Shown: positions 1-33,749 of the stretch, piece by piece
How positions within the stretch are numbered: the first letter of the stretch is position 1
How the letters are laid out: every line of letters begins with the position of its first letter
Position numbers and translations under genes: made by a program
NCBI GenBank assembly: GCA_024276995.1
Contig: JAJRWB010000026.1
Span: forward strand, 1 to 33,749
Source of the DNA: Candidatus Eiseniibacteriota bacterium
GTDB taxonomy: Bacteria > Orphanbacterota > Orphanbacteria > Orphanbacterales > Orphanbacteraceae
Length of the DNA: 33,749 bases
Direction of reading: 5' to 3'
The notes under the pieces: generated by a model
Seen by the model: only the letters and a program-made list of their open reading frames with translations
What the model was told of the DNA's origin: nothing
The model's database searches: none

Positions 1-71
1 CCCACTCGAGAGGATGGACCGGTTTTCGCCCTCGAACAGCGTCTTTCCCCGTGGCCGGCTACACAATGCAC

Positions 72-218
72 CGGCCTCCCGGCCATCTGTTCAGATTGAC
101 CGAAATGAGCGTTCAGATTGAGCGAAATCAGTGTTCAGATTGAGCGAAATCAGTGTTCAGATTGGATCGAAATCAGTGTTCAGATTCGTGCGCAGTAGGC
201 AAAATCGGCCTCCCGGCC
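72..218. repeat. 13-bp direct repeats flanking the tandem array
   Basis: CGGCCTCCCGGCC occurs at 72-84 and again at 206-218, bracketing the tandem array. The unit from one copy to the next is 134 bp. This looks like a duplicated target or a recombination footprint. Thirteen bases is longer than the usual IS21 target duplication, so a simple transposition product is not certain. Confidence 0.5.
89..186. repeat. tandem 22-bp repeat array, IS21-terminus-like
   Basis: Four units plus a partial fifth lie head to tail with no spacers: 89-110, 111-132, 133-154, 155-177 (23 bp) and 178-186. Units 2 and 3 are identical, with core GTTCAGATTGAGCGAAAT. Unit 1 differs at a few bases and unit 4 has one extra base. 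Multiple short direct repeats of this style (GTTCA...CGAAAT) are typical of the ends of IS21-family insertion sequences, which is the basis of the tentative family call. No istA or istB coding is visible, so this would be a terminus or a remnant. The lack of unique spacers excludes a CRISPR. Confidence 0.55.
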
Positions 219-365
219 GGCCCGATCGATGAATTTCGTGACGATGATCTCGTTCAGTTGGCGGTGGGAAGTGAGATGGCCGTAGCCGGTGAGGAGAACG
301 GCGAGAACCGCGTAGGCGGCGAAGCCGATAAGGAAACGGAACGTCCTTTGTACCCGCCGCGCCAC
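180..365 (-). pseudogene. interrupted small membrane-protein gene
   Basis: A GTG-initiated reading frame starts 5 bases after the TAG that closes the decayed lipoprotein frame at 370. It encodes a basic N-terminus (MARRVQRTFRF) and one hydrophobic segment at about residues 11-27. The frame ends after 61 codons at a TGA lying inside the last unit of the 22-bp tandem array, so the C-terminus is not native. The 13 bases at 206-218, coding for GREA in this frame, recur at 72-84. Reading on from that left copy in the matching codon phase gives 28 open codons to the window edge. The simplest reading is a membrane-protein gene interrupted by the array. I do not recognise the family. The left continuation is supported only by the repeated 13-mer and the absence of stops, which is weak in GC-rich DNA. 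Confidence 0.45.
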
Positions 366-369
366 CTCG

Positions 370-717
370 CTAGAACCTCATCATCTTCCAGGTGCCATCC
401 ATCTGGAAGGCGAGCCCGATGGTTTAGTATTTTCCGTGGAACGAGTAGGTGTACTCGGCGTACGTCTCGCCGTAGATGTTCAGCCTGCGCGACTGGAGCG
501 CTTCGCCGAACTCGACGAGATCTTCCGCCGGGGCGCCGCGGATCCCTTCGCCGTAGATCGACCGGGCCGTTTCGGTGAGCGTCGCGAGCGCGCTGTCGGC
601 GTCGCCCGATACGAAGGCATCCTCGATCGCCTGGGTCGATTCGCGCAGACTCACTTCGGTGGCGTGGTCCGTACCGGAAGAGGATCCGGGATCGGAAGGG
701 CCGCCCGCCGAGCAGCT
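370..717 (-). pseudogene. decayed lipoprotein gene lacking its signal peptide
   Basis: The frame from the Cys codon at 714-712 (C-SAGG followed by a Ser/Gly/Pro-rich linker) looks like the mature part of a lipoprotein. The hydrophobic signal segment expected before the Cys is absent. It is replaced by sequence that in another frame starts a cassette gene, so the 5' end is a junction near 716-722. A TAA at 424-426 interrupts the frame. The same frame then continues for 17 sensible codons (TIGLAFQMDGTWKMMRF) to a TAG at 370. That ending is typical of small SnoaL/NTF2-like or similar alpha+beta domains. The body has a helix-like stretch (LRESTQAIEDAFVSGDAD). The gene therefore carries two lesions: a 5' truncation and a nonsense codon. 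Function is unknown; the lipoprotein assignment is inference from the Cys and linker. Confidence 0.55.
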
Positions 718-788
718 TGAGATGTTCTCGTTACCCAGTAGTGGGCAACCGCTTTTCTGAGCCGTATTTCCATATCTTCTGTATTCAT
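648..788 (-). pseudogene. truncated gene of a second integron cassette (PaeR7I/XhoI-like start)
   Basis: An ATG at 788-786 follows an AAGG at a suitable distance. It starts a frame whose first 28 residues (MNTEDMEIRLRKAVAHYW, then VTRTSQAARR) have the composition and pattern of a real protein start. The frame then runs out of phase through the lipoprotein fragment to a TGA at 648. The pattern AVxHYWxTRxxQ resembles my memory of the N-termini of PaeR7I/XhoI-type type II restriction enzymes (PF04555). The match is short, so the family call is tentative. The ATG lies about 60 bases downstream of the attC cut site at 848/847, as expected for the first gene of the next cassette. Its own attC is missing. 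The break near 716-722 fuses it to the decayed lipoprotein gene. Confidence 0.45.
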
Positions 789-841
789 ATTGGAACCTTA
801 TCAAAAACGAAGAAGCAGTTCTACCGCAGTATGGTTCTTAT

Positions 842-940
842 GGCTAACGCTTCACATCACCGGCAGCAGAAAGTGGGGTGGCTGGAGCGTAGCGAAAGCC
901 GCGCCACTTTTTGCTGTCCGAGTGCATGTGATTGTTAGAG
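842..940 (-). other. integron attC recombination site
   Basis: On the minus strand this 99-bp site begins with an R'' box CTCTAAC (940-934) and ends with an R' box GTTAGCC (848-842). The two arms pair over most of their length. TAACAATCACATGCAC and GGACAGCA on one side match TAACGCTTCACATCAC and GGCAGCA on the other, with a few unpaired bases of the kind that give attC hairpins their strand choice. The centre holds a second imperfect inverted repeat (AAAGTGGCGCGGC against CCACCCCACTTT). The TAA stop of the nuclease gene lies in the R'' box, a normal arrangement for cassette genes. By family knowledge the cut falls between the G and first T of R', i.e. between 848 and 847. Confidence 0.9.
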
Positions 941-2087
941 ATTTTTCTTGCAATCATTTCTCAGTTTCCAAAAACTCTCTTCCTCTGTCACTAATCTAAT
1001 AAGATCGTTTGCATTTTTGTAGAATACCTTAGCTTGCTCATCTACTGTTGATGATCCGACAAAAACATCTAACATTGGCTTTCTGATATGGATCGGATGC
1101 CATTTGTTCTTGCTCTTTATCTTGGTGTCTGCTAAATGATCATAAAATTGGAATCCATTCTGTAGGCTAGCAACCTTTTTCGAAAGCTTATTAACGAGTT
1201 CTATATAGTGTTTGTTTGATGGATACTGCCCGTGCAAATCATTATCAAAGTCAATGATTAGACAAAAATCGGGGCCTTTTATGGGGTTTATCGGCTTAGT
1301 GCAATGGTCATTGCCATCCAACAAAATGCCAACAAATATACCTGGCCGCCAGGAAGTTAATAGATGCAGACCCATTCGACCCCATGCTTCGCCATATGCT
1401 AACCTGCTCTTATTTTCGACGAATAATTTAAAATCGCTTTTTATATTTACTGACCAATTCTCATTCTCTATACGCTTTATTAAATTACCTATATTTTTCT
1501 TTATATCGACTGAGGCGTAATAATAAAGAATTGACTCATGGGATATTGGCGCTGGCGGACCCATGCCTTCGCTATTAATCAACCTCAAAAACTCTTGAAT
1601 TATAAACGAAGCATTAGTGTTTTTCTCTAGCCAGATGGAAATTAGTTCACAAACATCACTCCAGCACCATGCTAAGTCTGGGTTTTGACTGTGCTGATAG
1701 CTAGAGGCTGTGATTAGAACCACTTTGCTTTCAATAAAGTTTCTTGCAGCGTAATCCCTGTAATTTTGCAATTGATTCTTGTGAAGGTGGCTCCAAGCTT
1801 TATGCTCAAATACAATTGCACGGTTATTTGAAAGGCAAACCATATCAGGAAAAACGCCATCGAAATTATATTGCGTTAACCATTCGCAATCTTTTCTATC
1901 TATATCTTGCAATTGCATATTGGGGTTATCTGTGACTTTGTTTAGAAAAAACCCTGCAAAGTCCGAGTGGTTATTTAGAATCCATGCGAACGCTTCCGTT
2001 ATGAAATTCTCTAACGAATCTTTACCTTCTCGCGGTCGATACTTACTTAATGACTCAAGCAATCCTGCATCCATGTTTCTTCTCTAA
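848..2087 (-). mobile_element. complete integron gene cassette
   Basis: The cassette can be delimited from the cut-site rule G/TTRRRY. Upstream of the gene the minus strand reads G/TTAGAG with the G at 2088, so the cassette starts at 2087. Downstream it ends with the G of the attC R' box at 848, giving 1240 bp. The first hexamer TTAGAG, joined to that terminal G in a circular cassette, is the exact reverse complement of the cassette's own R'' box CTCTAAC. This is the expected signature of an intact mobile cassette. The start codon is 13 bases inside the edge, so the cassette carries no promoter of its own. It is visibly AT-rich against very GC-rich neighbours. No intI gene or recognisable attI lies in the window. 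Confidence 0.85.
935..2074 (-). CDS. PD-(D/E)XK-superfamily nuclease, cassette cargo
   Basis: This 379-aa soluble protein is the only gene of the integron cassette. Residues 70-105 carry a PD-(D/E)XK-like active site. Asp77 lies in FPDMV, followed by Glu90 and Lys92 in the strand IVFEHK, and Gln103/Tyr105 on the next helix (NQLQNYRDY). Glu27 in an N-terminal helix (ENFITEAFAW) fits the upstream acidic residue of this fold. The layout resembles the PDDEXK_4 group (PF14281). The remainder (about 150-379) has no motif I recognise and may bind DNA or a partner. The ATG at 2074 is preceded by GAGAAG. The gene is much richer in A and T than its neighbours, so it was acquired. A defence role is inference from the nuclease fold and the cassette context; substrate and metal use cannot be read from sequence. 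Confidence 0.7.
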   Translation of the reverse strand: MDAGLLESLSKYRPREGKDSLENFITEAFAWILNNHSDFAGFFLNKVTDNPNMQLQDIDRKDCEWLTQYNFDGVFPDMVCLSNNRAIVFEHKAWSHLHKNQLQNYRDYAARNFIESKVVLITASSYQHSQNPDLAWCWSDVCELISIWLEKNTNASFIIQEFLRLINSEGMGPPAPISHESILYYYASVDIKKNIGNLIKRIENENWSVNIKSDFKLFVENKSRLAYGEAWGRMGLHLLTSWRPGIFVGILLDGNDHCTKPINPIKGPDFCLIIDFDNDLHGQYPSNKHYIELVNKLSKKVASLQNGFQFYDHLADTKIKSKNKWHPIHIRKPMLDVFVGSSTVDEQAKVFYKNANDLIRLVTEEESFWKLRNDCKKNL

Positions 2088-2105
2088 CTACTAGTAGACA
2101 GTTCC

Positions 2106-2289
2106 GCCTAATTCCGCAAACCCTGCAAGCCACGCCGCCTAATCCCGGCGGCCTTCGTCGCCATCCCCGTCCAAGCTCAATCCAGCATAGCACTTTCCAG
2201 AAAGTTCGCCAGTGAAACTTCAGGTATTAGGCTGCGAAGCTTTGGCGCCTAATCCCCCCATAGGCAGGTCAGCCTAATCCCGGGCGGCC
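2106..2289. repeat. cluster of TTAGGC-type short repeats between cassette and thiL
   Basis: Minus-strand copies of (G)G(A/G)ATTAGGC lie at about 2106-2115, 2137-2146, 2247-2256 and 2272-2281, with one copy in the opposite orientation at 2226-2232. The 2226-2232 and 2247-2253 copies form a perfect 7-bp inverted repeat around a 14-nt loop. Two copies extend into a longer shared block (GCCTAATCCCGG, then GCGGCC). The stretch 2089-2363 holds no convincing gene. The hexamer TTAGGC fits the cassette-edge consensus TTRRRY, but the preceding base is A rather than G, so these are not standard attC cores. Confidence 0.6.
2185..2205 (-). promoter_or_regulatory. possible promoter/operator feeding the cassette
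   Basis: A perfect 6+2+6 inverted repeat, ACTTTCTGGAAAGT on the minus strand (2205-2192), is followed by a -10-like TATGCT (2190-2185). The -35 region is poor. The nuclease gene has no room for its own promoter inside the cassette, so a promoter in this flank is expected. The assignment is weak. Confidence 0.2.
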
Positions 2290-2363
2290 ACGGCACGCCT
2301 CAAACTTAGTTGAGCCGGTTCTTCACCCCACCCACCCCCACGCCCCGGAGCGCGCCGGATCGG

Positions 2364-3392
2364 TCAATCTTCCTTCGCCCCTCCCTCTCCGAAGTGCTCG
2401 AAGCCCTCTTCGCTCAGCGCGCGGCCGTCGCCGTCGGGTCCGACGAGAAGAACTCCCTCTTCCGCGGGGGCGACGATCCCGATCCGGGTGATCTCCACTC
2501 CCGCTTCCCGGCGGATCGCCTCGATCGTCTCGTCCTCCCACCCCGGCGAGACGGTGAAGAGGAGTTCGAACTCTTCCCCTCCCTGGAAGATGAGCGCATC
2601 GAGCGGCTCGCCGAGATCGGTCGCCACCTCGATAGCGGAGGGAAGCACCGGCACGGCGTCGAGCTCCACGTGAAAGCCGACGCCGCTCTCCCGCGCGAGA
2701 TGATGGAGTTCCACCGACAGTCCGTCGCTCACGTCGATCATGGAAGTCACCGGGAGGTGAGCGACGATCCGCCGCGACGCATCGACGCGCGCTTCCGGCT
2801 CGAGGTAGCGCATCACGCTCGAGCGGTAGTTCTTCTCGAGCGAGAGCGCGGGATCTTTGTAAAGGAGCAGCAGGCCCGCCATGGCGCCGCCGAGCATGCC
2901 GGTGACGAAGAGATCGTCCCCCACCCGTGCGCCCGAGCGGGTGACCGGCTCGTCGCCGAACGGCTCGCCCACGGCGGTGAGGGAAAGGGTGAGGTCGGCC
3001 ATCGACCGGATCGTGTCGCCGCCGACGATTTCGCAGCCGTACGATTTCGCCGCGCGGTTCATCCCGTGATAGAGGCTCAGGATCTTCTCGACGGCCGTCT
3101 CTTCCGGCGCGGCGATCGACACGGTCACCCACTTCGGCGCGCAACCCATGGCGGCGCAGTCGCTCACCGTGGCGGCGATCACCTTCGCGCCGATCTGGTC
3201 GTGGGAGATGTGGTCGGTCCGGAAGTGAATCCACTCGGCGAAGGCGTCGGTGGTGATCACCTGGGTCTTCTTCGAAGGGCGGATCACGGCGGCATCATCG
3301 CCGATACCGACGAGGGTGTTCTTCCCGCAAGGACCGATGATCTTGGCGATCTCGCGGATCAGCTCCCTTTCGCCGATCGTTTCGAGTGTCAA
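2364..3392 (-). CDS. thiL: thiamine-monophosphate kinase
   Basis: ThiL phosphorylates thiamine monophosphate to thiamine pyrophosphate with ATP, the last step of cofactor synthesis in the cytosol. The 342-aa product has the usual ThiL length. It carries the N-terminal GIGDDAA metal/ATP motif (about 29-35), the TTDAFAEWIHF segment (48-57), DVSDGL (220-225) and GGEEFELLF (271-279). I place the start at a TTG (3392-3390), 7 bases after a GGAGG. It overlaps the TGA of nnr in a TTGA, a 4-nt stop/start overlap suggesting translational coupling. Upstream in-frame starts would lie deep inside nnr and add a low-complexity Arg/Gly leader. It is the last gene of its transcript before the accessory region. 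Confidence 0.93.
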   Translation of the reverse strand: MTLETIGERELIREIAKIIGPCGKNTLVGIGDDAAVIRPSKKTQVITTDAFAEWIHFRTDHISHDQIGAKVIAATVSDCAAMGCAPKWVTVSIAAPEETAVEKILSLYHGMNRAAKSYGCEIVGGDTIRSMADLTLSLTAVGEPFGDEPVTRSGARVGDDLFVTGMLGGAMAGLLLLYKDPALSLEKNYRSSVMRYLEPEARVDASRRIVAHLPVTSMIDVSDGLSVELHHLARESGVGFHVELDAVPVLPSAIEVATDLGEPLDALIFQGGEEFELLFTVSPGWEDETIEAIRREAGVEITRIGIVAPAEEGVLLVGPDGDGRALSEEGFEHFGEGGAKED

Positions 3393-4927
3393 GATTTTAC
3401 CTCCCGGATGGCGCGGGGGAGCATCTCGATCACATCTCTCGCGATGACCCCCTCCTCGCCGAGCGCTTCCGCCGCAAGATCGCCCGCCCTGCCGTGGAGC
3501 CACACGGCGAGCCTCGTCGCCTCCGCCGGCTCGAAGCCGGCGCCGAGCATCGCCCCGATCACGCCGGTGAGGACATCGCCCGACCCGGCGGTAGCCATGC
3601 CCGGGTTTCCCGTGGTGTTCAGCGTGACCGCCCCTTCCCGATCGGCGACGATCGTCGGGTTCCCCTTGAGAAGGAGCACCGCGCCGAGATCGGCCGCCTG
3701 CTGCCGCACGAAGCCGATCGGGTCGCCCAGGATCTCCTCCTTCGATGCGCCCGTGAGAGCGATCATTTCACCGAGATGAGGGGTCAGAACGATCTTCGCG
3801 TCCGACCGGCGGATCGCCTCTTTCTCCCCGACGAGGGCGTGGATCCCGTCGGCATCGATCACGAGCGACCCGTCCCAGCGAGCGAGCAGCGCCTTCATGA
3901 ACGCCGCCGGGTGCTCGCCGCGCGCAAGCCCCGGCCCCGCGGCGATGACGTCGATCTTCATGCCCGAATCGAGCAGTTCGGCCGCTCCTTTCGTGCCGTG
4001 AAGATCGCCCCCCGTCTCGAGGGGAAGGCACATCAGCTCCGGCACGCGCCCCGCCACGAGCGGGTGCACCGAGTGCGGCAGGGCGAGCGTCACGAGGCCC
4101 GCGCCCGAACGGAGGGCGGCGTGTCCGGCGAGGATCGGCGCTCCCGCGTAGGCGAGTGCCCCGCCGGCGATGACGATCCTGCCAAACTCCCCCTTGTGCG
4201 CGTCGCGCCGCCGCCGGGGAATCGCCCCCGGCCCGGGCGCGAAGAGGCTCGTCTTTCCCGCCGCCTTTCGAACCGCCTCTGCCGGGATACCGATCGGAAC
4301 GACGACGACCTCCCCGGCGAACGCGGCGCCCGGATAGAGATGAAGGCCGTGCTTCGACGCGCAGAGCGTCGCCGTGAGGTCGGCCCGCACGGCGGCCCCT
4401 TCGACGCGGCCGCTCAGCGTGTTCACCCCCGAGGGGGCGTCCACCGCCGCCACCATCCCTTTCGCTCCGCCGGCAAGACCGATCGCGTCGGCCACGCGCC
4501 CGCGCGGTTTCCCGCTGAACCCCGTGCCGAGGAGGGCGTCCACCACCACGATCGCCCGCGCGATTCTCTCCGCCGCCGCGCCGTCGCCCTCCCCGCCCGA
4601 CAGGTCGCTGACGACCACCCCCGTACCGGCGAGTCTTCCGAACATCGCCGCCGCATCGCCGCGCAGATCGCGCTCCCGCGCGAAGAGCATCACCTCCACC
4701 ACCGCCCCCCCTTCCACGAGATGCCTCGCCGCGACGAAGCCGTCGCCGCCGTTATTCCCCTTGCCGCAGAGGATGATGAGCTCCTTCCCGGCGACCTCCA
4801 CCCTCCGGGCGATCTCCCGGGCAACGCCGGCGCCGGCGCGCTCCATCAGATCGATGCCGGGCACGCCCATCTCGTCGATGGCGATCCGGTCGGCGCGGCG
4901 CATCTCTTCGGGCGACATCAGCTGCAT
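3389..4927 (-). CDS. nnr: bifunctional NAD(P)H-hydrate epimerase / ADP-dependent dehydratase
   Basis: This cytosolic enzyme repairs hydrated nicotinamide cofactors. The N-terminal half epimerises S- and R-NAD(P)HX, and the C-terminal half dehydrates S-NAD(P)HX at the expense of ADP. The 512-aa product shows the YjeF_N epimerase motif GKGNNGGDGF at 55-64 and VDALLGTGFSG. The ribokinase-like dehydratase half carries HKGEFGRIVIAGG, VIDADGIHAL, TPHLGEM, LLKGNPTIV and GSGDVLTG (448-455), the last being the ADP-site glycine/aspartate loop. Length and domain order match the standard fused form. The ATG at 4927 follows AGGAG with 7 bases between. Its stop overlaps the thiL start. Confidence 0.95.
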   Translation of the reverse strand: MQLMSPEEMRRADRIAIDEMGVPGIDLMERAGAGVAREIARRVEVAGKELIILCGKGNNGGDGFVAARHLVEGGAVVEVMLFARERDLRGDAAAMFGRLAGTGVVVSDLSGGEGDGAAAERIARAIVVVDALLGTGFSGKPRGRVADAIGLAGGAKGMVAAVDAPSGVNTLSGRVEGAAVRADLTATLCASKHGLHLYPGAAFAGEVVVVPIGIPAEAVRKAAGKTSLFAPGPGAIPRRRRDAHKGEFGRIVIAGGALAYAGAPILAGHAALRSGAGLVTLALPHSVHPLVAGRVPELMCLPLETGGDLHGTKGAAELLDSGMKIDVIAAGPGLARGEHPAAFMKALLARWDGSLVIDADGIHALVGEKEAIRRSDAKIVLTPHLGEMIALTGASKEEILGDPIGFVRQQAADLGAVLLLKGNPTIVADREGAVTLNTTGNPGMATAGSGDVLTGVIGAMLGAGFEPAEATRLAVWLHGRAGDLAAEALGEEGVIARDVIEMLPRAIREVKS

Positions 4928-5049
4928 GGCATCACTCCTGCGGAAAATGGGGGAGAGGAACGGAAAGAGTATCGAAAAAGGAACGGGGGAAAGGGACGCC
5001 CCGATCGAGCGCCACCTCCCCCCCGTATTCTCTGCGCCCCGGACCTCTT

Positions 5050-5241
5050 CTACTTCATCGAGTGGCCGAGCGGCCGTCCGAGGCTGATCTCTCCATTATC
5101 GATTCTCACGTTGTACCCGCAGTCGGGGTTGGAGCAGACCCAGGCCTTGTACTGAATGGATGCGCCTTCCCGGCCGTAATCCGACAGGGGGAGCAGCACG
5201 CCGTTCGAGCACTGCTTGCACGTGGGGTAGGTGTTTTCCAT
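5050..5241 (-). CDS. small zinc-ribbon protein
   Basis: The 63-aa product has two Cys pairs, CKQC near the N-terminus and CSNPDC about 30 residues later, spaced as in a four-Cys zinc ribbon. The rest is short polar sequence without a signal peptide or membrane segment. I chose the ATG at 5241 because a GGAGG lies 10 bases upstream and the protein then begins just before the first Cys pair. An upstream ATG at 5286 would add 15 residues of no clear character. A promoter-like pair lies about 150 bases upstream. Role unknown; nucleic-acid or protein binding is only a guess from the fold. Confidence 0.6.
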   Translation of the reverse strand: MENTYPTCKQCSNGVLLPLSDYGREGASIQYKAWVCSNPDCGYNVRIDNGEISLGRPLGHSMK

Positions 5242-5392
5242 CGAGTCGATTCCTCCCGTCACATCGTTCCTCACTACGTTTCCCATTTGAAGAGTTCGAC
5301 CGGCTCCCGGGGGGTGGCGTGTGCCGTGGTTCTTCCACCGGTTGGAGGCGAATCACTTCGCTTCATCGTATGGGAAATATGCCGGGGGAAAC

Positions 5393-5420
5393 GGTATCAC
5401 CGGGGAAAATTGCCCGTCAA
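5393..5420 (-). promoter_or_regulatory. candidate sigma-70 promoter for the zinc-ribbon gene
   Basis: TTGACG (5420-5415), a 16-base spacer and GATACC (5398-5393) on the minus strand. The -35 box contains the TGA stop codon of the preceding membrane-protein gene, so the promoter would begin inside that gene's end. The -10 match is moderate. Confidence 0.4.
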
Positions 5421-6511
5421 GTCGTTTTTTCACCGGCACTTTCGCCCGCTTCCGCGTGGAAGAGGTGCACGGGGCCGTGAAGGGGAAGGAGGATGCGGAC
5501 TTCGTTTTCGCCGGTCACCATGTTCCCGCCCAGGTCTCCCCAGATCGCGCCGGCGTCGCGGATCCGTTCGTCGAGTGCGAGCGTCTCCGCAGTGCGTCCG
5601 TTCGGCGCCGCACCGACGCCGATCCACGCGTACTCGCCGCGCCGCGCGGTGCGGATGTGGATCGCCTGTCCGCCCGCCACCGTTTCGGTTAAGTAGTCGA
5701 GAATGTGGTAGAACGCCTGGAACATCGCCGTCGGGCGGGTGAGGACGAGCGCCACGTCGCCGAAGTGCCTCTCGAACCAGGCGCTTCTGCCCCGCTCATC
5801 GGGAAGCTTCTCGATCGCCGTTTCGATCCGGCTGTGGATGTCGACGGGTGACCAAACCTCGTCATCCGAACGGGCCGTGTTGCCGTCGGAGAGCCACCGT
5901 CTCAGGTCCTCCACGAGGGCGGTCGTTTCCTCCTGGACCGCATCGGAATCCTCGAGCAGGAAGGGGAGCGCCACCACCTTCTCGAACCGCTTGATCTCGT
6001 CGCGCGCCTTCTCCCTCTCCGGCGGGTTGAGAATGGGATCCTCGAGTTTCCGGTAGAGGTTGAGAAGCGCCACCAGGTCCTTCCGGTACCCGCCGAGAAC
6101 CTCCATATTCTCGACGAGCCTTCCGAGGAGATCGGTAGCCGACGCGCTGGCGCGAAGGAGCGGCTGTTTCGTCCTCGCCGGGCGCTCCGGATCTTCATCT
6201 TCCTGTTCGAGCTTCTCGTTGCGTGCCTCCCTCATCCGGTCTTCCCGCGGCGTGCCGGTGGCGGCGGAAGAGAGATAGCGTTCCACCTCGCGGCGGAACT
6301 CGAGGTTCACCTGCGAGTCTCTGTGGAGGAACCCGTGGCGGCTGTACGAATAAATCAACACTCCCGCCGCGCACGCGAGGCCGACGAGCGCGGCGAGCCA
6401 GACATGGGACACCGATACCCTTTCACCGAGGGAGAGGATCACGATCGACGCTCCCCCGAGAAGAACGGCCACCGTGCGCAACGCCGTGTTTTTCCAGCCA
6501 TGAGGACTCAT
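5417..6511 (-). CDS. two-helix membrane protein with degenerate kinase-like C-terminus
   Basis: The 364-aa product starts with two membrane helices (about 13-28 and 37-54). A charged helical linker rich in Glu/Arg follows, then an all-helical segment (about 115-215) shaped like a histidine-kinase dimerisation region. The C-terminal part (about 215-350) contains VDIHSRIETAIEKL and FYHILDYLTETV, placed where a HATPase domain has its N-box, followed by strand-like IHIRTARRGEYAWIGVG. The N-box Asn, the phospho-accepting His and the DxGxG and GxG loops are not visible, so it is probably not an active kinase. The ATG at 6511 has GGAG 5 bases upstream. It may be a pseudokinase or adaptor; I cannot name a family, and the kinase resemblance is pattern-based. 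Confidence 0.6.
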   Translation of the reverse strand: MSPHGWKNTALRTVAVLLGGASIVILSLGERVSVSHVWLAALVGLACAAGVLIYSYSRHGFLHRDSQVNLEFRREVERYLSSAATGTPREDRMREARNEKLEQEDEDPERPARTKQPLLRASASATDLLGRLVENMEVLGGYRKDLVALLNLYRKLEDPILNPPEREKARDEIKRFEKVVALPFLLEDSDAVQEETTALVEDLRRWLSDGNTARSDDEVWSPVDIHSRIETAIEKLPDERGRSAWFERHFGDVALVLTRPTAMFQAFYHILDYLTETVAGGQAIHIRTARRGEYAWIGVGAAPNGRTAETLALDERIRDAGAIWGDLGGNMVTGENEVRILLPLHGPVHLFHAEAGESAGEKTT

Positions 6512-6617
6512 CGGGTCTCCCGCACGCGGCCCCGGGGCCGTATCGCGCTCCTAAGGGGATTCTCGGCCGGAAGTGCAATATCTTGAATGGTTTGGCGGGC
6601 TAAGAAAGGCCCAATCG

Positions 6618-7886
6618 CTACGTTTTCTGCTCTTTCTTCTTCGCGGCGGGAAAGAGGATGTTGTTCAGGATCAACCTGTAGCCGGGGGAGTTCTTGTGCA
6701 GCGAAAGATCGGTGGGCGGGTCGCCCACGGCGTGCTGGTAGTCCTCCGGATCGTGACCGCCGAGAAAAGTGAACGTACCGCGCCCGTACTGGCCGTGGAT
6801 ATATTTCACCTCGCCCGACCCTTCCGATTCGCCCAGAACGGTCACCTGCTTCTTGAGCAGCGATTTCCGGAACGCCGTGGTCTGCCCGAGGAATCCTTTC
6901 ACCACCGAAACGTGATCCTGGGTGAGCATCGCCGGGATCGGATCGTACTTCGCCGAGAAATCGAAGAGGGTGAAGTAATCCTTCTCCGGGCCGACCGCCT
7001 GGGCGTAGTTGCTCACGTCGATATCGGAGAACTCGTAGACGAGGGGATTCATAACGAGCCTAAAGCCGGTGAACGCGAACGTCTCGTCGTAGTCGAGCTT
7101 CGCCTGGCAGTTCGGATCGGGCGGATCGCCGTCGAACATGACGTCGCAGATATCGGTGGACCACGCCGCGAGCGCGATGTCGTACGTATCGGTGGCGGAA
7201 CACATGGCGAAGAGGAAGCCGCCGCGCGAAACGAAGCCGCGGATCTTCCGGGCCACCGCCTTCTTGTGTTCCGACACCTTCGCGTATCCCGCGCGCTTGG
7301 CGAGCATCTCGTAGAGCACCTGCTGGCGCCTGTACCACTCGGCATCCTTGAAGTTCGCGTAGAACTTGCCGTACTGCCCGGTGAAATCCTCGTGGTGCAG
7401 GTGGAGCCAGTCGTACTTCTCCAGCTCGCCGGCGAGAACCGCGTCATCCCAGAGCGTGGCGTAGGGAATCTCCGCGTAGGTGAGCGCCAACGTGACGGCG
7501 TCGTCCCACGGCTGCTTGTCGGGCGGGGTGTAGATCGCCACGCGGGGCGGCTTCTCGAGGAGCACGTCCGCCATGTTTTCCCCGGCGATCTTCTCCATGA
7601 TCTTCGCCTTCTCCGCCGGCGTGATCTTCTCGATGGTGACCCCCTTCAGCTGGGCCCTTTTCGGAACGAAATCGCCCCCCTCGGCGAGAAAGGAGCCGCC
7701 GCGGTAGTTGAGAAGCCATGACACCCGGACCCCTTGTTCGAGGTACCAGTACGCGACGCCGTACGCCTTGAGGTGATCGGTTTGGGAGAGGTCCATCGGG
7801 ATGAGATAGGAATCGGCCGCCGCGGCCGCGGGGAGGATCGCGAAGGAGAACAGAAGCGCCGGAAGGAAGAGAAGCCTACGATTCAT
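6618..7886 (-). CDS. exported conserved protein of the type catalogued as 'asparagine synthetase B'
   Basis: The 422-aa product has a clear signal peptide (MNRRLLFLPALLFSFAILPA, cut near the Ala run at 20-24), so it acts outside the cytosol. The body matches a family I know from Bacteroidota and relatives under the name 'asparagine synthetase B'. Shared blocks include LIPMDLSQTDHLKAYGVAYW, LLNYRGGSF, PPDKQPWDDAVTLALTYAEI, DWLHLHHEDFTGQYGKFY, GGFLFAMCSATDTYDIA, GGHDPEDYQH, and a C-terminus ending LILNNILFPAAKKKEQKT. It has neither the N-terminal Cys nucleophile nor the ATP-pyrophosphatase domain of true AsnB, so the name is misleading. The 'GGFLFAMCSATD' region could be a glutamine-amidotransferase-like fold, as in DUF4159 nearby. 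The start overlaps the TPR gene's end by 11 bases. Function unknown, but conservation implies a real one. Confidence 0.75.
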   Translation of the reverse strand: MNRRLLFLPALLFSFAILPAAAAADSYLIPMDLSQTDHLKAYGVAYWYLEQGVRVSWLLNYRGGSFLAEGGDFVPKRAQLKGVTIEKITPAEKAKIMEKIAGENMADVLLEKPPRVAIYTPPDKQPWDDAVTLALTYAEIPYATLWDDAVLAGELEKYDWLHLHHEDFTGQYGKFYANFKDAEWYRRQQVLYEMLAKRAGYAKVSEHKKAVARKIRGFVSRGGFLFAMCSATDTYDIALAAWSTDICDVMFDGDPPDPNCQAKLDYDETFAFTGFRLVMNPLVYEFSDIDVSNYAQAVGPEKDYFTLFDFSAKYDPIPAMLTQDHVSVVKGFLGQTTAFRKSLLKKQVTVLGESEGSGEVKYIHGQYGRGTFTFLGGHDPEDYQHAVGDPPTDLSLHKNSPGYRLILNNILFPAAKKKEQKT

Positions 7887-9753
7887 AGCGCCGCTTCGCT
7901 TCCCGCTTCTTGCGCAGCACCTCGCCGGTGAGGATGCTCTTCGGATGGTTTACAAGAAAAGCTTCATACCGCGCGATTCCCGCCTCCAGGTTGTGCAAAG
8001 GCCCGCAGAGAAGATCGGCGGCCTTCACGTCCGCCTCCTCGGAGAGCCGTTCCATCGGATACTCGTCGATCATCGAGTCGATCGCCGCGACCGCCGCCGC
8101 GTAGCGCCCCTCCTCCTCCTCGATGCGGACGAGGAGCCACATGAAGTCGTTCCGCAGGTTCGAAAGGATCAGGCCGTCCACCATTTCGGCGATCTTCGCG
8201 CGGGCGGCGTCGTATTCCTTCCGGTCGACCTGCAGGACGCAGTCGGCGTACACCTTCAACGGAGCGTCGCCCACATCCCGGTGCTCGCTCAGGAAGATCG
8301 AGCGCTCGAGGGCGTCGTTGAGGTAACGCCCCGCCGGGTACTGGTCGATCACGCGGCGGTAGTCGGCGAGGGCGTCGTCGATCCTGCCGGCGTGGAAGTC
8401 CGCCTCCCCCTGGCCGAAGATCGCCCGTTCCCTCGTGTCGTCGTCGGCGGCGTTCTCCTCGATCGCCTTGTACTCTTCGGCGGCGGCATCGAAATCCCCC
8501 GAAACGATGTGCGCCCGCGCCAGGGTGAACCGCCCCTCGAGGCGATACGGCGTTTTCTCCTTCATGGCGAGCAGTTCGCCGAGCACCGCGATCGCCCGCT
8601 TCGGGTCGCCCAGGTTATCGAGACAGACGACGGCGAGGTCGTGGCGCGCCCGGGCGAGATCCCCCGGGTTGAGCGTGGAAGAGATCAGCTCGCCGTACAC
8701 CTTCGCCGCGCCCTCGGCGTCGCCGCTGTTCGTGTACACCGACGCAAGGAGAAAACGCGCCTCGATCAGCGTCGACGGCCTGTCGCACCGTTCGACTACC
8801 GTCTCGAGCGCCTTGGCGGCGGCGGCGTAGCACTTCCCGCCGTTCGCCGTTCGGGCGAAGCGGATGAGAATGCTGCCGCATCCGCGGCTTTGCCGGTCGA
8901 GTTCATCGTAAATCCTCAGCGCCTTGTCGCACATGCCGTCATCGAGGTAGAAGCCGGCGAGCACTTCACGAACCCCGCGTAGTTCGGGAACCGTGTCGAT
9001 CGCCGCCTCGAGCTGTTCGTACGGGTAGGCGGCAATCGTTCCGTCGTCGCGCATCTCTTTCAGCTTCCGAAAAAGTTCGCCGTCCTTCATCGTGCCGGTC
9101 ACCACCGCCCGGACGCATTCCTCCGACGCCTTCTCCCCATTGCCGAGGAGTTCGTAGAGCGACGCGAGATCCCGGGCGTAGCGATTAGGACTCCCCGTCG
9201 CACGCCGTCCGGCGAGAAGGAGATCGACCGCTTCGAGAACCATCCGTTGCTTTCCCATCCTCGCCGCCACGGCGCCGTATCCCTTCGTCGAATCGGCGAA
9301 AAGAGGGACCGCCGAACGGTAGATCTCGAGCGCTTCTTCCGATTTCCCCTCGGCGGCGCGTACATCGCCTAGAAGGAGCACGCTTTCCACGTCGGTCGAG
9401 TCGGCGGCGATCCGCTTGCCGAGCTTTCCGGCGAGACCGTCGAGATCGTACAGGGCGATGCGCGATTCGACGTATCCGACGAACGCGCCAGGATCGTCCG
9501 GCTTCTTCCGGAGAAGATCCTCGAAGATCCTCCTCGCCTGCTCGGCATTCCCCCGGCGAAGAAGCCTCGACGCCTCGTCGAGATTGCGCTGGAAGAGCCT
9601 GTCCGACTTGGCCGGCTCCTGGGCGCGAGGAGAGACGACGGTTGCCGCGGCGAAAAGGGCGATGAAAACCGTCCCCGCGAGAATGCGGGGCGCGAAACCG
9701 CCACGCACCGCCGAGAAGCGGTTGTTCCGTTTCGATCGTCGTCTCAAGAGCAT
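7876..9753 (-). CDS. secreted or membrane-anchored TPR-repeat protein
   Basis: The 625-aa product has a basic N-terminus and one hydrophobic segment (about 27-45, ILAGTVFIALFAAATVV) ending before an AQEPAK stretch, so a signal peptide or anchor. The remainder is built almost entirely of tetratricopeptide-like helical pairs. Examples are EASRLLRRGNAEQARRIFED, AAKVYGELISST, AAEEYKAIEENAADDD and ALADYRRVIDQYPAGRYLND. The last is of the YbgF/BamD-like tetratricopeptide style. I chose the ATG at 9753, which follows AGGA by 5 bases; an upstream start at 9816 adds an unlikely Arg-rich leader. The gene follows the DUF2723-TPR gene and overlaps the next gene. It is probably a periplasmic scaffold; partners are not readable from sequence. 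Confidence 0.75.
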   Translation of the reverse strand: MLLRRRSKRNNRFSAVRGGFAPRILAGTVFIALFAAATVVSPRAQEPAKSDRLFQRNLDEASRLLRRGNAEQARRIFEDLLRKKPDDPGAFVGYVESRIALYDLDGLAGKLGKRIAADSTDVESVLLLGDVRAAEGKSEEALEIYRSAVPLFADSTKGYGAVAARMGKQRMVLEAVDLLLAGRRATGSPNRYARDLASLYELLGNGEKASEECVRAVVTGTMKDGELFRKLKEMRDDGTIAAYPYEQLEAAIDTVPELRGVREVLAGFYLDDGMCDKALRIYDELDRQSRGCGSILIRFARTANGGKCYAAAAKALETVVERCDRPSTLIEARFLLASVYTNSGDAEGAAKVYGELISSTLNPGDLARARHDLAVVCLDNLGDPKRAIAVLGELLAMKEKTPYRLEGRFTLARAHIVSGDFDAAAEEYKAIEENAADDDTRERAIFGQGEADFHAGRIDDALADYRRVIDQYPAGRYLNDALERSIFLSEHRDVGDAPLKVYADCVLQVDRKEYDAARAKIAEMVDGLILSNLRNDFMWLLVRIEEEEGRYAAAVAAIDSMIDEYPMERLSEEADVKAADLLCGPLHNLEAGIARYEAFLVNHPKSILTGEVLRKKREAKRRYES

Positions 9754-9849
9754 CCCCTTCCTGAAGCGTTCGCGCGACACGCGCCGCTCATCCCGGCGAG
9801 AACGACAGTGCCACACCGCCCGGCCGATCCGGTTCCCCCGCCCTGTAAC

Positions 9850-12453
9850 TCACAGTCCGCGAAGGGAATCCGCCTTCGCCCTGCACCGTTCGCCGCCCGG
9901 CCGGTCGCCCCGCTTTTCGAGGAGATCGCCGAGATGGTTCCATGTATCGACGAGCGCAGACCGGTCGCTTTCGGGTGTCTTCTCGAGGGCGCGGCGAAGC
10001 GCCGCCTCCGCTTCGTCGAGACGGCCGAGGCGGCTGAGAATAACACCCCTCGTGTCTTCGTAGTAACCGATCTCTTCCCCGGACGCCTTTTTCACCGCCT
10101 CCTCGGCGAGATCGAGCGCCTCGGGAAGATTCCGGTTCTCGCCGCTGTAGAGATAGGCGAGGGCGTTCAGCGCCGCGGGGGTCCGCCCGCTCGTCTCGAG
10201 CGCCTTTTCCAGTTCCCCCTTCGCCTCGACGGTTTTTCCGAGACGGATCAGCGCGACCCCCGCCTTGTAGCGAAGCGCCGGGTTCTTCGGATCCTGTTCG
10301 ATGCCGGCGCGGTAAAGGTCGAGCGCCTTCTCCGGCATCCCCATCCGGTCATACCCGTCCCCGAGATCCTCGAATTCACGAAACGAACCGGGGGAGCGAC
10401 TGCGCAGCTTCTCCAGAAGGGGGACGCCCACCGAATCGATCTTCAGCTTCCCCATCCCCTTCGCCACGCCGAGAATCACCCTGTCGTTCACCCCTTCGGC
10501 GACGAGCGCCTTTCGCCAGGCCGCCTCCGCCTCATCTTCCCGGCCGTCGAAGTAGAGCGAATTGCCGAGGTTCAGCCAGTCTCCCGCGAGATTCTCCCGC
10601 TCCGCCGCGAGACGGAATTCCTCCGCCGCCCTCTCATAGTTTTCCAGCCCCACGTAGAGGTTCGCCAATTCCCTCCTGGCGGCGACGAAGGTGGGATCGA
10701 CGGCGAGCGATTTTTCGATCGACTCGACGGCGAGCGTCGTGTCGCCCGACGACGCGTCTCCCAGGCCGATGACGAGATGCGCCTCCTTGAGATCGCCGCC
10801 GATCCTCTCGATTCTCGCGCGACTCTCCTCGAACCCGACCCGGTCGCCGGTGCGCCCGTAGTGGTCGACCCATTTCGCGAGGTACGCCACGGCGAACCGC
10901 CGCGCGATGTAGTCCTCCCTCAGGTGCGTCACGTCGATCCCCTCCCGGTGCAGCAGGTCGAGACTCGCCGGCCTCAATTCCTCCTCCGGCCCCATGAAAC
11001 GATAGAGAGGGCCGACCGAGACGAGGCTCTTCCCCGCGATCTCCTTCTCCTCGAACCGTCCCGTGGCGTACACCGGCCTTTCGCCCGTCGAGACGAGGCG
11101 ATAGATCGACCGGTCCCTCGCCGAGCGGCGGCCGGGGAGAGTCGGGTCGACGCCGAGCTTCCAGGAGAAGAAATTGAGATCCCTGTCAAGAATCTCGACG
11201 TCGGGCCGCACCCCCTCCACAAGGTGGAGGTAGTAGAGCACGAACGTGGCGTTGTCCCCCTCGGTGAGGATCGCCCCGTCCGGTTCGACCGACGCGAGCA
11301 TGGCGCGGCCCGCCTGGTCGCCGAGTCGGAACGTGCGGGCGTCGCACACACGATAGTTCATGATGAGCGGGATGAGCGCCAGCGCCGTTACGGCATAGCC
11401 GAGAGAGGGGCGAATCGATTCGAGGCGAAGCGCCGCCGCGCGGAAGAGAGGCTCCATGAGGAGCGCGGCGAAAAGAACGGCGGGAATATAGTAGACCGTC
11501 GCCACCGCCGCGTCGAGCGGATCGGTTCCCTGGTTGAGAAGGAGGAGAAGCCCCACGGAAGTGAAGAGGAAATGTATCGACAACGTCTTCGTGGTCGCGT
11601 CTCCCCTGCGCCGCCAGGCGAGGTAGAGCGCCGTTGGAACGAGAGGCACGGCGAGGGGGATCTCCTTCAACGCGTAGCGAAGCGCGAAGGCGAGCTGCGA
11701 CGCGAGAAGGGGGAGCGAGCGGGGGAGCTTCGAAAGCGACCCGTACTGCGCCCTCGTGATGTGCGCGAAAAGCCCCGTCCAGTCGGACGGTTTCCTCCAG
11801 GCGAACAGGTCGGGCGAGTCGGGACGGACGAGGAGGAAGAGATAGAGCGTCGACGCAACCGCGAAGGCGGCCGCCCCCCGGGCGGCGAGACGCCACGACA
11901 TGCGGCCGGTCGCGACGTAGTAGTAGACGATTCCCGGGAGGAGAAGAAGCACGGTCTGGTGGTTCGCCGCGCCGATGCCGAGCAGGAAGAACGTGAGCAT
12001 CGGGCGTCTTCCGCGGAAGAGGGCGAGCAGGATGAGCGCCGTCATCAGCGCGTTCAGGCCGTACACCTCGGCCACCACCATCTGCGACCAGGCGGTTCGG
12101 GAGAAGCTGAACAAGAACACCGCCGTGAACGCCCCGGCGATGCCCGCGTTCCGGACCGGCCGTCCGTCGCCTCCCGGGAAGAGGAGAAGGAGGGAAAGAG
12201 TCCCCGCCGCGGCGGCGCCCGCCATTGCGGAAAGGAGGTTCGCCCTGAGCGCCGTCTCCCCGAAAGGGAGGAGCGTGAAGAGACGGCCGAGAAGAACGTA
12301 GAGGGGATAGCCGGGAGGATGGGCGACGCCGAGAACCGCCGCGGCGGTGACCAGCTCTCCCGAGTCCCCCACGTAGATCACCGGGCAGAGGGTAACGACA
12401 TAGACGAGGAAGACGATCGCCGCCGGAATGAAGAACGCCGCGCGCGGTTTCAT
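9850..12453 (-). CDS. DUF2723 multi-spanning protein with TPR tail
   Basis: The 867-aa product begins with a DUF2723 domain (PF11028), a GT-C-like polytopic fold related to protein O-mannosyltransferases and TMEM260. The diagnostic region is GDSGELVTAA at 29-38, with an acidic Asp30/Glu33 in the first loop, followed by AHPPGYPLY (44-52). About ten hydrophobic helices follow to about residue 390. The C-terminal third (about 560-860) is TPR repeats, for example AVESIEKSLAVDP, YERAAEEFRLAAERE and EAEAALRRALEKTPESD. This suggests a lipid-linked glycosyltransferase with a periplasmic TPR platform; the donor and acceptor are unknown. The ATG overlaps the TGA of the DUF4175 gene (ATGA), so the two are probably co-translated. 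Confidence 0.85.
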   Translation of the reverse strand: MKPRAAFFIPAAIVFLVYVVTLCPVIYVGDSGELVTAAAVLGVAHPPGYPLYVLLGRLFTLLPFGETALRANLLSAMAGAAAAGTLSLLLLFPGGDGRPVRNAGIAGAFTAVFLFSFSRTAWSQMVVAEVYGLNALMTALILLALFRGRRPMLTFFLLGIGAANHQTVLLLLPGIVYYYVATGRMSWRLAARGAAAFAVASTLYLFLLVRPDSPDLFAWRKPSDWTGLFAHITRAQYGSLSKLPRSLPLLASQLAFALRYALKEIPLAVPLVPTALYLAWRRRGDATTKTLSIHFLFTSVGLLLLLNQGTDPLDAAVATVYYIPAVLFAALLMEPLFRAAALRLESIRPSLGYAVTALALIPLIMNYRVCDARTFRLGDQAGRAMLASVEPDGAILTEGDNATFVLYYLHLVEGVRPDVEILDRDLNFFSWKLGVDPTLPGRRSARDRSIYRLVSTGERPVYATGRFEEKEIAGKSLVSVGPLYRFMGPEEELRPASLDLLHREGIDVTHLREDYIARRFAVAYLAKWVDHYGRTGDRVGFEESRARIERIGGDLKEAHLVIGLGDASSGDTTLAVESIEKSLAVDPTFVAARRELANLYVGLENYERAAEEFRLAAERENLAGDWLNLGNSLYFDGREDEAEAAWRKALVAEGVNDRVILGVAKGMGKLKIDSVGVPLLEKLRSRSPGSFREFEDLGDGYDRMGMPEKALDLYRAGIEQDPKNPALRYKAGVALIRLGKTVEAKGELEKALETSGRTPAALNALAYLYSGENRNLPEALDLAEEAVKKASGEEIGYYEDTRGVILSRLGRLDEAEAALRRALEKTPESDRSALVDTWNHLGDLLEKRGDRPGGERCRAKADSLRGL

Positions 12454-15400
12454 TTCGTCAGCGTCCGGAAGTATGACCGGATCAGTTCCTCGTATTCGGG
12501 AGGATACTCGAAGTTCGGCATCCGAACGAGGTCGTCGCGGATCTTCTCCCTCGACTCGGAAAGAGAGCCCGGAAGATCCGCCGGCGCGGCCGCCTCGAAC
12601 TCGCCGCCCGATCGCGAGCGCCTCTCCCTTTTGTATCCCCGCTCGCGGATCGAGCGCTGCGCATCGAGCATGCGCGAGAGGATCCGTTCCTGTTTCTCCC
12701 GTGTCTCCGGCGAGATGTCGGCGTTCTCCAGGGCGCGTTCGACGTCTCTCATCTCCTCGGCGATCTCGTCGAGGCTTCCAAGCACGTCGGATGATTCTTC
12801 CACCTCGCCGGACAGTTCCTCGATCCCCTTCCGGATCGCCCGCTGCTCCGCCGCGAGACGCTTCATGCCCGCCATCGTCTGCGACGAAAGATCGCCCGGG
12901 TTACCGGACGGAATGGGCATCTGGCCCATCTCCTGGTTCAGCCCCTGCTGGCGGCGGGTCATCTCCTGCAGCTGCTGTCCCGATTGGCCCTGGCCGTCCG
13001 GATTGGAGCACGACGAGTTGTAGTTCTCCTGCGAGCGCAACAGCTGGACCACCGAATGGTTGAGGTCGGCGAGCACCTCCTTCCCCCGGGCGCGGGCAAG
13101 ATTGAGATCGCCCGTCTCGTACTGCTCCGCCGCCTCCTCCGCCTTCATGCGGGTCCGGCGAAGAAGATCGAGAATGAGGGAGGAAAGCTCGGGAGCATCC
13201 TTCGCCACGTCACGGATCTTGCCCATCGCCTTGCCGATGCCCCCGTCCATCTCCTGCTGGATCTCGGCGAGGGAGCGCCTCTCCGTCACCGATGGGCGAC
13301 GACGTCCCTTCGCCCTGTCGAGAAGCGATTCCTGCCCGTCCGAAATGTGAAGGAGATCGCGGATGCTCTCGCCGAACGCGGCCTTCGTCTTCTTCTGCGA
13401 CGCCATCTGGCACGCCTTGCGGAAATCGACCAGCTTGAAGGCGATGTCGAATAGATCCTGCTCCGCCTCCTCTTGTTTCTTCATCGCCTCGTTCTTCTTC
13501 TGCTGCTGCATCTTTTCCGACGCCTTGTTCATCTTGGAGGCGGTCTTCTTCTGCTCCAGGCGATTCGACGTCTTCTTCACCTCTTCGGAGAACTCGGGAG
13601 AACGCTCCGCCGACTCCTCGGCGAGTTTCTTCATCTGTTCCTCGAGCTTATCCAGTTCCTTTCTAAGAGCGTCCTGTTCCTTCGACAGCTCCTTCATCTC
13701 TCCGCCGTCCGCCTTCCTCGTCTCCTCCCGGAGCTTTCGCTGCTCCTCGGCGACCCGGCGCATCCCCTCGGCGAGAGCGTCGAGGGTCTGCATATCCTTC
13801 ATCTCCTTCAGCATGTCGATCGATCGATCGAGCCTTTCCATGAAGTCCTGCTGGGTGAGCTGCAGCTCTTGGGCCGCCTTTTCGATCTCGCCGGGATCCA
13901 TCTTCTCCATCGCCTCGGCGAGTTCCTTCATCGCCTTTTTCATCTCGTCGGTGGCCACCTCCTGAAGAAGCTGGTTCAGCTCCTGGAGACGCTCGAGGGT
14001 CTCCGGCGTAACGAGACGATTCTCCTCCATCTCGCGCGCCGACCGATCGAGTTCCTTCGCCACGTCGCGAAGCTGCTTCTCGATTTCCTTTTGCTTCTCG
14101 AGAACGCTTTCAATCTTCTTCTTATCGTCCCAGGAGACGTTTTCCGCCTTCCGGATCTCCCGGGCGAGATCGTCGAGTTTCTCCTCGAGCTTTTCGCTCC
14201 GCTCGCGCACGCCCTCGAGTTCGCCGATATTCTCTTCCTGGTCGTCTTTCACCTCGGCGTACATCTGGGAGAGCGAGGGCATCCGCACCGTCCAGGTGCG
14301 GCTGACGCTCCTCTTCGGGCCGTTCAGCGGATCGTTGTCCCACACCTCCAGAAAATACGAAACCACGTCCTGGGGAAGAAGCCGCTCCTCCGAAAGATCC
14401 CATTCTCTTTCCCTGTCGATTTCCGTCACACTCTTTTCGGTCTTAAAGAACGGGAGCTTCTCGGGCGGCTCGCCGTTCCGGCTGAAGAGCAGGTTCACTT
14501 CGCGAACGCCGTAGTCGTCGAGGGCGGCGAAACGGATCGGCAAGACCATGCTCTCGTCGAGCACGCGATCCTCGGCGGGAGAGCTGATCCGGACGAAGGG
14601 GTTCTCGTCGGGCACGGGAATCACCTCGTATCGGATCGGATCGACGTTTTCGAAACCCCTCTTCCCCACGATGTGAAGGGTGTACGAAAACGGTTCGGTC
14701 ACGCCGAACGAACCGGTGCACCGGTCGCCGTCGACGGCGAGGGCGATCTCCTTCCCGCCGTCGACGCGGATCGACGCTTCGCTCAGCGGTTCGTTCGCCG
14801 TGATCTCCAGATTTACCGTGGTGCCGAACAGGGCACGCACATTCCCGTGATTCTCCTCCACGCGCCTCTTCTCGAGGCCGGTATACCCGGGATAGAGAAG
14901 GTCGTACGCGAGACCCGTCACCACGGGGGGAGTGCTCACGGTAATGGTGTAGACGTCGCTCTCGCCGCCGGCGAAATGGATCGAATACTCCGTCCCTTCC
15001 TCCACGTCCGCCACCGTCCCCTCGAACCGCCGCGCGGTGCCGGCGGTGGTCTCGCCCATCGGGTAGGCGGTCCACGAGCTGCCGGGACGCTTCACCGCGA
15101 GGCGGACCGCCTCTCCATCATAAGCATCGAACAGGGCGGTCACCTTCACCGCCTCGCCGGCGCGGACGGTGCAGTCCCCCGGTTCGACGTGAAGGCCGAA
15201 GGCGGCGATCGCCGCTTCCGGATCGAGGGGCGCCACGGAGCGGATCACGAGCGCCGTTCTCGCCGGCACGACGAGGAAGAGGAACGCCACCGCCAGCGCC
15301 GCCGCCGGAAGGATGAATAGGTGGCGATAGAACCGCCGGCGTCCGACAACGCTCCTTTCCCGGATCGCCTCCGACTTCAGGAGCGCCGACTCGACGAGCG

Positions 15401-15785
15401 CGTCGATCAGTCCGGGCGAATAACCGAGAACGCTCCCCTTCCTCTTCCGCCAGACGTCGAGAGCCCCGCGGAGAAGATCGCCGTCCAGCTCCGGGGTGAC
15501 GCGCTCCGCCTCGGCGGCGATCGAGTCGAGCGTCGGCCACCGGCGCACGAGGAGCATCCCATGAAACACCGCCACGCCGGTAAGCAGCGCAAGACTGATG
15601 TAAAGGAGTGCTCTCGCCGCGGTGGGGGGGATCGGAAGGAACGAGATGAGAACGTTCACCACGAGGAGGGCGATGCCCCACGCGAGGAGCCGCAGGAGAA
15701 ACACAGAGATCTCCAGCCCGAGGAAGTGGTTCCTGAGAGATGTGAGCCGCTTCCTGATCGAACCGTATGCCTGGTCGGTCGTCAT
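12450..15785 (-). CDS. DUF4175-family membrane protein with long coiled coil
   Basis: The 1111-aa product has three membrane helices near the N-terminus (about 25-48, 58-80 and 155-177, the last LFILPAAALAVAFLFLVVPA). A predicted beta-rich extracytoplasmic region (about 190-480) follows. A very long Glu/Lys/Met/Gln-rich coiled coil then runs from about 490 to 800, with a helical tail to about 1100. This matches the DUF4175 layout. Such proteins commonly sit with DUF4159, MoxR and von Willebrand-type genes in envelope clusters. I chose the ATG at 15785, which has a GAGGAG 9 bases upstream. The ATG at 15794 directly abuts that GAGGAG and is less likely. The gene lies 13 bases after the DUF4159 stop and overlaps the next start by 4. 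Biochemical role unknown. Confidence 0.8.
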   Translation of the reverse strand: MTTDQAYGSIRKRLTSLRNHFLGLEISVFLLRLLAWGIALLVVNVLISFLPIPPTAARALLYISLALLTGVAVFHGMLLVRRWPTLDSIAAEAERVTPELDGDLLRGALDVWRKRKGSVLGYSPGLIDALVESALLKSEAIRERSVVGRRRFYRHLFILPAAALAVAFLFLVVPARTALVIRSVAPLDPEAAIAAFGLHVEPGDCTVRAGEAVKVTALFDAYDGEAVRLAVKRPGSSWTAYPMGETTAGTARRFEGTVADVEEGTEYSIHFAGGESDVYTITVSTPPVVTGLAYDLLYPGYTGLEKRRVEENHGNVRALFGTTVNLEITANEPLSEASIRVDGGKEIALAVDGDRCTGSFGVTEPFSYTLHIVGKRGFENVDPIRYEVIPVPDENPFVRISSPAEDRVLDESMVLPIRFAALDDYGVREVNLLFSRNGEPPEKLPFFKTEKSVTEIDREREWDLSEERLLPQDVVSYFLEVWDNDPLNGPKRSVSRTWTVRMPSLSQMYAEVKDDQEENIGELEGVRERSEKLEEKLDDLAREIRKAENVSWDDKKKIESVLEKQKEIEKQLRDVAKELDRSAREMEENRLVTPETLERLQELNQLLQEVATDEMKKAMKELAEAMEKMDPGEIEKAAQELQLTQQDFMERLDRSIDMLKEMKDMQTLDALAEGMRRVAEEQRKLREETRKADGGEMKELSKEQDALRKELDKLEEQMKKLAEESAERSPEFSEEVKKTSNRLEQKKTASKMNKASEKMQQQKKNEAMKKQEEAEQDLFDIAFKLVDFRKACQMASQKKTKAAFGESIRDLLHISDGQESLLDRAKGRRRPSVTERRSLAEIQQEMDGGIGKAMGKIRDVAKDAPELSSLILDLLRRTRMKAEEAAEQYETGDLNLARARGKEVLADLNHSVVQLLRSQENYNSSCSNPDGQGQSGQQLQEMTRRQQGLNQEMGQMPIPSGNPGDLSSQTMAGMKRLAAEQRAIRKGIEELSGEVEESSDVLGSLDEIAEEMRDVERALENADISPETREKQERILSRMLDAQRSIRERGYKRERRSRSGGEFEAAAPADLPGSLSESREKIRDDLVRMPNFEYPPEYEELIRSYFRTLTK

Positions 15786-15798
15786 CCGTCGCATCTCC

Positions 15799-16497
15799 TC
15801 AATGGGTCAGGGCGTAGTTGACGATATTGATTGCCATGCGAAGCGCCTCTTCTCTCTTCTCGGGAGGATCGTGGTGGACTTCCGGATCCTCGAGACCGTC
15901 TCCGATGTCGGTATCGTACGTGTAGAACACGACGAGGCGGCCATCGTGATAGATGCCGAATCCCTTCGGCGGACCGCCGTCATGTTCATGAATCTTCGGC
16001 AGTACGCGGGGAAAATCGTAAAACGAATGGTAGATCGGGTGATCGAACGGGAGTTCCCTCAGCTCCTCGTCGGGGAAGACCTTCCGGATTTCCCTGCGAA
16101 AGTGCGTATCGAGTCCGTAGTTGTCGTCCACCCAGAGGAAGCCGCCATGGACGAGATGATAGCGAAGCCTTTCCGCCTCTCCCCGGGAGAAGCGCATCAT
16201 GCCGTGGCCGGTCATGTAGAGAAACGGATAACGGAACATCTCCTCGTCGAGGATCTCCACGCGCGCCTCTTCGCGGGCGGCGCGGATATTCGTCCTCTCC
16301 CTCAGACCGCCGAGCAGGTTCGGGAGCGACGTCGGGTCGCTGTACCAGTCGCCCCCGCCGTCGTATTTCACCCGCGCAATTGTGAACGCGTCCCCTTCCT
16401 CCCCGCGGGCGGGAGAGGGGGCGGCGGTGGAGGCGGCGATGAGAAGAACGGAGGCGAAGAACCGCGCGGCGCCTCCGAGACGGGTGAACAGCTTCAT
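15799..16497 (-). CDS. DUF4159 exported protein
   Basis: The 232-aa product has a signal peptide (about 1-28, ending AAPSPARGEE). A DUF4159 domain (PF13709) follows: FTIARVKYDGGGDWYSDP, then FRYPFLYMTGHG, a GGFLWVDDNYG turn, FPDEELRELPFDHPIYHSFY and a C-terminal GIYHDGRLVVFYTYDTDIGDG. The domain is a class-I glutamine-amidotransferase-like fold without an obvious catalytic Cys. The ATG at 16497 removes a long Arg-rich upstream extension and gives a proper signal peptide. No strong Shine-Dalgarno is visible. It lies 32 bases after the histidine kinase and just before DUF4175, the usual partner. Probably a periplasmic envelope factor. Confidence 0.85.
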   Translation of the reverse strand: MKLFTRLGGAARFFASVLLIAASTAAPSPARGEEGDAFTIARVKYDGGGDWYSDPTSLPNLLGGLRERTNIRAAREEARVEILDEEMFRYPFLYMTGHGMMRFSRGEAERLRYHLVHGGFLWVDDNYGLDTHFRREIRKVFPDEELRELPFDHPIYHSFYDFPRVLPKIHEHDGGPPKGFGIYHDGRLVVFYTYDTDIGDGLEDPEVHHDPPEKREEALRMAINIVNYALTH

Positions 16498-16529
16498 GAT
16501 ATGGACTATACGGTGCCCCCTCCCGCCGG

Positions 16530-19500
16530 TCAAACCGGCAGCGAGACGATCGCCGCGCTCCCGGCGCCCGCCGTCGACCCGATGACGATCGAGCCGCCAT
16601 AACCTTCTACTATGGAACGGGATATGGCGAGGCCGAGCCCCGTTCCATTCGTTCGGGTGGAGAAGTTCGGCTCGAAGAGCTTTCCTCGGGCCGCTTCCGA
16701 CACACCCGGGCCGTCGTCGGTGACGGTGATGACGAGGAGCGGCCCCTTTCGCGGTCGCTCGGATGTCGATTCCCACACTTCCCACCCCTTATCATTGACG
16801 GGGGGTCCATCGGCGATCTCGACCGACGCCGTGATCGTCCCCTTTCCGCCGGTCGCCTGCACGGCGTTCTCGAAAAGGTTGATCAGCACCCGGCGGATCT
16901 CCTCGCGGTCGACACGGATCGGCGGGAGATCTTCCGGCGCCGTCACCTCGATCACGCCCCCTCCTGCCGACTCCTCGTAGAGCCGGGCCACCTCGCGCAC
17001 GAGCGGCACCGGTGAGACCTCCTCGATCCTCCGGCGCGGCATGCGGGCGAAGGCGGAGAATTCGGTGGCGATCCTCCGGAGCGATTCGATCTCCTCGATG
17101 ATCAGCTCGGTCGACTCGTCGAGAATCTCGGGGAACCGATCGTGCCCGTCGTGGAACGCCCGGCGGATCTGCTGGGCGGAGAGCTTGATCGGTGTGAGGG
17201 GATTCTTGATCTCGTGGGCCACTTGGCGGGCCATCTCTCCCCAGGCCACCAGCTTCTTCGACTGGATCAGCGCGGTGAGATCCTCGAAGACCACCACCTT
17301 GCCGAGCCGGTTCCCGTCCGGGTCGGTGAGGAGGCTCGCCACGACGCGGAGTGTGATCCTTCCCCCCTGTCCGCGCAGCTCGATCTCCCTTTCCAGGAAG
17401 CCGCTTTCCGACCGATCGAGCCGATCGAGGATCTTCCCGAACACCGCGACGGCTTGGCCCTGCACCCGATCGCCCCGATTCGACTGCGACGGGTCCACGG
17501 GAATCTCCAGGATCCGCGAAGCCGCCGCATTGATCGTCACGATCTTGTCGCTCCTGTCGAAGGCGATCACTCCCGCGGCGACACTCCCGAGAATCGTCTC
17601 GATGAAACGCGTTCTCTCGGTGAGGGCCGTCCTGCTCCTGCGCAGTTCCCTCGTCATCCGGTTGAACGAAGCGACGAGGCGGCCGATCTCCCCGCGCGCC
17701 CTGTGCGGGATCGTGATGCTCAACACGCCCGAGCGGACCTGCGCCATCCCCCTCGTCAGGTCGGCCACCGGACGGGCGATCCGCTGCCCCATCACCTCGG
17801 CGACCACCACGATGATGAGGAGGGTGAGGAAGGTCAGATACGTGATTCCCGCGTACGCCCGGCTCACCGCACGCTGCGCCTCGTTGTCGCGAAAGAGGAG
17901 CGGCACGGCGAGAGTGCCCACCGGCTTTCCCCCGAAATCGCGAAGCGCGCCGTAACCGACGAGGTAGGGGGTGCCGGCGATCGTCTCCCACCCGAAACTC
18001 ACCTTGTCCCCCTTCAGCTCCAGGTTTCTGTACACCGGCGCCGGAAGACGGCCGGAAAGAACGCCCGCCTGGTAGAGTTCGGCGCGGGTGGAGACCGAGA
18101 GCACTCCGCCGGTGAAGAAGGTGAGGTCCTTGCCGACCCTCTCGCCAAGATCGAGCGCCCATTCCTCGTTCACCGGTTTCGAAAGGAGGAGAATCCCCTC
18201 GAGGGAGTTCTCGTATCCCTCGATGACGATCCCCACGAGGGCGACCATGGTGAGTGGGTCGCCCTGTTCGAAGTAGGTGACCGGCGCCCGACGTTCACGC
18301 ACTTCGCGAAGCGCCTCCGAGTCGACCGGGCCGATCCGGCCGTTTTGCAGAACGAGATCCCCTTCGGGGGTAAAGATTCCGAACCGTTTCAGACCCAATT
18401 CCAGGTCGACGAGCCTCTCCTCGTCGATATCGAGCACCCGGCGCCGGACGAAGGTGCTCCTCGAAAGCTCCTCCGCCTCGCGAATCGTCTCTTGTTCCAG
18501 CGCGTACCGGGCGGCCCGAAGCGATGTGCGCGCCTCCTTGCGGGCCGCTTCACGCACATATCTTCCCACCATCCTCCTTCCGGTCCCGGCGAGGAGGATC
18601 GCGGGAACGAGGGCGATCAAGAGGAAGGCGACGACCAGCTTATCTTGGAAGGTGAATTCCACCCCGCGAGAAATCGAGCCGCCGCCGAGGAGCGAAACTA
18701 GGAGCGCCGCCGGCACGGCGAGAACGAGGAGAAGCGCCGCGAGAGCGACACATGTGAGCGTGAGATCGATGAGGGCGAAAACGTGTCTCACCACGCTCCA
18801 CCTGGGAAGCGCGAAGGCGAGAACGCCCTTCCGGTCCGGGTCCTTCCAGCCGGTGTAGAACACATCGTACCGTCGATCGGCCGCCCGGGCGACGCGCCAC
18901 GCCGATCCGCCCCCCTCGACGAGCCGCACGATCTCTTCCCCGGGAGGCGGCAGGGAAGGGGTCTCGTTGCTCGACGTCGCCGTCACCTCGCCGTTCTCGT
19001 AGAGAACGATCTCCACTTCCTCCGGGAACCGCGAAAGCGTGCTCTCCACGGTTCTGTAGTTGCGGAAGATCGCCGCCGACGGGCCGCTCAGCTTCGAGGC
19101 GTACTCCAGGTTTTCGAGGAAATAGGGAATCGAGATGATCACCGCACCGGCGAGTTCCCCTTCATGGAAGAGCGGCGCCGCGCCGGTGTAGATCTCCACC
19201 GCCTCTCCGCGGACACGCCGGCGGCTCTTGAAGATCCGCGGCCCGGTGCGCCCGCGCATCTGCTGGAAAACGAAAGCGGCGCGCACGGGCGACCCGGAAG
19301 GCATGTCCATCGAGAAGCGGCTCACCACCGCCCCTTGCCGGTCGAGGATTTTCAGATCACAGCTGTAGTCGTGGCGGGAGAGGCCGCTCCGGATCCAGGC
19401 GTGAAACGCCTCCCGGTCGAGTTCCGCGCCCGGCCGGGTGAGATCGGCCAGAAGCGCGTCGTCGTCCATCAGGAAACGGAGCGACTCTTCGAGTACCGAC

Positions 19501-21188
19501 CTTTTCGTTTCGTCCTCCCTGTCTGCGAAGCGGACCGCCCTCTCCTCGACCCGGTTTCTTTCGATCTCCGCCGAGGCGGCGCGTATCGGGGCGTAGGAGA
19601 CGAGCGCCACGGCGCCGACAAAGCCGAGTCCTTTCCAGAGGCGCCACGCCCGTCCCCGAAGAAGGAAAAGGAGAAGGAGCGCGTTCGCCATCATCACCGC
19701 GGGGGAGAGGAGAATCACGTGGCCGGTGCTGACCGCGATCCAAGAGAGGGCGACCGACGCCGCGCCCAGGAGGGCGGCGATGAGAAACCGGACCGGGAAG
19801 GTCAGCGTGGGACCGACCCGTCTTCCGGGAAAACCATATCTTCCCGCAAGGAGGAATCCCCCGTCGATGAAGAGAAGGTACGACGCGATGCAGAGGAAGA
19901 GCGCCGACTCGAGGAGGAGCGCGGCGGGCGACTCGGTGCGGGTCGGCCCGGCGAAGAGACCGGCCGGCGACGACGCGACCACGTGGGAAAGGCCGGCGAG
20001 AAAAAGGGCGGTGACGGCGCTGAGAAGGAGCATCACGGCCAATGCCCGGCCCGGGCGGCGCCGGCGCGGCGACGTGTCGTCCCTTCCGGGCGACGCGACC
20101 CTCTCGCGCACGATCATCGCCGCCAGGAAGAGGACGGAGAATGTGAGGACCAGTTCGACCGGCGAGTGGAGCTGCCTCGTGACCATGCCGGGCGATCGGT
20201 CGCCCAGGAAAAGGGGGACGCCGAGCCGACCGGGGAGATCGAACAGTGCGAGAAGGATACGCGCGGCCACGATCGAGAACACCGGCATCGACCGCATCAT
20301 CGCCCGCGGGCCGGCCGCACCTTTCGAATCATCCGTCGCGCTCCTCCAGGGAAGGAGGGAGAGCGCCAGGAGAAAGAAAAGCACCGCCGCCATCCGGGAA
20401 GAACCGGCCGCCGCCCGTTTCGCCCATCCGTCCCGAGCGAAGCCGACGGTCGTCGCCCTGCCGATCGCTCCCCGCTTTTCCAGCCGGATCCACCGGCCGA
20501 CGCCCGCCGAGGACGGGTAGAGCGTCACGTCACATCCGAGTTCGTCCCGGAGCCATTCGCTGAAAGGGACCGGCCGGCCGAACTCACCGCCCAAAGAGGG
20601 ATTGCGCCCGACGGGAACGACGAGCCTCACGCTTCCCGCCGGCTCCGATTCGATTTCGCCCTCGCGGGATCGAACGGGAGTCTCCACCACGAGGAAGAGC
20701 CGGGAAGGATCGGCGACGATGCGGACCTTTTGCACGCCCCCGGGCGGGTCAAGGTCGGGGAGTTCGCCCCACCAGGCCACGGGCGCCTTCGCCCCCCCGG
20801 ATATCCCGACGACGTCGAGGGAGACGCCCCACGAACGCCACCGGTCGGGCATCTCCTCCGCCATTGCCGCGAGACGATCGAAAGCGGCGATCTTGGCGTC
20901 GCGGGAGGCGTTCGCCCGGACCGCCCCCGCGACGGCATCGTTTTCGGCGATCTTCCGTGCGAACGAGGCGAACCGCTCGACCCGAACCGAGAGGATCTCG
21001 ATGAGCCGTCTCATCTCCGGCGGGTAGACGTTCCGGCCGCGGGGGGGAGCGCCTTCGCCTCCCCGCGGGCCGGCGAAATGGGAAGCGCAGGCGGCGGCAA
21101 CGGCGAAGAACAGAAGGAACGCGGAAAGCCGCCGCCGGCCGGGAGAGAATGGGGGGAAATGGAAGAACCGCGTTCGTCTGTTCCGCAT
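16530..21188 (-). CDS. very large NtrY-like membrane histidine kinase
   Basis: The 1552-aa product combines a polytopic sensor with a complete kinase. An N-terminal helix (about 20-37) and a periplasmic-type domain to about 260 precede about eight hydrophobic helices (about 266-560). A second sensor-like domain (about 570-795), two more helices (about 800-838 and 845-866) and a third extracytoplasmic domain follow. Then come a helix near 1113-1130, HAMP (about 1133-1180), PAS (about 1190-1260), HisKA with His1325 in VAHEIKNPLTPIKLSAQQ, and HATPase with Asn1441 (LINLFENAVQAT), DDGPGV and GTGLGLAISRSIVEGYGG. The last 700 residues match NtrY in order. The extra 800 N-terminal residues are unusual. 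I chose the ATG at 21188, with GGAGGA 9 bases upstream. No response regulator lies nearby. Confidence 0.9.
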   Translation of the reverse strand: MRNRRTRFFHFPPFSPGRRRLSAFLLFFAVAAACASHFAGPRGGEGAPPRGRNVYPPEMRRLIEILSVRVERFASFARKIAENDAVAGAVRANASRDAKIAAFDRLAAMAEEMPDRWRSWGVSLDVVGISGGAKAPVAWWGELPDLDPPGGVQKVRIVADPSRLFLVVETPVRSREGEIESEPAGSVRLVVPVGRNPSLGGEFGRPVPFSEWLRDELGCDVTLYPSSAGVGRWIRLEKRGAIGRATTVGFARDGWAKRAAAGSSRMAAVLFFLLALSLLPWRSATDDSKGAAGPRAMMRSMPVFSIVAARILLALFDLPGRLGVPLFLGDRSPGMVTRQLHSPVELVLTFSVLFLAAMIVRERVASPGRDDTSPRRRRPGRALAVMLLLSAVTALFLAGLSHVVASSPAGLFAGPTRTESPAALLLESALFLCIASYLLFIDGGFLLAGRYGFPGRRVGPTLTFPVRFLIAALLGAASVALSWIAVSTGHVILLSPAVMMANALLLLFLLRGRAWRLWKGLGFVGAVALVSYAPIRAASAEIERNRVEERAVRFADREDETKRSVLEESLRFLMDDDALLADLTRPGAELDREAFHAWIRSGLSRHDYSCDLKILDRQGAVVSRFSMDMPSGSPVRAAFVFQQMRGRTGPRIFKSRRRVRGEAVEIYTGAAPLFHEGELAGAVIISIPYFLENLEYASKLSGPSAAIFRNYRTVESTLSRFPEEVEIVLYENGEVTATSSNETPSLPPPGEEIVRLVEGGGSAWRVARAADRRYDVFYTGWKDPDRKGVLAFALPRWSVVRHVFALIDLTLTCVALAALLLVLAVPAALLVSLLGGGSISRGVEFTFQDKLVVAFLLIALVPAILLAGTGRRMVGRYVREAARKEARTSLRAARYALEQETIREAEELSRSTFVRRRVLDIDEERLVDLELGLKRFGIFTPEGDLVLQNGRIGPVDSEALREVRERRAPVTYFEQGDPLTMVALVGIVIEGYENSLEGILLLSKPVNEEWALDLGERVGKDLTFFTGGVLSVSTRAELYQAGVLSGRLPAPVYRNLELKGDKVSFGWETIAGTPYLVGYGALRDFGGKPVGTLAVPLLFRDNEAQRAVSRAYAGITYLTFLTLLIIVVVAEVMGQRIARPVADLTRGMAQVRSGVLSITIPHRARGEIGRLVASFNRMTRELRRSRTALTERTRFIETILGSVAAGVIAFDRSDKIVTINAAASRILEIPVDPSQSNRGDRVQGQAVAVFGKILDRLDRSESGFLEREIELRGQGGRITLRVVASLLTDPDGNRLGKVVVFEDLTALIQSKKLVAWGEMARQVAHEIKNPLTPIKLSAQQIRRAFHDGHDRFPEILDESTELIIEEIESLRRIATEFSAFARMPRRRIEEVSPVPLVREVARLYEESAGGGVIEVTAPEDLPPIRVDREEIRRVLINLFENAVQATGGKGTITASVEIADGPPVNDKGWEVWESTSERPRKGPLLVITVTDDGPGVSEAARGKLFEPNFSTRTNGTGLGLAISRSIVEGYGGSIVIGSTAGAGSAAIVSLPV

Positions 21189-21299
21189 GAAACGACATCC
21201 TCCCCCGGGAAATCCCGTAGCAGGCCCGGCGGACCGGCCCTCTCCCGGAATCCGCAAGGGACGTGCCACCGCACGGCCGGGTAGGATGTCGCAATCGGC

Positions 21300-21318
21300 T
21301 GTTACAGGATCTGTTACA
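21300..21318. promoter_or_regulatory. direct repeat upstream of the histidine kinase
   Basis: TGTTACA occurs at 21300-21306 and 21312-21318, 12 bases apart start to start, about one helical turn. It lies about 110 bases before the kinase start, in the 237-base gap after secF. This is a plausible operator for a dimeric regulator; no regulator is identified. Confidence 0.3.
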
Positions 21319-21410
21319 ACCGTGAAAACGGCCCGGCCCGGGGACGACCGTCCACGAATGAGGATCCCCTGTAGCTTAGAGGGGACAGGAGGAGGTCGAT
21401 CCTCTCTCCC

Positions 21411-21425
21411 CCGGCGCTCGGCCGG
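21411..21425 (-). terminator. weak hairpin directly after secF
   Basis: CCGGC-GCTCG-GCCGG forms a perfect 5-bp stem immediately after the secF stop codon, but no T-run follows. A second 6-bp stem (TCCCCT against AGGGGA, 21365-21385) lies further on, also without a T-run. Termination here is uncertain. Confidence 0.25.
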
Positions 21426-22355
21426 CTATTTCTTCGTTTTCGCCTTCCCCTTCGCCGCGTGCGCCCGGGCGGTCGACCAGTTGGTCCATTCCACCAGGAT
21501 CGGGCTCGCCACGAAAATCGAAGAATACGTTCCGACGATCACACCGATGAGGAGCGCGACCGAGAAGTCGCGGATCACCGATCCCCCGACGATGATCAGG
21601 AAGGCCACCACGGCCAGCGTGGTGAGGGAAGTGAGAATGGTTCTCGAAAGCGTCCGATTGATCGCCGTGTTCAGCACCCTGTCGTACGGTTTTCTCGCGA
21701 ACAACCTCAGATCCTCCCGGATCCTGTCGAAGACGACGATCGTATCGTTCAGCGAGTAGCCGACAATGGTGAGGAACGCCGCGATCACCGCCAGGGAGAT
21801 CTCGTAGTTCACAATGGAGAAGAATCCGAGGGTGATCAAGACGTCGTGGATGAGGGCGATCACCGCGGCGACGGCGAATCGGAATTCGAAACGCCAGGAG
21901 ATGTACGCGAGGATGCCGAGGATCGAGAATAGGATGGCGAGAAACGCCTTTCCTCTCAGCTCTTTCCCGATACGCGGACCGACCGTCTCTTCACGACGCA
22001 GTTCCACCGTCCTTTCGGGATAGGCTTCCCGGAACCGGCCGAGCAGTTTCGGCCCGAGCTGCCCGCTCGCATCCGACTTCTCCACGCGCAGAAGAATCTC
22101 CCGCGGATCGCCGAACTCCTGCACCTCGAAGGTGCCGACGTCGGCCTTCTCGGCGGCGGCACGGATCCCCTCGACCGGAACCGGCTGATCGAAACGGACC
22201 TCGAGGACGCTTCCCCCCTTGAAGTCGATCGAGTAGTTCAGCCCCTTGTGGAAAAGAATCGAGAAGAGTCCGATGGCGATCAGGCTTCCCGAGATCAGGT
22301 AGGCGCCGCGCCTCCTGTTGATGAATTCGAAGTTAACGTTGGTCAGGAATTCCAT
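21426..22355 (-). CDS. secF: protein translocase subunit SecF
   Basis: SecF works with SecD in the inner membrane, using the proton motive force to help pull exported proteins through SecYEG. The 309-aa product has the usual size and six-helix layout. The first helix (about 17-36) is followed by the GLNYSIDFKGGSVLEVRF signature and a periplasmic domain to about 130. Five clustered helices then include FLTIVGYSLNDTIVVFDRIRE, the conserved Asp/Arg motif of TM4. The C-terminus is a short Lys-rich tail. The ATG at 22355 has AGGAG 8 bases upstream and lies 31 bases after secD, so the two form one transcript. Confidence 0.96.
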   Translation of the reverse strand: MEFLTNVNFEFINRRRGAYLISGSLIAIGLFSILFHKGLNYSIDFKGGSVLEVRFDQPVPVEGIRAAAEKADVGTFEVQEFGDPREILLRVEKSDASGQLGPKLLGRFREAYPERTVELRREETVGPRIGKELRGKAFLAILFSILGILAYISWRFEFRFAVAAVIALIHDVLITLGFFSIVNYEISLAVIAAFLTIVGYSLNDTIVVFDRIREDLRLFARKPYDRVLNTAINRTLSRTILTSLTTLAVVAFLIIVGGSVIRDFSVALLIGVIVGTYSSIFVASPILVEWTNWSTARAHAAKGKAKTKK

Positions 22356-22386
22356 TTGATTCGCTCCTCACCTCAATCCCGGTCTT

Positions 22387-24039
22387 TTATATGCTCAGTT
22401 TCTTCACGGCGAACCGGTCCACTAGAAAATCGAAGATCAGCCTGGTGATAATCAGGGCGCAGAACATGGACGAAAGGATGCCCACGCTCAGTGTCACCGC
22501 GAAACCTTTCACGCTGGCGGTGCCGAACTGGAGCAGCACGAACGCCGTGATCAGCGTCGTGATGTTGGCGTCCAGAATCGTCCGGAACGCCCTGCTGTAG
22601 CCGCTCTCGATCGAGGCGCGCACCGTTTTCCTGTTTCGGATCTCTTCGCGGATTCTCTCGAAAATCAGCACGTTCGCGTCCACCGCCATGCCGATGGTCA
22701 GAATGATCCCCGCGATTCCCGGAAGGGTGAGCGTCGCTTTCAGGCCGGCCATCACGGCCATGAGGAAGACGAGGTTCAGGAAGAGGCCGATATTCGCCAC
22801 CACCCCGGCGCCCTTGTAGTAGATCAGCATGAACACCGCCACGGCGATCACCCCCATGACGGCGGCGCGCACTCCCTGGCGGATCGAGTCGCGCCCGAGA
22901 GAGGGACCGACGGTCCGTTCCTCGACGAACTTGAGGCTCGCGGGCAGCGCGCCCGCACGGAGAACGATGGAGAGGATCTTCGCCTCGTCCATTTCGAAGC
23001 CGCCGGTAATCGACGCGTTCCCCCTCGGGATCTTCCCCCGGATCGTCGGCGCAGACTGGACGTGACCGTCGAGCACGATGGCGAGACGGCGGCCGACGTT
23101 GTCCCCGGTGACGCGGGCGAATTCGTGGCTTCCCTCGCTCGTAAGGGTGAGCGAAACACCCGGCGCGTTCGGGGCGTTTCTATCGAGCCCGATCTGCACG
23201 CGGGCGTTGGAGATCGACGCTCCCGTGATCTCCGCCCGGTCGTTGAGCAGGTAGAGGGCCTTCATCTTCTGGCCCTGGAAATCCTTCGGATCCCTTCCCC
23301 ATGCGAAAAGCGTTCCGAAAGGCATGATCCCCTTGACACCCGGATCGTTCAGAATCGAATCGACCTTGGCGACCGACTCCTCGGGCACCCATGCCTGGTC
23401 CTGCGCGCCCGAACGGAAGAAGCGCAGAAGGGACGTGAGCCTCGTCTTCGCTTCCTCGTCCGCCGCCGTCTCCTCGTCGGCGAGGAAATCATCCGCCGCG
23501 GAACTGTCGGAGGAGTCGGCCACGGTCTCATCGGTCTTCTTCTTCTCTTTCGATGCGTCGGACTGGAGGTAGAGATACTCGTCGATCCGCCGGAGGGTTT
23601 CTGTGAAGTCGGCGGCCGATCGCACCAATTTGAACTCGAGCAACGCGGTCTGGCCGATCAGCTTCTTCGCCTGCTGGGCGTCCTGGACCCCGGGAAGCTG
23701 AACGACGATCCTGTCCTCGCCCTGCTTCTGGATCGAAGGCTCGGAGACGCCGAACTGGTCCACACGGTTCCGGATGATCTCGAGGGCGCGGTCGATCGCG
23801 TCGTCCGCCTCATCCTCGGAGAGCCCCGACTTGTCCACCTCCATGACGAGATGCATCCCCCCCTGCAGGTCGAGGCCGAGACGAAGCGCCTTCCCTCTGA
23901 GGGCGGCGTACTTCTCCTCTCCCATCTTCTCCCTCTCCTCGGGAGAGAGGGTGATCACCCGGTACGTCGGGTAAAGATAGAATACGCTCAACACGAGCGC
24001 CGCGAGCACAAGGACGATCTTCAAACGGTTCTTGCCCAT
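22387..24039 (-). CDS. secD: protein translocase subunit SecD
   Basis: SecD is the larger partner of SecF in the export-assisting RND-like complex. The 550-aa product has one N-terminal helix (about 7-22), then GLDLQGGMHLVMEVD, the P1 head with QFGVSEPSIQKQGEDRIVVQLPGV and IGQTALLEFKLV, and five C-terminal helices carrying GMAVDANVLIFERIREEIR. An acidic insert rich in Asp/Glu/Ala (about 155-200, DSSDSSAADDFLADEE) sits inside the periplasmic part and is longer than in the classical protein. The ATG at 24039 follows GGAGGA by 8 bases. It is preceded by the polysaccharide deacetylase gene at 25 bases and followed by secF. Confidence 0.96.
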   Translation of the reverse strand: MGKNRLKIVLVLAALVLSVFYLYPTYRVITLSPEEREKMGEEKYAALRGKALRLGLDLQGGMHLVMEVDKSGLSEDEADDAIDRALEIIRNRVDQFGVSEPSIQKQGEDRIVVQLPGVQDAQQAKKLIGQTALLEFKLVRSAADFTETLRRIDEYLYLQSDASKEKKKTDETVADSSDSSAADDFLADEETAADEEAKTRLTSLLRFFRSGAQDQAWVPEESVAKVDSILNDPGVKGIMPFGTLFAWGRDPKDFQGQKMKALYLLNDRAEITGASISNARVQIGLDRNAPNAPGVSLTLTSEGSHEFARVTGDNVGRRLAIVLDGHVQSAPTIRGKIPRGNASITGGFEMDEAKILSIVLRAGALPASLKFVEERTVGPSLGRDSIRQGVRAAVMGVIAVAVFMLIYYKGAGVVANIGLFLNLVFLMAVMAGLKATLTLPGIAGIILTIGMAVDANVLIFERIREEIRNRKTVRASIESGYSRAFRTILDANITTLITAFVLLQFGTASVKGFAVTLSVGILSSMFCALIITRLIFDFLVDRFAVKKLSI

Positions 24040-24063
24040 CCGTTCGTTCCTCCGGATCGAGAC

Positions 24064-24855
24064 TTATTCCGCTCCCCTCACGAGTTCCCTCGCGAAGACG
24101 AGCCGTATCCCGAGCTTCTCGAACTCGGGGAGTTTTTGACGCAGTGCCTCCAGCGCAATCCGCCGCGGGTGACCGATTCCGATCGCCGCGCCGGTGCGCA
24201 TCGCGATCTCTCCCAGGCGGTCCAAGTTGGCGAGAATCTCCTCGCCGTCGTCATACCCGGTATCCCAGAAGAGACGGTTCTCTCCGAACCGGACGTGGAG
24301 CGAATCGGCCACGTCCCGCGCCAGATCGGAGGCGATGGTTTTCGAATCGATGAAATAGAGATCTCTCGCGGAAACCTCCTCGAGCACCACGGTGACGATG
24401 CGACGGTCCAGCATCGCCCGAGAGCCCATGTGATTGTTCGCCCCCTCGAAGAAAGGGAACGAGTCGAGCACGTCCGCCAGTCTTCTCCGCAGGCTTTCCT
24501 CGTCGTCGGCGACCATGAGCGCGCCCGGCCCCGGATTCTTGGCCGGATACTCGATCGGCTCCATCGGGATATGGGCGATCAGCGCCTTCCCCGCCTCGAT
24601 CGTCTCCTCTGCGATCCGGCCGGCGTATCGCGTCCCGGGGACCACCGACAACGTGAGCGGCGCATCGATCGAGAGAAACCCGGTCACCGTACCGTCGTAC
24701 GAATACCCGAAGTCGTCCACGACGATGGCGAGCCGCGGTTCATCCGGAAGCCGGGGCGCCCCCGACCCTCCGGAGGGGAGGAGCGCGAGAATAAGCGCTA
24801 CCCCCCCGACAAACGCCGAAACCGATCTGCGCGGCCCTCTCCGGGGCAATTCCAT
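24064..24855 (-). CDS. divergent polysaccharide deacetylase family protein
   Basis: The 263-aa product has a signal peptide or anchor (about 12-33) and a divergent polysaccharide deacetylase domain (PF04748, the YibQ family). Metal-site motifs of the NodB-like fold are present: VVDDFGY with Asp47/48, AHIPMEP with His95, the NNHMGS box near 145, and DSKT further on. The family is thought to act on envelope polysaccharide in the periplasm; its substrate is not settled. I chose the ATG at 24855, 9 bases after AGGGG; a TTG two codons upstream is possible. It heads a transcript with secD and secF, under a TTGACA-18-TAAGCT promoter. Confidence 0.88.
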   Translation of the reverse strand: MELPRRGPRRSVSAFVGGVALILALLPSGGSGAPRLPDEPRLAIVVDDFGYSYDGTVTGFLSIDAPLTLSVVPGTRYAGRIAEETIEAGKALIAHIPMEPIEYPAKNPGPGALMVADDEESLRRRLADVLDSFPFFEGANNHMGSRAMLDRRIVTVVLEEVSARDLYFIDSKTIASDLARDVADSLHVRFGENRLFWDTGYDDGEEILANLDRLGEIAMRTGAAIGIGHPRRIALEALRQKLPEFEKLGIRLVFARELVRGAE

Positions 24856-24910
24856 GGGCAACTACCCCTTTTCAGACCACCAGCGACCCATCGGTGACAC
24901 AAAGGTATAC

Positions 24911-24940
24911 AGCTTACGGGGTGGGTGCGCTTTCTGTCAA
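24911..24940 (-). promoter_or_regulatory. promoter of the deacetylase-secDF transcript
   Basis: A perfect TTGACA (24940-24935), an 18-base spacer and TAAGCT (24916-24911) on the minus strand. It gives a leader of roughly 50 bases before the deacetylase ATG. It lies just beyond the terminator of the preceding lipoprotein gene, which supports a new transcription unit. Confidence 0.6.
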
Positions 24941-24987
24941 TCGAATTCAGGTCGATCGGGAGGAACGAAGCGGCGGCGAAGGAGAGC

Positions 24988-25013
24988 GAAAAAGAGGGGC
25001 GCCGAAGCGCCCC
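24988..25013 (-). terminator. rho-independent terminator of the lipoprotein gene
   Basis: On the minus strand GGGGCGC, loop TTCG, GCGCCCC (25013-24996) is followed by TCTTTTT. The 7-bp GC stem, stable UUCG-type tetraloop and T-run make this a classical terminator, 38 bases after the lipoprotein stop. Confidence 0.9.
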
Positions 25014-25050
25014 GGATCGGAAGATCGATTTGCGGTTCGCGGAAGGGGGA

Positions 25051-25698
25051 TCAGCGTTTCGTAATCGGTTGCTCGTCCACCTGGCGCCTGATCAGCCACA
25101 TTCCGCTCTCGTCCGGATCGGGCCGGACGACGAACTTTTGGCTGGAAAAGACCACCTTGTTCAAGATCTCACTGCCGTCGCCCTCACTCGGAGGAACGTG
25201 CAGGGTCACCGTGAGATCGACCTCTGTGTCCACGTCGTACCACTTCTCCCCGTCCGGCTGGTCCTGGAAGAAAGTATTCGTCTCCTTTTCGCTCTGGAAG
25301 AGGATCTTCAGGTCGATCGCCTGTACGGTCTTCCCATCGGGATTCTCCCAACCGCTGAACATGCGCCCGGCGATTCTCAGCTCCTCTCTCTTGTCCCAAG
25401 TCTCCGCGGTAAGAGGATCATCCGGATCGGATGGGAGGCTCTCGAATTCATAGCGCTCATCGAGCATCGCCTCGTATCCGGTGCTGTCCTGGGAGTTGTA
25501 CACTTCCTTGAAATAGTCTTCGAGGAGCTTCTGTCTCGTTGAGCGATCCGCCTTCGTTCCTCCCCCGCCGCCGCCGCCGTCGCCGCCGCCACCCTCGCTG
25601 GGGCTGAGTATGCAGCCTGATCCGGCGAGAAGAAGGATAAAGCAGAAAAGGAGCAGGACCGCCCGGGAAAAAGGAGTCGTCGATTTCGGAGTCACCAT
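25051..25698 (-). CDS. orphan lipoprotein, paralogue A
   Basis: The 215-aa product has a lipoprotein signal (SRAVLLLFCFILLLAGSGC) with Cys near residue 29, then a low-complexity Gly linker (GGGGDGGGGGGG). The mature domain is about 170 residues. It contains STGYEAMLDERYEFE, an ETWDKREEL helix and a C-terminal GMWLIRRQVDE. Spacing and residues parallel the lipoprotein at 25935-26582 (STGYQCLLSENNFVF, PWTREDMID, DSWRITRWDD), so they are paralogues; both are 215 aa. The fold may be NTF2/SnoaL-like, by pattern only. I chose the ATG at 25698, which follows GGAGGG and begins just before the signal. It is a single-gene unit with its own promoter and terminator. Function unknown. Confidence 0.8.
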   Translation of the reverse strand: MVTPKSTTPFSRAVLLLFCFILLLAGSGCILSPSEGGGGDGGGGGGGTKADRSTRQKLLEDYFKEVYNSQDSTGYEAMLDERYEFESLPSDPDDPLTAETWDKREELRIAGRMFSGWENPDGKTVQAIDLKILFQSEKETNTFFQDQPDGEKWYDVDTEVDLTVTLHVPPSEGDGSEILNKVVFSSQKFVVRPDPDESGMWLIRRQVDEQPITKR

Positions 25699-25823
25699 GC
25701 CGGCCCTCCAGTGGAATTCCGGGTTTATCTGTGTCTTTCTTCCCGGCATCTCATCGATTCTTCAAACCCCGCAGCCGGTGATAAGGGGAGGGGGAAACCT
25801 GTCGCAAACACCCGCAGAAAATA

Positions 25824-25852
25824 AGAATAACATACGAAGGCATGTGTGTCAA
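25824..25852 (-). promoter_or_regulatory. strong sigma-70-type promoter for lipoprotein A
   Basis: TTGACA (25852-25847), a 17-base spacer and TATTCT (25829-25824) on the minus strand. The leader to the ATG at 25698 would be about 120 bases. No riboswitch or attenuator fold was recognised in it. This is the best promoter match seen in the window. Confidence 0.75.
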
Positions 25853-25934
25853 CTCCCCCCGAACGCGGGGCGGCTTCGGCTTTTTCTGAAGATCGGCAGT
25901 TTCTGCGGTCGGCTGAAGCGGGGCGGGAGGCGAT

Positions 25935-26582
25935 CTATTCCGGGCAGAAGTCGACTCCCCCTTCCGCGCTGCCGGTGAAAAAGCCCCACGTGGGCGACTC
26001 CCCCTTGCGGAAATCGTCCCACCGGGTGATGCGCCACGAGTCGCCTTCATCCTCCACCACCCAACGGAGGGAACCGCCCAACCGGACCGAATCCTCCACG
26101 CCGGTGGCGACCGTCACCGACCGGATCATCAATTCATAGTCGGTTTCGTAGATCTGCGCCGTCGTCGTGGAATCGGTCACCACCATGTCGCCCTTGTAGG
26201 TGAGAACCATCGCCCCGACACGGGTATTCTGGTCGCTGAAGCAGGTGATGAGAAGCTCGAATGCGTCGATCATATCCTCCCGGGTCCACGGGGTCGTGAA
26301 CACATCGATTCCCCGGTCGGCGAGATCGGTGGAATCGAATACGTCGGCGTTGAAGACGAAGTTGTTCTCCGACAGGAGGCACTGGTATCCCGTGGAAACG
26401 AACTTCTCCATGGCGTCGGGCATGCGCTCGAGCATATCGTCCGCCGTCTGCACCGGTTCGCACACCTCCACCACACCGCTTCCCTCGTCCGGCTCCCTGG
26501 GAGTAAAGAAACAGCCGGCGCCGGCGAGGAGAAGGAAAATCAGGATCGCCGTCGCCGCCGAAGTTTTTCCATGCTTCCACAT
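25935..26582 (-). CDS. orphan lipoprotein, paralogue B
   Basis: The 215-aa product has a lipoprotein signal (TSAATAILIFLLLAGAGC) with Cys at about residue 24, then a short acidic linker. The mature domain carries STGYQCLLSENNFVFNADVF, PWTREDMIDAFELLITCFS, a strand-rich middle (VGAMVLTYKGDMVV) and DSWRITRWDD, matching lipoprotein A in order and spacing. The ATG at 26582 follows AGGA by 8 bases; one at 26591 is possible. The Shine-Dalgarno overlaps the stop codon of the beta-barrel gene, so it is translated as the last gene of the ricT-to-lipoprotein run. No clear terminator follows. Function unknown. Confidence 0.8.
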   Translation of the reverse strand: MWKHGKTSAATAILIFLLLAGAGCFFTPREPDEGSGVVEVCEPVQTADDMLERMPDAMEKFVSTGYQCLLSENNFVFNADVFDSTDLADRGIDVFTTPWTREDMIDAFELLITCFSDQNTRVGAMVLTYKGDMVVTDSTTTAQIYETDYELMIRSVTVATGVEDSVRLGGSLRWVVEDEGDSWRITRWDDFRKGESPTWGFFTGSAEGGVDFCPE

Positions 26583-26592
26583 TGTACTCATC

Positions 26593-28692
26593 CTACAGCT
26601 TGATGTTCAGGGAGGTCCGCACCTCCCATTCGATTTTTCTCGTCACCTTGCCGAGCGAACCCGTGGACTTGAACACGGGGATCTGGGCGTTTTGGATCTG
26701 CTTCGCCGTCAGACGAAACGTCGAACTTTTCGGCAAATCCCTCGACCAGTCGACCTGGTTCAATATCTGCATACGACTCGTGGAATCGAGCAGTTCCTTC
26801 TTCTCGCCGATATCATAACGTTTCGTCACCTCGATCGACTGCCCCGATCGAAGTTTCAGGTTCCACCCCGGCTCGAAACGGAGATTGAGAGAGAGTTTCT
26901 GCGTCGATGTCTCCCCATCCCTCAGGAATCTCCTCGTGGAGCCCTCTTCCTCGAACCTCCCCTTCTCGTCCACCTTGAAACGGTAGGTCGAAGAGAGGGT
27001 GCTCCGCGAAGTCATGCTCCACCGGCCGGTGCTCCTCAGTTCCCGGATCCGGTTCATCGTGTTCCGGCTCGAATTCGCGTCATTGAAGACATAGACGAGA
27101 CGGAGGTTGTACGCGCTGCGCAAACTGACCACGGCGGTCGGATTATACGTGATCGCCGGCGTGAGCGCCCACGTCTGGCGGGTCTGGTTGTTCCCGCTCC
27201 GGCTGGAGTGGATATTCACCGTTTGCGCTTCATCGACGCTGATCGTCGCCTCGCCCGAGAAATTCTTCCCCTTCGGCTTGTGATCGAGGCTGAAGGTGAG
27301 TCTTCGCGACAGATCGTCCTTGTCCTGCGTCGAGTCGGCGAGCACTCTTCTCGTCATGAGAATCGACGCGGCGCCCGCCAGGTTCGTGCTCGCCCACGCG
27401 GAGCGTGACAGGTTCACCGCCACCTGGCCCCTCTCGGTTCGTCCCGTTCTGTCCGGATCGCCCGGATCGGGAAAGTATGTGTCTTCCACCCTCGAACGCT
27501 CGAGCTGGATCACGCTCCTGATACGCGACGGCAGTTTATAGCGAAGCGTCAGATCGCTGCTCAGTTCAAGCCTGTCGCTCGACTTCCCGGCGTCGATGGC
27601 ATAGCGTCTCTGCGCCTTGTTGAATCTGACGGATCCCTCGTATTTCAATCTTTTCGTCAGTTCTCCCTCGACGCGCACGGAGTTGCGGAATCTCTTGTCC
27701 GTTGTCTCCTCCACGCCGGACCCGGCGACATTGGCGAAACTGGTGACCACCTTTTCCAAGCCGCTCGAATACGCCACCCGCGCGAAGTCGTATCTTCGCA
27801 TGTTGAACGAGACGCGGGCCTCGCGGGAATCGTTCCGGTTGCCGTCCACCACGCTCGTCTCGATCGTGTTTCCCGACGTCTCGATCCGCGTTCTGCCGGA
27901 CACCAGCCGCGCACTGCTCTTGAGTTTCATTCCCGATCCGATCTTGTACTCGAAATTGACGCTTCCCCTCCCGCTCAGTCCGGTCCTTTGCTCGAGCCGG
28001 GTCGTCATTCCCAATGTGGACGACGGTTTCTCGTCCGTCTTGTCCCGCCTGCTGAGCGTTCCGCCGCCGGACATCGACAGCTCGGCCCCCTCCCACGGCT
28101 TCCTTTGGAGCGCCGTGACGAAGGTGAGCCCCCTCTCGTCGATATTCTTCAGCTCCCCCGCCGGCCTATCGGTGTCGAGCTGTCGCTTGAAGTTCAGCGA
28201 GAACCGCACCCCTCCAGGCATCAAATAATTCACCCCTCCCCTGTCGATGCGTGTCGTCCTCGACCGATCCGTGGTGCTCGACGTCTGCGTTTCCAGGCTG
28301 CTCGTGTCCGCGACGACGATCACGTCCGACACCCGGTACGCCACGGCGAGCTTATGATTCCATTTCGCCGTGGTCCGAATCTGCTCCCACGACCCCACAT
28401 AGGAAGGATGGATGCCCGGGGGGACCCGCGCCAGTTCCACCGAGTTCCTTCGCTTCTCCCATTGCAGCGAATCGGCGTGCACCACCGAATCGACCATCGA
28501 CGAATCGACCCAGACCGAATCGCCCGTGAGAAGGGGAATCCAGACCGAATCGAGACGGACTTCCCCGTTCTCGTCGAGCCGGCGATCATCGGCGCCGAGT
28601 ACCGCAACGGGCGCCGAAAGAAAAAGGAGAACGAAAAGGGGCGCGAGACGCGCCGCGAATCGGGACGGCTCCGTGAGCGATCGCCGTTTCAA
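26593..28692 (-). CDS. putative outer-membrane beta-barrel protein
   Basis: The 699-aa product has a clean signal peptide (MKRRSLTEPSRFAARL, then APLFVLLFLSAPVAVLG). A Ser/Asp-rich N-terminal region follows, and then a long series of alternating strands. Many have the pattern of aromatic or Leu/Val residues alternating with Ser/Thr/Arg, for example VRFSLNFKRQLDTD, SVNFEYKIGSGMKLKSSARL, LRSAYNLRLVYVF and STYRFKVDEKGRF. This is typical of outer-membrane barrels such as the SprA-like or LptD-like class, but I see no family-specific motif. I chose a TTG at 28692 that overlaps the rsmA stop (TTGA) with GGAAGAG just upstream. GTG starts up to 28728 would place Arg-rich residues before the signal. 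Cargo or role unknown. Confidence 0.65.
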   Translation of the reverse strand: MKRRSLTEPSRFAARLAPLFVLLFLSAPVAVLGADDRRLDENGEVRLDSVWIPLLTGDSVWVDSSMVDSVVHADSLQWEKRRNSVELARVPPGIHPSYVGSWEQIRTTAKWNHKLAVAYRVSDVIVVADTSSLETQTSSTTDRSRTTRIDRGGVNYLMPGGVRFSLNFKRQLDTDRPAGELKNIDERGLTFVTALQRKPWEGAELSMSGGGTLSRRDKTDEKPSSTLGMTTRLEQRTGLSGRGSVNFEYKIGSGMKLKSSARLVSGRTRIETSGNTIETSVVDGNRNDSREARVSFNMRRYDFARVAYSSGLEKVVTSFANVAGSGVEETTDKRFRNSVRVEGELTKRLKYEGSVRFNKAQRRYAIDAGKSSDRLELSSDLTLRYKLPSRIRSVIQLERSRVEDTYFPDPGDPDRTGRTERGQVAVNLSRSAWASTNLAGAASILMTRRVLADSTQDKDDLSRRLTFSLDHKPKGKNFSGEATISVDEAQTVNIHSSRSGNNQTRQTWALTPAITYNPTAVVSLRSAYNLRLVYVFNDANSSRNTMNRIRELRSTGRWSMTSRSTLSSTYRFKVDEKGRFEEEGSTRRFLRDGETSTQKLSLNLRFEPGWNLKLRSGQSIEVTKRYDIGEKKELLDSTSRMQILNQVDWSRDLPKSSTFRLTAKQIQNAQIPVFKSTGSLGKVTRKIEWEVRTSLNIKL

Positions 28693-29540
28693 AGAACTCT
28701 TCCAACGGCGTCGCACAGGGCGCACCACTCGCTTACACGCAGTTCTTCCGGACGCCGCGTGAGGGCGATGCCGGAGCGGTCGGCCACGCCGGCGATGTCA
28801 CCCGGCGCCAGACCGAACGTGGCGCGCAGGCCGGTCCGGATCATCTTCCGGCGACCTCGAAAGAGGCCTTCGAGAAGGCGGAAGAAAAGCGCCTCGTCCT
28901 TCACGGCGAACGGAGGAGGATCCAGCATCCGCATCCGGAGGAGGGAGGAATCGACTCTCGGTTTCGGCGAAAAGGCGTTCCGTCCCACATCGAAGAGGCG
29001 CTTCACTTCCGCACGGTACGCGGCCGCTACGGTAAGCCTTCCGCACGAACGCCCTCCCGGGGGGGCGGCGAGCCGGACGGCGACTTCCTTCTGCACGAGG
29101 AGAAGGGCGCGGTCGACGAAACGGTGAGAATCGAGAATCCTCACGATTACGGGAGACGTCACATGGTATGGAATATTTCCCACCACAACGATTTTACCAT
29201 TTCCCGCCGCCCGGCGAAGATCATATTCAAGGAAATCCCCCTCGTGGAACGTCACGCCGGCGATCCCCTTCAAGTTGCGCCGCTGCTCCTCCATGAGGCG
29301 ACCGTCGAGTTCGATCGACACGACATCGCCGGAACGTGCCGCCAGGAGTTCGGTCAACGTGCCGGGGCCCGATCCGACCTCCACCACCCTCTCTCCCCGC
29401 CTGATCTTCGCGGCGTCGGCGATCTTCACCAGGAGGTTCGGATCGACGAGAAAGTTCTGCCCGAGACCTTTTTTCGGAATGAAACCGGACGCCTTGAGCG
29501 ACTCGATCCTGCCGGCGGGACTCTTTCGCTCCGACGGCAA
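28689..29540 (-). CDS. rsmA: 16S rRNA adenine dimethyltransferase A
   Basis: RsmA (KsgA) dimethylates two adjacent adenines in the 3' hairpin of 16S rRNA using S-adenosylmethionine, a late step of 30S assembly. The 283-aa product carries GQNFLVDPNLL (27-37), the SAM-binding VVEVGSGPGTLTELL (52-66), the catalytic NIPY (122-125) and the FSPKPRVDSSLLRM segment of the C-terminal domain. The start is a TTG at 29540, four bases after the tatD stop; the upstream ribosome site is weak. The stop overlaps the start of the beta-barrel gene. Confidence 0.95.
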   Translation of the reverse strand: MPSERKSPAGRIESLKASGFIPKKGLGQNFLVDPNLLVKIADAAKIRRGERVVEVGSGPGTLTELLAARSGDVVSIELDGRLMEEQRRNLKGIAGVTFHEGDFLEYDLRRAAGNGKIVVVGNIPYHVTSPVIVRILDSHRFVDRALLLVQKEVAVRLAAPPGGRSCGRLTVAAAYRAEVKRLFDVGRNAFSPKPRVDSSLLRMRMLDPPPFAVKDEALFFRLLEGLFRGRRKMIRTGLRATFGLAPGDIAGVADRSGIALTRRPEELRVSEWCALCDAVGRVL

Positions 29541-29544
29541 TGTC

Positions 29545-30321
29545 TCAATCCCGCGAATGGAAGAGACGAAGAGTGTTCCCGGTGGTGATCGTATCGAGTT
29601 CCACCGCCTCGATGCCGAGCACTTCGGCCACCCTCGCGGCGGTGAACCGGACGTACGCCGGTTCGTTCCGCTTCCCCCGGTGAGGGACCGGCGTCAACCA
29701 GGGACAGTCGGTCTCCACGAGGAGACGATCCGCCGGGCAGGCGCGGATCACGTCGTCGAGAACGCCGCCGATGTTCTTCCTGAACGTCACCGTGCCGGGG
29801 ATGGAAATGTAGAAGCCGAGGGGGAGCACCGCTTCCAGCAGCGCGATATCGCCGGAGAAGCAATGGAGCACGCCCCCGGGGAAGTTCCCCGCATGCTCGC
29901 GGAGAATGGAGACCACTTCGTCGTGGGCTTCCCTGTCGTGGATCACCACCGGCTTTCCGACGCGGGAGGCCAATTCGAGATGACTCCGGAAAAGGCTCCT
30001 CTGGCGCTCGGGATCGGACCAGCGGCGAAAGAAGTCGAGACCGGTCTCCCCGACGGCGACCACCTCGTCCCTTCCGGCGAGTTCCTCCACCCTCGCGAGG
30101 TCGTCCGTGGTGAAACGGTCCGCCTCGTGAGGGTGGATCCCCACAACGGCGTCCACCGTCTCGTGATCCCGCGCGAGGGCGGTCACCTCTTCACACGAGG
30201 GGATGTCGAAGGCGACGCAGACGATCCGCTCGACACCGACCGCGGCGGCGCGATCGATCAGAGCCTCCGGCCCGTCGTCGGCGAAATCACCGTGGGTCAT
30301 ATGGGCGTGGCTGTCGATCAC
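29545..30321 (-). CDS. tatD: TatD-family metal-dependent hydrolase
   Basis: TatD proteins are TIM-barrel metal-dependent nucleases, with reported 3'-exonuclease or DNase activity. The 258-aa product has the full metal set. HAH is at 5-7, Glu92 lies in GETGLDFF, His128 in IHDREAH, His153 in LHCFSGD, and Asp205 in VETDCPWLT. I place the start at a GTG (30321) overlapping the metG stop as GTGA. Earlier starts would lie inside metG and add over 100 residues of Arg-rich sequence. The order metG-tatD-rsmA is widely conserved. Confidence 0.93.
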   Translation of the reverse strand: MIDSHAHMTHGDFADDGPEALIDRAAAVGVERIVCVAFDIPSCEEVTALARDHETVDAVVGIHPHEADRFTTDDLARVEELAGRDEVVAVGETGLDFFRRWSDPERQRSLFRSHLELASRVGKPVVIHDREAHDEVVSILREHAGNFPGGVLHCFSGDIALLEAVLPLGFYISIPGTVTFRKNIGGVLDDVIRACPADRLLVETDCPWLTPVPHRGKRNEPAYVRFTAARVAEVLGIEAVELDTITTGNTLRLFHSRD

Positions 30322-31874
30322 TTCGAGGGAGCTTCCTCTTCCTCGATTCTCGGGAAGAGGGGTTTTTCCACCGAGAGCCGGCGGTCGTCGATCGGTTCGG
30401 TGCGCCACGTTCCGTCGGTGTCGAGGCGGAGATCTCCGGCATCGGAAGGGACCCCCAGGGCGGCGAGGAGTTCCTCCGCCTTTCCGGGCATCACCGGGGC
30501 GACGAGCACCGCCGTGACTCGGAGCGCCTCGAGACAGTTGAACAGGACCGTTTCGAGCCGCGCCCTCCCGTCGGACTTTTTCGCCAGCGTCCACGGCGCG
30601 GTCTCCTCGACGTAGCGGTTGCTTCGGCGCACCAGTTCCCACACGGCGGCGAGGGCATTGTGGAACTCGTAACGTTCGAGATGGGCGACGTATCGATCGA
30701 CCACGTCGGCGGCGAGCCGGCGCAGGATGTCGTCGTCGTCCGTCTCGCTCCAGCGGGGAAATCTCCCGTCGAGGTATTTCCCGGCCATGCCCGCCGTTCG
30801 GCTGAGCAGGTTGCCGAGATCATTGGCGAGATCGGCATCGTTTCTCACCTTGAGTTGGCGGATCGAGAAGTCGCCGTCCTGTTCGAACGACACCTCCCTG
30901 AGCAGGTAGTAGCGCACCACGTCGGCGCCGAACCGGTTCACCAGCTCCCGGGGGTCGATCACGTTGCCGAGCGACTTCGAGATCTTCCTGCCGTCCACCG
31001 TGATGAACCCGTGGGCATAGACGCTCTTCGGAAGGGGCATGTCCGCCGCCATGAGCATGGCGGGCCAGATGACGCAGTGGAAGCGGGTGATATCCTTGCC
31101 GATGACATGAAGGTCGGCGGGCCAGCGCCGCTCGAAACCTTCCATGTCGTCGGGGAATCCGGCTGCGGTTAGATAGTTGATCAGCGCATCGAACCAGACA
31201 TACACCACGTGGGAAGGTTCGTTCGGAAGAGGAATCCCCCACCCACGGCTCGACCGGGAGACCGAAACATCGATCAACCCCGACCGGATGACGTTCACGA
31301 TCTCATTTCTGCGGATTTCAGGGAGAATGAACTGTGGGTGCGCCTCGATATGGGCGAGGAGCGGCTCGGCGTACTTCCCGAGGCGGAAGAAATAGTTCTC
31401 CTCCTCGATCTCCTGGGGCGGCGTCAGGTGGTTCGGACAGTTGCCGTCGACGAGGTCCTTCTCCTGGACGAAGTTCTCGCACGAATCGCAGTAGAGCCCC
31501 TTGTACGTCCCCCTGTAGATGTCCCCCTTCTTCTCGATGCGCCGGAACACCTCCTCCACCGCCCTGCGGTGGGCCGGTTCGGTGGTGCGGATGAAGCGGT
31601 CGTACGACAGCGAGAGGGAACTCCAGATCTGTTCGAACACGCCCGCCATGGCGTCACAGTACGCGAGGGTGTCCTCTCCCCTCTGCTTCGCTTCCCTTTC
31701 CACGTTGAGACTGTGTTCGTCGTTTCCCATGGCGAAAAAGGCGCTCCCGCCGCGGAGTCTCACGAATCTGGCGATGCAATCGGCGGCGATCTTCTCGAAA
31801 GCCGTCCCGATGTGGGGCCTGCTGTTGACGTAGTCGATCGCCGTGGTCAGGTAGAAAACCTTCGGATCGGTCAT
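30318..31874 (-). CDS. metG: methionyl-tRNA synthetase
   Basis: MetG charges tRNA-Met with methionine in the cytosol. The 518-aa product is a class I synthetase. HIGT (21-24) fills the HIGH position, a zinc knuckle region contains CDSCE and CPNH, and KISKS at 297-301 is the KMSKS loop. The helical anticodon-binding domain follows. The protein ends after that domain, so the C-terminal EMAP/Trbp111-like tRNA-binding extension of longer forms is absent. The ATG at 31874 overlaps the ricT stop as ATGA. Confidence 0.96.
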   Translation of the reverse strand: MTDPKVFYLTTAIDYVNSRPHIGTAFEKIAADCIARFVRLRGGSAFFAMGNDEHSLNVEREAKQRGEDTLAYCDAMAGVFEQIWSSLSLSYDRFIRTTEPAHRRAVEEVFRRIEKKGDIYRGTYKGLYCDSCENFVQEKDLVDGNCPNHLTPPQEIEEENYFFRLGKYAEPLLAHIEAHPQFILPEIRRNEIVNVIRSGLIDVSVSRSSRGWGIPLPNEPSHVVYVWFDALINYLTAAGFPDDMEGFERRWPADLHVIGKDITRFHCVIWPAMLMAADMPLPKSVYAHGFITVDGRKISKSLGNVIDPRELVNRFGADVVRYYLLREVSFEQDGDFSIRQLKVRNDADLANDLGNLLSRTAGMAGKYLDGRFPRWSETDDDDILRRLAADVVDRYVAHLERYEFHNALAAVWELVRRSNRYVEETAPWTLAKKSDGRARLETVLFNCLEALRVTAVLVAPVMPGKAEELLAALGVPSDAGDLRLDTDGTWRTEPIDDRRLSVEKPLFPRIEEEEAPSK

Positions 31875-32725
31875 TTCCTCTTCTTCTCTCTTCGCCCGGG
31901 GAAGGGAATCCACTTCCCGTCGCGCATCACCTCGGTGAGTTCTTCCACGGAGACACGCACTTCTTCGTCTTCCGTGGTTCGTACGGCGAGCGTCCTGGAA
32001 AAGACGTCGGCCTTCATCGTCTTCCCCTCGAGCGCGGCCGTTCGGACTCGGCTGCCGATGCGGGGAAACGACTTGAGCGTCTCCACGTAAAGCCCGCGCT
32101 CGTAGGCGAGGCAGCACATCAGCCTGCCGCACACTCCGGAAATCTTGTTCGGTGAAAGCGCCAGATGCTGGTCCCTCGCCATCTTTAGCGTGATCGGCTG
32201 GAACTCCCGCAGGTACTGGGAGCAGCAAAGCCTCTTCCCGCACGGTCCCACGCCGTCCATCCTCTTCGCTTCGTCACGGACACCGATCTGCCTCAGTTCG
32301 ATGCGGGTCTTGAACGTCGAGGCGAGATCCTTCACCAGCTCCCGGAAATCGATCCGCTTCTCGGCGGTGAAGAAGAAGGTGATCTTGTTCCCGTCGAACT
32401 GCATCTCGACGTCGACCAGCTTCATATCGAGTTTCCTCGCATCGATCCGGCCGAGGCAGATCCGGCGGGCGTCCTCCTCGCGGGACCGGTTTCGGAAGAG
32501 CGCCATCCCGTCGGGAGGGGTCGCTTTCCGGATCACGTCGAACGCTTTCCCGTCGGGAAGGGTGGACTGGTCGAGCGAGTCGATATGAATCACCTTGCCC
32601 ATGTCCTCGCCCCGGTCCGCGCGGACGATGCAGTAGTCGCCGATTTTCAGGTCGATCTCCCGGCGGTTGACATAGACGTGCTGTCTTCGTCCCTTGAACC
32701 GGAGTTCCACGAGTTTCACGGACAT
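31871..32725 (-). CDS. ricT: PSP1-domain protein RicT (YaaT)
   Basis: RicT (YaaT) belongs to the PSP1 family. In Bacillus it forms the Ric complex with YlbF and YmcA, which carries iron-sulfur clusters and promotes RNase Y-dependent RNA maturation. The 284-aa product has the family Cys cluster: Cys162, Cys167 and Cys168 in VGPCGKRLCC, and Cys199, Cys204 and Cys205 in GVCGRLMCCLAYE. The C-terminus is Lys/Arg-rich. Partner genes are not in the window. The ATG follows AGGA and lies 6 bases after the EnvC-like stop. The metG start overlaps its end. Confidence 0.92.
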   Translation of the reverse strand: MSVKLVELRFKGRRQHVYVNRREIDLKIGDYCIVRADRGEDMGKVIHIDSLDQSTLPDGKAFDVIRKATPPDGMALFRNRSREEDARRICLGRIDARKLDMKLVDVEMQFDGNKITFFFTAEKRIDFRELVKDLASTFKTRIELRQIGVRDEAKRMDGVGPCGKRLCCSQYLREFQPITLKMARDQHLALSPNKISGVCGRLMCCLAYERGLYVETLKSFPRIGSRVRTAALEGKTMKADVFSRTLAVRTTEDEEVRVSVEELTEVMRDGKWIPFPGRREKKRK

Positions 32726-32731
32726 CGCTTC

Positions 32732-33749
32732 CTACCTTAACCAGCGCATCGGGTCGAGCGGCTTCGTTCCCTTACGCACTTCGAAATGGAGCGAATCGCC
32801 CGAGAGCGAACCTGTGTCGCCGACCCGGGCGAGCACGCTGCCGGGGGCGACCGTCTCTCCCCGGGTGACGAGTATTTCCGACGCATGGGCGTAGAGCGTG
32901 TAGTACCCGCCCCCGTGCCGGAGAATGATACAGTTCCCGTAGCCGGGAAGGGTGCTGACATATTCCACCGTCCCGGCGGCGACCGCCCTGATTTCCGTGC
33001 CGAACGGAGCCTCGATATCGACGCCGTTGTTCACCACCACCGTACCGAACTCCGGGTGGCGGATCTTTCCGAAGCGCCGAATGATCTTCCCCCTCACCGG
33101 CCAGGGGAGACGATCCCCTCCACCGTCGAACGGCGAAGGCCCCGAGAAGTCCTCCTCCTCGGGAGCCCGGGCACGCTCGGCAAGGATCCTCTCCAGTTCC
33201 CTCGACGCCTCTTCCAGCTCCTTCACGAGCTTCTCATAACTCTCTCTTTTGTTGCGAACGTCGTCAAGCAGCTCTTTGCGCTCGCTCTTGCGCCGCAGCA
33301 GGGCGCTGCGCTCGCGGGTGCGCTCCTCCTCGACCGAACGGAACTCGCGATCCTGGGCCGCCAGCTCCTCGCGGGCCTTATCGAGTCGGTCCCGCTCCAC
33401 TACGATCGAGCGGTACAGCTCGTCGTCCCTCCTGGCGACGCGGAAGATCCTGTCGAAACGGGTGACAAGCTCCACCACCGACGTGGAACCGAGAAGGAGT
33501 TCGAACTCGTGGTAACCTCCGAAGATGTAAAGAGCCCGCAGCCTTCGGCGTAGGAGTCCCCTGCGCCGGGCGAGTTCCGTCTCCGCCCGCGCCTTCTCCT
33601 TTTGCAGCTCATCGAGCATCGATTCGATGCGCGTTCGTTTCGTCTCGAGCCCCTTCAGAAGGCGGTTCGTGAGCGTCAAATCCTCGTCGAGTTTCATCAG
33701 ACTCCCGAGGATCCCGCTCTCTTCCCCGGCAAGTCTCTTCGCCTCCTCC
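32732..33749 (-). CDS. EnvC-like coiled-coil protein with degenerate LytM domain (partial)
   Basis: The gene runs off the right edge; at least 339 codons are seen and the frame is open at 33749. The N-terminal part is a long Arg/Glu/Leu coiled coil (about 33150-33749), followed by a LytM/M23 domain. In LytM enzymes zinc is held by HxxxD and HxH. Here the first motif is NNGVDI (33011-33031; His replaced by Asn, Asp kept) and the second is SLHFEVR (first His replaced by Ser). The domain is therefore probably non-catalytic, like E. coli EnvC, which activates amidases at the septum. FtsX would be the expected partner but lies outside the window. Likely exported; the signal peptide is not visible. 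Confidence 0.85.
   Translation of the reverse strand, partial: EEAKRLAGEESGILGSLMKLDEDLTLTNRLLKGLETKRTRIESMLDELQKEKARAETELARRRGLLRRRLRALYIFGGYHEFELLLGSTSVVELVTRFDRIFRVARRDDELYRSIVVERDRLDKAREELAAQDREFRSVEEERTRERSALLRRKSERKELLDDVRNKRESYEKLVKELEEASRELERILAERARAPEEEDFSGPSPFDGGGDRLPWPVRGKIIRRFGKIRHPEFGTVVVNNGVDIEAPFGTEIRAVAAGTVEYVSTLPGYGNCIILRHGGGYYTLYAHASEILVTRGETVAPGSVLARVGDTGSLSGDSLHFEVRKGTKPLDPMRWLR

Follow-up and report, generated by a model that had tools for sequence, protein, structure and literature searches.

In a standard integron, a single attI site adjoins the integrase gene intI, and good expression is confined to the array's first cassettes. The components of a sedentary chromosomal integron (intI, attI, and attC cassettes) all occur in the lineage described here, and three genomes (G004, G005, and G006) show them in one direction, intI–attI–cassettes; the difference is that an attI and its cassette are also found apart from intI, and that relatives have several attI per genome. 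An attI downstream of intI is also reported for archaeal integrons (PMC9668308). CALINs are defined by at least two attC sites within 4 kb and no intI (PMC9668308, PMC9024848), and examples at conserved loci are known in Xanthomonas (PMC12444791). The locus analysed here shares with CALINs an attC cassette without a neighbouring intI, but it has one complete attC together with an attI-like site, which we did not find reported for the Xanthomonas CALINs. In the delta-attI-type cassettes of class 1 and class 2 integrons, too, incomplete copies of attI occur apart from the main site; there, however, a short piece of attI takes the place of attC within a single array (PMC12901181), whereas here the modules stand upstream of cassettes at separate loci.

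The window is a whole contig (C7, positions 1–33,749; 33,749 nucleotides) of G000, a 3.76-Mb draft genome in 81 contigs that is 96% complete. It belongs to Orphanbacterota, a proposed candidate phylum whose describing paper mentions no integrons (PMC9727166), and in which we document integrons here. Seven genomes of the phylum, representing five genera and one family, were searched, with G000 treated piecewise; all genomes compared are draft metagenome assemblies.

A minus-strand cassette with one nuclease gene and an attC site

We confirmed that positions 848–2087 form an integron cassette on the minus strand, with one nuclease gene followed by an attC site. Its limits are set by the positions of two G^TT crossover points, G2088^T2087 in an attI-like core and G848^T847 in the R' core, and the segment from 2087 to 848 has 38% GC compared with ~63% in the surrounding DNA. 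The attC itself (842–940, minus strand) is a 99-nt hairpin, numbered here on the plus strand, that in cassette orientation ends at GTTAGCC; its R'' (CTCTAAC, 940–934) and R' (GTTAGCC, 848–842) cores each carry one mismatch to the consensus RYYYAAC/GTTRRRY. The fold has a z-score of −7.2, with none of 200 shuffles equally good, and the bottom strand of the cassette folds at −31.1 kcal/mol versus −23.6 kcal/mol for the top strand; folding the bottom strand had been suggested in an earlier note made from the letters alone. In an arm-to-arm alignment with 19 plasmid attCs, the three extrahelical bases (T[G]CAC[T]CGG[A]C) agree with those of the OXA-21 and GES sites, and the layout of the arms is the same as in the 19 aligned sites. 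The site unites the imperfect hairpin, extrahelical bases, and bottom-strand folding bias that mark an attC.

The covariance search proposed in that note gave a divided result with the two models that we built: the outcome named there as refuting, no significant match, applied to the narrower model and not to the broader one. The first (R1), a narrow class-1 model from 17 plasmid cassette sites, missed 842–940; it scored held-out plasmid attCs at only 15–18 bits and was set aside as too narrow. The second (R2), built from 13 plasmid and eight Orphanbacterota-lineage sites with the window site left out, matched 842–940 at 20.8 bits (E = 0.026 over 325 kb), near the 22 bits reached by two held-out plasmid attCs in the same run. 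Unfiltered runs of both models did not recover the 99-nt window site, in the case of R2 probably because the match is longer than the length band of the model, and a whole-genome scan with R2, in which 150 of thousands of candidates were scored, did not list it. A crude arm-pairing score as good as that of 842–940 arose in 2 of 500 local shuffles and in 4 of 60 shuffles of the whole window; 189 kb (strand-bases) of related DNA contained none. Arm pairing is therefore suggestive but not decisive in itself. The joint evidence decides the call, and on that evidence we regard the attC as established: to the fold, alignment, and covariance match are added a stop codon within R'', preferential folding of the bottom strand, the shift in GC, and a core at the opposite end of the gene.

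The one open reading frame of the cassette (935–2074, minus strand, 379 aa) begins with an ATG 13 nt past the G^TTAG core and ends with a TAA inside R'', and a search for sigma70 promoters upstream of it returned zero matches. A single promoterless frame ending at R'' is the structure of a gene cassette, and the description of this one as AT-rich, single-gene, and promoterless, with the gene's stop inside R'', has held up. Pfam, PADLOC, and protein similarity assign the product to PD-(D/E)XK-type nucleases: it matches PF14281 (E = 4.3e-4, slightly below the family cut-off) and PDC-S26 of PADLOC (E = 2e-6), and is 32–33% identical to proteins of Shewanella and Pseudoalteromonas. Since the Shewanella relative, an annotated PD-(D/E)XK nuclease, stands on a plasmid between type I restriction genes, the cassette gene is plausibly a defence gene.

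Sequence and translation place the start of a second cassette at 722–847 (minus strand), following the attC, with an open reading frame starting at ~788; it is truncated and fused at ~722 to a GC-rich lipoprotein-like gene. Its N-terminus matched no family, and a resemblance of its first 27 aa to the N-terminus of a restriction endonuclease gained no tool support, so we make no claim of it. The locus had been thought to be a lone or CALIN-type cassette. Its lack of a local intI bears this out in part, but the truncated neighbour means that the cassette is not alone, and one complete attC does not make a CALIN. Near the contig end, four ~22-bp spaced direct repeats (TTCAGATTGAGCGAAATCAGTG) occupy 88–187, perhaps as the end of an insertion sequence; an IS21-like reading was rejected, as the best plasmid match was to unannotated DNA. 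An Rfam gathering scan of the window gave zero matches.

An attI-like site at the 5' edge of the cassette

The earlier note had also held that no attI was present, and here our results differ. The 5' edge of the cassette carries a putative attI, a core of the form GGCGGAACTGTCTACTAGTAG^TTAG at 2084–2108 (minus strand); G005 and G006 have this core downstream of their intI. A profile built from ten attI sites of these two genomes, with the window excluded, matches 2084–2148 with E = 2e-4 over the whole of G000. The window therefore has one mark of a complete integron, an attI with a G^TT core at the first cassette, its identity as attI being based on similarity to intI-linked sites; the other mark, intI adjoining attI at one locus, is absent from the window. 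The core is preceded by a module at 2105–2283 (minus strand) with GGATTAGGC repeats and a palindrome. This module resembles those of G005 and G006 only over its last 65 bp, and no promoter match was obtained in it. Part of it (2139–2283) has a 74% copy at G000:C67:201–344, which sits upstream of pckA and from which the attI end is missing.

The recurrence of the core also bears on whether the cassette was integrated in the ordinary way into a non-specific genomic attG site. Such insertion, likewise away from intI, has been published and accounts for scattered cassettes elsewhere (Nat Microbiol 2024, as cited in PMC12444791), yet the target in the window is a recurring attI-like module whose core is common to the intI-linked attI, rather than a short, non-conserved, degenerate site. 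We regard this explanation as very improbable.

At most one integrase gene per genome, and none in the window

No intI match was found on the contig, in agreement with what had been claimed for the window, and the search of related genomes that had been suggested did reveal both intI and further attC sites. G000 has one strong intI (303 bits, covering 234/315 positions), located at the end of contig C32 and cut by the contig end; the bin has no contig continuing downstream of it. This contig and C6 (L007 and L008, respectively) terminate in an identical 141-nt stretch of intI, which in C6 is joined to a reading frame of IS3 type. Such matching ends indicate a branch in the assembly, and because the IS3-fused fragment shares these last 141 bases, the intI of this genome may be broken in some cells.

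Across the phylum sample, intI was found in four of the seven genomes, with one per genome. In G004 it is followed by ATAGAATAGTAG^TTAG and then by an array with four attCs, in G006 by an equivalent core, a cassette open reading frame, and a weak attC match, and in G005 by GGTGGAACAATCGAATAGTAG^TTAG at the contig end. The G004 gene is apparently frameshifted near its 3' end (L029, ~17380), with the profile match stopping at 262/315, and another contig of this genome (C24, L125) holds about ten attC matches in one array and no intI match. G003, which is listed as 95% complete, has attC sites (L035, L123) but no intI match.

Dispersed attI modules in related genomes

A combination of attI pattern and profile identified ten strong attI sites in G005 and G006 combined; of these, only two adjoin intI. 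The dispersed modules, up to ~190 bp long and of two subtypes, end at the crossover core when aligned, and they share sequence with the intI-linked attI (79–86% among the G006 type A copies on C261, C78, and C334), while certain other pairs of modules are similar over only part of their length. Several of the intI-free modules have a single attC downstream. In G006:C78, a sigma70-like promoter (TTGAAT-17-TATGAT) directly precedes the core, and other type A copies show related spacing. The possibility that the window hairpin was merely an ordinary dispersed repeat, raised at the outset, is not borne out, as the recurring cores sit at cassette boundaries.

A related idea, that the attI-like modules represent a dispersed promoter repeat of unrelated origin, with cassettes beside it by chance, could draw on the upstream halves, which differ by subtype (A, B, and window type), and on the coreless window-type copy before pckA. 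It would not account for modules that end at the cassette crossover point, nor for the presence of the same module between intI and the first cassette in both G005 and G006, and we give it hardly any credence.

Flanks of six G006 units were searched in G005, and several map to orthologous loci. At one of these (G006:C312 and G005:C114), alignment extends through the left flank and the module as far as the core, and the right flanks are homologous (92.6% over 754 bp) from a point exactly at G^TT onwards; between them, G006 has ~4 kb of cassette DNA, with an attC 3' arm at its end, that is absent from G005, which has a nearly empty site with a degenerate core (GACGAGCC in place of GACTAGTAG). 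This is the one clean empty/occupied pair in all, and none falls at the window locus. At a second locus (G006:C334 and G005:C18), the left flanks are orthologous (~90%) and the cassettes differ; the cassette start of G005:C18 recurs at the intI-linked attI of G005.

These comparisons also bear on a degenerative origin, in which a complete integron in the window lost intI and most of its cassettes by deletion and no action in trans occurs now. Consistent with such a history, the second cassette is cut short and joined to a different gene at ~722, and C6 of G000 carries the IS3-truncated intI fragment. On the other hand, zero intI remnant was found between the attI-like site and thiL, the dispersed sites of G005 and G006 keep intact cores (one with a promoter and a cassette), and cassette content at orthologous loci differs between these two species. 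We therefore consider decay of a local integron unlikely.

A proposed model of cassette loading in trans

Our preferred interpretation is that the window probably holds one of several integron landing sites of this lineage, each with an attI and without an integrase, loaded in trans by a single IntI. A circular cassette would have been joined to the window site at G2088^T2087 by attI × attC recombination, catalysed in trans by the single IntI of the genome, encoded elsewhere. The second cassette would once have stood downstream of the attC, the remaining array having been lost in the rearrangement at ~722. In more general terms, we lean slightly towards a one-integrase, many-docking-sites integron in Orphanbacterota, in which attI modules, dispersed, vertically inherited, and in some cases equipped with a promoter, are loaded and unloaded with single cassettes by IntI in trans, each gene occupying first position at a locus of its own rather than queuing in one array. 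Any attI module could then be a target for cassette circles, and one with a promoter before its core would allow a captured gene to be transcribed where it landed. The action of IntI in trans, the way in which the modules spread, and the activity of the window's own attI are what we infer from sequence comparison.

If this interpretation is right, several cassettes could hold first position simultaneously at dispersed attI modules, and the modules would allow IntI action in trans to be tested directly. They would also offer a reason why cassettes without an integrase are found repeatedly at fixed positions in the chromosome, as in the Xanthomonas CALINs. Searches of the open-access literature gave no report of one intI serving multiple attI modules at different loci, an absence within those searches and not proof of novelty. 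Most tools would miss such modules, as IntegronFinder confines attI detection to class 1 and no longer reports single-attC loci by default (PMC9024848).

Other features of the modules and their cassettes

The whole attI–cassette unit on G006:C78 (L054) lies between ~90-bp direct repeats (354–442 and 5829–5921), which correspond to the 3' end of a gene and are single-copy in G005:C111. Within it, the cassette gene after the dispersed attI (L054:1306–2190) encodes a CAP12/Pycsar-type TIR effector domain (PF10137) and is likely a defence protein. Finally, a conserved element of ~230 bp (L061:6609–6836 on G005:C127) has copies in G005, G006, and G003, and also occurs at the end of L178 (G000:C15). 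It was considered as a long attC and rejected, given that most copies show no complementary 3' arm. The start of the element coincides exactly with the AAC of RYYYAAC-like cores that close the last cassettes on their 3' side, and an attC 3' arm follows it in G005:C14 and in the second copy in G006:C312; it is possibly an attC-targeting insertion element.
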